DNA from: Bacteroidaceae bacterium
Lineage (GTDB): Bacteria > Bacteroidota > Bacteroidia > Bacteroidales > Bacteroidaceae
Reading direction: 5' to 3'
Assembly: GCA_017651315.1 (NCBI GenBank)
Contig: JAGCDE010000015.1
Location: 1 to 64,000, forward strand
Length of the DNA stretch: 64,000 nt
In this document: piece after piece, positions 1 to 64,000 of the stretch
How positions within the stretch are numbered: the stretch's first letter is position 1
Layout: the number at the start of each line of letters is the position of its first letter
Made by a program: the position numbers and the translations under genes
Notes under the pieces: model-generated
What the model was told of the DNA's origin: nothing
The model's input: the letters and a program-made list of their open reading frames with translations, nothing else
Databases searched by the model: none

Positions 1-16
1 ACCATATTATCCATAA

Positions 17-117
17 TTACATCCGATCGGATGCAAATATATGCAATAAAAACAAAATTACATCATATCGGATGTAAAAATTCAGAATAAGCGGTAATTA
101 CATCCGATGGGATATAA
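17..117. promoter_or_regulatory. Three palindromic operator-like motifs at about 40-bp spacing
   Basis: Three 20-bp copies of a motif close to TTACATCCGATCGGATGTAA lie at 17-36, 58-77 and 98-117. The copy at 17-36 contains the perfect 14-bp palindrome CATCCGATCGGATG, and the other two carry a few changes. Start-to-start spacing is 41 and 40 bp, close to four helical turns, which would place all copies on about the same face of the DNA. This looks like an operator array for a dimeric regulator. The regulator and the regulated gene are not identified; the gene may lie left of the window. Confidence 0.55.
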
Positions 118-118
118 T

Positions 119-328
119 TTAAGAAGGATGTGGAAATAAATGGCGGAACTCATCGGCTATAGATGGGTCATTGGGGTTCTTGAGGATCTTCTTACGGAGC
201 GTAGAGACGTTGAAGGCTCAAACGCCTACGTTGAACACGAAGCTGACGAGAGCATCGAACTGCTCTTGGGTTAGTTCAACATCCATTTGGTTGATGCTGT
301 GTTCGGCATTACGGATGTCTTGCTCAAA
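119..328 (-). pseudogene. Broken phage-type lysozyme (GH24-like) fragment
   Basis: Read on the minus strand, positions 325 to about 140 encode a stretch typical of phage endolysin/lysozyme of the GH24 family: a segment with RNAEHSIN, then LTQEQFDALVSFVFNVGV, then AFNVSTLRKKI and NPNDPSIADEF. In family members the middle block reads NVG-x-GAF. Here the codon expected to be glycine is TGA, so one GGA-to-TGA change would explain the stop. The 5' part with the catalytic glutamate is missing, because the frame meets a stop just upstream at about 335, and the last residues before the TAA at 119-121 do not look like the family. The gene is therefore truncated and interrupted. It is a relic of a prophage or related element next to tRNA-Lys. 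Confidence 0.7.
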
Positions 329-355
329 ACTCTACTTTTTGGGCTTTGAAAAAAT

Positions 356-389
356 AAAACCGCTTCAGGTGATATTCTGAAGCGGTTTT
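356..389 (-). terminator. Rho-independent terminator-like hairpin
   Basis: The 13-bp inverted repeat AAAACCGCTTCAG / CTGAAGCGGTTTT has an 8-nt loop. On the minus strand it is followed by TTTTATTTTTTC, a good U-tract. It would end a minus-strand transcript coming from the 390-480 region, where no clear gene is seen. Confidence 0.55.
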
Positions 390-392
390 GAC

Positions 393-413
393 GTGATCGC
401 TCGGGGTTATCAC
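393..413 (-). repeat. Degenerate copy of the tRNA-Lys 3' end (possible att relic)
   Basis: The plus-strand string GTGATCGCTCGGGGTT at 393-408 matches GTGATCCGCTCGGGGTT at 549-565, the 3' end of the tRNA-Lys gene, except for one deleted C. Elements that integrate in tRNA genes leave such duplicated 3' ends. With the lysozyme relic nearby, an old integration scar is plausible, but the match is short. Confidence 0.35.
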
Positions 414-480
414 CAAATCCGTACTGATAAATCAGTCCGTATTTGTATGATGACCCCTGGCCCTGCCACGGGCCATCATA

Positions 481-548
481 CAACAAAAAAAGATTCTGAA
501 CTCCCTTGAAAGCAAGCTTTCAGATGATTTCAGAATCTTTTTTTGTTG
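481..548 (-). terminator. Nested hairpin terminator after tRNA-Lys
   Basis: A perfect 20-bp inverted repeat (481-500 against 529-548) encloses a second hairpin, TGAAAGC / GCTTTCA. On the minus strand the outer arm ends in a run of seven T residues. It starts at the encoded CCA end of tRNA-Lys and should end that transcript. Confidence 0.75.
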
Positions 549-622
549 GTGATCCGCTCGGGGTTCGAACCCGAGACCCCATCCTTAAAAGGGATGTGCT
601 CTACCTGCTGAGCTAGCGGATC
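547..622 (-). tRNA. tRNA-Lys (anticodon UUU)
   Basis: On the minus strand the acceptor stem GATCCGC/GCGGATC, the D arm, the anticodon stem CATCC/GGATG with loop CTTTTAA (anticodon TTT) and the T arm TCGGG-TTCGAAC-CCCGA are all intact. Discriminator A and an encoded CCA follow (550 down to 547). A promoter with -7 box TATCTTTG lies upstream and a strong hairpin terminator downstream. Confidence 0.95.
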
Positions 623-648
623 TACCTCTAAATTGCGTTAAGCGGGTG

Positions 649-680
649 CAAAGATAGTCTCTTTTGCGGTAACCGGCAAA
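649..680 (-). promoter_or_regulatory. Promoter of tRNA-Lys
   Basis: On the minus strand a -33 TTTG (677-680) and a -7 TATCTTTG (649-656) are separated by 20 bp. This fits the Bacteroidota housekeeping sigma consensus TTTG / TAnnTTTG and lies 26 bp before the tRNA. Confidence 0.7.
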
Positions 681-697
681 TTTTTTCCTTCATTTAT

Positions 698-2302
698 TTA
701 TTCGGAGAGGCCGTACATTATCAATCCTCCGGTCTGATTCAGCGAACCTTTTACGCTCAATGCATTCGTGCTGTTTTTGGTGGAGTAGGCGTAAACAGAA
801 CCTCCAGACATGCTCAAAGATTGCGTATCGAGTGAACGGCTGCGTATTGCGATACCGTCGGCTGAGTAGTCGGTACCTTCCGTAACGACGGCAATAGCCC
901 CGCCTGTAATGACGGTGGCCGACTCCGTGTTTATCCCCTTGCCTCCTATACCGGTGTTGAGCAGAGACAGCTTGCCTCCGCTTACGGAGAGGTTCTTTCT
1001 GGACCTTATGCAGGCAGTGGAAGAGTAATCGTTCTCCTCTTCGTCATACATGGGTTCTCCGGATGCCTTCAGAATGGCATTTCCGCCTTTGATGCTGACA
1101 TCGCCCCAGACATTGAGGCATTTTGATGCATTCCCGGTTACGGTGGCGGAAACGGCTCCTCCTGTCATGGTCATATCGCCGGTTGTAGTTATGGCATGAC
1201 CTTTGCTTCCGGTCGTGGATATCTTGGCATAGCCTCCTTCAATGTTGACGTATGCTGTGTCGGCATCAGGATAATCGGATACAATCCCGTCATCGGCGCA
1301 TGTCATGTCAAGAGAGCCTCCGTAAAGGCTGAACTCTCCCCTGCGGACAGAGATTCCGTCCTTGGAGGATTTGATGGTGACGTTTCCGCCGTACATGATG
1401 AACTTGTCCTTGGTGTTGATACCGTCCTTGAGGGATGTGATGTTTATCGTTCCGGTGTTGGCACGCAGGCGGATGTAGTCATCGCTGCATATTCCGTGAC
1501 CTCCGAGCGAAGTGATATTCAGGGTTCCTGAACCGCTTACAAGGAGCTGTCCTTCGCTGAAGATTGTTCCTTTCTGGTCCTCCGAGGCCGATGATGAGTA
1601 TGTCGCGCCGTCACAGAGGGTGTTGACGGTATTCTTGTTCAGGAGCAGATATACCGATTTCCCGGACTGGATGTTGATGGCGGGGCCGTTCGGGTTGGTG
1701 ATGCTCACCCCGTTCAGTGTCAGGCAGAATTTCTTGTTGTCGGCATCGCCGTCCTCGGTTATAACCTTGAAGGAACCGTTACTTGAGCTGCCCTCAAGAA
1801 GATATCTCATCTTGCCCTTGGTGGAGAGAACTGTCACGTGCGCCCCTGAGGTTCTCACAGTTACTCCGTTGACGGAACCGGATACTGTTACGCTGTTTCC
1901 GTTGAAAGTGAACTTGATGGTGTTCCTGACAGTGAAGTTTTCAATGAAGTCGCTGTCATCGGTTGCAGGTTTCGGTTCCTCTACATTACTGTACTCCGGA
2001 TCCGCGGCATTGATGATACTTTTCTTGAAGTCCGAAGCTGTGGGGAAAGCCGATGCACCCTGGACTGCCTGGTTGAAAGTGATGCTGTCAAGCATTCCCA
2101 AACCGTAGGAGGCGGAGCGCTTGTCTCCAAAATGGAAACTGACTGCCGTCCGGTCCCTGTTGAATCCGATGCTGTCTATCGCGACTGTGTTGCTGATGCG
2201 TGTAATGCCGTCATTCTGATGGAAATAGACGCTCTTGTGCTGGGCGCTCGCCAGGATGGGGAGCGCAACGGCGGCAGATAACAGAATTGTACGGCGCATC
2301 AT
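698..2302 (-). CDS. Secreted beta-helical carbohydrate-binding-domain protein (Cthe_2159-like)
   Basis: A 534-residue exported protein. Residues 1-20 form a signal peptide ending ASA-Q. Residues about 20-80 form a small domain with the pattern VYFHQNDG...IDSIGF, repeated once more as LDSITF. From about 125 to the end there are short beta-strand turns rich in GG, T, S and N with recurring GI-D-G units (for example DGINTKD, DGISVRR, DGIVSDYP). This is typical of the right-handed beta-helix carbohydrate-binding-domain proteins related to Cthe_2159, some of which bind acidic sugars. No T9SS C-terminal domain is present. The start codon overlaps the stop of the preceding gene as ATGA, so the two are probably translationally coupled. 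The ligand is unknown. Confidence 0.75.
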   Translation of the reverse strand: MMRRTILLSAAVALPILASAQHKSVYFHQNDGITRISNTVAIDSIGFNRDRTAVSFHFGDKRSASYGLGMLDSITFNQAVQGASAFPTASDFKKSIINAADPEYSNVEEPKPATDDSDFIENFTVRNTIKFTFNGNSVTVSGSVNGVTVRTSGAHVTVLSTKGKMRYLLEGSSSNGSFKVITEDGDADNKKFCLTLNGVSITNPNGPAINIQSGKSVYLLLNKNTVNTLCDGATYSSSASEDQKGTIFSEGQLLVSGSGTLNITSLGGHGICSDDYIRLRANTGTINITSLKDGINTKDKFIMYGGNVTIKSSKDGISVRRGEFSLYGGSLDMTCADDGIVSDYPDADTAYVNIEGGYAKISTTGSKGHAITTTGDMTMTGGAVSATVTGNASKCLNVWGDVSIKGGNAILKASGEPMYDEEENDYSSTACIRSRKNLSVSGGKLSLLNTGIGGKGINTESATVITGGAIAVVTEGTDYSADGIAIRSRSLDTQSLSMSGGSVYAYSTKNSTNALSVKGSLNQTGGLIMYGLSE

Positions 2303-2694
2303 TTTATTATCTTGATTGTTTTACCGCCAGTGCGCAGCAGATATATCCCCTTGGGCAGATCACCTATCACGGATTCCGTGGAGGCCGATGAGTCGTTCAC
2401 TATGACTCTGCCGCTCAGGTCATAGACTGAAACCGGCAGGACTGCATCGGCGATGATACCCTCCACGGCAGTGTTGTCGGAGAACAGCATCTTGCTGATG
2501 GATGAGAGGATATAGCTCGTGGCTGACCCGTCGTTGAGAGTGGCTACGAGATTCCCCTTTTCGAAGGTCAGCTTGCGCAGATTGTCAAGATTGAGGCTCT
2601 GTTCCTTCCCCTCCTTGTCACGGATGAGAAGGTCCTGGCTGAATGCAGGCATCGCCAGAAAAGCAGCCAGTAGGATGAGTAGCGTTTTTTTCAT
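2299..2694 (-). CDS. Small secreted protein with T9SS type A-like C-terminal sorting domain
   Basis: A 131-residue protein with a signal peptide (1-19, MPAFSQ). A short domain follows (about 20-75: DKEGKEQ...LRKLTFEKGNLVATLNDG...SISKMLFSD), then a C-terminal block VSVYDLSGRVI...LPKGIYLLRTGGKTIKIIK. That block has the hallmarks of a T9SS type A sorting domain: a YDLSGR strand, LPKGIYLLR, and a Lys-rich end. Almost nothing separates the signal peptide from the sorting domain, so the protein is little more than a CTD carrier. It lies 19 bp after the DUF2490 barrel gene and overlaps the next gene by 4 bp. The second locus at 22694-23167 has the same plan. Confidence 0.75.
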   Translation of the reverse strand: MKKTLLILLAAFLAMPAFSQDLLIRDKEGKEQSLNLDNLRKLTFEKGNLVATLNDGSATSYILSSISKMLFSDNTAVEGIIADAVLPVSVYDLSGRVIVNDSSASTESVIGDLPKGIYLLRTGGKTIKIIK

Positions 2695-2713
2695 ATATCT
2701 GTTTTTTATTCTT

Positions 2714-3601
2714 TCAGAAACTGTACTTGTAGCTTATGCTTACAACCGATCCGGCGGGTTCATCGTCGTCATTGCGGTCCTGTCGTATATAGGCAGCCTG
2801 GAAATAGTGGGCCTTGGCGATGTTGAACTCTATCCCGGCGGTAAGCCGGGTCTTGGCAAGAGTCCATTCCTTGTCAATCCTGTTGAAATACTCCACCGAA
2901 ACGAACGGGTCGAATTTCCAGTGCGGGATGTTATACTCGACACCAATCCTTGAACGGAGCACTTGCTTGGCGGCTCCGCCTTTCCATACCGTCACCATGT
3001 TGTCAGTGTCAGGTTCCTTAACCTGCACGAAATCCTCGGCCTCCGGGTCATATTTCTCCACGACTCCCCCGAAACGGTAAACCCGCCTGTCAGCCTGAAC
3101 GCTGTCGGAGCAGGTGAACTGGTAGCTCTCCCTTAGTGAGAACTTGAACCTGGAAACCTCGCAGGAAGCCTGAAGGGAGGCCGTGAAACGGTGCCTGTCC
3201 TCGTAATATGAATAAGTGTGGTTGAAGTCATGGCCGCCGTCCAGATAGTATTGCAGATCCAGTCCGTCCTCAATATCAAGGGAATCGCCCTTGTATTTTA
3301 TGGATTCGGGATTCAGCACCCTTATGAACTTGTATCCTGCGGCCGCCTTGACATTGAATGACTTGTCTCTGGTGCGGAACAGGCGCGTGCTCAGTGACAA
3401 CCCCGCGCTCCATCGGTCAAAATCCCTGAAATTGTCAGTGAGACGATATTCCGCTTCAACATCCAGGTCGGTACCCTTGACAATCTTCTTTTCTATTCCT
3501 GCGCTGACCCAAAGCCCTGTCCCGTCCTGACCGGAAACGTTCTGGGAGAGTGTCAGGACGGCTGCCAGGATGACCGTAATGAAATAACGATACTTTTTCA
3601 T
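2714..3601 (-). CDS. DUF2490 family outer-membrane beta-barrel protein
   Basis: A 295-residue protein with a signal peptide (1-24, ending VSGQ). Alternating polar/aromatic strands follow to a final aromatic residue (SISYKYSF), as expected of an outer-membrane barrel folded by Bam. The opening LWVSAGIEKKI...DLDVEAEYRL and the periodic pattern fit DUF2490, a Bacteroidota barrel family of unknown function. It is the first gene of a three-gene operon with the CTD protein and the beta-helix protein. A promoter lies 38 bp upstream. Its link to the secreted partners is inferred from position only. Confidence 0.75.
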   Translation of the reverse strand: MKKYRYFITVILAAVLTLSQNVSGQDGTGLWVSAGIEKKIVKGTDLDVEAEYRLTDNFRDFDRWSAGLSLSTRLFRTRDKSFNVKAAAGYKFIRVLNPESIKYKGDSLDIEDGLDLQYYLDGGHDFNHTYSYYEDRHRFTASLQASCEVSRFKFSLRESYQFTCSDSVQADRRVYRFGGVVEKYDPEAEDFVQVKEPDTDNMVTVWKGGAAKQVLRSRIGVEYNIPHWKFDPFVSVEYFNRIDKEWTLAKTRLTAGIEFNIAKAHYFQAAYIRQDRNDDDEPAGSVVSISYKYSF

Positions 3602-3638
3602 AGGAGGTCTGAAGATTGGAGTATTCAGGTTTCGGAAG

Positions 3639-3646
3639 CAAAAATA
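3639..3646 (-). promoter_or_regulatory. -7 box of the DUF2490 operon promoter
   Basis: The minus-strand box TATTTTTG matches TAnnTTTG and lies 38 bp before the start codon at 3601. It is divergent from the frr promoter. Confidence 0.55.
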
Positions 3647-3664
3647 GTAATAAAAATGATGTAG

Positions 3665-3698
3665 TTTGCTGAAAACATATCAAAATAGCTTATCTTTG
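3665..3698 (+). promoter_or_regulatory. Promoter of frr
   Basis: TTTG (3665-3668) and TATCTTTG (3691-3698) are 22 bp apart. This decides the frr start: an in-frame ATG at 3666 lies within the promoter, so translation must begin at 3729. Confidence 0.65.
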
Positions 3699-3728
3699 CT
3701 TTTACAGAACAAAAACAGCAGTACATAT

Positions 3729-4289
3729 ATGTTTGATGTAAACAAATGCCTCAGTGAGGCGGAAGAGCAGATGGAGATGGCCATCCTGCATCTGGAAGAT
3801 GAGTTTGCCCACATTCGCGCCGGCAAGGCAAACGTGCGCATCCTGGATGATATCCGTGTGGATTCATACGGTTCCATGGTCGCCCTGAACAATGTGGCTG
3901 CCCTCTCCACTCCGGATGCCCGCACCATAGCCATACGTCCATGGGACAAGAACATGCTCAAGGTGATAGAGAAGGCGATAATCGATTCATCGGTAGGAAT
4001 AATGCCAACGAACAACGGAGAGATAATCCGTCTGGCCATCCCGCCACTTACCGAGGAACGTCGCCGCGACCTGGTCAAGCAGAGCGGAAAGGTCACCGAG
4101 AGCACTAAGGTTTCTGTGCGTAACGCCCGTCGTGAAACTATCGATACCCTCAAGAAGGCCCAGAAGGAGGGACTGCCTGAGGATGCCGAGAAGGATGCCG
4201 AGGAGAAACTGCAGAAACTTCATGACAAGTATATCAGGAAGGCCGACGAACTCTTTGCCGAGAAGGAAAAGGAGATCATGACCGTATAG
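3729..4289 (+). CDS. frr: Ribosome recycling factor
   Basis: A 186-residue protein of normal family length. With EF-G it splits post-termination ribosomes so that subunits and mRNA can be reused. The sequence carries the conserved RRF blocks: LEDEFAHIRAGKANVRILDD near residue 25, RTIAIRPWD near 65, NNGEIIRLAIPPLTEERRRDL near 95 and VSVRNARRE near 130. The start at 3729 (MFDVNKCL) is chosen because the longer frame begins inside the promoter. It is followed after 44 bp by rsgA, so two factors acting on ribosomes lie together. An ordinary essential gene with nothing missing. Confidence 0.97.
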   Translation: MFDVNKCLSEAEEQMEMAILHLEDEFAHIRAGKANVRILDDIRVDSYGSMVALNNVAALSTPDARTIAIRPWDKNMLKVIEKAIIDSSVGIMPTNNGEIIRLAIPPLTEERRRDLVKQSGKVTESTKVSVRNARRETIDTLKKAQKEGLPEDAEKDAEEKLQKLHDKYIRKADELFAEKEKEIMTV

Positions 4290-4333
4290 AATGGATTTGC
4301 TTTTGTTCCGGATAAAAGTAGGCAGATCCTGAT

Positions 4334-5269
4334 ATGCGCGGATTGGTCGTTCGTAATACCGGCAGCAGCTATCTGGTGCGTACCGATGACGGGCGTGACC
4401 AGGAGTGCCGCATCAAGGGGACATTCCGCATAAAAGGCATAAAAAGCACCAACCCCATAGCCGTAGGCGACTATGTGGAGTTTGCTCCGGCACGTGAAGG
4501 CGAGCCGGCATACATCACGGACATAGAGGAGCGCAGGAACTACATAATCCGGCGTTCCTCTAATCTTTCCAAACAGTCTCATATCCTGGCCTCCAACCTT
4601 GACCAGTGCCTGCTGGTGGTCACCGTGAACCACCCCGTCACATCGCCTGTGTTCATTGACCGGTTCCTGGCGTCGGCCTGGGCTTACCGCGTGCCTGTGG
4701 TGCTTGTGTTCAACAAGGCGGACCTCCTTTCGGCTGAGGACAGGGCAACTGCCGATGAGTTCACCACGCTCTACCGCGCCATCGGTTATGTGTGCATAGA
4801 GTGTGATGCCCTGCATGGCGAGGGCATTGATGCCTTGAGAGCGATTCTCAAGGATAAAGTTTCACTGATTGCCGGCAATTCCGGAGTGGGGAAGAGCACC
4901 TTGGTGAACACCATCCTGCCGGAGCTGAACCAGCGCACATCGGAGATATCCGAAAAGCATGATACCGGTATGCACACCACCACTTTCTCCGAGATGTTCC
5001 CTCTGCCCGAGGGCGGCTGGATAATAGACACTCCGGGAATAAAAGGGTTCGGCACATTCGATATGGAGCATGAGGAGATCAGTCACTATTTCCCCGAGAT
5101 TTTCAAATGTTCCTCAGGTTGCCGCTACGGCAACTGCACCCACACCTGTGAGCCCGAATGTGCAGTGAAGCGGGCCGTGGAGACCGGTTCCATCCATCTG
5201 TCACGTTACAACAGCTATCTGAGTATGCTGGAGGATGAGGACGAGGGCAAGTACAGGAAGGAGTATTAA
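4334..5269 (+). CDS. rsgA: Small ribosomal subunit biogenesis GTPase RsgA
   Basis: A 311-residue circularly permuted GTPase that helps late maturation of the 30S subunit. An OB-fold N-terminal domain (1-80) is followed by GTPase motifs in the permuted order G4 (NKAD, 127-130), G1 (GNSGVGKST, 181-189) and G3 (DTPGI, 232-236). The C-terminal zinc finger ligands are C263, C268, H270 and C276. It lies behind frr on the same strand. Its TAA stop is directly abutted by a 21-nt arm of the dispersed repeat described at 35538-35700. Confidence 0.96.
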
Positions 5270-5290
5270 GAATCTGTTTTGATTCGTTCC
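5270..5290 (+). repeat. Single arm of the dispersed GAATCTGTTTTGATTTGTTTCC repeat
   Basis: GAATCTGTTTTGATTCGTTCC starts on the base after the rsgA stop codon. It matches the inverted-repeat arms of the element at 35538-35700 with two differences from its left arm. Only one arm remains. Confidence 0.5.
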
Positions 5291-5306
5291 GTGAAATATA
5301 TCTGGT

Positions 5307-5768
5307 CTATCTTTTCTTCCTGAAGAAATCCTGAACTATCTGAGCGCATTCATCAGCCATGACTCCTGCGGTGACCTGTGTCTTGGGATGCAGTGCTCCC
5401 GGGGCGAAAACGGTGAATCCGCGTCTCGGGTCACTCGCGCCATAGACTAAACGTTGCAGCTGGGACCAGCCTATTGCCCCGGCGCACATTACGCAGGGCT
5501 CAAGCGTTACATAGAGTGTGCATTGGTCCAGATACTTGCCTCCTAAGTATGATGCTGCGGCTGTGATTGCCTGCATCTCGGCGTGGGCGGTGACATCGGT
5601 GAGTGTCTCTGTCAGGTTATGGGCACGGGCAATGACTGTTCCGTTGCAGACCACTATCGCGCCTACGGGAATCTCTCCCTGAACTGCCGCTGCCCGGGCT
5701 TCGTCAAGAGCGGTTTTCATGAATCTCCGGTCCTGGGAGTCTGTATCAGCGCCGCATGTCATGCTCAT
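5307..5768 (-). CDS. tadA: tRNA-specific adenosine deaminase
   Basis: A 153-residue zinc deaminase that converts A34 to inosine in tRNA-Arg(ACG), allowing it to read several Arg codons. The active site is present: HAE at 62-64 (zinc ligand and proton-shuttle Glu) and PCVMC at 91-95 (two zinc Cys). GASDPRRGFT and a basic C-terminus (FFRKKR) are typical of TadA. The first ATG (5768) overlaps the upstream small gene by 23 bp; M17 is a possible later start. It is convergent with rsgA. Confidence 0.93.
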   Translation of the reverse strand: MSMTCGADTDSQDRRFMKTALDEARAAAVQGEIPVGAIVVCNGTVIARAHNLTETLTDVTAHAEMQAITAAASYLGGKYLDQCTLYVTLEPCVMCAGAIGWSQLQRLVYGASDPRRGFTVFAPGALHPKTQVTAGVMADECAQIVQDFFRKKR

Positions 5769-5952
5769 TGAACAGTGTGGGGTAGTCCTGGTCCAGTTTC
5801 TTGATGATGAAGGTAATCAGGGTCTCCCGTATCCAACGGCTGCGGTTGTTTATCTTGTACTTCCGCAAGTAGCTGTCTATCATGCGTTTCTCCTCCTCGT
5901 TGGCAAGGAATGTGAATCGCTCCTTCCTGACTGATTTCCTTGATTTCTGCAT
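5746..5952 (-). CDS. Small basic ribbon-helix-helix-like protein
   Basis: A 68-residue protein, basic at the N-terminus (MQKSRKSVRKERFTF). It has a beta-strand (ERFTFLAN), a helix (EEEKRMIDSYLRKYKI), a turn with NNRSRW and a second helix (IRETLITFIIKKL). This order matches the ribbon-helix-helix DNA-binding fold, but no specific family is recognised. Its 3' end overlaps the tadA start by 23 bp, so the two are likely cotranscribed and coupled. A weak -7 box (minus-strand TATCTTCG, 5962-5969) lies only 10 bp upstream, giving a very short leader. The function is unknown. Confidence 0.55.
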   Translation of the reverse strand: MQKSRKSVRKERFTFLANEEEKRMIDSYLRKYKINNRSRWIRETLITFIIKKLDQDYPTLFNEHDMRR

Positions 5953-6003
5953 AATCCAGTACGAAGATATTCATTTTAAAAACAATTATCGGTTTTTTGT
6001 GAC

Positions 6004-6011
6004 TATTTTTG
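6004..6011 (+). promoter_or_regulatory. -7 box of yraN
   Basis: TATTTTTG fits TAnnTTTG. It ends one base before an in-frame ATG at 6013, so the usable start is the ATG at 6028. This leaves a leader of roughly 10 nt. Confidence 0.5.
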
Positions 6012-6027
6012 CATGACACTGAAAAAA

Positions 6028-6393
6028 ATGGCTAAACACAACATTCTGGGTAAGGAAGGCGAGGAGATGGCTGCCGGCTATCTGGAACAGGAAGGCTATA
6101 CCGTACTGGACCGTAACTGGCGATGCGGACACAAGGAGCTGGACCTGGTGGTGACCAGGGACGATACCATAGTGTTCGTGGAGGTCAAGACGCGTACGGG
6201 TACTGAGTGGGGTGATCCTGAGGATGCTGTGACCGACCGCAAGATACGCCGTATCGTGAACTCGGCCGATGCCTACATACGTCTTAACCGGATTGACATG
6301 GATGCCAGGTTTGATATAATATCCATAGTGCTGGAAGGTGGAGAATTCAAGGTTGAACATATCGAACAGGCTTTCCTTCCTCCGGTTGAGTAA
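6028..6393 (+). CDS. YraN family protein (UPF0102)
   Basis: A 121-residue protein of the UPF0102/YraN family, whose fold is that of restriction endonuclease-like nucleases. Typical blocks are LGKEGEEMAAGYLEQEGY, DRNWRCGHKELDLVV and VFVEVKTRTG. In these the acidic and lysine residues (E-D...E-V-K) form the nuclease-like core. The precise cellular role is not established. The start MAKHN at 6028 is chosen because the upstream ATG at 6013 touches the -7 box. It is divergent from the small RHH-like gene and followed after 16 bp by birA. Confidence 0.9.
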   Translation: MAKHNILGKEGEEMAAGYLEQEGYTVLDRNWRCGHKELDLVVTRDDTIVFVEVKTRTGTEWGDPEDAVTDRKIRRIVNSADAYIRLNRIDMDARFDIISIVLEGGEFKVEHIEQAFLPPVE

Positions 6394-6409
6394 TTGAAAT
6401 GAGGTTGTG

Positions 6410-7171
6410 ATGAGTAAGATAAAATGGCACAGAAGCGACAGTATAGGTTCCACCAACACCTGGCTGCGTGAGCTTGACGGGGGAGACCCGGATTATGATT
6501 ATGAGGTGGCGGTGGCCGATTTCCAGACAGCCGGGCGCGGCCAGAAGGGCAACAGCTGGGAGTCAGAACCAGGAAAGAACCTGTTGTTCAGCATACTGGC
6601 CCATCCCCGGAACCTGAAGGTCAGGGAGCAGTTCTATATATCCGAGGCGATAGCGCTTGCCGTTTCGGACAGTGTCATAGCTGCATTGGGGCCGGAGTAT
6701 GCCGACGGAGTGTCGGTCAAATGGTCCAATGATGTCTATTGGAATGACTTCAAGATGGCCGGTATCCTGATTGAGAACACCCTGCTGGGAGAATGCATTC
6801 CGGATACAGTTGCAGGCGTGGGTCTGGACGTGAACCAGGAGCTCTTCCTGAGTGATGCACCCAATCCCGTTTCACTCAGGAACATCGCCGGGCGTGAGTT
6901 TGACCGCGAAGTCCTCCTGAATGATATTGTGGAGCGGTTCATCGGATATATGGAACGTTCGCCGGGAATAGAGAGGGCTGAGGTGGACCGTCTCTACCGT
7001 GCACGTCTTTACCGCCGTGAGGGGTGGCATCCGTTCCGCGATGCCGAAGGAGAGTTCGAGGCTTGCATAGAGGGCATACGTCCGGATGGATGCCTGATGC
7101 TCCTGACCCGCGACGGCGGACATCGGGTCTATGAATTCAAGCAGGTTCAGTTTATCCTGCCGGGAAAATGA
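6410..7171 (+). CDS. birA: Biotin--[acetyl-CoA-carboxylase] ligase
   Basis: A 253-residue monofunctional biotin protein ligase that attaches biotin to biotin-dependent carboxylases through biotinyl-AMP. Visible motifs are SIGSTNTWL at the N-terminus, the biotin/ATP loop AGRGQKGNSWES near residue 43, KWSNDVYW near 105 (KWPND in many homologues), and GVGLDVNQ near 137. No N-terminal HTH precedes the catalytic domain, so it is not a BirA-type repressor. A GTG at 6407 is in frame, but the ATG at 6410 is preferred. Confidence 0.94.
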   Translation: MSKIKWHRSDSIGSTNTWLRELDGGDPDYDYEVAVADFQTAGRGQKGNSWESEPGKNLLFSILAHPRNLKVREQFYISEAIALAVSDSVIAALGPEYADGVSVKWSNDVYWNDFKMAGILIENTLLGECIPDTVAGVGLDVNQELFLSDAPNPVSLRNIAGREFDREVLLNDIVERFIGYMERSPGIERAEVDRLYRARLYRREGWHPFRDAEGEFEACIEGIRPDGCLMLLTRDGGHRVYEFKQVQFILPGK

Positions 7172-7172
7172 T

Positions 7173-7180
7173 TATATTCG
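7173..7180 (+). promoter_or_regulatory. Possible -7 box of pyrH
   Basis: TATATTCG, one change from TAnnTTTG, lies 20 bp before the pyrH ATG and directly after the birA stop. Confidence 0.35.
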
Positions 7181-7200
7181 CACAATAAACCAATAAAGAT

Positions 7201-7911
7201 ATGGCAAGATTCAAAAGGATATTGCTCAAGCTCAGCGGCGAGAGCCTGATGGGTGAGCAGGGTTACGGGATTGACGAGAAGCGTCTGAGTGAGTATGCGC
7301 AGCAGATCAGGGAGATTCACGACTTGGGAGTGGAGATCGGTATCGTTATTGGCGGCGGCAACATATTCCGCGGCCTTAAGGGCGCAGGCAAGGGCTTCGA
7401 TCGTGTCAAGGGTGACCAGATGGGTATGCTGGCCACAGTGATAAACGGCTTAGGCCTGAGCTCCGCACTTACATCGGCCGACTGTCCGAACATCGTCCTG
7501 ACAGCCATACGCATGGAACCCATAGGTGAGCTGTACTCCAAGTGGAAGGCCATAGGAGCAATGAAGGAGGGCAAGGTTGCCATTCTGGTCGGAGGCACCG
7601 GCAACCCCTATTTCACGACCGATACCGGCTCTTCCCTGCGCGGGATAGAGATCGAGGCCGACGTGATGCTCAAGGGAACCCGCGTAGATGGCGTCTATAC
7701 CGCCGATCCCGAGATGGATCCCACTGCCGTCAAGTTCGATGAGATAACCTTCGACGAGATATACAACCGTAACCTCAAGGTGATGGACCTGACCGCCACC
7801 ACAATGTGCAAGGAGAACAATCTGCCCATCTACGTGTTCAACATGGACAAGCCCGGCAATCTGCGCAAGGTCATCGACGGCGACCCCATAGGAACACTGG
7901 TCCACAAATAA
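7201..7911 (+). CDS. pyrH: UMP kinase
   Basis: A 236-residue bacterial UMP kinase of the amino-acid-kinase fold, which converts UMP to UDP in pyrimidine nucleotide synthesis. The opening KRILLKLSGESLMG, IGIVIGGGNIFRG, GDQMGMLATVINGL, GGTGNPYFTTDTG and LKGTRVDGVY are the standard PyrH signatures in the usual order. Length is normal. A possible promoter sits between birA and pyrH. In many bacteria pyrH neighbours frr; here frr is about 3 kb upstream on the same strand. Confidence 0.97.
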   Translation: MARFKRILLKLSGESLMGEQGYGIDEKRLSEYAQQIREIHDLGVEIGIVIGGGNIFRGLKGAGKGFDRVKGDQMGMLATVINGLGLSSALTSADCPNIVLTAIRMEPIGELYSKWKAIGAMKEGKVAILVGGTGNPYFTTDTGSSLRGIEIEADVMLKGTRVDGVYTADPEMDPTAVKFDEITFDEIYNRNLKVMDLTATTMCKENNLPIYVFNMDKPGNLRKVIDGDPIGTLVHK

Positions 7912-7929
7912 TTATCTGATTTTACCGTT

Positions 7930-8118
7930 ATGAAACCTGAAACAAGGAAGAACCTCTACATGATCGGCATCATCATGCTGCTCGTGAGTATAATAATATT
8001 CCTGATCAGCCTTATCTTCCATAAGGCAGGAGTCGTGGCAAAGGATTGTGCTATCATGGCACTTGCAAGCATTCTCTGGATGGTTATCTGCCGTCCGAAA
8101 GACAAGAAAAAGGAGTAG
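7930..8118 (+). CDS. Small membrane protein of unknown function
   Basis: A 62-residue protein with two likely membrane helices (about 10-28, IGIIMLLVSIIIFLISLIF, and 38-52, CAIMALASILWMVIC) and a basic end (RPKDKKKE). It begins 18 bp after the pyrH stop on the same strand, so it is probably cotranscribed. Family and role are not recognised. Coding is supported by clean hydrophobic segments and spacing, but the gene is short. Confidence 0.55.
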   Translation: MKPETRKNLYMIGIIMLLVSIIIFLISLIFHKAGVVAKDCAIMALASILWMVICRPKDKKKE

Positions 8119-8188
8119 CGGACTCCTTGACCCTCCTTCCCTCGTGAGATGTACATTTATCTGCTGTTTCCATTTTGCAGTAGCCGTG

Positions 8189-8367
8189 CCTATGGGTTGG
8201 GGAGCATCATCAGACTGCGTTAAGCGGAAAGCTTTGGAGACACCGTTAGGAACGGCGCGTGTCTGAGGCATGTTAGACACCGCAGGTGGCTAAAAATGCC
8301 GAGTTCGCCGTTCAGGTGTCGGAAAAGCTTGGAGTAGCAGTCTGGTGTTGTCTCCCCAACCCATAGG
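8189..8367. mobile_element. 179-bp imperfect inverted-repeat element (MITE-like)
   Basis: The left end starts CCTATGGGTTGGGGAG and the right end is its exact reverse complement. Similarity continues inward through CAGACTGC and, more weakly, to GAACGGCG, giving arms of about 31 well-matched and 65 loosely matched bp. An inner hairpin GTGTCT...AGACAC lies near the centre. No ORF of note is inside. The layout suggests a non-autonomous mobile element or a large structured RNA/DNA hairpin. Confidence 0.5.
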
Positions 8368-8487
8368 TACGGCGGTGCATAAACCGGTACAGCAGTATAA
8401 ACTCCGGTACAGCAGTATAAACTCCGGTACAGCAGTATAAACTCCGGTACGGCGTTGTATAAACTCCGGTACGGCGTTGTAAACACA
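8364..8487. repeat. Short tandem repeat, 20/22-bp units
   Basis: About six head-to-tail units: one variant (8364-8383), three identical 20-bp units CCGGTACAGCAGTATAAACT (8384-8443), one 22-bp variant with GGCGTTGT (8444-8465) and a degenerate end. The first unit overlaps the right arm of the inverted-repeat element. With no unique spacers between units it is not a CRISPR array. The rest of 8119-8545 holds no gene I can support. Confidence 0.85.
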
Positions 8488-8545
8488 GGAGTAGTAGTAT
8501 AAAAAACAAAACCGAAACGCCAGATAAATATAAAAAGAGAGAGGA

Positions 8546-8791
8546 TTACTTCTTGACCTCCTCGAAATCGACGTATTCGCCGTCAGTATCGGCAAAGACT
8601 TTCTTTTTGGTGCGGGGGCGTTTGCGGATGGTCTGGCGGCCCTCGGTGTCTTTCCTCTTCTTGCGGTCACTCTTGCGGAACAGCCCTACTATGGCATCCA
8701 GAATGGACGCCAGCAGGTCACGTGCGAATGTGAGTACCGCGAGCAGTACGAATCCCAGGATGAACAGTATTATAAGTCCAATCGCTATCAT
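8546..8791 (-). CDS. DUF4834 family small membrane protein
   Basis: An 81-residue protein with one N-terminal membrane helix (about 3-24, IGLIILFILGFVLLAVLTFA). A short amphipathic stretch follows, then a very basic linker (RKSDRKKRKDTEGRQTIRKRPRTKKK) and an acidic tail (DTDGEYVDFEEVKK). This plan matches DUF4834, found in Bacteroidales beside phospholipid genes; the function is unknown. It lies 44 bp after pssA on the same strand and is probably the last gene of the psd-pssA operon. Confidence 0.7.
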   Translation of the reverse strand: MIAIGLIILFILGFVLLAVLTFARDLLASILDAIVGLFRKSDRKKRKDTEGRQTIRKRPRTKKKVFADTDGEYVDFEEVKK

Positions 8792-8835
8792 CGGTTGTCA
8801 TTTATTCAGTTAAGGGCAAATATCATGCCTTGTAC

Positions 8836-9531
8836 TCAGTGCTGACCTTTTGTCAGGATTGAGAGAATGATATACCATCCTATCACAGCCGACAACCCTT
8901 TCTCGCGGAGCAGGGCAAGGATCACGACTGAAACTATGAGGAAGATGAAGCGGACTTTGTTGTCTGCCCATCTCAGACTCTTGAACTTGAGCGAGAACAT
9001 GGGAATCCGGCTTACCATGAGTCCTGCGAACAGCAGAACCAGAACTCCGATAATCCAGGGTGCGGCAGGAAGTGAATTCAAGTCTGTCTGGAAGAGACCG
9101 CACCAGAATAGGGCGTTGGCGGGAACCGCCAGGCCGAGAAAAGAGGTGGTCTGCCGCTCATCGGTATTGAACTTGGCAAGACGCAGGGCTGCGGACACCA
9201 CCAGAATCAGTGCGATGAAGGGGTAAAGAGTCCTGAGCGTCGTGTCATCAGGGACGCAGAGCTCCCGGAGAGTCATAAGGCATAGTGTGGTAGGCGCCAG
9301 GCCGAAAGTGACAAGGTCGGCCAGTGAGTCAAGTTCCTTGCCTATGAGTGAATATGCCTTGAGCAGACGCGATGCCATACCGTCGCAGAAATCAAAGAGG
9401 GAACCTGCGACAACCCACAGGAGAGTATGCCACGCATCGGAATTGAATGCAGCCATCACTGCCATGCAGCCGCAGAGCAGGTTGCAGCATGTGATAGCGT
9501 TAGGGATATGTCTCGTTATGCGGTTTGCCAT
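8836..9531 (-). CDS. pssA: CDP-diacylglycerol--serine O-phosphatidyltransferase
   Basis: A 231-residue integral membrane enzyme that makes phosphatidylserine from CDP-diacylglycerol and serine, the first step to phosphatidylethanolamine. The CDP-alcohol phosphotransferase motif is complete apart from a Ser in place of the usual Ala before Arg: D47-x2-D50-G51...R55, G64, D68 and D72. Several hydrophobic helices follow. The start MANRITRHIPNAIT at 9531 is preferred to an upstream ATG at 9573, which would overlap psd by 32 bp. With 9531 the gap to psd is 10 bp. psd, the next enzyme in the pathway, is immediately upstream. Confidence 0.92.
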   Translation of the reverse strand: MANRITRHIPNAITCCNLLCGCMAVMAAFNSDAWHTLLWVVAGSLFDFCDGMASRLLKAYSLIGKELDSLADLVTFGLAPTTLCLMTLRELCVPDDTTLRTLYPFIALILVVSAALRLAKFNTDERQTTSFLGLAVPANALFWCGLFQTDLNSLPAAPWIIGVLVLLFAGLMVSRIPMFSLKFKSLRWADNKVRFIFLIVSVVILALLREKGLSAVIGWYIILSILTKGQH

Positions 9532-9541
9532 GTGTGGAATG

Positions 9542-10225
9542 TCATGAAAGTTTTGCCAGAATAGTCTGGTCACCGGTTACTTTCTGGTTCAGCTTGATGC
9601 AGACCAGGGAATCGACGGGCAGATAGACGTCAACGCGAGAACCGAATTTGATGAAACCCAGATGGCTGTCTATGCGGCTCTCGTCACCGGGCTTGCAGTA
9701 TGTGACCACCCTGCGGGCCACCGCGCCTGCAATCTGCCGGAGCATGACTTCATGTCCGTCGGCGGTCTCTATGACCACAAGGGAACGCTCGTTCTCCGTG
9801 CTTGCCTTGGGTTTGAAGGCTGCATGGAAATTGCCGGACTGATGCGTGGACATCTTCACTGTCCCGTTGACAGGGAACCAGTTGGCGTGCACGCTATAAA
9901 CGCTCATGAATATTGAAATCACTATCCTGCGGTCCCTGAAATAGTCCGGTTCATCCACCTCTTCAATGGCAACTATCGTCCCGTCGGCAGGCGATACCAC
10001 GACTTTCTCCGTATCATCGGAAGGGAAATGGCGTTCCGGGTTGCGGAAAAAGTAAAGCAGGAACAGGATTATGAAAAGCGAGGCTGCCAGCACGATGAAC
10101 GACCACCATCCGTATGCCGGTGTCACGAACAGGATCACGTTGACGGCAAGAAGTATGGAGGATACCAGCAGAAGAGTGCCCCTGCCTTCGGAATTGACAA
10201 TAGATTTCTTTACGGTTCCTTCCAT
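9542..10225 (-). CDS. psd: Phosphatidylserine decarboxylase
   Basis: A 227-residue proenzyme that decarboxylates phosphatidylserine to phosphatidylethanolamine. Two hydrophobic helices (about 15-55) are followed by the catalytic domain with [23 protein letters not shown] and, near the C-terminus, [15 protein letters not shown]. The FGS serine there is the expected self-cleavage and pyruvoyl site. The length fits the short type of Psd. The start at 10225 (MEGTVKKS) is used because the promoter -7 box at 10245-10252 lies inside the longer open frame. It forms an operon with pssA and the DUF4834 gene. Confidence 0.94.
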
Positions 10226-10244
10226 AAGGTTTGTTATAGTTTTG

Positions 10245-10252
10245 CAAAGATA
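10245..10252 (-). promoter_or_regulatory. -7 box of the psd-pssA operon
   Basis: The minus-strand box TATCTTTG, a perfect TAnnTTTG match, lies 19 bp before the psd start and fixes that start. Confidence 0.65.
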
Positions 10253-10266
10253 CTCTTTTTTTGTAA

Positions 10267-10390
10267 GAATCCGCTTTGATTTGTTTGCATGAATTTCCTG
10301 GAATCTGTTTTGATTTGTTTCCGTGATTTTCTTACAGCCTCTTTTTCCATCTGTTTCCATCGTCCCCCGGTCATAATGTATCTCCGTTCA
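10267..10390 (+). repeat. Partial copy of the dispersed 22-bp-arm element, with duplicated arm
   Basis: GAATCTGTTTTGATTTGTTTCC at 10301-10322 and the following bases through CGGTCATAATG match the left half of the element at 35538-35700. A degenerate second arm, GAATCCGCTTTGATTTGTTTGC, lies exactly 34 bp before it (10267-10288), so the first 34 bp are duplicated in tandem. No right arm is seen. The remainder of the gap to dnaE holds only the dnaE promoter. Confidence 0.6.
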
Positions 10391-10457
10391 GGATTGGCAT
10401 GATTCTTGTTGAAAACTTTTTGGGTTGCTTCCTATTGCGGGAGCGGACAATCGGAAG

Positions 10458-10465
10458 TACCTTTG
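10458..10465 (+). promoter_or_regulatory. -7 box of dnaE
   Basis: TACCTTTG is a perfect TAnnTTTG match with a TTG about 21 bp upstream. It implies a leader of roughly 90 nt before the dnaE ATG at 10561. Confidence 0.45.
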
Positions 10466-10560
10466 AACAGATGAAGGATGCCCGTTTTGACTGAGGAACA
10501 ATGAGGACAGAGGAAAGAGACTATATCTATTTTGTTGTTGTTTAACAGCTTCTTAAACCC

Positions 10561-13500
10561 ATGCAGGAATTTGTCCATTTACATGTGCATACACAGTACT
10601 CGCTGCTTGACGGCCAGACCAATGTGAAGAAACTGGTTGACAAGGCGGTGGCCGACGGTATGCGCGGCGTGGCCGTGACGGATCATGGTAACATGATGGG
10701 CATTAAGGAGTTCAAGAACTACTGTGACAAGGTAAATGGCAAGCTGGGGGAAACCGGCAGGCATTTCAAGCCTATAATAGGCTGTGAGGTCTATGTGGCG
10801 CCCCGACATAAGGAACAGCGCGAGAGCAAGGAGCTGGACGGAGCCAATTACCACCTTATATTATTGGCCAAAAACGAAACAGGCTACCATAACCTCATCA
10901 AGATAGTGTCGAGGGCGTGGACCGACGGCTTCTATTCCCATCCGCGTACCGACAAGTATGACCTGGAGAAATATCATGAGGGTATCATCTGCTGCTCGGC
11001 ATGTCTCGGCGGCGAGATTCCCAGACTGATAACGTCAGACCGTATGGAGGAGGCGGAGCAGGTCGTCCGGTGGTACCATAACCTGTTCGGCGATGACTTC
11101 TATCTGGAGCTTCAGCGTCACAAGGCCACCGTCCCCAATGCCAACCATGAGACCTATCCCCTTCAGGTCAAGGTGAATGCCTGTCTCAAGGAGATGTCGC
11201 GGAAGTTCGGGATAAAGACCGTATGCTCTAACGACGTACACTTCCTCGACGAGGAGAACGCCGATGCGCACGAGCTGCTGATATGTCTCTCCACAGGCCG
11301 AACCCCCGACGACCCCAGTCTGATGCGTTATTCCAAGCAGGAGTGGTTCAAGACGACCGAGGAGATGAACCTCGTGTTCGGGGATGACCCGGAGTCTCTT
11401 GCCAACACCGTGGAGATATTAGACAAGGTGGAGGACTATTCCATAGACCATGCCCCCATCATGCCGAACTTTGCCATACCGGAGGAGTTCGGAACGGAGG
11501 AGGAGTACCGCAGTCGTCTCACGGACGAGGACCTGTTCAGGGAATTCACCTGCAATGAGCACGGCGAGACAGTGATGCCGCGTGAGGAGGCCGAAAAGAA
11601 GATAAAGAAGTTAGGCGGCTATGACAAGCTGTACCGTATAAAACTGGAGGCTGATTATCTGGCAGAGCTCACATTCCGGGGCGCAAAAGTCCGTTATGGC
11701 GATCCTATTCCCGAAAACGTGATGGAGCAGCTTAAGTTTGAACTGCACATAATGAAAACCATGGGTTTCCCGGGATACTTCCTCATCGTGCAGGATTTCA
11801 TCAACGCAGCCCGCAACGAGCTGGGTGTGTCTGTAGGTCCGGGCCGCGGTTCGGCCGCCGGCTCGGCTGTGGCTTACTGCCTGGGCATCACTCAGATTGA
11901 CCCCATCAAGTATGACCTGCTGTTTGAAAGGTTCCTCAATCCGGACCGTATCTCATTGCCCGATATCGACGTGGATTTTGACGATGACGGCCGCGGCCGC
12001 GTGCTCCAGTGGGTGACTGACAAGTACGGGAAGGAGAAGGTGGCGCATATCATCACGTATGGCTCCATGCAGACCAAAATGGCCATAAAGGATGTGGCCC
12101 GGGTGCTGGAGGTGCCGCTCGATGTGTCGAACAGCCTGTGCAAGGCCATACCGGACCGCCTTCCCGACAATCCTGACGGCAGTTCCCGTAAGATTAATTT
12201 CAAGAATGTGCTCGAGTGTGTGCCGGAGATACAGCATGCCGCGACATCGGAGAACGAGAAGCTGCGCAAGACCATACAGTTTGCCCAGATGCTTGAAGGT
12301 AATGTTCGCGGCACCGGTGTCCACGCTTGCGGTACCATAATATGCCGGGATGACATAACTGATTGGGTTCCTGTCTCTTGGGCAACTGACAAGGAGACAG
12401 GTGAGCGTCTGCTCGTTACACAGTATGAAGGGAGCGTGATTGAGGACACCGGCCTCATCAAGATGGATTTCCTGGGACTCAAGACCCTCTCCATCATCAA
12501 GGAGGCGGTGGAGAACATTAAGAACAGTCTTGGTGTCGATGTGGATATCGACTCGATTCCCATTGATGACAGGAAGACTTTCCAGCTCTATTGTGAAGGC
12601 CGCACCATCGGTACCTTCCAGTTTGAGTCTCCGGGTATGCAGAAATACTTGCGCGAGCTCCAGCCTGGAGTGTTCGAGGACCTGATAGCAATGAACGCGC
12701 TTTACCGGCCCGGTCCCATGGAGTATATCCCTGATTTCATTGACCGTAAGCTGGGCCGCAAACCCATTGAGTACGATATCCCGGTCATGGAGAAGTACTT
12801 GAAGGACACTTACGGCATCACTGTATATCAGGAACAGGTCATGCTTCTGTCACGCCTGCTGGCCAATTTCACCCGAGGCGAGAGCGATACCCTGCGTAAG
12901 GCTATGGGCAAAAAGCTCAGGGACAAGCTGGACCACCTCAAGCCCAAGTTCATCGAGGGCGGGACGGCCAACGGCTATGACCCCAAGGTGCTTGAAAAAA
13001 TCTGGTCCGACTGGGAGAAGTTCGCTTCCTACGCGTTCAACAAGTCACATGCCACCTGCTATTCATGGGTGGCGTACCAGACCGCATGGCTCAAGGCCAA
13101 CTATCCCTCGCAGTATATGGCGGCGGTACTGAGCCGCAGCGGCGACATAACCGATGTCACCAAGTTCATGGACGAGTGCCGTGCCATGGGTATCAACGTG
13201 CTTGGCCCCGACGTAAACGAGAGCGTGGCACGGTTCGGCGTGAATTCGAGGGGCGACATACGTTTCGGTATGGCGTCGATAAAGGGCGTTGGCGAGAAAG
13301 CCGTGGATGCCATAGTGAGCGAACGCAAGGCGGGAGGACCGTTCAGGAACATATTCGACTTTGTGGAAAGGGTCAACCTTAGTTCATGTAACCGCAAGAA
13401 TATAGAATGTCTTGCCCTGGCCGGTGCCTTCGACTGCTTCAGGGATATCAGGCGCGAACAGTTCCTGCAGCCCTGCGGCAGGAACGAGACCTTTGCCGAC

Positions 13501-14271
13501 GTGCTCGTGCGTTACGGGACGAAATATCAGGCTGACCGTATGGAGTCCCGCTTCTCGCTCTTCGGCGATATGGGTGAGGCGATACAGATTGCCACCCCAT
13601 CTCTGCCCGAAGCGCCGGAATGGTCGGTGCTGGAGAGACTTAACCGGGAAAAGGAGCTGGTGGGGATATACATTTCAGCCCATCCGCTTGACGAGTACAG
13701 GGTCATACTTGAACATGTGTGTAATGTGAGGATGTCCCAGCTCGAGAACCGTCCGGCCCTGCTCAACAGGGAGCTGGTCCTCGGCGGAGTGGTGACCGAA
13801 GTGCGTGAGTCACGGACGAAGAACGACAAGCCATGCGGATTCACGCGCATCGAGGATTTCTCGGGTTCGGCCCAGATTGCGCTTTTCGGAGAGCCCTGGC
13901 TTAAATGGAGCAACATGATGAAGGTTGACAACTATCTCTTCATCAGGGCCCGGTATGTTCAGAACAAGTATATTCCGGAAAGGATAGATATCGTGCTGAA
14001 TTCGGTGGAGCTGCTTCAGGATGTCAAGGACAATGTCATACAGAGTCTTGTAATAGAGGCTCCTGTGACATCGGTGGACAAGGAGCTCATAAGTGACCTG
14101 GACACCTTGACATCCAAGCCCGGAAACACCACCCTGAAGTTCCTGATTTCCGATATGGCGTCCGGGGACAAGGCCAGCCTTGTGTCGGGCGGCAGGAAGA
14201 TATCAGTGACAGGTGACCTTATGAACTATATTGACAGGAGGGAAGACATATCTTATGCATTTAACCAATAA
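10561..14271 (+). CDS. dnaE: DNA polymerase III alpha subunit
   Basis: A 1236-residue replicative polymerase of the DnaE type. The N-terminal PHP domain starts FVHLHVHTQYSLLDG with VTDHGNM near residue 40. The palm carries the catalytic aspartates in PDIDVDFDDDGR at about 467-471, preceded by VGPGRGSAAGSAVAYCLG. The fingers region contains RKAMGKK and FNKSHATCYSWVAYQTAWLK. A helix-hairpin-helix tract (IKGVGEKAVDAIV) and a C-terminal OB domain (LGGVVTEVRE...) follow. No 3'-5' exonuclease domain is inserted, so it is DnaE, not PolC. trxA follows after 12 bp. Confidence 0.97.
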   Translation: MQEFVHLHVHTQYSLLDGQTNVKKLVDKAVADGMRGVAVTDHGNMMGIKEFKNYCDKVNGKLGETGRHFKPIIGCEVYVAPRHKEQRESKELDGANYHLILLAKNETGYHNLIKIVSRAWTDGFYSHPRTDKYDLEKYHEGIICCSACLGGEIPRLITSDRMEEAEQVVRWYHNLFGDDFYLELQRHKATVPNANHETYPLQVKVNACLKEMSRKFGIKTVCSNDVHFLDEENADAHELLICLSTGRTPDDPSLMRYSKQEWFKTTEEMNLVFGDDPESLANTVEILDKVEDYSIDHAPIMPNFAIPEEFGTEEEYRSRLTDEDLFREFTCNEHGETVMPREEAEKKIKKLGGYDKLYRIKLEADYLAELTFRGAKVRYGDPIPENVMEQLKFELHIMKTMGFPGYFLIVQDFINAARNELGVSVGPGRGSAAGSAVAYCLGITQIDPIKYDLLFERFLNPDRISLPDIDVDFDDDGRGRVLQWVTDKYGKEKVAHIITYGSMQTKMAIKDVARVLEVPLDVSNSLCKAIPDRLPDNPDGSSRKINFKNVLECVPEIQHAATSENEKLRKTIQFAQMLEGNVRGTGVHACGTIICRDDITDWVPVSWATDKETGERLLVTQYEGSVIEDTGLIKMDFLGLKTLSIIKEAVENIKNSLGVDVDIDSIPIDDRKTFQLYCEGRTIGTFQFESPGMQKYLRELQPGVFEDLIAMNALYRPGPMEYIPDFIDRKLGRKPIEYDIPVMEKYLKDTYGITVYQEQVMLLSRLLANFTRGESDTLRKAMGKKLRDKLDHLKPKFIEGGTANGYDPKVLEKIWSDWEKFASYAFNKSHATCYSWVAYQTAWLKANYPSQYMAAVLSRSGDITDVTKFMDECRAMGINVLGPDVNESVARFGVNSRGDIRFGMASIKGVGEKAVDAIVSERKAGGPFRNIFDFVERVNLSSCNRKNIECLALAGAFDCFRDIRREQFLQPCGRNETFADVLVRYGTKYQADRMESRFSLFGDMGEAIQIATPSLPEAPEWSVLERLNREKELVGIYISAHPLDEYRVILEHVCNVRMSQLENRPALLNRELVLGGVVTEVRESRTKNDKPCGFTRIEDFSGSAQIALFGEPWLKWSNMMKVDNYLFIRARYVQNKYIPERIDIVLNSVELLQDVKDNVIQSLVIEAPVTSVDKELISDLDTLTSKPGNTTLKFLISDMASGDKASLVSGGRKISVTGDLMNYIDRREDISYAFNQ

Positions 14272-14283
14272 AAACAGATAATT

Positions 14284-14598
14284 ATGGAACAAGAGATTAC
14301 AGAGAAGAATTTTGATGCAGTGACAGGACAGGGAAAGCCGGTCATGATTGATTTCTGGGCAACATGGTGCGGTCCGTGCAGACGTCTGGCACCGGTTGTT
14401 GAGGAACTTGCAGCCGAGTATGACGGTAAGGTGATAGTAGGCAAGTGTGACATTGAGGAGAACACTGACCTGACGGACAGGTTCGGAATCATGAATGTCC
14501 CCACGATTGTTTTCATCAAGGACGGCAAGGAGGTGGACCGTGTAGTTGGCGCCGCCGCCAAGAGTGTCTTCCAGGAGAAACTGAACGCGCTGATCTGA
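14284..14598 (+). CDS. trxA: Thioredoxin
   Basis: A 104-residue cytoplasmic thioredoxin with no signal peptide. It reduces protein disulfides, for example in ribonucleotide reductase. The redox site WCGPC is at residues 28-32, preceded by VMIDFWATWCGPC, and the cis-proline loop NVPTIVFIKDGK is near 76-87. It lies 12 bp after dnaE and 2 bp before an unknown acidic protein, so the three genes are likely cotranscribed. Confidence 0.96.
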   Translation: MEQEITEKNFDAVTGQGKPVMIDFWATWCGPCRRLAPVVEELAAEYDGKVIVGKCDIEENTDLTDRFGIMNVPTIVFIKDGKEVDRVVGAAAKSVFQEKLNALI

Positions 14599-14600
14599 AT

Positions 14601-14936
14601 ATGGCCGGAAATGATGAATTCATGGAGGAGGATCTGGACGATTCCAAGACCGTAGCATACATAAGGAACTCCCTGCCTCAGGAACTCAAGGAGAAGTATC
14701 CGGATGACATCCTGTATTATATACTCGATGTTATCAACGACTGGTTTGCCACGAGCGGTGTCCTGGACCAGGAGCCTGACAAGGACGGCTTCATCGATAT
14801 TGACAATGACGCTCTGGTGGAGTATATCATCAGGGAGGCCCGCCATGACAAGATGGGCAGTTTCCCGGCCGACGAGATTATCCTCATCGTGGAGGCCGAG
14901 GCCGAATACGTCGATTCCTTAGATGATAAAGAGTGA
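14601..14936 (+). CDS. Conserved acidic protein of unknown function
   Basis: A 111-residue, strongly acidic, soluble protein with no signal peptide or membrane helix. Visible segments are an acidic start (GNDEFMEEDLDDS), a helix pattern SLPQELKEKYPDDILYYILDVINDWF, an acidic repeat-like tract DKDGFIDIDND with spacing reminiscent of a calcium-binding loop, and an acidic end. It begins 2 bp after the trxA stop, so coupling with trxA is likely. I do not recognise the family and assign no function. Confidence 0.75.
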   Translation: MAGNDEFMEEDLDDSKTVAYIRNSLPQELKEKYPDDILYYILDVINDWFATSGVLDQEPDKDGFIDIDNDALVEYIIREARHDKMGSFPADEIILIVEAEAEYVDSLDDKE

Positions 14937-14963
14937 AGGCAGGTATATACCTCTCCTTCACCT

Positions 14964-15377
14964 CTATAATTCTATTGTACGTGAACCATCACTGTTTTCG
15001 GTGATGGTTATTTTTCTTGCGTCCGATGGAAGCAGCTCCTCTATGAGTTCCGGCCACTCTATGAAACAGAGCGCCCCGCTGTAGAAATAGTCTTCGTAGC
15101 CCAGGTCATAGACCTCCTCCAGTTTCTTTATGCGGTAAAAGTCAAAGTGGTAGATGAGTTCTGCCGTGGTTTGGGAGCGGTATTCGTTTATGATGGCAAA
15201 GGTAGGGGAGTTGACCTCATCCTCTACGCCCAGCAGTTTGCAGAGTGCCTTAATGAATGTGGTCTTGCCGGCTCCCATCTTGCCGTAGAATGCAAATACG
15301 GTATCATCGCCCATCCTGCCGATAAACTCGCGGGCTGCATCCTCTATATGGTCAAGGTCTTTTATTGTTATGTTCAT
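14964..15377 (-). CDS. tsaE: tRNA threonylcarbamoyladenosine biosynthesis ATPase TsaE
   Basis: A 137-residue ATPase that works with TsaB and TsaD to form t6A37 in tRNAs reading ANN codons. The P-loop GKMGAGKTT is at 32-40, followed by the switch-like [12 protein letters not shown] and the YHFDFYRI block, then GYEDYF and [13 protein letters not shown]. It is the last gene of the porW-porX operon; its start overlaps the porX stop by 4 bp, so translation is probably coupled. Confidence 0.95.
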
Positions 15378-16930
15378 TTCTTCTTGGGGTTAAGGATTAT
15401 GAAGGGTATTATCATCTCCTCAAGCGATACGCCTCCGTGCTGGAAGGTCTCCTTGTAGTACGATGCATAGTTATTGAAGTTGTTCTGATAGACAAAATAG
15501 TCCGCCTCGGTGCAGAAGATATAGGAGGCCGATATCCCGGGCGACGGCAGGTTGGCTTTGGCAGGCTCCGCTATCTCGAACACCTCCTTGGGGTTGAAGC
15601 CCAGGTTCTTGCCCACCTTGTAGCGGAGGTTTGTGTTGGTGGTCCTGTCACCGGCAATCCTGATGGCATGGTTGACCGAAATGCTGCCGTGGTCCGTGGT
15701 AATCATGACTTTCTGTCCGGTGGCGGCTATGGCCCGGAACAGTTCGCGTATGGAGGAGTGCCGGAACCATGAAAGGACGAGGCTGCGGTAGGCCGCATCG
15801 TCGTTGGCCAGCTCGCGCATCATGCGGGAGTCGGTCTTGGAGTGGGAGAGTATGTCGGTGAAATTCACCACTATCACGTTCAGGTCGTTTGCGGTGAGAT
15901 TGTTGATCTGCCCCAACAGCTTGTCGGCGGCGGCGGAATCGTTCACCTTGTTGTAGGAGAACCTGTTCCTGCGGCGGTAACGGTCGAGATGGGTCTGTAT
16001 CAGGGGGGCCTCGTTGAGGTTCTTGCCCTCCTCGGAATCCTCGTCAACCCAGAGATCAGGGAACATCCTGCTTATCTGGTCCGGCATCAGACCTGAGAAT
16101 ATGGCATTCCTGGAATATTGTGTGGCGGTTGGCAGGATACTGTAGTAGAGCTCCTCCTCCCCGATGGTGAAATATTCGGACAGCTCCGTGCCCAGCATAC
16201 GCCACTGGTCATAGCGCAGGTTGTCCATTACTATGAAAAAAACCTTTTCACCGTTATCAAGAGCCGGGAAAACCCATTTACGGAACAGGTCGGGGCTCAT
16301 GACCGGTGATTTGCTCCGGTCTTTCATCCATGAGAGATAGTTGCGGCTTATGAACTTCCCGAAGGCGGCGTTGGCATCGGCTTTCTGCATGGTGAGTATC
16401 TCATGCATGGAACTGTCGGCCTCCTTGAGCTCAAGCTCCCAATACACAAGCTGACGATAGACACCGGTCCAGTCATCGGCTGTCATGGAGTCGTTGATGC
16501 TGGCGCTCAGCCGCGCGAAGTTCTCGCGGTAGCTGCGGTCGGTCTCCGCCGTCACTATGTCGCGCTTGTGTATGTTCTTCTTGAGCGAGAGCAGGATCTG
16601 GTTGGGATGGACAGGCTTGATGAGATAGTCGGCAATCTTGGATCCTATGGCCTGGTCCATGATGTTCTCCTCCTCGCTCTTGGTGACCATGACCACGGGC
16701 AGGTTAGGGTCTGTCTCCTTGATGTGCGAGAGTGTCTCCAGACCGCTCATCCCCATCATGTGCTCATCGAGCAGGATCAGGTCGTAACTCTTGTTCCTGC
16801 AGCTCTCTATCGCGTCGAGTCCGTTCGTCACGGTGTCAACCTCATAACCCTTGTTCTCAAGGAACAGTATGTGTGCCCTGAGAAGGTCTATCTCGTCATC
16901 GACCCAAAGCAGTGTGCCGTTCTTATTCAT
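15374..16930 (-). CDS. porX: T9SS response regulator PorX (receiver plus PglZ domain)
   Basis: A 518-residue regulator of type IX secretion. An N-terminal receiver domain (1-120) has acidic D11/D12 in LLWVDDE, phospho-acceptor D55 in LILLDEHM and the conserved Lys in LIKPVHPNQ. The C-terminal PglZ/alkaline-phosphatase-like domain (from about 190) has metal-site patterns [33 protein letters not shown] and MITTDHGS. PorX is known to control T9SS gene expression with the PorY kinase and SigP. The start MNKNG (16930) is preferred; an in-frame ATG at 16939 is possible. It overlaps porW by 8 bp, and no DNA-binding domain is seen. Confidence 0.94.
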
Positions 16931-19727
16931 CGTCGTCATACTCTTCAAAAAGTGTTGCACCGTCTATCTCGAACTCGGGGATGTTCAGGAAGTGCTCCCT
17001 GTAGAACTCCTCGTATTCGTCAAAGCTGTAGTGGCTGAACAGCAGTTTCAGGTTATCCTCGGTTATGACAAGGGACTTGAAACCTTCAAGCCTGCCGGCC
17101 ATGGAGGTGTCGGAATAGAGACTGCGGCTGTAGTAGTAAGCCTCGTCAAAGTTCAGGAATTCACTCACTTTTAGCATCTCTATACCCTGTTCTGCCGTGA
17201 AGCCGATGTCAAAGTTGCGCATCATGTAGTTGCTGAAATTGTATCGTGCCACCTCGAACAGCAGCTGGTTGCGGTCCGCCTCGCCTTCAGGCCATGCAAG
17301 CAGGAAGATGAAAGGCTGGTACCGGTCTTCACTGAACTGGGGCCGCAGGGTGTCGGCCTGCAGGGAATCCGCTCCCGTATCGTTGCGCCGTGACCAGATT
17401 GAGCCGAAGGAGGTCGATTTGAGAATCTTTCCGTCCTGCATCCCTTGGGCTATGAGCCCGGCCAGCTGGCTTATCTCATTGTCCGGGAAACTGTTCACAA
17501 TGTTTTTCATCCCCTCAAGGAACGCGTTGATATCCCCGTCCTTCAGCCTGACAGCCGATTCTAAGAACATGAATTTGGCCCTGTGGGCTCCGAGCGGATA
17601 TTTAGATGCTGATATTGCGCAGTTCCTGAACACAAGCGCGGTGTCGCCCTGCTGATATGCCAGGTAGGTCTCGGCATAGATGGAGTCCTCCCTGTGCCGT
17701 CCGTACCTTGCGTTGTCCATGTAGTCGGGGTCGCAGACCATCAGTGTCAGCGGACTCTCCGGCTGCATCCTACGCATCATGCCGCGGATGCTGTCGGCCA
17801 TATCCGGCATGTCCTGGAGCGAATACATCAGGAACAGGTTGTACAGGGCGTCATCGGTCTCTTCGGAACCGGGATACTCTCTTATTATCCTGTTGAAACT
17901 GCCTTCGGCCCTGGAATATTCCGTCAGACGGTCCTTATAGACTATTCCCGCCCCGAGGAGAGCTTCCGATATAAGCCGGTCGGACTCTTCCTTCTCCTCC
18001 GGGGTGTAGGGTATCTGCTGCAGATAATACTCCGGCTTGTGCGGGTCGGTCTCGGTGATAACCTGAAGCAGGGAATCGGAGGATGTGCCTAAGGAATCGG
18101 TAAGCAGGCCGCTCATGTTCACGCCCTCCTCTTCCTCGTCATGTGCTCCGGAAGCAGCCAGTACTGTCTTGTTCGAGCGGCGCCAGTCATCCTCTAACTT
18201 GCGCTCTCCCCACTTCTGCCTGAAGGTCTTACGGCCGCTGGCCACAGCCTGTTCGTTATAGAAATACCACTCGCTCCCTCCATCCTGGTTGCCCGTGCCG
18301 GCGGTGTTGCGTTCAGCGTTCCGTTCGGCCCTCTCGGCCTCCTTCTCCATCCGGAGCTGCTCCTCCTCTTCACGTTTCTCCTGTTCCTCAAGCTCTCTGA
18401 TTATATGCTCCACTATGTCCAGGACCTGCTCGTCCGGCAACAGCGACAGACGCTGCAGACTGTCCTGGAGCGCTATGGTCTCGGTGTAGCCGGAGAGTTC
18501 ATCCAGCACCTCGGAACGCAGTTTTATGATGTCAAACCTTTTATGGCTGCTGTCAATCAGTCCCACGGCCTTGGAATAGCATTCGCCGGCACGTGTGTAG
18601 TCACCTCTCTCCCAATACAGGTCGGCCATTGTGAGCAGCAGTACACCTTTCTCGGGCGTATCCTTTGTGCTTTCACTGATACCGGTCTCGTACATCTCAA
18701 GCGCCTTTACGGTGTCCTGCCGTGAGAGGAACAGGTTGCCCTTGGCATAGTATATCTGGTCGGTCTTCTCCTTGTTGTTCGGGTCCTTCTCCATCCGGTC
18801 CAGTTTCTTCAGAAGCCTGCCGACATCATTCCCGTCGGCCAGGGTTTCAGTCTGCTGGATGCGCGCCTGGAACTCCGTGTCGTAGGGAGGGCTCATCCGG
18901 ATAACCTTGCCGAACATATCGTATGCCATGCTGTTCTGGCCGGTGGCCTTGTAGAGCTGGGCGAGAAGATAGCGTTCGCGTATTCTCTGTGTCCTGCTCA
19001 CCCCTTTGCGGCTGATGGCCTGCTCAAGCAGGGGGATGCTCTCCTCGAGGCGTTCCTGGTGCAGGAGGTGGGCGGCTTTCCTGGCGTTGTAGTCACGTTG
19101 GCGGGACAGGCTCAGCTTAGTCTGCGAGGAGCGCTGGAACAGCTCGTCGGATTCGTAGAACCAGCCCTCCTCGGAGTAGCACTGGGCCATCTTGTACTGT
19201 GCCTCTGCCACTATTTCAGGCTCGTCAAAATAGATTGAGCAGATATATGAATAGGTGCTTGCCGCCTCAATGAAGTCACCTTTCTGCATCTGCGCATCGG
19301 CCATCAGGAGCCACGCCCGCCACAGGAACGGGTTGTACTCCTTCTTGCTCTGCCAGCGCTTGTCGGATTCCGAGAGTGTCCCCTGCTTTTTCTTGGGCTT
19401 TGCGCTTATGGAGTGCAGCTTGATTGATTTCTGGGCTTTCTCAATGGCAAGTTCATAGTCCGATGAGCCAAGCTGACGGGCCTTCTTGTCGCTGAATGGA
19501 TACATGGTGAGCGGTTCGCCCAGATTATCCTTGATACCCTTCTCTTGAGCGTCCTGGGCCTTGAGGAATGCTTCATGCCCGTTGAACCAGACATTGTATC
19601 TGGTCACCGTGCCCTGGTAGAAGCGTGACATGGCTGTGTTCTTTGTGGTGGAGCAAGAGGACACGGCCATCAGTGCCGACAGGAGCGCCGGCAATGAAAG
19701 CATTCGTATCCATCCCTTTCCTTTCAT
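16923..19727 (-). CDS. porW: T9SS lipoprotein PorW/SprE (TPR protein)
   Basis: A 934-residue lipoprotein required for T9SS and, in gliding relatives, motility (SprE). The lipobox AVSSC puts the lipidated Cys near residue 25. After SRFYQGTVTRYNVWFNG, typical of the family, come many TPR-like helix pairs (about 130-420 and 560-800). Between them is a charged coiled-coil linker rich in E and R (about 445-485) and an unstructured segment. It lies 4 bp after a small membrane protein and overlaps porX. The signal peptide and lipobox place it in the periplasm, probably at the outer membrane. Confidence 0.92.
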   Translation of the reverse strand: MKGKGWIRMLSLPALLSALMAVSSCSTTKNTAMSRFYQGTVTRYNVWFNGHEAFLKAQDAQEKGIKDNLGEPLTMYPFSDKKARQLGSSDYELAIEKAQKSIKLHSISAKPKKKQGTLSESDKRWQSKKEYNPFLWRAWLLMADAQMQKGDFIEAASTYSYICSIYFDEPEIVAEAQYKMAQCYSEEGWFYESDELFQRSSQTKLSLSRQRDYNARKAAHLLHQERLEESIPLLEQAISRKGVSRTQRIRERYLLAQLYKATGQNSMAYDMFGKVIRMSPPYDTEFQARIQQTETLADGNDVGRLLKKLDRMEKDPNNKEKTDQIYYAKGNLFLSRQDTVKALEMYETGISESTKDTPEKGVLLLTMADLYWERGDYTRAGECYSKAVGLIDSSHKRFDIIKLRSEVLDELSGYTETIALQDSLQRLSLLPDEQVLDIVEHIIRELEEQEKREEEEQLRMEKEAERAERNAERNTAGTGNQDGGSEWYFYNEQAVASGRKTFRQKWGERKLEDDWRRSNKTVLAASGAHDEEEEGVNMSGLLTDSLGTSSDSLLQVITETDPHKPEYYLQQIPYTPEEKEESDRLISEALLGAGIVYKDRLTEYSRAEGSFNRIIREYPGSEETDDALYNLFLMYSLQDMPDMADSIRGMMRRMQPESPLTLMVCDPDYMDNARYGRHREDSIYAETYLAYQQGDTALVFRNCAISASKYPLGAHRAKFMFLESAVRLKDGDINAFLEGMKNIVNSFPDNEISQLAGLIAQGMQDGKILKSTSFGSIWSRRNDTGADSLQADTLRPQFSEDRYQPFIFLLAWPEGEADRNQLLFEVARYNFSNYMMRNFDIGFTAEQGIEMLKVSEFLNFDEAYYYSRSLYSDTSMAGRLEGFKSLVITEDNLKLLFSHYSFDEYEEFYREHFLNIPEFEIDGATLFEEYDDDE

Positions 19728-19731
19728 CCTT

Positions 19732-20115
19732 TCACAGAGTCTCGTTCATCATGCAGAAAGCCTCCTCCTTGAGCTGGTCAGGCAGTTCCACATCTCTCGC
19801 CTCAAGGCACTCCACCCACTCGCGGACTTCCTCCTGGCGCATTGTGTAGAGTACATAGCGGAACTCCTCAACCTCCTTGTCATCATATCCGTCGGAGCTG
19901 CGTCCCTTGAAACGGTCCAGTTCCTCATCGTCAAAATAACGTGCGGAACGGAGCCGCGCCTCGGCCAGTTTCTGTTTCTCACACACCAGATGCTTGCCGC
20001 AGCACTCTCCCTGCGGAACAGCCGGCTTAGACAGCTGCTCCGGTGAGCTCCTGCGCATCCTCAGGATGAACAGGAGCAGGAGAATAATGCCGAATACAAT
20101 ATATACAGTATTCAT
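19732..20115 (-). CDS. Small single-pass membrane protein with CCGxHxxC motif
   Basis: A 127-residue protein with one N-terminal membrane helix (MNTVYIVFGIILLLLFILRM), a short linker, and the motif ECCGKHLVCEK with three Cys and one His near residue 40. An acidic, helical C-terminal region follows (YFDDEELDRFKG, EEFRYVLYTMRQEEVREWVECLEAR). The C-C-G-x-H-x-x-C cluster could bind metal or an iron-sulfur centre, but no named family with a known role is recognised. It sits 4 bp before porW, so it heads the T9SS operon porW-porX-tsaE. The start at 20115 is chosen over upstream ATGs because it places the helix at the N-terminus. Confidence 0.7.
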   Translation of the reverse strand: MNTVYIVFGIILLLLFILRMRRSSPEQLSKPAVPQGECCGKHLVCEKQKLAEARLRSARYFDDEELDRFKGRSSDGYDDKEVEEFRYVLYTMRQEEVREWVECLEARDVELPDQLKEEAFCMMNETL

Positions 20116-20189
20116 AACGGAAATAATGTTTCTAAATTGTGGCACAAGAGGGACGGTTCCCGCTGTGTCATCGCTTGTAGGGTAAGTTC

Positions 20190-22697
20190 CTACGGACAGA
20201 CAGGCCGGACAGACTGGCCACTTAAGCGGTTTCCGAAGGCTGACCCAAAATTGGTTGACCAGAAGGAGATAATCCGCGAATCGGTCAAATTGGTCATTGA
20301 ACTGGAAAGGTAATGGCCATTTTCGTTCTGATTTTTGAGTTCCGTATCTTCGTAATATCCGGCAGCCGGAAGGAAGATTGAACGGTCTGTGTAACCGGGC
20401 TTGTTACTCGTTATACGATATCCTTTGATGTCATCTATCTTTGTCCAGGTCCAGGTGCACTCTGTTATCAACTCTTCTATCTCTTCGCTGGTTGGCATAC
20501 GCCAGTCACCGCCCCATACTACATGGGCTGCGTCATCCTCAGGTTCAAGGGTGCTCCTGTTGTCGGTGAATCCTTCGTAGCCCGATTCGCTCCATTTACA
20601 GTATTTTGTCAGATAATGGTTTTTACTCCATTTGTAGGTGTCCCAGCTGTAATCACTCTTGGTTTCAGTCTCACCCCAGGCATAGTGATTGCCGTATTCC
20701 TCTGGCTTGGAGGCACCGATATTGCAAGTGCCCCATTTTACGCTAAGGCCCAGATCAACGTACTCATGCCCATTGTAGTCAGGTTCTCTCACGTTAATAT
20801 CGAACACGTAATTCTTGTCGTAACATGATACTATGATTTTGGTTGAACCGATGGATATGCCTGTAACCATACCGTTCTCATCGACGGTGGCTATGGATGG
20901 ATCGACCGATGACCAGTCCACTTTACCCTCTATTACATCGTCACCATGTTTTAAAGTTGTTTTGATGGTATATGTGCCGCCCAATGGAATTGTCTGGGAG
21001 CTGATTTCGAAAATGACCTTCACATCTTTCAGCCATTGTTTCGACGGGCAGACAGGCCGCACGGATCGGCCGTAACCACGGCTGTTGGCGCCTATGTTGT
21101 AGTTGCCGGAATCATCGAATATGAGATAGTACGCGTAGGACGTGTTGTCCGTGTTGAGCGTGCTGGACCAATAGTAGCCGAATGAGCCCACATCAAAATG
21201 GCTCTTGTTGCTGTAGTAACCGCCAGCCTGGAGGAAGATGGATTTTCCGGTATAGCCTGATATGTTGCTGGTTACACGGAAACCGTTTATGCCGTTGATT
21301 GTCACCCATTCCCAGGTGCAGTTGTCTTTCAGCTCGTTCCACTCTTTCTGGGTCGGCATACGCCATTCCCCGCCCCATTCCACGTGAGCTACATCGTCCT
21401 CGGGGTCAAGGGTGGTCTTGTCGTCAACGGTTCCCTTTGCTTTGTCAGTGTTGTATTTGGTGAATCTGGCATAACTGCCTGTGCCGTTGGCGAACTTGTA
21501 ACTTGACAGGGCATAGTTGGTCTTGGTTGCGGTCTCACCCCATGCGTACAAGTCACCATATTCCCCGGGGGTCAGTGCTCCTACATTACAGGTGGCCCAG
21601 TTGACGCTCAACCCTAAGTCAACATACTCGTATGTGGGGGTTGATGTGGTGATGATGACCGTACAGGTGGCGGTCTTGCCGTAGCATGTCGCGGTTATCT
21701 TGGTAGAACCGACTGACAAGCCGGTGACTGTACCGTTGTCGCTGACAGTTGCAATGGACGGATCGTCCGATGACCAGGTCACGATGCAATCCACCACTTC
21801 ATCGTTATGTTTCACTATGGCTTTGAGAGTATATGTGCTGCCCAATCCGATTGAAGGATAGTCTTCGTCTATGGCAATGGATAAACCGCTCAACCATTTT
21901 ACCGACGGGCGGACGGGACGGACGGAGAAACCCACGTTGCGGCCTCCGGTGTCATCCGGAACCGGTTTTTTGGATTTCATGAAGACAAGGGTGTGGGCGG
22001 TATTAAATGGTATTAAGGCCGTGTTTTCTGACTTGAACCTCGTGTAGAGCGAGCTGGACCTGTAGTAACCTACGGAGTCAACGTCCTCTTTGATTGTGCC
22101 GCTACCGTACCCGGCGGCAGGGAGGAAAATGGAATTGCCATTCCTTGATACACGGTAACCATAGACCGTGTCCCCATTGTTCAACTCGTAGGTCCACATC
22201 CAGCTGCAATTCACGCAAAGCTCGTTCAGCTCTTCCCTTGTGGGCATACGCCAGTCACCACCCCATTTGACATGGGCCACATCATCTTCGGGGTCAAGGA
22301 TTGTATCGTTATCGATAGTGCCGAAACTGCTCCAGATGTTGTATTTTGTCATGATGTTACTTGTGCCGTCACACCATTTGTAGGTGCCCCAGTCGTAATA
22401 ACCCTTGGGCTCGGTCTCACCCCATGCGTAGAGGCTGCCGTACTCCTCAGGCCTGGAGGCTCCAACATTGAAGGTGCCCCAGTTGACGCTTAGCCCAAGA
22501 TCCACCTCCTCATAGTATTCTTCCTGGCCCGAAAAATAGATGTTCTCGATCTCCGAAACCGGGTATTTTGCGTTGTCACCATGCTTGAGCACTATGTTCA
22601 TATAGTACTGGGCCGATGCTGACACCGTGCCCAAAACAAGCAGAATGGCTGCGGTAAGGCAGCGTGTGAGCGTTGGTTTTATTGCTGAGTGTTTCAT
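20190..22697 (-). CDS. Large secreted protein with three major-paralogous-type repeats and Ig-like (BIG2) domains
   Basis: An 835-residue protein with a signal peptide (1-29, VSASAQ) and a short N-terminal domain, MNIVLKHGDNAKYPVSEIENIYF. Three repeats of the Fibrobacter-type major paralogous domain start at about residues 63, 356 and 642. Each begins like YVDLGLSVNWATCNVGA, then ...YAWGETETK, WGGDWRMPT and SVRPVCP. Between repeats lie BIG2 Ig-like domains (about 268-350 and 560-637) with IATVSDNGTVTGLSVGSTKI. It is probably cell-surface or secreted, with no enzymatic motif and no T9SS C-terminal domain. Its ATG overlaps the stop of the small CTD-like gene as ATGA. Confidence 0.8.
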   Translation of the reverse strand: MKHSAIKPTLTRCLTAAILLVLGTVSASAQYYMNIVLKHGDNAKYPVSEIENIYFSGQEEYYEEVDLGLSVNWGTFNVGASRPEEYGSLYAWGETEPKGYYDWGTYKWCDGTSNIMTKYNIWSSFGTIDNDTILDPEDDVAHVKWGGDWRMPTREELNELCVNCSWMWTYELNNGDTVYGYRVSRNGNSIFLPAAGYGSGTIKEDVDSVGYYRSSSLYTRFKSENTALIPFNTAHTLVFMKSKKPVPDDTGGRNVGFSVRPVRPSVKWLSGLSIAIDEDYPSIGLGSTYTLKAIVKHNDEVVDCIVTWSSDDPSIATVSDNGTVTGLSVGSTKITATCYGKTATCTVIITTSTPTYEYVDLGLSVNWATCNVGALTPGEYGDLYAWGETATKTNYALSSYKFANGTGSYARFTKYNTDKAKGTVDDKTTLDPEDDVAHVEWGGEWRMPTQKEWNELKDNCTWEWVTINGINGFRVTSNISGYTGKSIFLQAGGYYSNKSHFDVGSFGYYWSSTLNTDNTSYAYYLIFDDSGNYNIGANSRGYGRSVRPVCPSKQWLKDVKVIFEISSQTIPLGGTYTIKTTLKHGDDVIEGKVDWSSVDPSIATVDENGMVTGISIGSTKIIVSCYDKNYVFDINVREPDYNGHEYVDLGLSVKWGTCNIGASKPEEYGNHYAWGETETKSDYSWDTYKWSKNHYLTKYCKWSESGYEGFTDNRSTLEPEDDAAHVVWGGDWRMPTSEEIEELITECTWTWTKIDDIKGYRITSNKPGYTDRSIFLPAAGYYEDTELKNQNENGHYLSSSMTNLTDSRIISFWSTNFGSAFGNRLSGQSVRPVCP

Positions 22698-23167
22698 TTC
22701 TTCATGATTTTACAGGTCAGGTTCTCCGAGTTGATTATATAAATGCCGTCCGGCAGGTCCGCTATGCTGAATGTGACGCTGCCTTCCTCATCGGTCTTGT
22801 AGGTGCCCAGGACCTTGCCGTCAGAGCCGGTAACCGTGACTTTTATGCCGGCCTTGGCGCCTGTTATGCTGATGACATGGTTGTCAAGGGTCAGGACAGG
22901 CTTCAATGAATCATCTTTTTTAACAGTGTTCACACTGGTCTCGGGATCCGTGAAAGTGAATCCGGAGAGTGATGCCAGGGGAAACCGGACCTCGGTCCTG
23001 GTGGTGTTGAGAACCAGGTCGTTGTCCACGTAAGTGATTACAGGCTTTTCATCTAACCCGTAAGAGAACTGCTGCCCGTCCTTCAGATGGAAGGTGAGGG
23101 TGCTCTGCGCCATGACGGGCACCGCAAGGAAAGCCAGGCCGAAAAAAACAGAAAGAATCTTCTTCAT
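22694..23167 (-). CDS. Small secreted protein with T9SS CTD-like end
   Basis: A 157-residue protein with a signal peptide (1-21, PVMAQ). A domain with LKDGQQFSYGLDEKPVITYV, NDLVLNTT and FPLASLSGFTF follows, then a linker and a C-terminal beta block (GIKVTVTGSDGKVLGTYKT, FSIADLPDGIYIINSE, CKIMKK). The last part resembles T9SS type A sorting domains (V-x-G-x-DG-K-V, LPDGIYII, basic end), though less clearly than the 2299-2694 protein. It has its own promoter and overlaps the next gene by 4 bp. Its architecture and partner order repeat the first locus. Confidence 0.72.
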   Translation of the reverse strand: MKKILSVFFGLAFLAVPVMAQSTLTFHLKDGQQFSYGLDEKPVITYVDNDLVLNTTRTEVRFPLASLSGFTFTDPETSVNTVKKDDSLKPVLTLDNHVISITGAKAGIKVTVTGSDGKVLGTYKTDEEGSVTFSIADLPDGIYIINSENLTCKIMKK

Positions 23168-23214
23168 AAGTCTGAATATTGTTTGTTCTTATATCCGATA
23201 ATTGTTTGTTCTCA

Positions 23215-23222
23215 CAAAAGTA
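23215..23222 (-). promoter_or_regulatory. -7 box of the second CTD/cargo pair
   Basis: The minus-strand box TACTTTTG is a perfect TAnnTTTG match 47 bp before the start codon at 23167. The leader contains a repeated TTGTTTGTTCT-like word. Confidence 0.55.
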
Positions 23223-23374
23223 GGAAATTTAGGAATCAAAAAGCGGTGGAAGCAAAGGAAAATGGCTCGTTGACGGAGCCGGACCATACTTCCCGTTCGC
23301 GGCAAACCGTATCAAATAACACTTGGAATCGCAAAAAAAAACGGACAATGAATTGTTTTCTGTGAGAAAGTAGG

Positions 23375-23382
23375 TAATTTTG
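23375..23382 (+). promoter_or_regulatory. -7 box before the small peptide and fimbrillin-like gene
   Basis: TAATTTTG matches TAnnTTTG. A TTG lies about 20 bp upstream in AATTGTTTTC. It would drive the 38-residue ORF and the lipoprotein gene. Confidence 0.5.
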
Positions 23383-23411
23383 GGCTTTAAAGTTTCCTAA
23401 ATTAAATAAAT

Positions 23412-23528
23412 ATGGTACAGAACGACAAAAAAAGAAGGTATGAAGCCCCCACGACTCAGGTTGTGAAGCTTAGAACTGAAAGTATAATTTGCGCCAGTAA
23501 GCAAAACTATACTCCAACATCCTGGTAA
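23412..23528 (+). CDS. 38-residue peptide upstream of a fimbrillin-like gene
   Basis: A short open frame from ATG 23412 to TAA 23528, starting MVQNDKKRRYEAPTTQVVKL and continuing through RTESIICASKQNYTPTSW. The YEAPTTQVVKLRTESIICAS pattern (charged start, Tyr-Glu-Ala-Pro, V-x-L, then ICAS) resembles, from memory, small ORFs commonly found just before surface lipoprotein genes in Bacteroidales. It has a promoter 30 bp upstream and ends 23 bp before the lipoprotein gene. Role unknown; it could be a leader peptide or a small exported protein. Confidence 0.6.
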   Translation: MVQNDKKRRYEAPTTQVVKLRTESIICASKQNYTPTSW

Positions 23529-23551
23529 GAATCATTTTAAGCATTAGCGTC

Positions 23552-25054
23552 ATGAAAAAAAATGTTTATATAGCCTTCGCTGCTTTAGGCCTTTGCGCCT
23601 GCAATAATGAGATAATCCAGAAGATGGATTATAACGAAGTTCCTGCCGTTTATCACCTGAATATCCAGGCCGGTTTTGACCCCCTGACTAAGGCTGTCAC
23701 CTTCGGCGATGACGGTGTAACAATCACAACAGGGTTTGAGGTAACAGACTGCATTTATGTCTATAACGAGACAAAACAGGCCTTTGCCCGGGCTGGGTCA
23801 GGCGATTATATCGTTCTTCATCCCTCGTTTATTTCCGATTCCGGCACGTCCTGCACGTTGTCGGGCGATTTGTCATTCTATACATGGGATGAAACTGAAA
23901 CTCAATGGGCGAATGTTTTGGTGGAAGAAACGGACACATACGCTTTATACTATCAGCTCAATCTTCCCGGTTCGGGATATTCCATGGTTCCCGTTTTTTA
24001 TTATGACGACCAGGATGGTGGCATTGCGTCTGTTTCCGGTTTAGACTTCGCGGAAGCGACCGGCGTTTCCATGACCCTGTCTGGCAGCACGCTTACCGTC
24101 GCAGATGGTGTCCGGCTTGAAAATCTGCAGTCAATGTTCCGTCAGCACCTGTCGTTCACCAAAGACGGTGTGGCCATTGATCCCGGTACTCTCACTTCTA
24201 TTGAGGTCAGCACAGAAAACGGCACGCTCATTGATATGTATAGCCCCACTGATTTGTCGGATCCCTATAGTTTTGGCTCTATATTCTTGGTGTCTCCTGT
24301 CCTGTCTGCTGATAATGATGTTTACCTTTCTCTGGCTTTCCATTATGATGAGGGTCAGTCCGCTGTTGGAGACAAGTTGATCCTAAAGGCCACGGACGGG
24401 AACGGAAATATCTATCAATGTTCAAAATCTGTCCCGACGAGTGGATTCGTTCCCAGCATGTACTACTATGGGTCGATGACCTTGGCTTGGACGGGCCAGG
24501 ACATTAAGCCCACTGTAACCCGCGGCGATGGGGGCAGCGATATAGTGCCGGGCGTGGATGGCGAATATGTATTTAATTATTCCTCTGAACCCGATCCCAC
24601 CGTTTTTACAATTTCCGGTAATAGCGCAGGTTATTATTTCTACGTGGGCAGAGATGCCATAATTACATTGGCTGGTGATGGCACCGCTGGAAATGTTCCC
24701 GATAATAGTAACGATAGTTTCCTTTACGATGAAATGGGTGGCTTTCGTATCATTCTCGCCAGTGACTATACGATTGACTGCAAAAACCTCAAAACAGCCA
24801 TTTGGGCGGACTGGGGCGATTTAACCCTTGAGACAAACACGGGCAGTGCACAGACGCTGACTGTCATTGCAAATGATCCGGATTACAGGGGGCTTTATGG
24901 AGAAAATTATTATGATAATACAGTTGATCCGGGCGAACTCGCTGCTGATGATTTCAAGGTTGAACTGACCAGTACCACTCCCGGTCCGGATGAAGATTCT
25001 AATGGAGAGCCGGATTATTTCACATGGGTTTATACAGTAACCCCCGTCGAGTGA
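23552..25054 (+). CDS. Fimbrillin-family-like lipoprotein
   Basis: A 500-residue protein with a lipoprotein signal (ALGLCAC, lipidated Cys near residue 15). The first 300 residues follow the plan of Bacteroidales fimbrillin/Mfa-like lipoproteins: PLTKAVTFGDDGVTITTGFEVTDCIYVYN..., then VPTSGFVPSMYYYGSMTL closing a domain. Residues about 330-500 are an additional beta-rich region (DGEYVFNYSS, GGFRIILASDYTIDC, GDLTLETNTGSAQTLTVIA), possibly a short beta-helix. The codon use is more AT-rich (TTT, TAT, GAT) than in neighbours, which may mean transfer or weak selection. A hairpin terminator follows. A structural pilin role is not certain. Confidence 0.65.
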   Translation: MKKNVYIAFAALGLCACNNEIIQKMDYNEVPAVYHLNIQAGFDPLTKAVTFGDDGVTITTGFEVTDCIYVYNETKQAFARAGSGDYIVLHPSFISDSGTSCTLSGDLSFYTWDETETQWANVLVEETDTYALYYQLNLPGSGYSMVPVFYYDDQDGGIASVSGLDFAEATGVSMTLSGSTLTVADGVRLENLQSMFRQHLSFTKDGVAIDPGTLTSIEVSTENGTLIDMYSPTDLSDPYSFGSIFLVSPVLSADNDVYLSLAFHYDEGQSAVGDKLILKATDGNGNIYQCSKSVPTSGFVPSMYYYGSMTLAWTGQDIKPTVTRGDGGSDIVPGVDGEYVFNYSSEPDPTVFTISGNSAGYYFYVGRDAIITLAGDGTAGNVPDNSNDSFLYDEMGGFRIILASDYTIDCKNLKTAIWADWGDLTLETNTGSAQTLTVIANDPDYRGLYGENYYDNTVDPGELAADDFKVELTSTTPGPDEDSNGEPDYFTWVYTVTPVE

Positions 25055-25096
25055 TAAAAGATTGCTCATACCCGGCATAATAGCCGTATTATCCCT

Positions 25097-25139
25097 AAAA
25101 ACCGTAAGCAGGTGGCAATTACCCCTGCTTACGGTTTTT
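25097..25139 (+). terminator. Rho-independent terminator after the fimbrillin-like gene
   Basis: A 16-bp perfect stem AAAAACCGTAAGCAGG / CCTGCTTACGGTTTTT with an 11-nt loop and a T-run, 43 bp after the stop codon. Confidence 0.85.
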
Positions 25140-25216
25140 TGCTCCGTCTTGAACTGCAACAACTGCAACTCAACAAAATACCTTGTCTTTTTAGCACATA
25201 AATGGAATCTCAAATA

Positions 25217-25252
25217 TAAAAAACAGGTAACTATCTTGTGATAATTACCTGT
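25217..25252 (-). terminator. Terminator of tRNA-Pro
   Basis: On the minus strand the stem ACAGGTAA / TTACCTGT is followed by TTTTTTAT, directly after the tRNA-Pro gene. Confidence 0.65.
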
Positions 25253-25261
25253 CATTTTCAG

Positions 25262-25337
25262 TCGGGGTGACTGGATTCGAACCAGCGACCACACGCCCCC
25301 CAGACGCGTACTCTAAACCGGGCTGAGCTACACCCCG
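25262..25337 (-). tRNA. tRNA-Pro (anticodon GGG)
   Basis: On the minus strand: acceptor CGGGGTG/CACCCCG, anticodon stem CGCGT/GCGTG with loop CTGGGGG (anticodon GGG), T arm GCTGG-TTCGAAT-CCAGT and discriminator A. No CCA is encoded. Upstream are a -7 box TACCTTCG (25376-25383) and a TTGG 19 bp before it. Confidence 0.95.
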
Positions 25338-25375
25338 CTGTGGCGTCGGCCTGCGTCAGGCCTTCAAAACCGGCG

Positions 25376-25406
25376 CGAAGGTACATGATTTTGCGGGATT
25401 ATCCAA
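25376..25406 (-). promoter_or_regulatory. Promoter of tRNA-Pro
   Basis: Minus-strand TTGG (25403-25406), a 19-bp spacer and TACCTTCG (25376-25383), one change from TAnnTTTG. It lies 38 bp before the tRNA. Confidence 0.5.
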
Positions 25407-25464
25407 TAATTCCGTGTTTTTTTTGGGATCTGTTTGACTTTTTTCTGTTGGTGCTGACAGACCC

Positions 25465-25959
25465 TTATCTTTTTTTGTACTCTCTGATCCTCGGCTTTAC
25501 CGGCGATTTCCTGACAGGAGCGTTTATGACCGGCTGCAGGAGCATAAATGATTTCAGCGGCTTGGGATTTATCTGTCCCATCGGGATGGTGTGACCGTCC
25601 TCATCGTATTCGAATCCCACGAAATACAGGTTGTACGCTTCCAGTCGTTCTGTCGGGAAGACAGTGGTTATGACATATTCCTTGCCTGGTTTCAGCTTGT
25701 TCTTGCGGCTGACAAGAACCTGATGGCTCTCTTCACGGTTGAATAGCCTGAGGTAGAGAGGGCCGGTATAGACGCTTTCGCCTTCATTCCTGACGCGGTA
25801 GGAGATATAGGCTTCATCGCCCACTGCAAGTCCTTCAAGACCCAATACAGGCTCTATGGTAAGTTTGAGGTCTTTACCGAACTGTGGGAAGTTCATCAAC
25901 TGGGCACTGCATACTGCCGTCAGAAGGGAAGCATAGAGTAGAGTTATAAGTTTTTTCAT
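25465..25959 (-). CDS. Secreted protein of unknown function
   Basis: A 164-residue exported protein with a signal peptide (1-19, LLTAVCSAQ). A single beta-sandwich-like domain follows: KLTIEPVLGLEGLAVGDEAYISYRVRN, VYTGPLYLRLFN, KPGKEYVITTVFP, AYNLYFVGFEYDEDG. The pattern of a binding-free Ig/CARDB-like module is suggested but no family is assigned. The tail is basic (RKSPVKPRIREYKKR). It has its own promoter (-7 TATGTTTG, minus strand 25984-25991). The start at 25959 (MKKLITLLY) is chosen because of the promoter and the signal peptide. Confidence 0.7.
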   Translation of the reverse strand: MKKLITLLYASLLTAVCSAQLMNFPQFGKDLKLTIEPVLGLEGLAVGDEAYISYRVRNEGESVYTGPLYLRLFNREESHQVLVSRKNKLKPGKEYVITTVFPTERLEAYNLYFVGFEYDEDGHTIPMGQINPKPLKSFMLLQPVINAPVRKSPVKPRIREYKKR

Positions 25960-25983
25960 ATTCCTAACAATTTTTATGCTATA

Positions 25984-25991
25984 CAAACATA
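25984..25991 (-). promoter_or_regulatory. -7 box of the secreted protein gene
   Basis: The minus-strand box TATGTTTG is a perfect TAnnTTTG match, 24 bp before the start at 25959. Confidence 0.55.
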
Positions 25992-26030
25992 GTAAAAAGA
26001 ATTGATAAACAACTATCCCGGGCATTTTTT

Positions 26031-26384
26031 TTATCCTTCACGGCAGAAATCCAGTGCCTCGACAAGCAGTTCTCCGGTTATTACAGCTTCTCCGGGACTG
26101 TTATCCCCGGCGGGCACAATTGCTGTAACTGTTTTTCCCTGTTCAAGACATACCTGTTTCATCAGGTCATACCACTTACAGTCCATGATGATGGGACCGA
26201 ATGTCTCCTTTGTGTCGTATTGTATTGACCTTAACTCTGTTACCGGGAATCCGCAGAGGACATATCCTATGTAGGCGGCTCCTGTGGCGGCCCAGGCGGC
26301 GGCGGCCTCCGGAGCATAATGGAGTCCATGGGCCCGGGCGGCCTCTTTGAGTGCGAATGACAGTATCTCGGAAAACTCTTTCAT
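26031..26384 (-). CDS. Small cytoplasmic protein of unknown function
   Basis: A 117-residue protein without signal peptide. A helical start (MKEFSEILSFALKEAARAHG) is followed by an Ala-rich stretch (APEAAAAWAATGAAYIGYVL) and a C-terminal alpha/beta part with DCKWYDLMKQVCLEQGKTVTAIVP and ITGELLVEALDFC. No family is recognised. The frame stays open far upstream, but a perfect minus-strand -7 box (TAAATTTG, 26405-26412) sits 20 bp before ATG 26384, which I take as the true start. It is divergent from the TonB-type receptor. Confidence 0.5.
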   Translation of the reverse strand: MKEFSEILSFALKEAARAHGLHYAPEAAAAWAATGAAYIGYVLCGFPVTELRSIQYDTKETFGPIIMDCKWYDLMKQVCLEQGKTVTAIVPAGDNSPGEAVITGELLVEALDFCREG

Positions 26385-26404
26385 TGGAATCGCGGTTTCA
26401 GGAA

Positions 26405-26412
26405 CAAATTTA
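26405..26412 (-). promoter_or_regulatory. -7 box before the 117-residue gene
   Basis: Minus-strand TAAATTTG, a perfect TAnnTTTG match, 20 bp before ATG 26384. A matching -33 box is not clear. Confidence 0.4.
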
Positions 26413-26492
26413 AGCAGATTCTTAAACCTTTCACGCGTATTCGAGTCAAAAAGCGTAGCGGGACCGAAATACGGTCTCCACTTTTTATCCGC

Positions 26493-29400
26493 ATGATGAA
26501 GAAAGTCTTCCCGATACTGGCCATTCTGTTGGCGTTTGTTGGAACGGTGACCGCTCAGGAGAAGTCTGAAACCAAGTTCAAGCTTGATGGTAGGGCTAAT
26601 GTGAACGGTCATTTGATTGACGGTTCCACCACAGAGAACATGCCCCAGGTTACAGTCCAGCTGTTCCAGATTCCGGATTCCACATTCCTGTACGGAACTA
26701 TTACTGACAATGAGGGCTGGTTCAACATCAAGAAAGTTCCTGTAGGAGAGTATTACCTGCAATACTCTTTCATAGGTTATAAGACACAGACTTTCGATCT
26801 GAAAATCATAAAGGAGGACAGGGAACGCGCATTGGGTGTGTTCAAGATGTATGACGAGAGTATCATGCTCAGCGAGGCCGTGATTGAAGAGGCACTTCCT
26901 CCCACACAGGTGGTGGAGGATACCCTTATGTTCAACGTAAGTGCATTCCGTGTTCCGGAGGGTTCGGTGCTTGAAGAGCTTATCAAGCGTCTTCCCGGAG
27001 TTGAGGTGGATGAGAACGGAGGGATAACGGTGAACGGTAAGACGGTCTCCAGAATCCTCGTTGACGGACAGGAGTATTTCGGCAATGACCGTCAGATGGC
27101 CACCAAGAATCTGCCCGTTAATATTATCCACAGGATCAAGACCTACCAGCGCAAGAGTGACCTTGCACGTATCACAGGAGTGGATGACGGTGAGGAGGAG
27201 ACGGTCATGGACCTCCAGATAAAACCTAACATGCGCAACGGCTGGCTCCACAATATGGACGGAGGAATAGGCTTCCCTGTAGGTCATAATGATTACGGTG
27301 ACTGGCTGAAGTTCCTCTATTCCGGACGATACACCCTGAACCGCTTTCAGGCCAACACACAGTTCTCCGTCAATGCCAACACGCAGAATTCAGGACGTGG
27401 CAACGGCGTGAGCCATACCACTCAGGTTGGTGTGAATTTCGCCAAGAACATAGGTGAGCAGTTCCCGAGGCGTCGGAATGAGTTCCCGTTGGTGATAGGC
27501 GGCAATATCCGATGGAACGGGTCTGATTCCAGGTCCTTGAATGAATCCGAGTCGGAGACTTTCACCACTTCATATACATCGGCTTCATTCCGTAACAACC
27601 GTTCCAACAGCAGCAACGGCAACGGGAGCGTGAACGGTGAGTTCCGCATGGAATGGCGTCCGGATACTTCATTGAACATAATATTCCGGCCCAGTTTCCA
27701 GATCAGCCGTAACCACAGTAATTCTGAAAGCAGTTCGGTCACTTTCAATACTGATCCGTATATCGCTACTGACATGACGGATATCCTTGACGAGTACCGG
27801 TTCCTTCCCCAAAATATGCTTGACTCAATAGGTGTAAACTCCCAGACGAGTTCAAATCACAGCGAGGGTGGAAACAACCAGCTGAACGGCGAGTTCCAGT
27901 TCAACAAGAGGTTCAATGACCAGGGACGCAACTTCACTGTAAGGTTCACGTTCGGCAGCACCAAGGGAACGAATGACAGCTATTCGCATAACAAGCAGAT
28001 CTATTACCAGATGCACTCCCGTGATACCATCATGAACCGATACAATGTGAGTCCTACCGACAACAGCAACTGGTCAGGCCGGGTAATGTGGAGTGAACCG
28101 ATTGACTCCGGACGCGGCAATCTGCAGTTGAGCTATCAGATTCAGGTCAGTAACCGTAATACCAACAGGGAGACTTATGTGCTCTGGGGGCCGGACTTTG
28201 AGGATTGGGAGGATTCATGGTATATTCCGTATGAGCTTGAGCAATACAGGAACTCCACGCTCAGCCGTACTGCCACTAATGTTTCCCGAAATCACACTCT
28301 TGCACTGCAGTTCAGGTATAATACTGAAAACTCAAACTTTAACATAGGCGTGAATTTCATGCCTCAATATACGGGAATGGACAATTTCCAGTATATGGGC
28401 AAGATAATAGGTGACACCTCAAGAGTTGTATATAACTGGAGTCCGACACTGAACTACAGGTACAGGTTCTCAAGACAGAAGAGTGTTCAGATGACACTGC
28501 GCAGCAACACCAGTCAGCCGAACATGGAGGACATGATGGATATTACCGATGACAGCAACCCCCTTAATATCCGGAAAGGTAATCCGGGATTGTTGCCTTC
28601 ACTGAGCAACACCCTAAGTTTCGAGTTCCAGAACTATATCCAGGAGACGAGCAAGACATTCACTTTCAATGCTTCGCTGTCGAATTCCTTGAGAAATGTG
28701 GCTCAAAGGACGGATTATGATCCAACCACCGGTGTCTCCATAACACAACCGCAGAACATGACCGGTTTCTGGACTAACTGGAACGCAAGCTCTAATGTAA
28801 ATTTTAACCAGACCATTCCCAACAGCAAGTGGCGCTATTCCACGAGTTCTAACGCCTCCTACAGACATCAGGAGAGTTACATGCGTACGGGTAGCATAGG
28901 CAATTACAATGCCAGCTCGGGAAGCGGTGGAAGTGCGGTGCTGAGTACTACCAAGAGTATCGGTGCAGGACAGAATGCTTCGGTAACCTACCGCAACGAA
29001 TGGCTTGAGGTAACTGCCAACGGACGTTTCAACTACAGCCATTCAGAGAACAACCAGCGCCAGAACAACAACATGGATACCTATACGTTCAGCTACGGCG
29101 GCAGGGCCAATGCAAGACTGCCGTGGAGGAACATCAACTTAGGAACCGACATTACCATGCAGAGCCGTCGCGGATACAGCGGTTCATACAACAGGGATGA
29201 CCTTATATGGAATGCCAACGCATCGATTAGTTTCCTGAAGGGCAATGCCGGCACACTCCAGATTCAGTACTATGATATCCTGAATGACGAGACCAACGTG
29301 AACCGTACGGTTTCCACAACAGGCCGTACCGACACCAAGAACAACAGCATCCACAGCTATATTATGCTGCACTTCATTCTGCGTGTGAACGTATTCGGAA

Positions 29401-29561
29401 CCCGTGCGGCCCGTCAGGAGATGCGTCAGGGCAACCAGATGGGTGGCCGTGGCGGAATGGCTCAGGGCGGTATGCGCGGCGGTAACAGAGGCGGTCAGGG
29501 CGGCGGTCCCGGCGGATTCGGCGGCGGCGGATTTGGTGGCGGCGGACGTGGCGGGCGCTGA
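26493..29561 (+). CDS. TonB-dependent receptor-like outer-membrane protein with glycine-rich tail
   Basis: A 1022-residue outer-membrane protein. It has a signal peptide (1-21, TVTAQ), a carboxypeptidase-regulatory-like domain (about 35-115: NVNGHLIDGSTTENMPQVTV, DNEGWFNIKKVPVGEYYLQYSFIGYKTQ), a plug region (about 130-245: VPEGSVLEELIKRLPGVEV, ILVDGQEYFGNDRQMATKNLP) and a barrel rich in N, S and aromatic residues. It has the plan of the Bacteroidota outer-membrane beta-barrel/TonB-receptor-like family rather than classic SusC, and no SusD is adjacent. After the last strand, the final 45 residues are a GGRGG/GGFGGG tail. Its substrate is unknown and its promoter was not found. Confidence 0.85.
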   Translation: MMKKVFPILAILLAFVGTVTAQEKSETKFKLDGRANVNGHLIDGSTTENMPQVTVQLFQIPDSTFLYGTITDNEGWFNIKKVPVGEYYLQYSFIGYKTQTFDLKIIKEDRERALGVFKMYDESIMLSEAVIEEALPPTQVVEDTLMFNVSAFRVPEGSVLEELIKRLPGVEVDENGGITVNGKTVSRILVDGQEYFGNDRQMATKNLPVNIIHRIKTYQRKSDLARITGVDDGEEETVMDLQIKPNMRNGWLHNMDGGIGFPVGHNDYGDWLKFLYSGRYTLNRFQANTQFSVNANTQNSGRGNGVSHTTQVGVNFAKNIGEQFPRRRNEFPLVIGGNIRWNGSDSRSLNESESETFTTSYTSASFRNNRSNSSNGNGSVNGEFRMEWRPDTSLNIIFRPSFQISRNHSNSESSSVTFNTDPYIATDMTDILDEYRFLPQNMLDSIGVNSQTSSNHSEGGNNQLNGEFQFNKRFNDQGRNFTVRFTFGSTKGTNDSYSHNKQIYYQMHSRDTIMNRYNVSPTDNSNWSGRVMWSEPIDSGRGNLQLSYQIQVSNRNTNRETYVLWGPDFEDWEDSWYIPYELEQYRNSTLSRTATNVSRNHTLALQFRYNTENSNFNIGVNFMPQYTGMDNFQYMGKIIGDTSRVVYNWSPTLNYRYRFSRQKSVQMTLRSNTSQPNMEDMMDITDDSNPLNIRKGNPGLLPSLSNTLSFEFQNYIQETSKTFTFNASLSNSLRNVAQRTDYDPTTGVSITQPQNMTGFWTNWNASSNVNFNQTIPNSKWRYSTSSNASYRHQESYMRTGSIGNYNASSGSGGSAVLSTTKSIGAGQNASVTYRNEWLEVTANGRFNYSHSENNQRQNNNMDTYTFSYGGRANARLPWRNINLGTDITMQSRRGYSGSYNRDDLIWNANASISFLKGNAGTLQIQYYDILNDETNVNRTVSTTGRTDTKNNSIHSYIMLHFILRVNVFGTRAARQEMRQGNQMGGRGGMAQGGMRGGNRGGQGGGPGGFGGGGFGGGGRGGR

Positions 29562-29628
29562 CTTGCCGCCGGCTAAATCAAGGAGCTGAGATAACCGACA
29601 GCCACCTACGGGCTTAAAGCGGACCGTA

Positions 29629-30159
29629 TCACTTGAAGAATGAGAAATGGACTGAGCCGTAAACTTTCATGTCTGTGAATCTGGGATGTTCCGAGAAATC
29701 ATTCTTTGAGCCGTGCTCCAGAACGAAAATACCGTCATCGGCCAGTAACCTGCCACCCAACACCAGGTCAGGAATTTCGGACAGGTTCGGAAGGGTGTAG
29801 GGCGGGTCGGCGAAAATGAAGTCGAATTCCGTATCACACCTTTCTATATATCTGAACACATCGCCTCTTACAGGGAAACACTTGTCCGTCTTGACGGTCT
29901 CCATAATCTTGCAGATAAAACTGAAATGTGCAGGGTCTTTCTCGACGGATACGACTTTTGAGCAGCCTCTTGAAACCAGTTCGATGCTGATGCTTCCTGT
30001 GCCGGCGAACAGGTCAAGGGCAATGGCATCCTCAAGGTCGATGCGGTTGGCAAGGACGTTGAACAGGCTTTCCTTGGCAAAATCCGTTGTGGGTCTGGCG
30101 GAGAAGGTCCTGGGAATCTCGAAACGACGGTGCTTGTAAATTCCGCTTATTACTCTCAT
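29629..30159 (-). CDS. rsmD: 16S rRNA (guanine(966)-N(2))-methyltransferase
   Basis: A 176-residue Rossmann methyltransferase that modifies G966 of 16S rRNA using S-adenosylmethionine. The opening MRVISGIYKHRRFEIP and RPTTDFAKESLFNVL are typical. The SAM site is LDLFAGTGSISIELVSRG near residue 48 and the catalytic motif is FADPPY near 115. Length is normal. It is convergent with the receptor gene, with a terminator and an unknown periplasmic protein on its other side. Confidence 0.95.
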   Translation of the reverse strand: MRVISGIYKHRRFEIPRTFSARPTTDFAKESLFNVLANRIDLEDAIALDLFAGTGSISIELVSRGCSKVVSVEKDPAHFSFICKIMETVKTDKCFPVRGDVFRYIERCDTEFDFIFADPPYTLPNLSEIPDLVLGGRLLADDGIFVLEHGSKNDFSEHPRFTDMKVYGSVHFSFFK

Positions 30160-30179
30160 TTTCCGTATTTATGTCAGGT

Positions 30180-30215
30180 AAAAAGAATCCATCCGCAAAA
30201 GGTGCAGATGGATTC
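30180..30215 (-). terminator. Rho-independent terminator after the 253-residue gene
   Basis: On the minus strand the stem GAATCCATC / GATGGATTC has a loop of about 13 nt and is followed by TTTTTA. It lies between the stop at 30247 and rsmD. Confidence 0.7.
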
Positions 30216-30246
30216 CTGTATGATTGAATGGGTGTGCCAACGGGAA

Positions 30247-31008
30247 TTATTCCCAGTTACCGGAGTTGTTGTCAACTCTCATGCCCTCGTAGAGTCCGCG
30301 TTTCTGACGGTCATCGATCAGGTTGAACACCTCCTGGGCATCCAGTCCCTCAAGATAGTTCTTGAAGAGTGTCTGGGCTGAGAATGAGTACTGGAGAGAA
30401 CCTGACTTGGTGGTGTCACATGAGGTCTCCATCTCAAACTGCTTGCCGTTGCCGTAGGGGACGAAACGGAGAGAATCGGGGTTGATCCTGCCGTGATACA
30501 GTGAATCCATAACGTCAATCCAGACGGTGTCACGGCTGAATATGAATTCCTTGACGGAACCGTCATCATTCAGCGTAACGAAACCTGCATCGGCAGCCTC
30601 TTTCCACATGTCCTTGGCCTCCTGGGCTTTTCTTGTGGCCCTGCTGCCGGTCAGTGACTTTGCAGCCGCCTCCGCAGCCTTTGCTTCCTGATAGAGGGAG
30701 AGCACCTTCAACTCAGTCCAGTCTGCCTCCATCTGGTCATCGGAAAGTTCACCTGTCTTCTTGATGATTGGCACCTTGCCGGTCTTGATGAAATTGATCA
30801 GTGTGTCGAAGTTTTCAGTGTACATCCCGTCATGCTGATTGTGATACTCACTCTGTGCGTCTTTGATGTCAAGAAGCCTGGTGATGACGGCATTGTCACG
30901 GATTTTCTTCTCTCTCTCGAATCTTATGGGGCCCATTATGCTTCCATAGAAGATATAGGCAAGACCTATAATGCAGAGTCCAAGAAGAATGTTAATGAAT
31001 TTTTTCAT
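30247..31008 (-). CDS. Membrane-anchored protein of unknown function
   Basis: A 253-residue protein with an N-terminal hydrophobic segment (about 4-24, FINILLGLCIIGLAYIFYGSI) that may be an anchor or a type II pseudopilin-like helix. It is followed by REKKIRDNAVITRLLDIKDAQSEYHNQHDGMYTENFDTL. An Ala-rich helical stretch (about 108-135) and a beta-rich end follow. The N-terminal pattern (helix, then a K-R-x-A-V-x-x-L-L-D-I-K-x-A-Q segment) recalls pilin-like proteins, but no prepilin cleavage site is clear. A promoter and a terminator frame it as a single-gene unit. No function is assigned. Confidence 0.72.
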   Translation of the reverse strand: MKKFINILLGLCIIGLAYIFYGSIMGPIRFEREKKIRDNAVITRLLDIKDAQSEYHNQHDGMYTENFDTLINFIKTGKVPIIKKTGELSDDQMEADWTELKVLSLYQEAKAAEAAAKSLTGSRATRKAQEAKDMWKEAADAGFVTLNDDGSVKEFIFSRDTVWIDVMDSLYHGRINPDSLRFVPYGNGKQFEMETSCDTTKSGSLQYSFSAQTLFKNYLEGLDAQEVFNLIDDRQKRGLYEGMRVDNNSGNWE

Positions 31009-31040
31009 ATTGGTGATTCTTTTTATATATTTTCGCATCG

Positions 31041-31048
31041 CAAAAATA
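31041..31048 (-). promoter_or_regulatory. -7 box of the 253-residue gene
   Basis: The minus-strand box TATTTTTG is a perfect TAnnTTTG match, 32 bp before the start at 31008. It excludes the longer in-frame start at 31038. Confidence 0.5.
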
Positions 31049-31101
31049 GAACTTTTATCGGTATATTTCTACAAAATTGCAATTTTTAGCATTGTTAACT
31101 G

Positions 31102-32535
31102 ATGAATAAGGAGAATCTGGCGTCGGAAATAAGGGAAAACTACCCTTTTACCCCTACTTCGGGACAGAAAACCGCAATCGGGATGCTGTCCGCTTTTGTG
31201 TCGGCCATCGGCGGAAAAAGGGTTTTCCTCCTTAAAGGTTATGCCGGAACGGGCAAGACCACTCTGGTCGGAGCTCTGGTCAGGACACTGCGGCGTCATC
31301 ATGTCAGTGTCTCTCTGCTGGCCCCTACCGGCCGTGCCGCCAAGGTCTTCTCCAACTACTCAGGTGCGGAGGCCTGTACCATCCACAAGAAGATATACAG
31401 GCAGAAATCCATCATAGACAGTTCGTCCTTCCAGCTTGACCGCAACTTACATGAGGATACCCTCTTTATAGTCGATGAGGCTTCCATGATACCGAACCAG
31501 GGACTGACGGGCTCTATGTTCGGCAGCGGCAGGCTGCTGGATGACCTTATCAGATATGTGTTCGGTGGGAAGAACTGCAGCCTGCTCCTTATGGGTGACG
31601 ATGCCCAGCTCCCGCCTGTTGGCGAAACGGAGAGTCCGGCTCTCTCTTCCAGGGTCCTGGCTGGATACGGACTGGATGTGTCGGAATATTGTCTTGACAG
31701 TGTGGTGCGACAGATGCAGGAGTCAGGGATACTGTACAATGCTACGGAGCTGAGAAAGTTCGCCGTCAACCCTCTCATGGCCGGCGGTTTCCGGTTCAGG
31801 ACCGACGGGTTCAGGGACGTTACAAGGATAAGCGGCGGCGAGCTGATAGAGAAGCTCAGCCTGTGTTACAGCCGGGACGGCATGGATGAGACCATGGTCC
31901 TGTGCCGCTCCAACAAACGGGCCATAATCTACAACAACGGCATCCGCAACACTATACTGGACCGTGAGGATGAGCTGACAAGGGGAGACAGTGTGATGAT
32001 TGTCAAGAACAACTACTATTGGATAGAGAAACTGATTGCCGGAGGTGAGATTGATTCGTATCAGAGGTTCCCTTCGTTCATTGCAAACGGTGATATTGCC
32101 GTGATACGCAGGATAAGGCGGCTGAGGGAGCTGTACGGCTTCCGGTTCGGGGATGCGGTATTGTCGTTTCCTGATTACGATGACCTGGAAGTGGAAGTGA
32201 CATTGCTGCTCGATACGCTTCACAGTGAGTCACCTTCACTCACGCATGAGGAGAGTGATCGTCTGTTCAACAGAGTGATGGAGGATTATTCGGACATCCC
32301 ATCCGGAAAGGAGAGGATGAAAAAGATGCGGGAGAACCCCTATTTCAATGCTGTCCAGGTCAAATACGCATACGCCGTGACCTGTCACAAGGCTCAGGGC
32401 GGTCAGTGGACGAACATCTTCATTGACCAGGGGTTCGTCCCCGAGGATGGTCGTGACGAGGAATACTACCGCTGGCTTTACACGGCTCTAACCCGCGCCA
32501 CCGGTTCGGTATATCTGGTGAATTGGCCGGAATAG
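31102..32535 (+). CDS. RecD-like ATP-dependent DNA helicase (AAA, UvrD_C_2)
   Basis: A 477-residue superfamily 1 helicase, shorter than RecD2. Motif I is LLKGYAGTGKTTLVGALV near residue 46, motif II is FIVDEASMI near 130 with LLMGDDAQLPPVGE near 160, and the C-terminal UvrD_C_2 motif is YAYAVTCHKAQGGQW near 418 with YTALTRAT at the end. It has no RecBCD-type N-terminal domain, so it is probably a stand-alone 5'-3' helicase of the kind found near rsmD in Bacteroidales. The exact role is unknown. Confidence 0.88.
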   Translation: MNKENLASEIRENYPFTPTSGQKTAIGMLSAFVSAIGGKRVFLLKGYAGTGKTTLVGALVRTLRRHHVSVSLLAPTGRAAKVFSNYSGAEACTIHKKIYRQKSIIDSSSFQLDRNLHEDTLFIVDEASMIPNQGLTGSMFGSGRLLDDLIRYVFGGKNCSLLLMGDDAQLPPVGETESPALSSRVLAGYGLDVSEYCLDSVVRQMQESGILYNATELRKFAVNPLMAGGFRFRTDGFRDVTRISGGELIEKLSLCYSRDGMDETMVLCRSNKRAIIYNNGIRNTILDREDELTRGDSVMIVKNNYYWIEKLIAGGEIDSYQRFPSFIANGDIAVIRRIRRLRELYGFRFGDAVLSFPDYDDLEVEVTLLLDTLHSESPSLTHEESDRLFNRVMEDYSDIPSGKERMKKMRENPYFNAVQVKYAYAVTCHKAQGGQWTNIFIDQGFVPEDGRDEEYYRWLYTALTRATGSVYLVNWPE

Positions 32536-32614
32536 AGTATAGGATGCAGGGGCTCAGGGAGAATGTTCTCCCACTGGATGGAGGCGGGTGCCGGACTCCC
32601 GGACCCCCTATGGC

Positions 32615-35230
32615 CTATTCTTGATTGATGGCTTGGATAAGTGATTCAACAGCGGCGTGAAGGCCTTCGGGGTTCTTGCCGCCGGCGGTAGCGAAGTGGG
32701 GTTGGCCGCCGCCTCCGCCCTGGATCAGCCTGGCTGCCTCACGTACCATCATGCCGGCATTGAAGCGGCTGGTCAGATCCTCGCTCACGCTTACGGTGAG
32801 CATTGGCTTGCCGTTCTCCTCGCTACCCACTATTACGATTGTTGATGCGGGATGTTCGGCACGGATATTGAACACCATATCCTTGACCATTGCGGCTGTT
32901 CCGGGAATGACGGCGCTGATGACCTTGATTCCGTTGATGTCACGTGCCTGGCTGATGAGCCTGTCCTTAACCTGGGCGGCTTTCTCCTTGATGAACTCCT
33001 CAACCTGTTTCTTGAGTGTGGAGTTTTCATCGATGGCTTTCTTCACGGCGGTCTCTATTGATGAACCCGGCAGAATGGCCTTGAGGGCCAGAATGGTGTC
33101 CTGAATGCCATAGACCATATTCTCGACAGCCTCACCGGTGATGGCCTCTATGCGGCGGACACCTGCGGCGATTGAGCTCTCAGAGATTATCTTGAACATT
33201 CCTATGCGGCCGGTTGATGAGGCGTGTACGCCACCGCAGAACTCTATTGAGTTTCCGAACTGAACCACGCGGACCCTGTCACCGTATTTCTCACCGAAAA
33301 GTGCGATTGCACCGAGTTTTTTTGCCTCCTCTATGGGGAGGTCGCGGTGCTCCTGCAGGGGCAGGTCCTCACGGATCTTGGCGTTAACCAGGCGCTCCAC
33401 CTGACGCAGCTCCTCATCGGTCACCTTCTGGAAGTGTGAGAAGTCGAAGCGCAGTCCATCCGGGCTTACGAGTGAACCTTTCTGCTCGACATGTGTGCCC
33501 AGAACCTCACGCAGGGCCTCGTCAACCAGGTGGGTCGCGGTGTGGTTGGCCTCGCAGGCGTGACGCCTGTCGGTATCCACGCATGCCATCATGGGAGCCT
33601 CGGGGTGCTCGGGCAACTTCTTGGTTATGTGCACGGGCAGACCGTTCTCCTTCTTGGTGTCTATTATATCGATGGTTTCGAATTCGCTTACTATCACGCC
33701 CTGGTCGCCAACCTGACCACCCATCTCGGCATAGAACGGGGTCTTGTCCAGGACAATCTGGTAGAGCACACCGCTCTTCTGCTTTACTTCGCGGTAGCGC
33801 AGGATGGAAGTCTCGTACTCGGTGAAGTCATAGCCTACAAACTCGGTCTCACCCTCCTTGAGTACAACCCAATCACCGTTCTCAACGGCAGCGGCGTTGC
33901 GGGCGCGGGCTTTCTGCTTGCCCATCTCCTCATTGAACTCACCAATGTTCACGGTCATGCAGTTCTCACGCAGGATGAGCTCGGTAAGGTCAAGCGGGAA
34001 TCCGTAGGTGTCGTAAAGGGTGAATGCGTTCACACCGCTTATCTCTGTCTTGCCGGCAGCCTTGGTGTCAGTCATGACCTTGTCAAGCAGTTTGATACCG
34101 GTGTCAAGGGTGCGCAGGAATGACTCCTCCTCCTCGATGATGACCTTCTCAATAAGTGTCTTCTGGGCGTTCAACTCGGGATATGCGTCACCCATGTTGT
34201 CAATCAGTACGGGCAGCAGTTTGTAGAGGAATGCCTCCTTCTGACCAAGGAATGTGTAGGCGTAACGCACGGCACGGCGCAGTATTCGGCGTATCACATA
34301 ACCGGCCTTGGCATTGGAAGGCAGCTGACCGTCGGTGATGGAGAACGCTATGGTGCGGATGTGGTCGGCCACGACACGCATGGCTATATCGACCTTCTCA
34401 TCCTGACCGTATTGCTTGCCGGTAAGTGATCCTATCTCCCTGATGATGGGCTGGAACACATCGGTGTCATAGTTGGACTGCTTCCCCTGTAGGGTGCGTA
34501 CCAGACGCTCGAATCCCATGCCGGTGTCGATGACCTTGGCGGGCAGGGGTTCCAGTGAGTGGTCTGCCTTACGGTTGTACTGCATGAACACAAGGTTCCA
34601 TATCTCGATAACCTGGGGATGGTCCTTGTTGACCAGCTCGCGGCCGGGAACGCGGGTTTTCTCCTCATCGGAGCGTGAATCCATGTGAATCTCACTGCAT
34701 GGACCGCATGGACCGGTATCGCCCATCTCCCAGAAATTGTCATGCTTGTTGCCGTTCAGTATATGATCCTTGGGGAGGAACTGCTCCCAGATGGCAGCTG
34801 CCTCGTTGTCACGCTCCAACCCCTCTTCGGCACTGCCCTCAAAGACTGTGGCGTAGAGGTTGGCGGGGTCAAGCTTGAGGACATCCACAAGGTATTCCCA
34901 TGCCCAGCTGATAGCCTCTTTCTTGAAATAGTCACCGAATGACCAGTTTCCCAGCATCTCGAACATGGTGTGGTGATAGGTGTCATGGCCTACCTCCTCC
35001 AGGTCGTTATGCTTGCCGCTCACACGCAGGCACTTCTGCGAGTCGGCCACGCGACGGCTCTTGGGGGCGCGGTTACCAAGAATGATATCCTTGAACTGGT
35101 TCATACCGGCGTTGGTGAACATCAGGGTGGGGTCATCCTTGACTACCATAGGTGCCGAAGGTACAATCAGATGCTCCTTACTCTCAAAAAAACTCTTGAA
35201 GGATTCGCGTATTTCCTTTGCTGTCATCAT
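32615..35230 (-). CDS. alaS: Alanyl-tRNA synthetase
   Basis: An 871-residue class II synthetase that charges tRNA-Ala. The N-terminal catalytic domain has [59 protein letters not shown] and GMGFERL. The editing domain has [11 protein letters not shown] and [11 protein letters not shown] (H-x3-H and C-x3-H metal ligands). The C-terminal part (about 720-871) ends with [14 protein letters not shown] and a helix. Start [11 protein letters not shown]; the second ATG (35227) is equally possible. The promoter -7 box TACCTTTG lies 24 bp upstream, just before the repeat array. Confidence 0.97.
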
Positions 35231-35253
35231 ATATGGATTATTGTTTCGAAGTG

Positions 35254-35261
35254 CAAAGGTA
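35254..35261 (-). promoter_or_regulatory. -7 box of alaS
   Basis: The minus-strand box TACCTTTG is a perfect TAnnTTTG match. The -33 region would fall inside the first unit of the repeat array (35263 onward). Confidence 0.6.
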
Positions 35262-35262
35262 G

Positions 35263-35537
35263 TGCAAGCCGAGAGGAGAACAAAACAAACTCGTTTGTTT
35301 TTTATCCCGAGGCGCAGCCTATCTTCAATCGCAGATTAAAGTTGCAAGCCGAGAGGAGAACAAAACAAACTCGTTTGTTTTTTATCCCGAGGCGCAGCCT
35401 ACCTTCAATCGCAGATTAAAGTTGCAAGCCGAGAGGAGAAAAAAGCAAGTTTACTTGTTTTTTTATCCCGAGGCGCCGCTTACCTTCAATCGCAGATTAA
35501 AGTTGCAAGCCGAGAGGAGAAAAAAGCAAGTTTACTT
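35263..35537. repeat. 80-bp tandem repeat array with conserved hairpin (left part)
   Basis: Units start TGCAAGCCGAGAGGAGAA at 35263, 35343, 35423 and 35504 (periods 80, 80 and 81 bp). Each holds a T-rich hairpin followed by ATCCCGAGGCGCAGCCTA and TTCAATCGCAGATTAAAGT. The hairpin core is CAAACTCGTTTG in units 1-2 and CAAGTTTACTTG in units 3-4. Both arms change together, so pairing is kept. The fourth unit is cut by the element at 35538. Confidence 0.9.
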
Positions 35538-35700
35538 AGAATCTGTTTTGATTTGTTTCCATGATTTTCTTACGGCCTCTTTTTTTCTCTACTTCCACCG
35601 TTTCTCGGTCATAATGGACCTCCATTACTCCCTCAAACCGGCGAAACCAGAGGAAAAAATTGACCATAATATAATTCACGGAACAAATCAAAACAGATTC
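35538..35700. mobile_element. About 162-bp MITE-like element inserted in the repeat array
   Basis: The left arm GAATCTGTTTTGATTTGTTTCC (35539-35560) and the right arm GGAACAAATCAAAACAGATTC (35680-35700) are inverted repeats. The centre has a second palindrome, AATGGACCTCCATT, and the whole element is roughly self-complementary. It interrupts a repeat unit: the unit stops after GCAAGTTTACTT and resumes with TTTTTTTATCCCGAGG at 35702, so it must have inserted after the array formed. There is no ORF. Related arms occur at 5270, 10267, 10301 and 54604. Confidence 0.75.
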
Positions 35701-35813
35701 ATTTTTTTATCCCGAGGCGCAGCCTACCTTCAATCGCAGATTAAAGTTGCAAGCCGAGAGGAGAACAAAATAAACTCGTTTGTTTTTTATCCCGAGGCGC
35801 AGCCTACCTTCTC
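35701..35813. repeat. 80-bp tandem repeat array (right part)
   Basis: This is the continuation of unit 4 after the insertion, then unit 5 from 35748. Unit 5's hairpin is TAAACTCGTTTG, where the outer C-G pair has become T-G, still able to pair. The array ends at about 35813, shortly before the promoter of the M23 gene. Confidence 0.88.
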
Positions 35814-35850
35814 TTTATGGATGTTGTTGTAAAGATTGCGGAATTTTTAC

Positions 35851-35858
35851 TACTTTTG
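35851..35858 (+). promoter_or_regulatory. -7 box of the M23 peptidase gene
   Basis: TACTTTTG, a perfect TAnnTTTG match, with a TTG about 22-24 bp upstream. It decides the start of the next gene: the open frame begins at 35836, before this box. Confidence 0.6.
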
Positions 35859-35907
35859 CATTCCGGAGTCACGGTTAATGGCTTCATTTACAGGAACAGA
35901 CAAGCTG

Positions 35908-36876
35908 ATGAGAAAGGTTTATTACCAATATGACGCCTCTTCCAGAGCCTATAAGAGGGTATATCCGACTCTCAGGCAAAGGTTTTTATCTTTCCTTGGA
36001 AGACTGTTGAAATCCGCCCTCCTTGGCGGACTCTTCTTCCTGTTGTACTGGTTCCTGGTTGACACACCGTCCATGGGCAACCTGATGGAGCAGAACTCCA
36101 GACTCCAGTCACAGTACAGGCTGCTTTCACGTAAGGTGGATGACGCCCTGCTGGTGCTCAGTGACATAGAGGAGCGTGACGACAATCTCTACAGGGTGCT
36201 TCTGGAGGCGGATCCTGTACCCGATGCCGTAAGGCAGTCCGGATATTACGGAACCAACAGATATGCCGAGCTGGCAGACATGCCTCTTTCAGAACTGGTG
36301 ATCAGTACATCGCAGAAGATCGACCTGCTGGAGAAGAAACTCTATGTACAGTCACGCTCATTCAATGAGGTGGTTGACCTGTCCCGCGAGCAGGATAACA
36401 AGCTGGCCTGTATCCCGGCCATCCAGCCGGTATCGAACAAGGATATGAAAAGGACCGCTTCGGGATACGGCTACCGTTCCGACCCCATATATCATGTGAC
36501 CAACTTCCACAGGGGAATGGATTTCGCCTGTGACACAGGTACTCCGGTCTATGCAACCGGCAACGGTGTGGTGACTTTCGCCACATGGCAGTCGGGGTAC
36601 GGTAACATGGTGGTGATAGACCATGGATACGGTTATGTTACGAGGTATGCCCATCTAAGCAAGATAACAGTCAGGAAGGGGCAGAAAGTCATCAGGGGCG
36701 AGGAGATAGGTGCCGTGGGCAATACGGGTAAGAGTACGGGTCCTCATCTGCATTATGAAGTCATGGTGGGTGGAAACAATGTGGATCCGGTAAACTACTA
36801 TTTCATGGATCTGGATGCTGACCAGTATGAGGAGATGATTGTGCTGGCTGAAAATCACGGTAGAGTATTCGACTGA
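35908..36876 (+). CDS. M23 family metallopeptidase (cell-wall endopeptidase)
   Basis: A 322-residue inner-membrane-anchored peptidase. It begins MRKVYYQYD...ERVYPT-like, the usual opening of a Bacteroidota family, with one membrane helix (about 30-48, LLGGLFFLLYWFLVD). A coiled-coil stretch (about 60-150) precedes the LytM/M23 domain with zinc ligands in NFHRGMDFACDTG (H and D) and HLHYEVMVGG (H-x-H). GNTGKSTGPHLHYEV is canonical. It probably cuts peptidoglycan cross-links near division or growth sites. The start at 35908 is chosen by family form; an ATG at 35878 is also downstream of the promoter. Confidence 0.88.
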   Translation: MRKVYYQYDASSRAYKRVYPTLRQRFLSFLGRLLKSALLGGLFFLLYWFLVDTPSMGNLMEQNSRLQSQYRLLSRKVDDALLVLSDIEERDDNLYRVLLEADPVPDAVRQSGYYGTNRYAELADMPLSELVISTSQKIDLLEKKLYVQSRSFNEVVDLSREQDNKLACIPAIQPVSNKDMKRTASGYGYRSDPIYHVTNFHRGMDFACDTGTPVYATGNGVVTFATWQSGYGNMVVIDHGYGYVTRYAHLSKITVRKGQKVIRGEEIGAVGNTGKSTGPHLHYEVMVGGNNVDPVNYYFMDLDADQYEEMIVLAENHGRVFD

Positions 36877-36881
36877 CAATT

Positions 36882-37247
36882 ATGGCACTGAATAAGGACA
36901 AGATACTCAAGAAGTACTATACGATCGGGGAAGTTTCGGAGCAACTCGGCATTCCCGAGAGTACGCTGCGGTACTGGGAGAAGGAGTTCAGTGAGATAAC
37001 CCCTCATAAAACCAAGAACGGGAAACGCCAATATACCGTTGCCGATATAGAGCAGATAAAGCTCGTAAACCATCTGGTCAAGGAGAAAGGGCTTACGATC
37101 AGTGGGGCCAGGAAACGCATTAAGGAGAATCCCGGAATAACGAATGATGTACACGAGATAGTAACCCGCCTGAAATCAGTCAGGGAAGAGCTTATGTCTA
37201 TCTACAGGGAGCTTGACTCTATTCCTCCTTGCGGACAACCGTTGTGA
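36882..37247 (+). CDS. MerR-family transcriptional regulator
   Basis: A 121-residue protein with a MerR-type winged helix (about 13-85: YYTIGEVSEQLGIPESTLRYWEKEF, RQYTVADIEQIKLVNHLVKEKGLTISGARKRI) and a short C-terminal helix (about 95-112) for dimerisation. It has no effector domain or Cys cluster, so the signal is unknown. It lies 5 bp after the M23 peptidase gene and is probably cotranscribed. Its last 29 bp overlap the 3' end of the convergent rel gene. Confidence 0.85.
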   Translation: MALNKDKILKKYYTIGEVSEQLGIPESTLRYWEKEFSEITPHKTKNGKRQYTVADIEQIKLVNHLVKEKGLTISGARKRIKENPGITNDVHEIVTRLKSVREELMSIYRELDSIPPCGQPL

Positions 37248-39462
37248 TGTTGGATATCTTCCTGAGTCCTTTCTGAATGTTCTCAAGGTCATTCAGGCTG
37301 TGGACCATAACGCTTATCGTACCCTCAAACAGCCCCTCCCTTGATTCAATCACCAGCTTGTTCATGTTGACATTCATTTTCCGGGAGATGACTTCCGTCA
37401 CCTTGGCCAGCGTTCCGATGCTGTCAATACCTTTCATGTAAATGGTGACAGGGAACAGGCTGTTCTCAATGTTCCATTCAACCGTAAGGATGCTGTTCCC
37501 CTTTCCGGCTTTCATCCTGTTGGCAACCTCGCACTTGCGCTTGTGGATGGTTATATGGCCGGTCTCATCGGCAAATCCCAGGACTGAATCACCCGGCACA
37601 GGATGGCAGCATGGGGCGAATGTGTATTTGTGTGAATCAAAGTCGTTGATGATAAGTGTCCTGCGGACGTCAACCCCGTTTTGTGGAGCCTCTCCCTTGT
37701 CGGTATTGTCGCCATTCCTCTCCTTTGAAGAGAACGAGGAGAGGAAGCGCCTGTACCAGCTGCTGCCGTTGTCACCTTTGAGAATGTTGCGTTCAGCGTC
37801 GCCAAGAATGATTTTCTTCTGTCCGAGGGCTATCATGAGCTTGTCTCTTCCGCTCAGGCCGTGAAGAGTACATATCCTCTCTATCTTGTCTGAATCGGAT
37901 TCAAGTTCCTCCTTTTCAAGGAATTCATGGAATATGGCCTCGCCGAATTTCTGGTTGGAGCGTTCCTCTTTGCGCAGGAGCTGCTTGATCTTGCCTCTGG
38001 CCTTGGCGGTTGTGGCGAAATCCAGCCATTCGGGAATCACTTTCTGGTTCTTGGATGTAAGTATCTCCACCTGGTCACCGCTCTTCAGCTCATAGTTCAC
38101 GGCCTCAAGCTTATGGTTGACTTTCGCGCCTATGCAGTGTGTCCCCATGAAGGTGTGTATGGTGAATGCGAAGTCCAGCACTGTGCTTCCCTGAGGCATG
38201 GTACGCAAATCCCCTTTCGGGGTGAATATGAAGATTTCCGATGAATAGAGGTTGAGCTTGATGGTGTCGAGGAAATCCATGGAGTCCGGTTGCGGATCCT
38301 CAAGAATCTCCTTGATTGTCTCGAGCCAGTGGTCGAGTTCGGTCTCATCCTCCTCATATGTCGCCCCGTCCTTGTACTTCCAGTGTGCGGCTATACCCTG
38401 TTCGGCGATGTCATCCATCCTGGTACTGCGGATCTGCACCTCAACCCACTGGCCGGAATTGCTCATGAGAGTCACGTGCAGAGCCTGGTAGCCGTTGGCC
38501 TTGGGATGTGTCACCCAGTCGCGGAAACGGTCAGGGTGCGACTTGTAAATCTTGGTCAATGCGAGATAGATGTCAAAGCATTCACTCTGCTCGTGCTCAG
38601 GGGAAGTGGGTTCAAATACTATCCTGACCGCGAGAATGTCAAATACCTCCTCGAAGGAGAGTGAGTGCTTGTTCATCTTCTTCCAGATGGAATAGGGGGT
38701 CTTGATTCGTCCGCAGATTGTATAATGGATCCCGAGATTGTCCAGCTTGGTTACGATAGGCTTGGTGAAATCATCATAGTTACGGTCCAGTTCCTCACGT
38801 AGTACGGAGAGCTTGCCCTGTATCTCCTCATATTCTTCGGGGTGCTCGTACTTGAAACTCAGGTCTTCGAGCTCGGTCTTTATCTTGTTGAGACCGAGCC
38901 TGTATGCAAGAGGCGCATAAAGGTAGAGAGTCTCACCGGCTATCTTGTACTGCTTGCGGGGAAGCATGCTGTCCAGTGTCCGCATGTTGTGCAGCCGGTC
39001 GGCAATCTTGATGAGGATGACACGGATGTCATCGGACATGGTGAGGAGCAGTTTCTTGAAGTTCTCAGCCTGTGCCGATGCCTTCTCACCGAAAATTCCG
39101 CCTGCAATCTTGGTCAGACCGTCAACTATCTGGGCAATCTTGGGCCCGAATACGTTCTTGATGTCGTCGGTCGTGTAGTCGGTATCCTCCACGACATCGT
39201 GCAGAAGGGCGGAACAGATGGATGTGGATCCCAGCCCGATCTCGCTGCAGACAATCTGGGCGACGGCGAGGGGATGCATGATATAGGGCTCTCCGGAGTG
39301 ACGGCGCACCCCCTTGTGGGCCTGACGGGCAAACATGAAGGCATTGGTGATTTTCTCCACCCTTTTCCTGTGCTTGGTCTGCAGGTAGGAATCTATCAGA
39401 TGTTGGAAAGCCTCGTCAATCTGTTTCTCCTCATCGGGCGAAAAAAAACTGTCATCACTCAT
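37219..39462 (-). CDS. Bifunctional (p)ppGpp synthetase/hydrolase (Rel/SpoT family)
   Basis: A 747-residue stringent-response enzyme that makes and degrades (p)ppGpp. The HD hydrolase domain (about 35-190) has HSGEPYIMHPLAVA and ALLHDVVEDTDY (catalytic HD). The synthetase domain has GRIKTPYSIWKKM, DILAVRIVFE and YQALHVTLM. A TGS domain (about 395-460, FIFTPKGDLRTMPQGST) and a C-terminal ACT domain (about 670-745) follow. The start MSDDSFFS at 39462 is preferred over a GTG at 39471. It lies 11 bp downstream of the mltD-like gene in the parA operon. Confidence 0.95.
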   Translation of the reverse strand: MSDDSFFSPDEEKQIDEAFQHLIDSYLQTKHRKRVEKITNAFMFARQAHKGVRRHSGEPYIMHPLAVAQIVCSEIGLGSTSICSALLHDVVEDTDYTTDDIKNVFGPKIAQIVDGLTKIAGGIFGEKASAQAENFKKLLLTMSDDIRVILIKIADRLHNMRTLDSMLPRKQYKIAGETLYLYAPLAYRLGLNKIKTELEDLSFKYEHPEEYEEIQGKLSVLREELDRNYDDFTKPIVTKLDNLGIHYTICGRIKTPYSIWKKMNKHSLSFEEVFDILAVRIVFEPTSPEHEQSECFDIYLALTKIYKSHPDRFRDWVTHPKANGYQALHVTLMSNSGQWVEVQIRSTRMDDIAEQGIAAHWKYKDGATYEEDETELDHWLETIKEILEDPQPDSMDFLDTIKLNLYSSEIFIFTPKGDLRTMPQGSTVLDFAFTIHTFMGTHCIGAKVNHKLEAVNYELKSGDQVEILTSKNQKVIPEWLDFATTAKARGKIKQLLRKEERSNQKFGEAIFHEFLEKEELESDSDKIERICTLHGLSGRDKLMIALGQKKIILGDAERNILKGDNGSSWYRRFLSSFSSKERNGDNTDKGEAPQNGVDVRRTLIINDFDSHKYTFAPCCHPVPGDSVLGFADETGHITIHKRKCEVANRMKAGKGNSILTVEWNIENSLFPVTIYMKGIDSIGTLAKVTEVISRKMNVNMNKLVIESREGLFEGTISVMVHSLNDLENIQKGLRKISNITTVVRKEE

Positions 39463-39473
39463 CTTTTGCACAT

Positions 39474-40736
39474 TTATCGGTTATAAATTCTCAGTGTCCT
39501 GCCGGCCCTTATGTTGTCACTCTTCAGGTTGTTCCAGTTCTTGATGTTGCTGACTGTGGTGTGATACCTTCTCGCAATAGCGCCAAGTGTCTCTCCCGAT
39601 CTGATCTTGTGGGTGATGTATGTGACACGGTTGGTCATGTCATCGTCGATGGAGGCTATCTTGGATTTGGGGAAGAGATGCTCCTTGTCATATTCGTAGA
39701 GGGAATCACCCGCCTCAAGAAGCGGCCGGATGAACTGTTGCGGAAGTGTCAGCACACAGGTCTTGTAGGCACCGGGTATAACGTCGGTGAGATACTGCGG
39801 GTTGAGGGCCTTGAGCTCGTCGGCGGTTATGTCGCAGAAGTGGGTGATCTGGCTGAAATGCAGGTTCCGGCCTATCTGCAATGTGTCGGTCTGTTGCGGA
39901 CGGATGGATTCCATGGGGCATATCCCGTGCTCCTTGTAATAGCTCATGGCGTAGTTGATGGCTATGAAAGCGGGCAGATAGCCGCGCGTTTCACGTGGCA
40001 GGTAGGGATACAGGTCCCAGAAGCCGGTCTTGCCTCCGGACCGCGTTATGGCTTTGGTGATGTTGCCGGGACCGCAGTTGTAGGCGGAAATAGCGAGGGA
40101 CCAGTCACCGAAAGTGTCGTACAGGTCCTTGAGGTGTCGGGCCGCGGCATCAGTCTCCTTCACTATGTCATACCGGTCATCGACCAGACTGTTCACGTTG
40201 AGGCCGTAGTTCCTTCCGGTGCTGTAGATGAACTGCCACATGCCTGCGGCTCCCGCACGCGAGTATGCACGCGGCTTGAGAGCCGATTCCACTATCGGAA
40301 GATATTTGAGCTCCAGAGGGACGTTGTAGCGCAGCAGAGCCTCGACGAAAATCTCCTCGTACATGGGAAGCATTCCGAGTGCGAACGCTACGGCTTTCCT
40401 GTTACGGACCATATAAGCGTCGATGGAACTGCGGACGATGCTGTTGTATGGCATCTCCACTATGGTGGGCAGGTTGCTCAGGCGGGCGGCATATACTGAA
40501 TCGCTGAACCCGGGATTCACTGAGCCGTCTATGCAATCGGAGTCGTATGACATGTACTGCTTGGCGAACCAAAGCTCCATTAGGCTATCGACATCGTAGC
40601 TCATGCTTTCCGGGAAGTCCGAAAGGAGTGAGTCCTGACTGAGTGACATACTGTTGCCGCTTATGCTGTCGGACACGGGGACGGGCTGTTCCATGCCGCA
40701 GAGTGTCAATGCCAATATGAGAGAAGTGCTTATCAT
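39474..40736 (-). CDS. MltD-like lytic transglycosylase with LysM domain
   Basis: A 420-residue exported peptidoglycan lyase. A signal-like N-terminus is followed by the SLT/MltD domain (about 130-250) with LKYLPIVESALKPRAYSRAGAAGMWQFI (catalytic Glu in VESAL), GRNYGLNV, AISAYNCGPGNI and LPRETRGYLPAFIA. A C-terminal LysM (about 372-418, THKIRSGETLGAIARRYHTT...NNLKSDNIRAGRTL) binds glycan. It cleaves glycan strands to 1,6-anhydro products. The ATG is flush with the stop of DUF5683 (one shared base), so it is cotranscribed with the par genes. Confidence 0.9.
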   Translation of the reverse strand: MISTSLILALTLCGMEQPVPVSDSISGNSMSLSQDSLLSDFPESMSYDVDSLMELWFAKQYMSYDSDCIDGSVNPGFSDSVYAARLSNLPTIVEMPYNSIVRSSIDAYMVRNRKAVAFALGMLPMYEEIFVEALLRYNVPLELKYLPIVESALKPRAYSRAGAAGMWQFIYSTGRNYGLNVNSLVDDRYDIVKETDAAARHLKDLYDTFGDWSLAISAYNCGPGNITKAITRSGGKTGFWDLYPYLPRETRGYLPAFIAINYAMSYYKEHGICPMESIRPQQTDTLQIGRNLHFSQITHFCDITADELKALNPQYLTDVIPGAYKTCVLTLPQQFIRPLLEAGDSLYEYDKEHLFPKSKIASIDDDMTNRVTYITHKIRSGETLGAIARRYHTTVSNIKNWNNLKSDNIRAGRTLRIYNR

Positions 40737-41554
40737 CAGAAACTGAATGCTAATGAGAATCCGGACGAGACGGCTCCCCTGTTGTCGATTATTATGCCCG
40801 GTTCCACGCGCAGGCTAAGGTCGCTTGAGATGTCGAAATGGGATAGTTCGGCATCGACGTATGCATCGATAGCCGCTATGAGATACATGCCGGCAAATGC
40901 GAATATGCTGAGGTCGCGGTATCTGCGGTACTTGTCCTTCCTCTTCTTGAACACATCCTTGAGCCAGTCGGTGGTGTAGCTGTCAATCTCGTAATGGGGA
41001 GGCAGGAAGTCCTCGTAGCTTTTTGTGTCGGGGTCATTGTCCATGATATCCACGTAGGCGTTCTGGTAATCCATGTAAGTCGATTGGTTCCAGGTGAGCG
41101 CATAGACGCACCCTACGAATCCGCCATAGACGATGGGGAGCTTCCAGTACTTACGGTTGTAGATCTGGCCGCCTCCGGGGAAAAGAAGCGACATCCAGAC
41201 AGCTTTTCTCGGGTCGGGTTCCCATTCCGTCGATGTCCTCTGGAGATTCGCCGTCTGTAAGCTGTCCTTCTCTTTCCATGTGAGCCTTCCGCGGTCTGTA
41301 GGGGAAGTCCCGTCAAGTAACATCGCCGAGTCGGAAGGCAGGTCGAAATTCAGGTTCCTCACGTATTCCAGCTCCTGCTGCCATTGCGCAGTGTCATTGA
41401 GTGACCTGTAAAGGCTGTCTATGCGGGTGGCGCGCAGGGTATCATCCGGCAGGATGACAGGCCTTGTTATCTCCTGGGAATATGCCGTCATAGCCATGAG
41501 CAGCAGCGGCAGCAGGAAAAACACGGAGAGCTTGTATGTGGAGAGCCGGGTCAT
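40736..41554 (-). CDS. DUF5683 family membrane protein
   Basis: A 272-residue protein with a signal peptide or N-terminal helix (about 9-27, LSVFFLLPLLLMAMTAYSQ). After a soluble stretch comes the conserved DUF5683 core (about 115-260) with WMSLLFPGGGQIYNRKYWKLPIVYGGF, a helix, the acidic YEDFLPP region and KYRRYRDLSIFAFAGMYLIAAIDAYVDAEL. The family is common in Bacteroidota and regularly follows parB; its function is not known. The stop shares a base with the next ATG and the start overlaps parB by 4 bp. Confidence 0.85.
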   Translation of the reverse strand: MTRLSTYKLSVFFLLPLLLMAMTAYSQEITRPVILPDDTLRATRIDSLYRSLNDTAQWQQELEYVRNLNFDLPSDSAMLLDGTSPTDRGRLTWKEKDSLQTANLQRTSTEWEPDPRKAVWMSLLFPGGGQIYNRKYWKLPIVYGGFVGCVYALTWNQSTYMDYQNAYVDIMDNDPDTKSYEDFLPPHYEIDSYTTDWLKDVFKKRKDKYRRYRDLSIFAFAGMYLIAAIDAYVDAELSHFDISSDLSLRVEPGIIIDNRGAVSSGFSLAFSF

Positions 41555-42423
41555 TTACTGATTCTGTCAAGCAATTCCATTACTCTCGTCAGTTCCGCTC
41601 CGTTCCTGAAGGGGATGCTGATGGTTCCCTTGCCGTTCCGGGTGCATTTGAACCTGACATTGACGCCAAGATATGCTGAGAGGTCTTTACCTAAGTGTGC
41701 GAAGGACTCCTCCATCTTGCTGTCGGTTGCCTTCGCCTTTTTGCGGCCTTCGTTCAGCTGCCTGACCTTCTCCTCGGTCATCCTGACGGAGTAGCCGTAT
41801 TTCTTCAGTTCGTGGAACAGCCTGAGCTGTTTCACCGGATCCCCGATTGCCAGCAGTGCACGGGCATGTCCCATATCAATCTCCCTGTTCTTGAGTGCCA
41901 TCTGAATTTCGGCCGGGAGCTTGAGAAGTCTGATATAGTTGGCGATGGTGGCCCGGTTCTTGCCTATCCTGCCGCTGAGCTGTTCCTGTGTCATGTCATA
42001 TACCTCCAGCAGATGCTGGCAGGCAAGAGCCACTTCCATGGAGTTCAGGTCTTCACGCTGGATGTTCTCTATCAGCGCCATTTCCATGACATTCTCGTCA
42101 TCGGCTGTCCGGATATAGGCGGGGATGGTCTCCAGACCAGCCATCATGGCCGCACGGAAACGCCTTTCGCCGGCTATGATCTGATATTCGCTGTCCGACT
42201 GCTTTCGGAGTGTGATAGGTTGGATAATGCCTATTTCACGTATGGAATCCGAGAGCTCGCGTAGGCTTTCCTCGTCAAATTCCCTGCGGGGCTGGTTGGG
42301 ATTAGCGTGAATACGGTCGAGAGGTATCTCGCTTATCGATGATGAGCCGGAGGTCCTTACGAGCTCTGTCGAGATGAGTGCGTCAAGACCGCGTCCTAAT
42401 GCTGATTTCTTGGTGGTTGTCAT
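41551..42423 (-). CDS. parB: Chromosome-partitioning protein ParB
   Basis: A 290-residue CTP-dependent DNA clamp that loads at parS and helps segregate origins. The N-terminal [11 protein letters not shown] motif, the CTP-binding segment with [12 protein letters not shown] (about 85-96) and [13 protein letters not shown], and a helix-turn-helix (about 142-165, [22 protein letters not shown]) are in the normal order, with a C-terminal dimer domain. It overlaps parA by 4 bp. No parS site was recognised in the window by eye. Confidence 0.95.
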
Positions 42424-43190
42424 TTGTTTCCGTTCTTTTTCAGTATTTCCTGCGCCAGGGCAAGATAGTTCTTTGCACCTCTTGATTCGGCATCGTACAT
42501 GACGGCGGGCAGCCCATAGCTTGGCGCCTCGCTCAGCTTGACGTTCCTCGATATTACTGTTTCGAAGACAAGCTCCTGGAAATGTTTCCTCACCTCCTCT
42601 ATGATCTGGTTGCTTAACCGCAGGCGGGAGTCATACATCGTAAGCAGGAATCCCTCTATGTCTAATGACGGATTCAGCTTGGTCTTTATTATCTTGATGG
42701 TGTTGAGCAGCTTGCTGATCCCTTCCAGCGCAAAGTATTCGCATTGTACGGGAATGATGATAGAATCGGCGGCAGTCAGTGCATTGACGGTTATCAGACC
42801 GAGGGAGGGTGAACAGTCTATCAGGATGAAGTCATAGTCATCCCTTATGGCGGAGAGCATCTTCTTCATGACGGTCTCACGTCCTTCCATATTCATCAGC
42901 TCGAGTTCCGCACCGACAAGGTCGATATGCGAAGGCATGATGCAGAGCCCCTCAATGCAGGACTCCCGTATCGCCTCCCTCGGGTCCCTGCCGTTGACCA
43001 GACATTCATAAACGGTACATTCCAGAGACTTGATATCTATCCCGAGACCGGACGATGCGTTAGCCTGAGGGTCGGCGTCAACGACCAGTACCTTCTTTTC
43101 GAATGTGGCGAGCGATGCAGCCAGGTTTATGGTGGTTGTGGTCTTGCCTACACCGCCTTTCTGGTTGGCCAAAGCTATGATCTTTCCCAT
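42420..43190 (-). CDS. parA: Chromosome-partitioning ATPase ParA
   Basis: A 256-residue deviant-Walker ATPase that works with ParB in chromosome segregation. The motif [16 protein letters not shown] is at residues 10-25, with [15 protein letters not shown] near 36 and [16 protein letters not shown] near 123. It has the short ParA/Soj form without an N-terminal HTH. It is the first gene of parA-parB-DUF5683-mltD-rel and diverges from lpxB. A weak -7 box (TACCTTTA, minus strand, 43209-43216) lies upstream. Confidence 0.95.
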
Positions 43191-43249
43191 AAGATTTCAT
43201 TTTAACGCGTAAAGGTAATGGAAAAAAACGGCATTCGGGAAAAATATAC

Positions 43250-43257
43250 TATTTTTG
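43250..43257 (+). promoter_or_regulatory. -7 box of lpxB
   Basis: TATTTTTG matches TAnnTTTG and lies 19 bp before the lpxB ATG, between divergent parA and lpxB. Confidence 0.5.
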
Positions 43258-43276
43258 ACATTGCAACAACCCGTTT

Positions 43277-44407
43277 ATGAAATACTACATCGTAGCAGGA
43301 GAGGCATCGGGTGACCTTCATGCCTCCAACCTTATGGAATCCATTCGGAAAAGGGACCCGGAGGCATCCTTCCGCTGTTTCGGAGGGGAGATGATGCAGG
43401 CTGCCGGAGGCACTCTGGTAAAACATTACCGCGAACTCGCGTATATGGGCGTGTGGCCGGTCATCACCCATATCGGGACTATAATCAGAGGTGCAAGACT
43501 CTGTTTCCGTGACCTTTCCGAGTGGAATCCCGATGCTGTCATCCTGGTGGATTATCCGGGGTTCAACCTCTCTCTGGCCCGCAAGGTGCACAGTAGGCTG
43601 CATATCCCTGTCTGGTACTACATCTCTCCCAAGATATGGGCCTGGAAAAGTTACCGGATCCGCAACATACGTCGTGACGTGGATGAACTGTTCAGCATCC
43701 TGCCCTTTGAGGTGGAGTATTTCGGCAGACTGGGTTATCCCGTAAGATATGTTGGCAATCCTACTGTCGATGAAGTGAGCGCATATCTGGATTCTCACGG
43801 GGAGCCTTCCCTCTTCAAGGGCGAGGAGCGTAAGGTGGTTGCAGTGCTTGCCGGCAGCCGTCGTCAGGAGGTTTCCCGTAATCTTCCCGTGATGCTGAAG
43901 GCTGTGGAGGGACTGGAGAATATTCGGGTGGTGCTGGCCTGTGCACCGTCAATACCTGCCGGCTTTTATGAGGATATGGTCCGGGGATATGATGTGGAGT
44001 GTGTCTATGGTGATACTTACGGTGTCCTGAGGAGCGCGTATGCCGCTCTTGTGACATCGGGTACAGCCACACTTGAAACCGCCCTCTTCGGTGTCCCGCA
44101 GGTGGTATGCTACGGAATGCCTTTAAAGCGGATAGCCGGGTTGATCCGGCGTTTGTTCCTGAAAACGGATTATGTGTCGCTCGTGAACCTGATTTCCGGT
44201 TATGAAGTGGTGCCTGAGCTTGTCGCTGACAGTTTCAGCCTGCGGAATGTCAGGGAAAGATTCTATCCGTTACTGTCCGACACTCCAGAGAGGCGTGCCC
44301 AGCTCGACGGTTATTCCAGAATGAAGGGGATGCTTGGCCCGGCGGGTGCTCCGGAACATGCCGCAGCACAGATGGCGGGACTGTTAGAATCTGTCCATAG
44401 CGATTGA
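43277..44407 (+). CDS. lpxB: Lipid-A-disaccharide synthase
   Basis: A 376-residue glycosyltransferase family 19 enzyme that joins UDP-diacylglucosamine and lipid X to form the lipid A disaccharide at the cytoplasmic membrane. Typical blocks are YYIVAGEASGDLHASNL at the start, VILVDYPGFNLSLARKV near 90, PVWYYISPKIWAWKSYR near 110, PFEVEYFGRLGYPVRYVGNP near 137, and VTSGTATLETALFGVPQVV near 257. Length is normal. Its 3' end overlaps the convergent cdsA by 24 bp. Confidence 0.95.
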   Translation: MKYYIVAGEASGDLHASNLMESIRKRDPEASFRCFGGEMMQAAGGTLVKHYRELAYMGVWPVITHIGTIIRGARLCFRDLSEWNPDAVILVDYPGFNLSLARKVHSRLHIPVWYYISPKIWAWKSYRIRNIRRDVDELFSILPFEVEYFGRLGYPVRYVGNPTVDEVSAYLDSHGEPSLFKGEERKVVAVLAGSRRQEVSRNLPVMLKAVEGLENIRVVLACAPSIPAGFYEDMVRGYDVECVYGDTYGVLRSAYAALVTSGTATLETALFGVPQVVCYGMPLKRIAGLIRRLFLKTDYVSLVNLISGYEVVPELVADSFSLRNVRERFYPLLSDTPERRAQLDGYSRMKGMLGPAGAPEHAAAQMAGLLESVHSD

Positions 44408-45226
44408 GAGCCAGACCACTGTGGCCGGGATGGCCAGCAGAGCGCTGTCAAAACGGTCCAGCATACCTCCGTGTCCGGGCAGGATCCTGCCGGAATCCTT
44501 AATACCCATCTCACGTTTCATCAGCGACTCAATCAGGTCGCCCCATGTTCCGAACAGCACTACGATGAATGCCATTCCTATCCAAACCCATGCCGGCATG
44601 AAACTGTACCAGTCAGGGAGGAACCGATGGAGCAGGAATGCTGCGAGCATGGTCAGAAGTGCGCCTCCGATAGAACCTTCCCAGGTCTTTTTGGGCGAAA
44701 TCCTCTCAAATAGCTTGTGCCTGCCTATGGTACATCCGGTGCAGTAGGCCCCCACGTCATTGCACCACAGGAACACGAACAGGGTAAGAGGAATGACGGG
44801 ACTGTAGCCTGTGTCAGGCCCGTTGACATTGAAAGCGAGCATTGATGTCAGCGCAAAAGGCAACGCTATGTAGATGACAGGGAAGAGCGTATGTACCCAG
44901 TCGTTGATGGGACTTGGCTTCCTGGAGTATAACTCACGCACCATAATCACTATAAGGGTGAATATGAACGGAAGGAACAGGATGGCACCTCTTTGCATCA
45001 CAGTCATGCCTACTATTGCGGCATAGAAGGTGAAAGCGGCCACAACAGCCCACAGGCGGCTGACATTCGCGTTCCTGTATCTGTTGGCAAGTCCTGTGTA
45101 TTCCAATGTGGACAGAATGGTACAGACCGCAAACAGTCCTATGAACCAGGGCGCGCCTTTCAGGATGCAGAACAGCATTATGAAGGCGAACACTACGGCT
45201 GTGATAGTCCTTATGAGGAAGTTCAT
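44384..45226 (-). CDS. cdsA: Phosphatidate cytidylyltransferase
   Basis: A 280-residue multi-pass membrane enzyme that makes CDP-diacylglycerol from phosphatidic acid and CTP, the precursor used by pssA. About eight hydrophobic helices are visible. The family signature is near the end (about 238-265): SLMKREMGIKDSGRILPGHGG followed by MLDRFDS. It lies 46 bp after ftsH on the same strand, the usual rsfS-ftsH-cdsA order, and it overlaps lpxB at its 3' end. Confidence 0.95.
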   Translation of the reverse strand: MNFLIRTITAVVFAFIMLFCILKGAPWFIGLFAVCTILSTLEYTGLANRYRNANVSRLWAVVAAFTFYAAIVGMTVMQRGAILFLPFIFTLIVIMVRELYSRKPSPINDWVHTLFPVIYIALPFALTSMLAFNVNGPDTGYSPVIPLTLFVFLWCNDVGAYCTGCTIGRHKLFERISPKKTWEGSIGGALLTMLAAFLLHRFLPDWYSFMPAWVWIGMAFIVVLFGTWGDLIESLMKREMGIKDSGRILPGHGGMLDRFDSALLAIPATVVWLSIAMDRF

Positions 45227-45272
45227 AATCTACTTTATGTTTATGGAGTAAATAAACAGATTCTGAATCCGG

Positions 45273-47249
45273 TTATGGTTCTACTTTGTCGTGGTTTTCA
45301 ACGACAGAAGCTGGTTCTGAAGACTTTTTCCCGTCTTCGAGAATCTCCTCGCTTCGGGATGCCCACGGGCGTTTGCCGAAAATCCTCTCCACATCCTCGG
45401 CCATGATGACTTCGCGTTCTATCAGGAGCTGAGCCAGCCGGTGATGTCCCTCCTCATGCTCAAGCAGTATCTTCTTGCCGCGTTCATACTGCTCGTTTAT
45501 CAGTTTCTTGACCTCCTCGTCAATCAGCTCGGCTGTCTTGTCGGAGTAGGGTTTCTGGAAGGCGTATTCATCGGTGCTGCTGTAGTAGCACAGGTTGGCC
45601 AGCCTGTCGCTCATGCCGGCGTATGCAATCATGCCGTAGGCCTGCTTGGTCACGCGCTCCAGGTCATTCATGGCTCCTGTGGAGATATGCCCGGTGAACA
45701 GCTCCTCGGCGGCACGTCCGCCTAATGTGGCGCACATCTCGTCAAGCATCTGCTCCTTTGTGGTTATCTGACGCTCCTCAGGCAGATACCAGGCTGCACC
45801 GAGAGCCCGTCCGCGCGGCACTATGGTCACCTTGATGAGCGGGTTGGCGTACTCCAGGAACCATGAGAGCGTGGCGTGTCCGGCTTCATGGAGGGCTATG
45901 GTACGCTTCTCGTCGGCTGTAAGTACCTTGGTCTTCTTCTCGAGTCCGCCCACGATACGGTCCACAGCGGAGAGGAAATCATCCTTTTCCACTTTCTTCT
46001 TGTTGTGGCGGGCGGCAATCAGGGCTGCCTCGTTGCATACGTTCGCGATATCGGCACCGGAGAATCCGGGAGTCTGGCGGGCCAGCAGATCCACATCCAC
46101 ATCCTTGCTCAGCTTGATGTTACGGAGGTGTACCCCGAACACAGCCTTGCGCTCGTTCAGGTCTGGCAGGTCCAGGTGTATCTGACGGTCGAAACGTCCT
46201 GCACGAAGCAACGCCTTGTCCAGTATATCCACGCGGTTGGTGGCAGCGAGTATGATCACACCGCTGTTTGTGCCGAATCCGTCCATTTCAGTGAGCAGCT
46301 GGTTCAGGGTGTTCTCCCGTTCGTCATTGCCACCCATTGCGGGGTTCTTGCCACGGGCGCGGCCAACTGCATCGATCTCGTCAATGAATATTATGCAAGG
46401 TGCCTTCTCCTTTGCCTGACGGAACAGGTCACGTACTCTCGATGCCCCCACACCCACGAACATCTCCACGAAATCGGAGCCGGAGAGTGAGAAGAACGGG
46501 ACATCGGCCTCACCTGCCACGGCTTTGGCCAGCAGGGTCTTGCCGGTTCCGGGAGGGCCTACCAGCAGGGCTCCTTTCGGTATCTTGCCGCCCAGGTCGG
46601 TATATTTCTTAGGGTTCTTGAGGAACTCCACAATCTCCTCAACTTCGGTCTTTGCCTCGGCCTGTCCTGCCACATCCTTGAATGTGACACGGTCAGAACT
46701 GCCTTTCTCATAGACCTTGGCCTTTGATTTGCCAACGCTGAAGACTCCTCCTCCCGGAGCGCCTGAACCTCCGTTAATATGACGTGTCATGAGTATCCAG
46801 AAGAGTATAAGAAGCGCGAAGGGGAGGATGCTGATGAGAATCTCCATCATGGTATGGGATTTCTTCTCATATTCCACGTCGCCGCTGAAGGTGCCTGCCT
46901 CCTGGGACATGTCGATAAACTCCTGCAGATTGTCCAGCGAGCCTACTCCAACCGTGAGCATAGGCTTGGAGAACGGTTGTGTGTATGATACATCGGGGAA
47001 CACGTACTTGACTGAGTCCGGTTTGATGTACATGTCCATGACTCCGAGGTTAGGATATACCACGAGCCTGCTCACATAGCCGCGTTCCATGTAGTTCCTG
47101 AAATCGGTATAGGATGCCTTGCCGGTCAGACCGGAACCATCCTCCTTGCTGAAGAACAGTATATATCCGAATCCTATAAAAAGTATGATATACAGCCACG
47201 ATTGAAGTCTCGGCCCTTTCTTTTGCTTGTTGTCTTTGATGTCAGCCAT
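45273..47249 (-). CDS. ftsH: ATP-dependent zinc metalloprotease FtsH
   Basis: A 658-residue membrane-bound AAA+ protease that degrades membrane and some soluble proteins. Two transmembrane segments (about 17-34 and 134-154) flank a periplasmic domain. The AAA module has Walker A GPPGTGKT at 231-238, Walker B IIFIDEID at 286-293 and the SRH with the arginine finger near 345-355. The protease site HEAGH is at 454-458, and a downstream acidic residue completes the zinc site. It stands between rsfS and cdsA. Confidence 0.97.
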
Positions 47250-47308
47250 ATTTAAACAGATACTTGGTCATTATGGGAAAAAACATGTCAAGGTGTCAGT
47301 GTGTCAGT

Positions 47309-47674
47309 TCAGAGTAAATCAGGAATCTCTTCCAGTCTGGCATCGGCCCACAGGTGCTCCAGGTCATAGAATCTTCTCAGCTCTGGAACGAAAATGTGCA
47401 CCATCACGTCACCGTAGTCCATTGCGATCCAGTGGGCGAACCTGGTCCCTTCGGTGAAATCGGGCTTACGCTGCTCATTTATGCGGACTGTCTCCCGTAT
47501 GGAGTCATGTATTGCTGTCGTCTGGTTTGGGGTGCCTCCTTCACAGATAACGAAATACCTGCATATGGTGTCCTCAATGCCTGTGAGGTCCACAATGGTG
47601 ATCTTTTCGCCTTTCCTTTCCCGGATGCCTTCCACTATGCTGTTCAGAATACTTTCTCTCTTCTTTTTCGCCAT
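47309..47674 (-). CDS. rsfS: Ribosomal silencing factor RsfS
   Basis: A 121-residue protein that binds uL14 on the 50S subunit and blocks subunit joining when growth slows. Typical blocks are ILNSIVEGIRERKGEKITIVDLTGI, YFVICEGGTPNQTTAIHDSI and WIAMDYGDVMVHIFVPELRRFYDLEHLWADA. The start at 47674 follows a good promoter 26 bp upstream. It is the first gene of the rsfS-ftsH-cdsA operon, 59 bp before ftsH. Confidence 0.95.
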   Translation of the reverse strand: MAKKKRESILNSIVEGIRERKGEKITIVDLTGIEDTICRYFVICEGGTPNQTTAIHDSIRETVRINEQRKPDFTEGTRFAHWIAMDYGDVMVHIFVPELRRFYDLEHLWADARLEEIPDLL

Positions 47675-47700
47675 TTATCGTATTGTGAGGTTGTTTTGTG

Positions 47701-47708
47701 CAAAAGTA
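47701..47708 (-). promoter_or_regulatory. -7 box of the rsfS-ftsH-cdsA operon
   Basis: The minus-strand box TACTTTTG is a perfect TAnnTTTG match, 26 bp before the rsfS start. Confidence 0.6.
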
Positions 47709-47813
47709 ATGAAAAAGTTCCACCGGATTCTGAATACACCTTTTTTAATAGTAACTTATACAGCCTGTGATTCACTTTTCCTGAAATAAGGAAGCAAAAA
47801 AGATGCCAAAAGA

Positions 47814-47843
47814 TTTGGATACCGGAAAAAAGCTGTATATTTG
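47814..47843 (+). promoter_or_regulatory. Promoter of tRNA-Gln
   Basis: TTTG (47814-47817) and TATATTTG (47836-47843) with an 18-bp spacer fit the Bacteroidota consensus, 22 bp before the tRNA. Confidence 0.65.
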
Positions 47844-47865
47844 CACCGCTTTTCAGCAAATGCAT

Positions 47866-47936
47866 TGGGCTATGGTGTAATGGTAACACTGCAGATTCTG
47901 GTCCTGCCTTTCCTGGTTCGAGTCCGGGTAGCCCAG
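47866..47936 (+). tRNA. tRNA-Gln (anticodon CUG)
   Basis: Acceptor TGGGCTA/TAGCCCA, D arm GTGT/ACAC, anticodon stem GCAGA/CCTGC (last pair A-C mismatched) with loop TTCTGGT (anticodon CTG), T arm CCTGG-TTCGAGT-CCGGG and discriminator G. No CCA is encoded. A promoter lies upstream and a terminator directly downstream. Confidence 0.93.
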
Positions 47937-47937
47937 C

Positions 47938-47972
47938 AAAAAAGAGAGATGCGGATGCGTCTCTCTTTTTTT
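47938..47972 (+). terminator. Terminator of tRNA-Gln
   Basis: Stem AAAAAGAGAGA / TCTCTCTTTTT with a 10-nt loop and a T-run, directly after the tRNA. It could also end minus-strand transcripts. Confidence 0.75.
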
Positions 47973-47986
47973 ATTGGCTCACCCGT

Positions 47987-49114
47987 TTATCGGCCTACCT
48001 GCGCTCCTCCGGAATGAGAATTTGTTTTTCTGTCGTAGTAGAGATCCAGGAGCTTGTGGGCGGCGGCGAATGAGGTCTGCTGGCCTCCCAGGACCTGGGC
48101 CTCAAACTCAGGGAGCCTGGCGGCTATCTCAGGGTTGTTGTAGAATCCGTTCCTGAGGGACTCGTTTATGCTCTCATACATCCAGTATTTGGCCTGTTCG
48201 TTGCGGCGGTACTGGAAATAACCGTTCTGCCTGACAAAGTCCATGTAGGCCCAGACCATATCCCACACCTCCTTTATCTTGTACTCGTAGAATCCGGAGT
48301 ATGTGATGACCTGCGGGGTCCAGCCGCTCTCCGATGGCGGGAACAGATGCAGGGCGTTACGGAACGAGCTGGCGGCCAGTTCGGCCTTTGGGGCGTTGTC
48401 ACCATCGGCCTTGTTGATTATTATGCCGTCGGCCATCTCCATTATGCCGCGCTTTATTCCCTGCAGCTCATCGCCGGTTCCGGCCAGCTGGATGAGCAGG
48501 AAGAAATCCACCATTGAGTGGACTGCGGTCTCGCTCTGCCCCACGCCTACGGTCTCCACAAATATCTTGTCAAAGCCAGCGGCCTCGCACAGTACTATGG
48601 TCTCGCGGGTCTTTCGGGCCACTCCGCCTAATGAGCCGGCCGACGGGCTGGGGCGGATGAAGGCCTTTGGATGCACCGACAGACGTTCCATGCGGGTCTT
48701 GTCGCCTAATATGCTCCCTTTGGTGCGCTCTGAGCTTGGATCGATGGCCAGGACGGCCAGCTTGCCGCCCTCCTTGAGCACATGCAGGCCGAATGCGTCG
48801 ATGCTGGTGCTTTTTCCGGCTCCGGGAACACCACTGATGCCTATGCGGACAGAGTTACCTGCGTATGGAAGGCATTTCTCTATGACCTCTTGTGCAATGG
48901 CCTGATGCTCAGGCTTGAGGCTCTCCACAAGAGTTACAGCCTGGCTGAGAACAGTCACGTTGCCTTTCACTATGCCGTCCACATACTCCTGGACCGACAG
49001 GTTCGGGCGGTGGGCATGATGGTTCCTGAAATAGGGGTTGACTGAGCCGGGGCTTATGACTCCGCTGTTCACGGTCAGTCCTTTGAATTCATCGCTGTTT
49101 TCGGGATGTTCCAT
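47987..49114 (-). CDS. meaB: Methylmalonyl-CoA mutase-associated GTPase MeaB
   Basis: A 375-residue G3E-type P-loop GTPase that protects and loads the B12-dependent methylmalonyl-CoA mutase, which in Bacteroidales serves succinate/propionate metabolism. The P-loop GVPGAGKS is at 95-102, followed by LAVLAIDPSSERTKGSILGDKTRM, FIRPSPSAGSLGGVARKTRE, FVETVGVGQSE and the base-recognition segment IIINKADGD. Mutase genes are not in this window. The next gene upstream is an unrelated membrane protein 12 bp away. Confidence 0.93.
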   Translation of the reverse strand: MEHPENSDEFKGLTVNSGVISPGSVNPYFRNHHAHRPNLSVQEYVDGIVKGNVTVLSQAVTLVESLKPEHQAIAQEVIEKCLPYAGNSVRIGISGVPGAGKSTSIDAFGLHVLKEGGKLAVLAIDPSSERTKGSILGDKTRMERLSVHPKAFIRPSPSAGSLGGVARKTRETIVLCEAAGFDKIFVETVGVGQSETAVHSMVDFFLLIQLAGTGDELQGIKRGIMEMADGIIINKADGDNAPKAELAASSFRNALHLFPPSESGWTPQVITYSGFYEYKIKEVWDMVWAYMDFVRQNGYFQYRRNEQAKYWMYESINESLRNGFYNNPEIAARLPEFEAQVLGGQQTSFAAAHKLLDLYYDRKTNSHSGGAQVGR

Positions 49115-49126
49115 TGAGGTGAGAGG

Positions 49127-50140
49127 TTATGGTCGGGAGGCGGCACTCCGGCCGTCACGGTGAATAAGCTTGAGGGCAATCCAGGCTATTAACCCGCAGA
49201 GCAGGTAAATCATGGTCTGGCAGAAATGGAGCACGAACGACATTATCTGAGCCTCGTTTGTCCTGGCGCCGTAAATGCCCAGCATCTTGACGATGGCCAG
49301 GTTCCAGGGGCCGGCTCCGTTTGGTGTGGGTACCAGTACCGCCACGCTGCTGGCTGCAAAGCAGGCCAGCCCGCCCACGGGACCGACTGCGGCGGTTGAC
49401 GGCAGGCAGTAGAATGCCAGGTATAGTTCCAGATAGTAGCATATCCAGATTCCTGTCGAGTAGGCAAGGAACAGTGGCAGACGCTTTATCTGCCTGAGGG
49501 ACAGGAATCCTTCCCAGAATCCGCGGATAAAGCTCTTTACCTTGTCCCACAGGCGGAACCTGACGCATATCCGCCAGCAGATGACTACAAGCAGTATGGT
49601 TCCTGCTGTCCAGAACCAGAACCTGGGGCTCTGCAGCAGAGGTATGCTCTCTGTTGCGGGGGCAGCCAGATCGGCATCGGTGGGGGTTAGCAGCAGTTGG
49701 AACTCGTTCCATGATACCAGTATGCCGGCCACTACGATAAGGCCCAGCAATACGGCATCGACCACACGCTCGGCCACCAGAGTGCCCAGGCCTTTGCTGA
49801 AAGGCACGCCGGCATTCTGCTCCAGCATGCCGCAGCGGCATATCTCGCCCACACGGGGTATGATTATGTTGGCGGCATAACCTGTGAATACGGTCAGGAC
49901 AGTATCTTTCCTGGGGACATCATAGCCTATAGGTTCAAGAAGCAGGTTCCAGCGCAGGCCACGGAACAGAGGACCGAGTGCGCTGAATGAAAGCGCTGCG
50001 ATAAGCCAGCCCCACCGGATGCTGTGCATATCGGTCCGGAACCGGCTGAAATCGTAGTCCCGGTAGGTGAAATATAGCACCACTGCCGATATGATCAACG
50101 GGATGGCTATCTTGAGCGTGGTCGAAGTAATCTTTTTCAT
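49127..50140 (-). CDS. Flippase-like / lysylphosphatidylglycerol synthase transmembrane domain protein
   Basis: A 337-residue integral membrane protein of the UPF0104 (LPG_synthase_TM) family, with about eight hydrophobic helices and no cytosolic synthase domain. Family-like features are the start KIAIPLIISAVVLYFTYRD, RGLRWNLLLEPIGY, IIPRVGEICRCGMLEQ and VPTPNGAGPWNLAIVKMLGIYG. Such proteins are proposed lipid or glycolipid flippases, but the substrate here is unknown. The start at 50140 (MKKITSTT) is chosen by hydrophobicity and length. Confidence 0.85.
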   Translation of the reverse strand: MKKITSTTLKIAIPLIISAVVLYFTYRDYDFSRFRTDMHSIRWGWLIAALSFSALGPLFRGLRWNLLLEPIGYDVPRKDTVLTVFTGYAANIIIPRVGEICRCGMLEQNAGVPFSKGLGTLVAERVVDAVLLGLIVVAGILVSWNEFQLLLTPTDADLAAPATESIPLLQSPRFWFWTAGTILLVVICWRICVRFRLWDKVKSFIRGFWEGFLSLRQIKRLPLFLAYSTGIWICYYLELYLAFYCLPSTAAVGPVGGLACFAASSVAVLVPTPNGAGPWNLAIVKMLGIYGARTNEAQIMSFVLHFCQTMIYLLCGLIAWIALKLIHRDGRSAASRP

Positions 50141-50172
50141 TATATGGTGTTCACCTTTCGGATGATTTTGCC

Positions 50173-50180
50173 TACCTTTG
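50173..50180 (+). promoter_or_regulatory. -7 box before rsmA
   Basis: TACCTTTG, a perfect TAnnTTTG match, 94 bp before the chosen rsmA start. It excludes starts upstream of about 50185. Confidence 0.45.
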
Positions 50181-50274
50181 CCATACGAATGTGGCGGGAG
50201 GTCAGCATTCAAACGGCAAATATACTATTTTTTTGCCTTTCTGTAATCCAAAATACTCTATATGGACGACGTTG

Positions 50275-51048
50275 ATGCGGACAGTAAGACCGAAAAAGGC
50301 ATTAGGCCAACATTTCCTGAGGGATATGGATATCGCTCAGCGTATAGCCGGCACTGTTGATGCACGCGCCGACCTTCCGATTCTTGAAATAGGACCCGGA
50401 ACAGGGGTTCTTACACAATTCCTGAGTCAGAGAGACCGTGAACTGAAGGTTGTTGAGATAGATGCCGAATCCGTTGCCTATCTGCATGAGAACTATCCAT
50501 CCCTGCACGTGATTGAGGGCGATTTCCTCAGAATGGACCTTCATGAGGTTTTTGGCGGCCGCCAGTTCGTCCTGACAGGAAACTATCCGTACAACATATC
50601 CAGCCAGATATTCTTCAGGATGCTGGAGAATAAGGAGCTGATACCGTGCTGTACGGGAATGCTGCAGCGTGAGGTGGCGCAGCGCATCTGCTCCGGTCCC
50701 GGCAACAAGGATTACGGTATATTGAGCGTTTTCATCCAGGCGTGGTATGATACCGAATATCTGTTTACCGTGAACGAGAATGTGTTTGATCCGCCTCCGA
50801 AGGTCAAGAGCGCGGTGATACGGCTTACCCGAAACTCACGTGTCACACTGGGCTGCAATGAGCAACTGTTCCGCAAGGTGGTAAAGTGCGCATTCGGTAT
50901 GCGCCGCAAGATGTTGCGCAATTCACTCAGGCAGGTCTATGAACGCGATGTCCCTCTACCGGCGGACTGTCCGTATCCGGACAAACGTCCCGAGCAGTTG
51001 TCTGTCGTGGATTTCATCCGCCTGACCAACATGATTGAGGGCAGTTGA
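50275..51048 (+). CDS. rsmA: 16S rRNA (adenine(1518)-N(6)/adenine(1519)-N(6))-dimethyltransferase
   Basis: A 257-residue KsgA enzyme that dimethylates two adjacent adenosines in helix 45 of 16S rRNA during 30S assembly. It has KKALGQHFLRDMDIAQRI at the start, the SAM motif EIGPGTGVLTQFL near 38, the catalytic NYPYNIS near 105 and PPPKVKSAVIRLTR near 175. The start MRTVRPKK (50275) matches family length. mgtE follows after 76 bp, a frequent Bacteroidota neighbour. Confidence 0.96.
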   Translation: MRTVRPKKALGQHFLRDMDIAQRIAGTVDARADLPILEIGPGTGVLTQFLSQRDRELKVVEIDAESVAYLHENYPSLHVIEGDFLRMDLHEVFGGRQFVLTGNYPYNISSQIFFRMLENKELIPCCTGMLQREVAQRICSGPGNKDYGILSVFIQAWYDTEYLFTVNENVFDPPPKVKSAVIRLTRNSRVTLGCNEQLFRKVVKCAFGMRRKMLRNSLRQVYERDVPLPADCPYPDKRPEQLSVVDFIRLTNMIEGS

Positions 51049-51124
51049 CCCAAGGGTAACCATAGAGAAAATTAACGGATTCTAAGACAGGCCAGACTTC
51101 AATGGCCGCAATATTCAGAGAACA

Positions 51125-52465
51125 ATGGATAAGGAATTTCTGGATAACATTCTTGAAGTGATAGAGAATCAGGATGCCGCCCGGCTCAAAGCCATCCTGG
51201 AGGATATGCATCCCGCCGACATAGCCGAACTGTGTGATGAACTTGACGTTGACGAGGCCCGTCTGGTATATCGCCAGCTGGATAACCAGACTGCTGCCGA
51301 TGTGCTGGTCGAGATGGATGAGGACAACCGTAAGCGGTTGCTTGACGAACTGCCGTCAGAACTTATCGCTTCCAAGTTCATTGACAACATGGACACCGAC
51401 GATGCCGTCGATATCATCCAGGACCTGGATGAGGACAAGCAGGAGGAGGTACTTGCCCATATAGGCGATATCGAGCAGGCCAGCGATATCGTTGACCTGA
51501 TGCAGTACGACGAGGATACCGCCGGCGGTCTGATGGGTACCGAGATGGTGGTGGTGAATGAGAACATGTCCATGCCTGAGTGCCTCCAGGAGATGCGCAA
51601 GCAGGCCGAGGACCTGGATGACATATACAATGTCTATGTGGTGGATGACGACGGCCGCCTCAAGGGCGTGTTTCCGCTCAAGAAGATGATAACCAATCCG
51701 TCCGTATCAAAGGTAAAGTACGTGATGGACGAGGATGTGATAAGCACCAAGGTCGATACCCCCATCGATGACGTGGTGCAGCTCATTGAAAAGTACAATC
51801 TGGTGTCGGTCCCGGTTGTGGACAGCATAGGCCGTCTGCAGGGACATATCACTGTCGATGACGTGATTGACGAGCTGCGTGAACAGCAGGAGCATGACTA
51901 CCAGATGGCATCGGGTCTTACCGGTGACGTGGAGACTGCCGACAGTGTGTTCCGCCAGATGTTTTCGCGCGTTCCCTGGCTGCTTATCGGTATCCTGGGA
52001 GGTATTCTGAACTCCAAGATCCTTGAAAATTTTGAGACAGCTTTCGCCGCCGCCACATCGCTGCTTTTCTTCATTCCCCTTATTGGTGGAACCGGAGGTA
52101 ACGTTGGCACCCAGTCATCGGCCCTTGTGGTGCAGGGCCTGGCCAACGGTTCGCTCAACACATCGAACATCTGGAAGCAGGTGTTGAAGGAGAGTGCGGT
52201 TGCCCTGCTCAATGCCGTAGTGCTCTCTCTGCTGGTGTTCTGCTACAACGTGTGGGCATTCGGATGGTCCGATCCTGTCACATACGCCGTCCCGTGCACC
52301 ATGTTCGCGCTTGTACTCATAGCAACATTCTGGGGCACCCTGCTGCCGCTGCTGTTCGAGAAGATCCATATTGACCCCGCCATAGCCACAGGACCTTTCG
52401 TGCAGATTACCAATGACCTTCTTGGTATGGGAATATATATGCTGGTCATAACGCTTATTCTTTGA
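51125..52465 (+). CDS. mgtE: Magnesium transporter MgtE
   Basis: A 446-residue Mg2+ channel. The acidic N domain (about 1-130, with MHPADIAELCDELD and DLDEDKQEEVLAHIG) and two CBS domains (about 135-255) sense cytosolic Mg2+. A five-helix pore domain (about 280-446) has FFIPLIGGTGGNVGTQSSALVVQGLA, which carries the conserved pore signature, and ends with DLLGMGIYMLVITLIL. Complete and of normal length. Confidence 0.95.
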   Translation: MDKEFLDNILEVIENQDAARLKAILEDMHPADIAELCDELDVDEARLVYRQLDNQTAADVLVEMDEDNRKRLLDELPSELIASKFIDNMDTDDAVDIIQDLDEDKQEEVLAHIGDIEQASDIVDLMQYDEDTAGGLMGTEMVVVNENMSMPECLQEMRKQAEDLDDIYNVYVVDDDGRLKGVFPLKKMITNPSVSKVKYVMDEDVISTKVDTPIDDVVQLIEKYNLVSVPVVDSIGRLQGHITVDDVIDELREQQEHDYQMASGLTGDVETADSVFRQMFSRVPWLLIGILGGILNSKILENFETAFAAATSLLFFIPLIGGTGGNVGTQSSALVVQGLANGSLNTSNIWKQVLKESAVALLNAVVLSLLVFCYNVWAFGWSDPVTYAVPCTMFALVLIATFWGTLLPLLFEKIHIDPAIATGPFVQITNDLLGMGIYMLVITLIL

Positions 52466-52582
52466 AATAGCCGTATCTACTGTGTTATTTAACGAAAAAA
52501 TGGCAGGAAATTAGGTATTTTGAGAATAAATGTCTTTATTTGCATCTTTTGCAGGGTATTAATACAGTAAATCATTCCCATT

Positions 52583-54505
52583 ATGGAAGAGGAACAGAAG
52601 AAAGATATGGTCGAGGAGGTGAATCTCCAGGAACAGACAACCGTAGAGGAACAGGCTGAAACCAGCGAGGAGGAATCTCAGGTTCAGAAGGAATCCCAGC
52701 TGCAGGAGTCTCCTGATCAGGAGACCGCCGAGAAGGATAGTGTCGTGGAGAAGTCAGTACCGGAAGCCGTTCCGGAGAAGACGGAGCAGGAGACTGTAGC
52801 CGATGTAGCCGAACCCGAACCTGCCTTGACAAGAGAGAAAATCATTGAGCGCCTTCAGGAGATGGTGGGCGACATCACTATAGCGAGGCGGCAGGAACTG
52901 GAGTCGCTGAAGCAGGGATTCTACAGGTTGCAGAGAGCTGCACAGGAGGAGCGTGTCGCTGCGTTTGTCGCCGGAGGCGGAACGACAGAGGATTACAGGC
53001 CGGAGCCGGATCCCGTTGAGGAGCAGTACCGCAAGCTCATGAATATAATAAAGGAGAAGAAGGCTGCCGCTCAGGAGGCACTCGATGTGGTCAGGAAGGA
53101 GAACCTCAAGAAGAAGAGGGACCTTCTGGAACGTTTCAAGGCCCTGATCGAGAAGGCGAACACTGAGGGCGCACCCTACGGCGAGTACAAGGCTATCGTG
53201 CAGGAGTGGAAAGAGATCAAGGAGATTCCGGCCGAGAACGCCAATGAACTGTGGAAAGCCTACCAGCAGTATAACGAGCAGTTCTATGACATACAGAAAC
53301 TGAACAACGAGTTCCGGGAGTATGACTTCCGCAAGAACATGGAGGCCAAGACCGCGATATGCGAGGAGGCGGAAAGGCTGGCGGAGGATCCGGATGTGGT
53401 ATCCGCCTTCCGCAAGCTGCAGAAACTCCATCAGGATTTCCGTGAGACAGGTCCTGTGTCCAGGGATTGCCGTGAAGAGATATGGAACCGTTTCAAGGCG
53501 GCGTCAACAACGATCAACCGTCGTCACCAACAGCATTTCGAGGAACTCAAGAAACATGAGCAGGAGCACATGGACCAGAAGATTGTCATCTGCGAACTTC
53601 TTGAGGGAATTGAATTTGACAAGCTCACCACCTTCCAAAGCTGGAACTACAAGACCCAAGAGGTACTGGCTCTGCAGAAGAAATGGAGGGACATAGGTTT
53701 TGCTCCCATCCGTCACAACCAGAAGATATTCGAACGCTATCGTGCCGCATGTGATGAGTTCTTCCGTCGTAAGGGTGAGTTCTTCAAGGAGGCAAAGAAC
53801 AGCATGGGCGACAATCTTGTCAGGAAGACAGCCCTCTGTGAGAAGGCTGAGGCTCTCAAGGAGAGTACCGACTGGAAAGCCACCGGTGCGGCTATAGCCG
53901 AACTGCAGAGGGAATGGCGTGAAACCGGTCCGGTTCAGAAGAAATACTCCACTCAGCTCTGGAAGCGTTTTTCGGAGGCATGTGACTATTTCTATGAGCA
54001 GCGTGAAAAGAACACTTCTTCCAGGAAACGGGAGGAGAATGCCAATCTGGCCCGCAAGAGGGAGATCCTGTCCCAACTGAAGGGTTATGATCCTTCAAAC
54101 CTTTCGGATGATGATGTCAATGTCATTCGGGAACTTGTCGATGAGTGGAACGGGATAGGATATGTGCCTTTCAAGGTCAAGGACAAGATCGCAGCACAGT
54201 TCAAGGAGGTTACCGATCCCCTCTCCGGCGTGATCCGTCTGGATCGCCCGCGCCGTTCGCAGGGCCGCGGCTCTTCGGCACGTGAGATTTCCTCATCTCC
54301 CCGCGAGAAACTCATGCGGCAGTATGAACTCAAGAAGAGCGAGATACAGACCTACGAGAACAACCTGGGCTTCATGAATGCGTCAAGCAAATCCGGAAAC
54401 GGTTTCGTGGATGCCATAAAGGCCAAGATAGAGACTCTCAAGCAGGAGGCCGAAAACCTGCTCGCGCAGATCAAGGCGCTGGACAGTGAAGAGAGTGGGA
54501 ATTGA
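52583..54505 (+). CDS. DUF349 coiled-coil protein
   Basis: A 640-residue, highly charged cytoplasmic protein. Residues 1-75 are a low-complexity acidic region rich in E and Q. From about 90 to the end it is helical, with repeated DUF349 units. These recur as W-K-E-I-x-E-I-P/W-R-D-I-G-F-A-P/W-R-E-T-G-P-V/W-N-G-I-G-Y-V-P followed by FK or RY segments (near 210, 285, 375, 450 and 530). The final 60 residues form a coiled coil. The family is widespread in Bacteroidota without a settled function. A terminator follows. Confidence 0.88.
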   Translation: MEEEQKKDMVEEVNLQEQTTVEEQAETSEEESQVQKESQLQESPDQETAEKDSVVEKSVPEAVPEKTEQETVADVAEPEPALTREKIIERLQEMVGDITIARRQELESLKQGFYRLQRAAQEERVAAFVAGGGTTEDYRPEPDPVEEQYRKLMNIIKEKKAAAQEALDVVRKENLKKKRDLLERFKALIEKANTEGAPYGEYKAIVQEWKEIKEIPAENANELWKAYQQYNEQFYDIQKLNNEFREYDFRKNMEAKTAICEEAERLAEDPDVVSAFRKLQKLHQDFRETGPVSRDCREEIWNRFKAASTTINRRHQQHFEELKKHEQEHMDQKIVICELLEGIEFDKLTTFQSWNYKTQEVLALQKKWRDIGFAPIRHNQKIFERYRAACDEFFRRKGEFFKEAKNSMGDNLVRKTALCEKAEALKESTDWKATGAAIAELQREWRETGPVQKKYSTQLWKRFSEACDYFYEQREKNTSSRKREENANLARKREILSQLKGYDPSNLSDDDVNVIRELVDEWNGIGYVPFKVKDKIAAQFKEVTDPLSGVIRLDRPRRSQGRGSSAREISSSPREKLMRQYELKKSEIQTYENNLGFMNASSKSGNGFVDAIKAKIETLKQEAENLLAQIKALDSEESGN

Positions 54506-54562
54506 TATCCGGGCATTGACGGCTGCGGTGTGAATCTCCTGCCACAGCTGTCGCCAAGAGCC

Positions 54563-54602
54563 AAAAAAAGCGTGCGGAAATGAATCACCGCACGCTTTTT
54601 TT
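54563..54602. terminator. Bidirectional terminator between DUF349 gene and the fucose operon
   Basis: Stem AAAAAAAGCGTGCGG / CCGCACGCTTTTTTT with a 10-nt loop. A- and T-runs on both sides let it end transcripts from either direction; the convergent genes end at 54505 and 54632. Confidence 0.85.
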
Positions 54603-54603
54603 A

Positions 54604-54625
54604 GAATCTGTTTTGATTTGTTTCC
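54604..54625 (+). repeat. Single arm of the dispersed element
   Basis: GAATCTGTTTTGATTTGTTTCC is identical to the left arm of the element at 35538-35700. It lies directly after the terminator stem, and no second arm is present nearby. Confidence 0.55.
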
Positions 54626-54631
54626 GGATTA

Positions 54632-55651
54632 TCAGGTAAAATCTACCAGGATCCGGAAGACTTTGCCGGGAGCTTCGACCCATTTCCGCATTGCTCCAAG
54701 GGCATCTTCGGGTTTGACGACTGCCGATATGAGTTCATCCTTGGGACAGGTGCCACGCTGCAGGTAGCGGATTACCGCTTCAAAGTCCGAAGGCAAGGCG
54801 TTGCGGGAGCCGTGAATGTTCAGTTCCTTCTTAACGAACAGTCCTGTATGGAACGTTACGTCATTCTTAGAGTAGCCAATGCAGACCACACGGCCGCTGA
54901 ACGCCACCTCATCGATTGCGGCCTGGTATGTAGGCACACTGCCTACGGCTTCAATCACAACTGTGGGGCCCAGTCCATCGGTCAGCCGGACCAATTCCTG
55001 ATGCAGGTCCTGCTCTTTTGAGTTGATGGTGTGGGCTGCTCCAAGACGTCGGGCAAGTTCCAGTTTGTCATTGTCCAGATCTACCGCTATTACGGTTGCC
55101 CCGCGCAGTGATGCACGCACAATTGCACCGACCCCTATCATTCCGCAACCGAACACCAGAACGGTGTCGGAGTCGGTAACCTGGGCGCGGGATACAGCGT
55201 GGAATCCTACGCTCATGGGCTCAATGAGCGCGCAGTCACGCAGGGCTAAGCCTGGAGCGGGAATTATCTTGGTCCAAGGCAGTACCATATAGTCACGCAT
55301 GGCTCCGTCGCGCTGGACACCAAGTGTTTCATTGAACTCACAGGCATTGGGATGGCCGGAACGGCAGGCGGCACAGTGACCGCAGTTGGTGTAGGGATTG
55401 ACCGTCACAATCGTTCCAGGGGTAAGGAATACGGGTACATCGGGACCTGCCTCCTCTATAACCGCCCCTATCTCATGACCGGGAATGACTGCCTCCTTAG
55501 CCATCAGGTTGCGGCCAAGGAATGTGTTGAGGTCCGATCCGCAGAATCCTGCATATCCTATTTTGAGGAGCACCTGGCCGGTGCCGGCGACCGGCTTCTG
55601 TGCCTCCTCGACAATCATCTCTCCCTGTTTCGGAATTCTTATCTGTCTCAT
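54632..55651 (-). CDS. Zinc-binding alcohol dehydrogenase (MDR family), probable sugar-acid/fucose pathway enzyme
   Basis: A 339-residue medium-chain dehydrogenase. It shows the catalytic zinc site pattern (FCGSD near 37, GHEIGA near 59), structural zinc Cys (NCGHCAACRSGHPNAC, near 90-105), and a Rossmann NAD(P) fold with VFGCGMIGVGAIVRAS near 168 and VDLDNDKLELARRLGA. The exact substrate cannot be read from sequence. Its place behind fucP suggests a role in L-fucose breakdown, for example oxidation of fucose or a 2-keto-3-deoxy intermediate. It is the last gene of the operon. Confidence 0.8.
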   Translation of the reverse strand: MRQIRIPKQGEMIVEEAQKPVAGTGQVLLKIGYAGFCGSDLNTFLGRNLMAKEAVIPGHEIGAVIEEAGPDVPVFLTPGTIVTVNPYTNCGHCAACRSGHPNACEFNETLGVQRDGAMRDYMVLPWTKIIPAPGLALRDCALIEPMSVGFHAVSRAQVTDSDTVLVFGCGMIGVGAIVRASLRGATVIAVDLDNDKLELARRLGAAHTINSKEQDLHQELVRLTDGLGPTVVIEAVGSVPTYQAAIDEVAFSGRVVCIGYSKNDVTFHTGLFVKKELNIHGSRNALPSDFEAVIRYLQRGTCPKDELISAVVKPEDALGAMRKWVEAPGKVFRILVDFT

Positions 55652-55718
55652 TTCTTTAATTTCACTTTGATGTTATTTTGGCTGTTGGGTGTTGGTGACA
55701 GCTTGCCTTAACCAGGGC

Positions 55719-56945
55719 TTAGTCCTTAACAATATGTCCTTTCCAGCCGTACCATGCGCATACTGCGAAGCAGATGAGCGGGATGATATATGCCAAGCCC
55801 GGATTTGATGTGAGTGAAACCTGGAACTTGGCGGTGAGCAGCGGCAGTATGGAGTTGCCCACGATGGCCATGACAAGGAATGCCGATCCGCTCTTGGTCT
55901 CGCCCTTGAGGTCGGTGAGAGCAAGTGAGAACTGGGTGGGATACATGATCGACATGAAGAATGAGATACCCATCATGGCGTATATGGCTGTCATGCCGCT
56001 CGAGAAACAAATTACCGCGCACAGCACCACATTGGCTATTCCGTATATCACAAGCATGTTCTTGGGCTGGTACTTTCCCATGAGCCAGGCACCTATCCAG
56101 CGTCCCAGCAGGAAGGCCAGCATGTAGAATCCGAACAGTGTGGTGGCCTTGTCATGAGTCAGACCGGCGTACTTGACGCAATAGACTATGAACAGGCTGT
56201 TGACGGCTGTCTGGCCACCGTTGTAGAAGAACTGCGCTATCACTCCGTTACGCAGATGGCGGCGCTTGAGTACGTTGAATGAGATGAGTTTGCCGTTGCT
56301 GCCGGTGTCATCGTCCTCAGCCTGGATGCGCGGCAGTTTGGTGAAGCCCATCACTATGGCAATCAGGATGAGCACTATGCCGAATATGGCGTAAGTCAGC
56401 TTGAAGTTGTGGATCTCGGCATCGGGCAGGGTGTTGGTGGCTGCATCGTCTATAAGGATGAGCTTGCTCAGGAACATGGCGGCTATGAAGGCTCCCAGAC
56501 CATTGAAAGCCTGTGCCAGGTTCAGCCGGCGCGGGGCAGTGGCGGGGTCACCCAGCTCTGTCACGTAGGGGTTGGCGGCTGTTTCAAGGAAGCACATGCC
56601 TATGGCCACGATGAAGAAGGCACACAGATAGAGCGGGAAGCTGTGGAGCGATGTCACAGGCAGGAACAGCAGTCCGCCCACGGCCGATATCAGCAGTCCC
56701 AGAACGATACCGGCCTTGTAGCTGTAACGCTTCATGAACATGGCTATCGGTATGGGGAACAGGAAATATGCGAACCAATATGATGTCTCCACGAACTCGG
56801 CACGGGCCTGGTTTATGTTGAAGAGTGACATCATCTTGTTGACTACGGGCGACAGCAGGTTGTTGCTGATTGCCCAAAGGAAAAACAGACTGAACACCAT
56901 GGCCAGGGCTACAGTGTTCTTCTTTGATTTAGGATTCTGGTTCAT
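55719..56945 (-). CDS. fucP: L-fucose:H+ symporter-like MFS permease
   Basis: A 408-residue major-facilitator sugar permease of the FucP/FHS subfamily with 12 predicted helices. Recognisable blocks are FSLFFLWAISNNLLSPVVNKM at the first helix, SYWFAYFLFPIPIAMFMKRYSYKAGIVLGL, CFLETAANPYVTELG and, in the second half, FYNGGQTAVNSLFIVYCV and FMSIMYPTQFSLALTDLKGETKSGSAFLVMAIVGNSILPLL. This matches the family of fucose/glucose-galactose permeases. It lies 67 bp upstream of the dehydrogenase and its start overlaps the amidohydrolase stop by 4 bp. Confidence 0.85.
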   Translation of the reverse strand: MNQNPKSKKNTVALAMVFSLFFLWAISNNLLSPVVNKMMSLFNINQARAEFVETSYWFAYFLFPIPIAMFMKRYSYKAGIVLGLLISAVGGLLFLPVTSLHSFPLYLCAFFIVAIGMCFLETAANPYVTELGDPATAPRRLNLAQAFNGLGAFIAAMFLSKLILIDDAATNTLPDAEIHNFKLTYAIFGIVLILIAIVMGFTKLPRIQAEDDDTGSNGKLISFNVLKRRHLRNGVIAQFFYNGGQTAVNSLFIVYCVKYAGLTHDKATTLFGFYMLAFLLGRWIGAWLMGKYQPKNMLVIYGIANVVLCAVICFSSGMTAIYAMMGISFFMSIMYPTQFSLALTDLKGETKSGSAFLVMAIVGNSILPLLTAKFQVSLTSNPGLAYIIPLICFAVCAWYGWKGHIVKD

Positions 56946-57859
56946 TCTGACATGTTTTTAATGTAAGGTAAATCTATTTCTGTCTTGATATTGTAGAACT
57001 TTACGGCGTTCATGCCAAGGAAGAGTTCCTTTTCATGTTCCGTCAGTTCATCGGATTTAAGTATGAAGTCGTATGACATGCGGTAGGTTATGGCTGTGAT
57101 GGTCCGCGGGTAGTCCGACCCCCACATGAGTTTGTCCATACCCACTTCATCGGAAGCCTCACGGATGGCCTTCACCGCCCCTTTGAAGGGGTAGAACTCG
57201 CTGTTGAAGAGCCATGTTATGCCTCCGGATTCTATCATCACGTTCTTGTGGCGTGCGAGTCGTATCTGCTCCATCCATCCGGGTACGGTGACCATTCCGA
57301 AATGGCCTACCGCAATCTTCAGACCGGGGAATTCCTGTATCACCTCTTCCATCTCAGGAACCTGGGCGGCACCGTCCTCAAGGGTGATGGAGAGGAACAC
57401 CCCCTTTTGTTCCATGATGCGGAACAGCTCCATCATTTCCGGGCAGGTGAGGCTTATGCGGCCGGAGGGAATCTGCAGGCGGTGACCGGGGATGGCAATG
57501 CCGCGAAATCCCTGGCTTATCAGGTTTTTGGCCTGTTGCAGCCAGCCCGGCAGCCGGTAATCGGCCATTCCGCATACGATGAAGCGGTCAGGATAACGTT
57601 CCTGCACTTCGGCCAGATAGTCATTCTGAAGTCCGTCTATGAACTCCTGCACCACAACGGCGGCAGTCACCTGCGCATAGTCCATGTTGGACAGGAAAAT
57701 CTCGGCTGTGTTGCGTCCGTCAATGATGAACGGAGGTATCATCTGCCGGATTTCACCGAAAAACAGCGAACGTCCGTTCTCCAGTGTCCGGATAGGCATA
57801 CCGTTCACCACGGTGTCCTGACGGAGCCACAGGTGGGAATGGGTGTCAATAATCTTCAT
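56942..57859 (-). CDS. Amidohydrolase family protein, probable L-fuconolactonase
   Basis: A 305-residue TIM-barrel metal hydrolase of the amidohydrolase-2 (COG3618-like) family. It shows IDTHSHLWL (first HxH metal motif) at the N-terminus, GFRGIAIPGH, IAVGHFGMV near 190 and LMWGSDYPRTI near 255 (metal Asp). Members of this family open sugar lactones such as L-fucono-1,5-lactone. The placement between fucP and an aldo/keto reductase supports that reading, but the substrate is inferred. It overlaps fucP by 4 bp and lies 7 bp from the reductase. Confidence 0.75.
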   Translation of the reverse strand: MKIIDTHSHLWLRQDTVVNGMPIRTLENGRSLFFGEIRQMIPPFIIDGRNTAEIFLSNMDYAQVTAAVVVQEFIDGLQNDYLAEVQERYPDRFIVCGMADYRLPGWLQQAKNLISQGFRGIAIPGHRLQIPSGRISLTCPEMMELFRIMEQKGVFLSITLEDGAAQVPEMEEVIQEFPGLKIAVGHFGMVTVPGWMEQIRLARHKNVMIESGGITWLFNSEFYPFKGAVKAIREASDEVGMDKLMWGSDYPRTITAITYRMSYDFILKSDELTEHEKELFLGMNAVKFYNIKTEIDLPYIKNMSE

Positions 57860-57866
57860 GATGAAG

Positions 57867-58820
57867 TTATGAGTTGCACCAGGTTACTCTCTGCTGTTCA
57901 CCAATTATCTCGCGTACCTCAAACACCAGGTCCCAGTCAAGCGGCTCCTGTACGGCTCCGATATTCTTGAGAACGTTGGCGGGATTGGCCGAGCTGAACA
58001 GGTTGGTCGCTATGCGCGGATTGCTGTATGAGTACTGGACTGCCAGTTTCTCGATGGATGTACCCTTTGCCTTGCAGTGCTGCGCAGCTTTGGCACAAGC
58101 CTCAACCAATGGCTTGGGAGCCGGATGCCAGTCCGGGACTCCGCGTTCGGAGAGCAGGCCCATGGCGAGCGGCGAGGCGTTGATAACGCCTATCCCTTTC
58201 TGTTCGAAGTAGCCTAAGTAGTCGTTGAGCTTGTCGTCGTTCAGGCAGAAGTGGCAGAAATTAAGGATGCTCTCAACTGTTCCTGCGGGAGCGTGGTCAA
58301 CAACCCACTTGAGGTTCTCAAGCTGGAGATCTGTGATGCCCACATGGCTCACTACGCCCTTGTCACGCAGTTCCACCAGTGCGGGAAGGGTCTCATCGAC
58401 CACTTTCTGCAAGCCGCCGGGAAGGGCCGCCTGGAACTCTATGTCATGCACGTTGATAAGGTCGATATGGTCGATGTTAAGTCGCTCCATGCTCTCATAG
58501 ACACTCTCGGTGGCGCGCCTGGCACTGTAGTCCCAAGTGTTCACGCCGTCCTTTCCGTAGCGTCCCACCTTGGTGGAGAGATAATACTTGTTGCGCGGAA
58601 TGTCCTTCAGCGCCTTACCCAGGACGGTCTCTGCCTTGTAGTGCCCGTAATAAGGTGACACGTCTATGAAATTCAGTCCGTTGTCAACGGCTGTGAACAC
58701 TGCCTCAATGGCTTTCTTTTCATTGATTTCGTGGAAAACACCGCCAAGCGATGATGCACCGAAGGCCAGTCTGGCCACTCTCATACCGGTCTTGCCGATT
58801 TCATTGTACAGTAAACTCAT
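57867..58820 (-). CDS. Aldo/keto reductase, probable L-fucose dehydrogenase
   Basis: A 317-residue NAD(P)-dependent oxidoreductase of the aldo/keto-reductase superfamily. It shows FGASSLGGVF near 20, NFIDVSPYYGHYKAETVLGKAL (catalytic D and Y; family members have D-x4-Y) near 50, LSTKVGRYG with the active-site Lys, DLINVHDIEF (catalytic His) and C-terminal NADP-binding segments. It resembles D-threo-aldose/L-fucose/L-galactose dehydrogenases. With the lactonase it would oxidise fucose to fuconate. It starts 13 bp after ispH, so it may be partly read through from cmk-ispH. Confidence 0.75.
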   Translation of the reverse strand: MSLLYNEIGKTGMRVARLAFGASSLGGVFHEINEKKAIEAVFTAVDNGLNFIDVSPYYGHYKAETVLGKALKDIPRNKYYLSTKVGRYGKDGVNTWDYSARRATESVYESMERLNIDHIDLINVHDIEFQAALPGGLQKVVDETLPALVELRDKGVVSHVGITDLQLENLKWVVDHAPAGTVESILNFCHFCLNDDKLNDYLGYFEQKGIGVINASPLAMGLLSERGVPDWHPAPKPLVEACAKAAQHCKAKGTSIEKLAVQYSYSNPRIATNLFSSANPANVLKNIGAVQEPLDWDLVFEVREIIGEQQRVTWCNS

Positions 58821-58833
58821 GATTGGTATGTAA

Positions 58834-59712
58834 TTAAGTTGTTGAATTGTTCCGGAAATGATCCGTGATATAGTTCCGACACTCTTCCATAAGCCATTTG
58901 GGGGTGGAAGTGGCCCCGCATATCCCGATCGACTCCGCTCCTGAAAGAAGGCTGTAATCTATGTCGTCACAGCTTTCGATCATATAGGATTCGGGGTTGA
59001 CTTTCTGAATCTCATTGAATAGCACCTTCCCGTTGGAGCTCTTTCTCCCGGACACGAACAGTATCACGTCATGACGTTGTGCAAAGTCACGTATCTTCTC
59101 GCGCCTGTGTGACACCTGACCGCATACGGTATTGTTGTGCACGAACTTGCGCCCGTCATGGATACGGTTGGATATCTTTTCGATAAGCTGGTTGTAGTTC
59201 TCCAGTGATTTGGTGGTCTGCGAATACAGGAAGATGTCCTTGCTGAAATCTATCCGGTCAATCTCATCGGCGGACTCTATCACCGTGACGTTGCCGTCAG
59301 TCTGTCCTACCAGGCCGAGAATCTCGGCGTGACCCTTCTGACCGAAAATGACTATCTGCTGAGTTGCAGGATCCAGTTTCTCGAATTGCATGTGGATACG
59401 CTGCTGAAGCTTGAGCACCACGGGGCAGGTGGCGTCAACGAGTGTAATTCCGTTCTTTCGGGCAATGGCATAGGTGGAGGGAGGCTCTCCGTGGGCCCTG
59501 AGAAGCACGCGGGTGTTGTGCAGGGAGCTGTATTCGTCATGGTTGATGGTCCTTAGTCCCAGTCTCTGCAGGCGGTCGCATTCAATTCCGTTGTGCACAA
59601 TATCGCCCAGGCAGAAAAGCTGTCCGCTTTTCCTGAGTTCCTCTTCGGCCTTGCCTATCGCTGAGAGCACTCCGAAACAGAATCCCGACTCGTTGTCAAT
59701 CTCGACCTTCAT
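58834..59712 (-). CDS. ispH: 4-hydroxy-3-methylbut-2-enyl diphosphate reductase
   Basis: A 292-residue iron-sulfur enzyme, the last step of the MEP pathway, giving isopentenyl and dimethylallyl diphosphate. The three cluster cysteines are in SGFCFGV (C12), DATCPVV and VCGQVSHRR. Other active-site features are HNGIE, GHAE and the SSN motif in GRKSSNGK. The start [10 protein letters not shown] (59712) is preferred and gives the family length; it overlaps the cmk stop by 4 bp. The products feed the polyprenyl synthetase gene 3 kb away. Confidence 0.95.
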
Positions 59713-60398
59713 TCTTCCGATGCTGCCTTGATATAACGGTTCATCAGCCACTCGTCCTGCTCGGAGATTGTCATCTGACTGTTGTCGAGGACAATCGCGT
59801 CATCGGCCTTCCTCAACGGCGATACAGCGCGGTGTGAGTCTATGTAATCCCTCTCCCTGATGTTTTTCAGCACTTCGTCATAGTCAGGGTCCTGTCCTTT
59901 CTGCCGAAGCTCGTCATAGCGTCGCTGTGCCCTTATCTCATCGGATGCGGTCACGAATATCTTGAGCTCCGCCTCAGGAAACACGGTGGTGCCGATATCC
60001 CTTCCGTCCATGATGACAGCTCCTCCGCTTCCCATACGCCTCTGTTCCGCAGTCATGGCCTCGCGTACGAACCCGATGGCCGAGATGGGGCTGACATTCT
60101 CCGAAACCTCCATCCCGCGGATTTCGGACTCTACATTCTCGCCGTTGAGAATGGTGTATTGAAAACCGTCGGAATCCTTGCCGAAAGCTATCCTGATCTG
60201 TGTGATCTCCCTCCTGAGCGATTCCTCGTCAATCGAAGAGCCCTTGATGAAACCGCGTCTCAGGGCATAGAGGGTTACGGCACGGTACATGGCGCCGGTA
60301 TCTATATATGTGTAGCCTATCTTTGCGGCAAGTGTCTTGGCCATAGTGCTTTTGCCGCAGGATGAGTGCCCGTCAACGGCTATGATTATCTTTTTCAT
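59709..60398 (-). CDS. cmk: Cytidylate kinase
   Basis: A 229-residue NMP kinase that phosphorylates CMP and dCMP, recycling CMP from lipid and RNA turnover. The P-loop GHSSCGKST is near residue 10, with [13 protein letters not shown] and RREITQIRI after it, then [25 protein letters not shown] near 128 and [25 protein letters not shown] near 185. All are standard Cmk blocks in order. It lies 20 bp after porQ and overlaps ispH by 4 bp, so porQ, cmk and ispH form one operon. Confidence 0.95.
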
Positions 60399-60418
60399 TA
60401 TTCTTCTAACTTATGTGT

Positions 60419-61402
60419 TCATATTCTGAATGCGACGTTAAGCAGCAGGGATGACTCGGAAATCTGGTATTTCCCGTATGACAGGTCAAAGGAGAACCTC
60501 TCCATGTTAAGACCGGTTCCGATGCTTATTCCTGTCAGTCCGCGGTTCCCTTTCTCCGACATCTCCTCCCTCCGGCATAGATTGCATCCCGCAGCTACAT
60601 ATAAGCGGTCGGTAAGGAGTATGTCTGCACCGAATGAGAGGTGTCTCCTGAATATCTCCGCGAACCGTGGAGCGGCATCGCCGGCGAAATGGAAGTCGTC
60701 CCTGTCCCATTCTGTGAGCCTGTCCATTGTCAGGGTGAATCTGAGCGGGGCATGGGAAAGCTTCCAGGTCACGCCTGCGCTCAGGTTGAACGGGAGTTTC
60801 TGGAATGTGTTCTCAAAGGCCTTGATCTGTCCGCCCAGGTTGGCGGCTGAAAGCCCGAGCGCTATCCCTTCATCGGGTATGGAGTACAGAAGCCCCATGT
60901 CAACACCCACTGCAACTGATGTCAGCGAGCTGTATCGCGAGCAGATGAAACTGCCCGTCACTCCGCCGCTGAGGTTGTCGGTGAGCCTGTAGGCGTATGA
61001 AATGCCTGTAGCCATGTCCTTTGCCTTGTAGGAGCCGGTTATGCTGCCGTCTGCTGCAGTCCCGGTCATCTCCCCGTAACTGACGTATCTGGCATTCAAG
61101 GCATATCCGGAACGTCCGTCGATGGGACTGCACCATTGGGCTCCGGCCACTTTCGTGCCGGCGAACCAGGTCATGGCGTTCAGTCCTGCGACAGGTGAGG
61201 CATAGCCTGTTATGAGGGCCGGGTTGGAGAGAAAGAGCGCGGAATGGGCGTCGGGTATCGATACGGCGTTACCTCCCAGCGATGAGGCATGGGCCGATGA
61301 TGGAAGCCGCATGAACTCGAAGGCAGTCTGCAGGCTCTGGCTCCTGGCCGGTAAGACACAGAGTGAAAGTGATAATATGAGGCCGAAATGTTTCTTTTTC
61401 AT
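60419..61402 (-). CDS. porQ: Type IX secretion system protein PorQ
   Basis: A 327-residue outer-membrane protein of the T9SS, with a signal peptide (1-21, LPARSQ) and a FadL-like barrel. The PorQ opening FEFMRLPSSAHASSLGGNAVSIPDAHSALFLSNPALIT is present, followed by barrel strands and a final aromatic segment (LLLNVAFRI). PorQ belongs to the attachment/sortase-associated part of the system (with PorU, PorV and PorZ). It heads the porQ-cmk-ispH operon and diverges from tonB. Confidence 0.88.
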   Translation of the reverse strand: MKKKHFGLILSLSLCVLPARSQSLQTAFEFMRLPSSAHASSLGGNAVSIPDAHSALFLSNPALITGYASPVAGLNAMTWFAGTKVAGAQWCSPIDGRSGYALNARYVSYGEMTGTAADGSITGSYKAKDMATGISYAYRLTDNLSGGVTGSFICSRYSSLTSVAVGVDMGLLYSIPDEGIALGLSAANLGGQIKAFENTFQKLPFNLSAGVTWKLSHAPLRFTLTMDRLTEWDRDDFHFAGDAAPRFAEIFRRHLSFGADILLTDRLYVAAGCNLCRREEMSEKGNRGLTGISIGTGLNMERFSFDLSYGKYQISESSLLLNVAFRI

Positions 61403-61503
61403 AATGACATGACAAAATTAATCATTTGGTTGTCAAATCGGCTTTATCAGTGCAAAAAAAACATAATATTGGAGTTTAGGTGTTTTTTGAAAGAAAAAAG
61501 TGC

Positions 61504-61511
61504 TACATTTG
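61504..61511 (+). promoter_or_regulatory. -7 box of tonB
   Basis: TACATTTG, a perfect TAnnTTTG match, 50 bp before the ATG at 61561. Confidence 0.55.
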
Positions 61512-61560
61512 CCATTGAAAGAGAGTAAATACGCAAGTAAGGAATTTAAAAACGATTAAT

Positions 61561-62247
61561 ATGGAAATCAAGAAGTCTGAACGCGCGGATCTTGAGAAGG
61601 GCAAATCAACCTCCCTGCTCATCGGTTTCGTGTTGGCGCTGTCGGTAATATTCGTGGCGCTGGAATGGTCCCAGAGTGAGAAAGAGGACAATTCGGAAAT
61701 CTATGCGGTAGTTGACCTGCATCTTGAAGAGGAGCTTATCCCTATCACACTTCCTGAAAAGAAGACAGTACCGCCCCCACCACAGTCAACCACACAGGCT
61801 GAGATAATAGAGATCGTGGAGGATGACGCCGATATCGAGGAGGATGTCATAGCGTCAACCGAGGACCAGGTGGAATATGTTGATATCACGGAAGTGGAAG
61901 AGGTCATCGTAGAGGAGGAGCCTGAAGAGGAGACAATCTTCATGGTCGTTGAGGAGCAGCCGGAGTTCCCGGGTGGCCAGGCAGCTCTTATGGAGTATCT
62001 CCGTAAGAACATCAAGTATCCTGCAATCTGCCGTGAGAACAACATCCAGGGTAGGGTGCTGATACAGTTCGTCGTAAACAGGGACGGTTCCATCGTCGAT
62101 CCTGAGGTCGTGAGGTCAGTTGACCCGCATCTGGACAAGGAGGCCCTTCGCGTGATATCCTCCATGCCCAAATGGAAACCAGGCCTTCAGCGTGGCAAGC
62201 CTGTACGCGTCAAGTTCACGGTGCCGGTTAACTTCAAGCTTAGCTGA
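61561..62247 (+). CDS. Energy transducer TonB
   Basis: A 228-residue protein that links the proton-motive force to outer-membrane receptors. A single N-terminal membrane helix (about 18-36, STSLLIGFVLALSVIFVALE) is followed by a periplasmic linker. The linker is Pro-rich and acidic (PPPPQSTTQ, then many E and V-E repeats to about 130). The C-terminal TonB domain (about 145-228) has EFPGGQAALMEYLRKNIKYP, GRVLIQFVVNRDGSI and MPKWKPGLQRGKPVRVKFTVP. ExbB/ExbD genes are not in this window. It could serve receptors such as the 26493-29561 protein. Confidence 0.93.
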   Translation: MEIKKSERADLEKGKSTSLLIGFVLALSVIFVALEWSQSEKEDNSEIYAVVDLHLEEELIPITLPEKKTVPPPPQSTTQAEIIEIVEDDADIEEDVIASTEDQVEYVDITEVEEVIVEEEPEEETIFMVVEEQPEFPGGQAALMEYLRKNIKYPAICRENNIQGRVLIQFVVNRDGSIVDPEVVRSVDPHLDKEALRVISSMPKWKPGLQRGKPVRVKFTVPVNFKLS

Positions 62248-62302
62248 TTGAAACCAAAGGAGGGGCGGAAGCCCCTTCTTCTTTATCATTTATCAAGTCA
62301 TT

Positions 62303-63280
62303 ATGTTGTATAGCCCGGATGAGATAAGAGAACGGTTCGAGACTTTCTTCCAGAGTCTTGATTATTCTCATGAGCCTGACACTCTGTATGAACCTGTCCG
62401 TTACATACTCTCTCCCGGTGGCAAGAGAATCAGGCCGGTGCTGTTGCTTCTGGCTACCGGCATGTTTTCCGATGAGATGGAGAATTCTCTGCGGGCTGCC
62501 GCGGGAATAGAGATATTGCATAATTTCAGCCTGCTTCATGATGACCTTATGGATAATGCCGACATGCGCCGTGGCATACCAACCGTCCACAAGCGGTGGA
62601 ACCGGAACTCCGCCATACTCGCAGGTGATGTCATGTCCATGATAGCACCCCGTTACCTCTCTGATATTGAGGGGAAAAACAGGAAGCAGGTCATGGATCT
62701 TGTCCTGGATACCTTCATCGGTGTTTTTGACGGGCAGCAGTATGACATGGATTTCGAGACCCGCAACGATGTCACTTCCGAAGAGTACATAGAGATGATC
62801 CGCCTGAAGACATCAATAGTACTTGCCGCATGTCTCAAGGCCGGAGCCCTTCTGGGAGGCGCTTCGGAGTCTGACGCATCTCTGCTGTACCGTTTCGGTG
62901 AGAAAGTGGGACTGGCTTTCCAGCTCCAGGATGACCTGCTTGACGTTTACGGGGATCCCGCGGTCTTCGGGAAGAAGATAGGGGGCGATATCCTTTGCAA
63001 CAAAAAGACATACCTATATATATCCGCACGCGCACGTGCGAATGCCGCCATGCATGAGGAACTGGACCGTTGGGCTCTGTATGACGGACCCGATCCGCAG
63101 TCCAAGATTGACGGTGTGAAGGCTGTCTATGATGCCCTTCGGGTGAGGGAACAGTCCGAAAGTCTCATAGGTGCGTTGTTTGCGGAAGCTATGGCGGTCT
63201 TGGATGAGGTGAGTGCTCCAGCAGAGCGGAAAACCGTCCTGAAGGAGTATGTAAACAGTCTGATGAACAGAGGAAAATAG
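62303..63280 (+). CDS. Polyprenyl diphosphate synthase
   Basis: A 325-residue prenyl elongation enzyme. It joins isopentenyl diphosphate to allylic diphosphates, yielding a chain for quinones or carrier lipids (chain length not predictable here). The first aspartate motif is HDDLMDNADMRRG near residue 80, with the neighbouring GKRIRPVLLLL and TVHKRW. The second is QLQDDLLDVYGD near 210, with the conserved KKIGGDI after it. Complete. It overlaps no neighbour and is followed after 7 bp by an unknown gene. Confidence 0.92.
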   Translation: MLYSPDEIRERFETFFQSLDYSHEPDTLYEPVRYILSPGGKRIRPVLLLLATGMFSDEMENSLRAAAGIEILHNFSLLHDDLMDNADMRRGIPTVHKRWNRNSAILAGDVMSMIAPRYLSDIEGKNRKQVMDLVLDTFIGVFDGQQYDMDFETRNDVTSEEYIEMIRLKTSIVLAACLKAGALLGGASESDASLLYRFGEKVGLAFQLQDDLLDVYGDPAVFGKKIGGDILCNKKTYLYISARARANAAMHEELDRWALYDGPDPQSKIDGVKAVYDALRVREQSESLIGALFAEAMAVLDEVSAPAERKTVLKEYVNSLMNRGK

Positions 63281-63287
63281 GAAAGGT

Positions 63288-63989
63288 ATGCCATACAGAA
63301 GACTCCCGAATACTGATAAGGCCAGGATCCGCTCCCTTTCGGCTGCGGTCGGCAAGATGAAGAACAGCTATTATTATGCACCTGTACTTAAGCCGGAGCT
63401 GTTCAACAGGGCGGAGAAGAAACTCCAGCTGTTCAGTGAGGCGGAAGACCGGTATCTGAAGTCTCTTGAACGCCAGATCAGTTATTCGAAATCCGAACTC
63501 TACCAGACCAGGCTGAAAAATGCCAGGATGTATGTGTCCCATTTCCTTACAGTGTTCAATCTCTGTGTTAAGAGAGGCGAAATCAAGTCATCGGACAGAC
63601 TGTACTATTCCCTTGAGGAGGAGAACGGCGAGTTGCCGGACCTGTCAAGCGACATCGCCGTGATACGCTGGTGCGAAAACACGATTCAGGGTGAAAGGAC
63701 AAGGACGTCAAAGGGGGGCACACCTATCTTCAACCCCACGATAGCCAAGGTTAATGTCCATTATGAGCTTTTCAAGGAGCTGTATGACAAGCAGTGTGAG
63801 ATGCGTCAGCTCACAGATGAGAGCCTTACGGTTGTCTCGCTCATGAGGCCGCAGGTGGATGAGCTGATCCTTGAGGTGTGGAATTCCATCGAGGACTATT
63901 TCTCCGACCTTGAAGGTGACGCCAGGATGAAAGCCTGCAGTGACTACGGTCTGATCTATTATTACCGCAAAGGTGAGAAGGCTGATTGA
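63288..63989 (+). CDS. Conserved hypothetical protein
   Basis: A 233-residue cytoplasmic, helix-rich protein without signal peptide. It begins PYRRLPNTDKARIRSLSAA, then has KNSYYYAPVLKPELFNRAEKKLQLF, a long helical stretch with NARMYVSHFLTVFNLCVKRGEI, IRWCENTIQGE and a segment RTRTSKGGTPIFNPTIAKVNVHYELFKELYDKQ. The overall pattern suggests a helical bundle; no catalytic motif or family with a function is recognised. It follows the polyprenyl synthetase gene by 7 bp and is probably cotranscribed with it. Confidence 0.8.
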   Translation: MPYRRLPNTDKARIRSLSAAVGKMKNSYYYAPVLKPELFNRAEKKLQLFSEAEDRYLKSLERQISYSKSELYQTRLKNARMYVSHFLTVFNLCVKRGEIKSSDRLYYSLEEENGELPDLSSDIAVIRWCENTIQGERTRTSKGGTPIFNPTIAKVNVHYELFKELYDKQCEMRQLTDESLTVVSLMRPQVDELILEVWNSIEDYFSDLEGDARMKACSDYGLIYYYRKGEKAD

Positions 63990-64000
63990 CACCCACTGCC

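What the first reader, a model, noticed from the sequence alone, without database searches (positions are those of the whole stretch)
698..3601. Two-gene T9SS module: a CTD-only protein coupled to a cargo that has no CTD (locus 1, with an outer-membrane barrel)
Seen: the 131-residue protein at 2299-2694 is little more than a signal peptide, a short beta domain and a T9SS type A-like sorting domain. Its stop and the start of the 534-residue beta-helix protein overlap as ATGA. The large protein has a related N-terminal segment (DG...IDSI-x-F) but no sorting domain. A DUF2490 barrel gene is cotranscribed upstream. Known: T9SS cargo normally carries its own C-terminal domain. Inference: the small protein may lend its CTD in trans, by binding the shared N-terminal domain, or may anchor the partner. 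The same order recurs at 20190-23167.
Basis: partly seen in the sequence, partly recalled or inferred. Interest (0 to 1): 0.72.

Follow-up and report, generated by a model that had tools for sequence, protein, structure and literature searches.

The report
Secretion tag lent by partner protein
In gut Bacteroidales a tiny secreted protein carrying the type IX export tag is encoded, translationally coupled, beside a large secreted protein that lacks the tag, and both share one small unnamed domain, which suggests that the tag is supplied by a partner instead of being part of the cargo.

Summary
P0001 (131 aa) is a signal peptide, an unnamed ~55-residue domain (NTD) and a type A T9SS sorting domain; the ATGA-coupled 534-aa Cthe_2159 protein has a signal peptide and the NTD but no sorting domain. 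The genome encodes SprA, PorU and GldL. Among loci found with the large protein alone, 34 of 36 NTD-bearing Cthe_2159 proteins have a neighbouring short CTD gene, against 7 of 46 called NTD-less. Partners also include FISUMP-, SusD- and CotH-like proteins; 0 of 97 match a T9SS sorting model. In three whole genomes the NTD was detected only in such pairs. Best reading: NTD-NTD docking lets the small protein supply the export or anchoring tag in trans. Contact and export are not shown. Against an obligate adaptor: 26 of 126 small genes lack such a neighbour, four paired large proteins are lipoproteins, two small proteins end in dockerin repeats, and co-evolution was not specific. Four T9SS literature searches showed no CTD in trans; TANFOR toxins are the nearest precedent.

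The parts
2299..2694 (-). Small CTD-only protein P0001, 131 aa: signal peptide, NTD (about 20-75), type A T9SS sorting domain (83-131)
   Evidence: (TIGR04183 34.2 bits over 23)
698..2302 (-). Partner P0002, 534 aa: signal peptide, NTD (about 22-77), Cthe_2159 domain, no sorting domain; start overlaps the small gene's stop as ATGA
2063..2245 (-). NTD of the large partner
   Evidence: E 2.3e-14 in the whole-genome scan
2467..2637 (-). NTD of the small protein
   Evidence: E 1.5e-18
2714..3601 (-). DUF2490 protein (predicted outer-membrane barrel), 295 aa, 19 nt upstream of the small gene
   Evidence: 75.2 bits over 29.8; this family lies near 54 of 71 Cthe_2159 pairs and 0 of 29 other NTD pairs
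22694..23167 (-). Second small CTD-only protein P0003, 157 aa: signal peptide, NTD, type A-like CTD
   Evidence: (TIGR04183 23.1 bits over 23)
20190..22697 (-). Second partner P0004, 835 aa: signal peptide, half NTD, three Lcl_C/FISUMP stretches and two Big_2 stretches, no sorting domain; ATGA-coupled
   Evidence: half NTD, E 4.5e-4

Best explanation
A split T9SS cargo. The small protein and the large protein are made at matched levels by ATGA-coupled translation (the overlap is shown, the coupling inferred), cross the inner membrane by their own Sec signal peptides (read from sequence), and dock in the periplasm through their shared NTD, probably by pairing of beta edges (inferred). The type A CTD of the small protein then takes the complex to PorV and SprA, and PorU processes and anchors it (inferred from what type A CTDs do). 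The large CTD-less protein, here a polysaccharide-binding Cthe_2159 beta-helix, is thereby displayed on the surface without a tag of its own. The NTD is a docking module that can equip unrelated cargo with the same adaptor type.
For: Pairing found without using the small gene as bait: 34 of 36 NTD+ against 7 of 46 NTD- Cthe_2159 proteins in the named set, 28 of 32 against 12 of 44 in the relatives set; most of these NTD- paired proteins show a divergent NTD by eye. 0 of 97 partners match a T9SS sorting model (91, 6), while 120 of 126 small proteins match TIGR04183 at E <= 0.01. Whole-genome scans with the NTD: own genome 5 of 5 matches (E <= 1) in coupled pairs; B. salyersiae 2 of 2 and Dysgonomonas sp. 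PH5-45 2 of 2 (E <= 0.01); 37 genus genomes: 29 of 44 long NTD frames within 2.5 kb of a short NTD frame on the same strand, 0.16 expected. ATGA at 70 of 93 junctions. Routes: lipoprotein signals by rule in 1 of 41 paired against 30 of 41 unpaired (named set) and 1 of 40 against 18 of 36 (relatives set). PorU in 40 of 42 genomes of paired loci or variants; SprA, PorU, GldL in the own genome. A natural fusion NTD-dockerin-NTD-Cthe_2159 exists (L174). Partners are of several families.
Against: No contact, export or localisation is shown. 26 of 126 small CTD genes have no NTD or Cthe_2159 neighbour; 13 of them, 2 at a contig end, are DUF2490-small loci, and their NTD scores are not lower than those of paired ones (p 0.95, 11 against 72). 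Four paired large proteins are lipoproteins by eye, with their own route (L066, L077, L087, L088). Two small proteins end in dockerin-like repeats (by eye) instead of a CTD (L109, L204), and their genomes still have PorU. Distance-matrix correlation between the two NTDs (partial 0.18) is no better than between the CTD and the large NTD (0.27). Some NTD-bearing long genes have no small gene beside them (L273-L284). That no long gene has both NTD and CTD (0 of 104) is weak evidence by itself: about 1.1 would be expected by chance (from the counts). The CTD match of P0003 is only just over the cut-off, and the small protein of the third own-genome pair is not matched.
Confidence: 0.5

Rival explanations
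1. Surface anchor, not export signal. The small protein is exported and tethered by T9SS; the large protein crosses the outer membrane by another route (lipoprotein export, or the DUF2490 barrel) and is held at the surface by NTD-NTD binding.
For: Lipoprotein partners (L066, L077, L087, L088), of which L066 and L077 visibly keep the NTD; small proteins ending in dockerin-like repeats, dockerin being an attachment and not an export module (L109, L204); DUF2490 near 54 of 71 Cthe_2159 pairs.
Against: Most partners are SPI proteins with no known outer-membrane route; 0 of 29 non-Cthe NTD pairs have DUF2490 nearby, so the barrel cannot be a general route.
Confidence: 0.25
2. Two subunits of one surface machine that share a secreted-protein module: the CTD protein is a component of the VTC/DUF4956/DUF2490 operon and the large protein is localised independently; pairing reflects co-regulation.
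For: VTC, DUF4956 and DUF2490 lie near 42, 45 and 54 of 71 Cthe_2159 pairs and also near 17, 15 and 18 of 65 unpaired NTD-less Cthe_2159 genes; small genes persist in this operon without a large gene.
Against: 29 NTD pairs with other partners have none of these neighbours, and many of them keep the ATGA overlap.
Confidence: 0.15
3. Ordinary operon without physical interaction; the NTD is a generic leader module of Bacteroidales secreted proteins.
For: The distance-matrix signal is not specific; NTD-bearing long genes without a small neighbour exist.
Against: In three whole genomes the NTD was detected only in the pairs, which a generic leader would not show.
Confidence: 0.1

Closest known systems
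T9SS type A cargo (TIGR04183 / PF18962)
   Same: Small protein has a signal peptide and a type A CTD in a genome with SprA, PorU and GldL.
   Different: Known cargo carry the CTD on the same polypeptide as the functional domain; here the CTD protein is almost nothing else and the putative cargo has none.
T9SS type B cargo with PorP/SprF partner (PMC9143113, PMC12618676, PMC10202324: passages read)
   Same: Two clustered genes, a CTD protein and a dedicated partner that decides its fate.
   Different: There the CTD is on the cargo and the partner is a PorP/SprF barrel; here the CTD is type A and the partner is the putative cargo. No PorP/SprF model matched the DUF2490 protein.
TANFOR polymorphic toxins (PMC7073777: passages read)
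   Same: Signal-peptide proteins encoded near CTD proteins, in genomes that nearly all have T9SS; the authors hypothesise that they are T9SS substrates and note that other mechanisms of T9SS secretion may exist.
   Different: Another domain, toxins; no shared docking domain and no CTD in trans is proposed in the passages read.
Cthe_2159 polysaccharide-binding beta-helix family (PF14262; PMC6712302: passages read)
   Same: The large partner is a clear member.
   Different: Extra N-terminal NTD and a CTD-only neighbour; many other members seen here are lipoproteins.
CPAP TCP/G-box domain (PMC3776556: passages read)
   Same: Weak profile similarity of the NTD (whole-chain E 0.002-0.005, best single stretch only about 0.2); both have DG-type repeats; TCP is a free-standing beta-meander used for binding.
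   Different: Eukaryotic centriole protein, about 20 strands, binds a proline-rich motif; monomeric; the likeness is probably convergent.

Membership tests
T9SS type A cargo (small protein) | N-terminal Sec signal peptide | tested here: met
   By inspection: MKKTLLILLAAFLAMPAFSQ; no trained signal-peptide program was run
T9SS type A cargo (small protein) | Type A CTD at the C-terminus | tested here: met
   TIGR04183 34.2 bits over 23; Pfam PF18962 at 22.2 bits is under its cut-off of 27
T9SS type A cargo (small protein) | Genome encodes a T9SS | tested here: met
   SprA, PorU, GldL over cut-off
T9SS type A cargo (small protein) | Protein exported, CTD cleaved by PorU | not testable with these tools
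   needs experiment
T9SS cargo (large protein) | Own CTD (type A, B or C) | tested here: not met
   no NCBIfam match for P0002; only FISUMP for P0004
T9SS type B module | Type B CTD and PorP/SprF barrel | tested here: not met
   neither appears among the matches; the barrel is DUF2490
TANFOR toxins | N-terminal TANFOR domain | tested here: inconclusive
   no such match for P0002; whether those libraries hold a TANFOR model was not checked
Cthe_2159 family (large protein) | PF14262 over gathering score | tested here: met
   166 bits over 25.8
CTD-in-trans adaptor (proposed) | NTD-NTD contact and partner-dependent export | not tested

The most novel reading that the evidence does not exclude
The NTD is a dedicated docking domain and the small protein an export adaptor: T9SS in Bacteroidales exports folded two-protein complexes in which the CTD sits on a separate, interchangeable adaptor. 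Any NTD-tagged protein (Cthe_2159, FISUMP, SusD-like, CotH-like), including some encoded elsewhere in the genome, can be cargo, and a second adaptor type with one YD repeat does the same for RHS proteins. Searches for CTDs then miss a whole class of T9SS cargo.
Probability: 0.35. Interest if true: 0.87.

Novelty: new variant of a known kind. Interest (0 to 1): 0.74.

Why it matters
T9SS cargo are recognised by their CTD; one paper states that cargo in human pathogens of the phylum invariably possess it (PMC8545088, start of abstract). If the CTD can be supplied by a partner, lists of T9SS cargo in gut Bacteroidales are incomplete, the translocon must pass two-protein complexes, and the pair is a ready way to display large proteins. 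The question is directly testable in a cultured species, Bacteroides salyersiae DSM 18765, which has one such pair and PorU.

Tried and rejected
NTD decay: I expected the small protein's NTD to decay where the large gene is absent; NTD scores do not differ (72 paired, 11 unpaired not at a contig end, p 0.95), so the claim is dropped. In the same call the CTD scores of the unpaired ones are higher (median 80.2 against 57.7 bits), which I cannot explain. Co-evolution: the partial correlation of NTD distances in 58 pairs was 0.18 and 0 of 300 permutations reached it, but CTD against large NTD gave 0.27, so it is not specific. T9SS-free genomes with pairs: G046 lacked SprA but has PorU, so it is no clear counter-example. 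Some pair loci first looked unpaired because an opposite-strand ORF hid the small gene in my caller (L151, L170) or the small frame was not among the listed matches (L272). My first signal-peptide classifier miscalled AQ-type sites as lipoprotein; the second missed plain lipoboxes, so I give rule and eye counts. Programmed frameshift at ATGA: rejected, the downstream frame has its own start and signal peptide. The partners counted were chosen as lacking a CTD by my own profile; no long NTD gene was dropped by that rule (0 of 104).

Passages were read of PMC10994853, PMC10202324, PMC9143113, PMC12618676, PMC7073777, PMC3776556 and PMC6712302; of the others only listings and starts of abstracts. 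No CTD in trans was seen there; most subscription papers are not in the library.
Full report
What is there. P0001 (2299-2694, minus, 131 aa) has a signal peptide, about 55 residues of an unnamed domain made of two similar units (hydrophobic strand, DG turn, then IxxITF-like), and a C-terminal domain that passes TIGR04183 (34.2 bits, cut-off 23) although it stays under the Pfam cut-off (22.2 against 27). Its stop and the start of the 534-aa protein overlap as ATGA. That protein has its own signal peptide, the same N-terminal domain (here NTD) and a Cthe_2159 domain (166 bits), and no sorting model matches it. A DUF2490 gene lies 19 nt upstream. The second locus (20190-23167) repeats small-then-large with ATGA, with a FISUMP/Lcl_C/Big_2 partner and no DUF2490.

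Is there a T9SS? Yes: SprA (2667 bits), PorU (1032 bits) and GldL (102 bits) are in the window's own assembly, a 2.69-Mb, 83% complete genome; the best-matching named contig listed, L139, is a Bacteroidaceae bin from water-buffalo rumen. TIGR04183 finds 9 places there at E <= 1, 5 over cut-off; 3 of those 5 are short proteins (131, 157, 152 aa) directly upstream of large secreted proteins without a CTD match (the third, an RHS protein, was scanned with Pfam only). A further NTD pair lies on another contig (191 aa + 566 aa, L130); its small protein, scanned without its N-terminal extension, is not matched by TIGR04183.

Is the pairing conserved? I fetched loci around every listed Cthe_2159 match (E <= 1e-8; 46 of 120 relatives) and, with an alignment of 15 large proteins only, 80 loci from named genomes, the best 80 of 560 confirmed candidates. 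In the named set 34 of 36 NTD-bearing Cthe_2159 proteins have a neighbouring short CTD gene on the same strand, against 7 of 46 called NTD-less; those 7 show a divergent NTD by eye. Of the 2 exceptions one is a fused protein (L174) and one has a dockerin-bearing small neighbour (L204). In the relatives set the figures are 28 of 32 against 12 of 44; most but not all of those 12 show an NTD by eye (L088 does not), and the 4 unpaired NTD proteins are L071, L093, L109 and L123. Lipoprotein signals: by rule 1 of 41 paired against 30 of 41 unpaired (named set) and 1 of 40 against 18 of 36 (relatives set). Reading the discordant N-termini by eye gives 1 of 41 (L142; the rule's hit L172 looks like an AQ site) against 38 of 41 in the named set. 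In the relatives set four paired proteins are lipoproteins by eye (L066, L077, L087, L088), and there the small gene follows the large one.

Beyond one family. In the loci fetched with Cthe_2159 or small-protein baits I collected 126 distinct short (225 aa or less) CTD genes. By the strict NTD rule 87 have a same-strand NTD partner without CTD (83 downstream, 4 upstream), 34 have none and 5 lie at a contig end; counting Cthe_2159 neighbours with a divergent NTD, 71 have a Cthe_2159 partner, 29 another NTD partner and 26 none. 120 of 126 match TIGR04183 at E <= 0.01. 97 partners with complete genes were collected; 0 of 97 match a T9SS sorting model (91, the 6 longest). Pfam names of the 91: Cthe_2159 70, Lcl_C 8, SusD-like, CotH, DUF4465 and peptidase C2 one each, among others. 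Of 104 long NTD genes none has a CTD by my profile (about 1.1 expected by chance, so weak by itself), and 88 of 103 with the NTD near the start sit next to a short CTD gene. The ATGA overlap joins 70 of 93 small-to-downstream-partner junctions against 94 of 714 other same-strand junctions.

Whole-genome scans. The NTD profile A5 finds 5 places in the own genome at E <= 1, all in coupled pairs. In Bacteroides salyersiae (5.3 Mb) and Dysgonomonas sp. PH5-45 (2.7 Mb) it finds 2 places each at E <= 0.01, the small and its adjacent large protein. In 37 genus genomes there are 117 places (34 of 37 genomes), 73 in short and 44 in long frames; 29 of the 44 lie within 2.5 kb of a short one on the same strand, 0.16 expected. 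Of the 15 others I read 13: one (L272) is a further pair whose small frame was not listed; of the remaining 12, none has a small CTD gene beside it in the stretch read; three look FISUMP-type by eye (L277, L279, L282), three are alike (L273-L275; the one scanned is GH43), the rest I did not assign. Further ATGA-coupled pairs with partners of up to 2003 aa appeared (L285, L287, L288, L290, L291).

Tie to T9SS. PorU is found in 40 of 42 genomes of paired loci or variants, in 5 of 5 further paired relatives, and in 5 of 10 genomes chosen for an unpaired lipoprotein-type Cthe_2159 protein. SprA is in 101 of 120 relatives.

The NTD. No Pfam family matches more than two of 42 NTDs, none below E 0.02. 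Against solved structures the profile weakly meets the CPAP TCP/G-box domain (whole-chain E 0.002-0.005, best single stretch about 0.2) and residues 22-80 of 6d2w, named as a BglC glycosidase (E 0.003; that it comes from Prevotella bryantii is recalled). The TCP domain is a free-standing single-layer beta-meander that binds a peptide along its edge (PMC3776556, passages). This is a lead only: an open sheet with exposed edges would explain NTD-NTD docking.

Mechanism. Shown: co-location, ATGA overlap, shared domain, absent CTD in the partner, T9SS in the genome. Inferred: docking in the periplasm, export through SprA led by the small protein's CTD, and surface anchoring. That paired Cthe_2159 proteins rarely, and unpaired ones often, have a lipoprotein signal suggests that the pair solves the same problem as a lipid anchor: getting Cthe_2159 to the surface. 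A fused protein, NTD-dockerin-NTD-Cthe_2159 (L174; dockerin 35.5 bits over 22.9), argues for physical association.

Results against. 26 of 126 small genes lack an NTD or Cthe_2159 neighbour. Of these, 13 DUF2490-small loci (2 at a contig end) have unreduced NTD scores as a group (two of them, L242 and L247, have almost none), so the small protein can have another role in the VTC-DUF4956-DUF2490 operon. That operon flanks many Cthe_2159 pairs (DUF2490 54, DUF4956 45, VTC 42 of 71) but 0 of 29 other NTD pairs. Lipoprotein partners and dockerin-bearing small proteins (L109, L204, by eye) fit anchoring better than export. The co-evolution test was not specific.

A parallel. A second small CTD type carries one YD repeat and precedes an RHS protein in the own genome (L013); relatives are found in 33 of 120 genomes at E <= 1e-6, some matching only through the CTD, and by eye 8 or 9 of the 20 loci read have an RHS-like start directly downstream. 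The small protein again carries a piece of its partner's own module.

Known or new. Literature seen describes the CTD as necessary and sufficient on the cargo (PMC12618676, passages) and as invariably present in pathogens of the phylum (PMC8545088, start of abstract). The nearest precedent is the TANFOR toxins, near CTD genes and hypothesised T9SS substrates (PMC7073777, passages). I saw no proposal of a CTD in trans in four T9SS searches of an open-access library, of which I saw only the top listings.

Noticed in passing
L013:192-7436 (own genome, contig C21): 152-aa CTD protein with one YD repeat directly upstream of a 2252-aa RHS/SpvB-type protein with an Ntox23-like end; a further 126-aa secreted protein precedes both, and similar ones precede the small gene in some relatives (L296, L298, L299, L301, by eye).
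   Followed up: partly
L220:1672-4446 and similar loci among L219-L230, L242, L247: Operon VTC - DUF4956 - DUF2490 - small CTD protein without a large NTD partner; in L242 the NTD is not detected and in L247 hardly.
   Followed up: partly
L174:5590-7614 (SUXO01000025): Single 674-aa protein NTD - dockerin - NTD - Cthe_2159, like a fusion of the small and large halves with dockerin in place of the CTD.
   Followed up: partly
L109:5247-5654 and L204:2978-3439: Small NTD proteins ending in dockerin-like repeats (by eye) instead of a T9SS CTD, beside Cthe_2159 genes.
   Followed up: partly
G161:C75:1946-16978 (genome of L204, Muribaculaceae): Four PorU sortase homologues in tandem, all over the cut-off.
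   Followed up: no
L014:1810-4798 (own genome, contig C57): A 406-aa CTD protein is followed 4 nt later by a 587-aa subtilisin-like protein (by eye) with no CTD-like end: possibly another pair without NTD.
   Followed up: no
L020:9140-10792 (own genome, contig C11): 550-aa protein with a CTD-like end found by my CTD profile but not by the TIGR04183 scan of the genome.
   Followed up: no
L273-L284: NTD-bearing long proteins without a small CTD gene beside them, in genomes that have short NTD frames elsewhere; candidates for a shared adaptor.
   Followed up: partly
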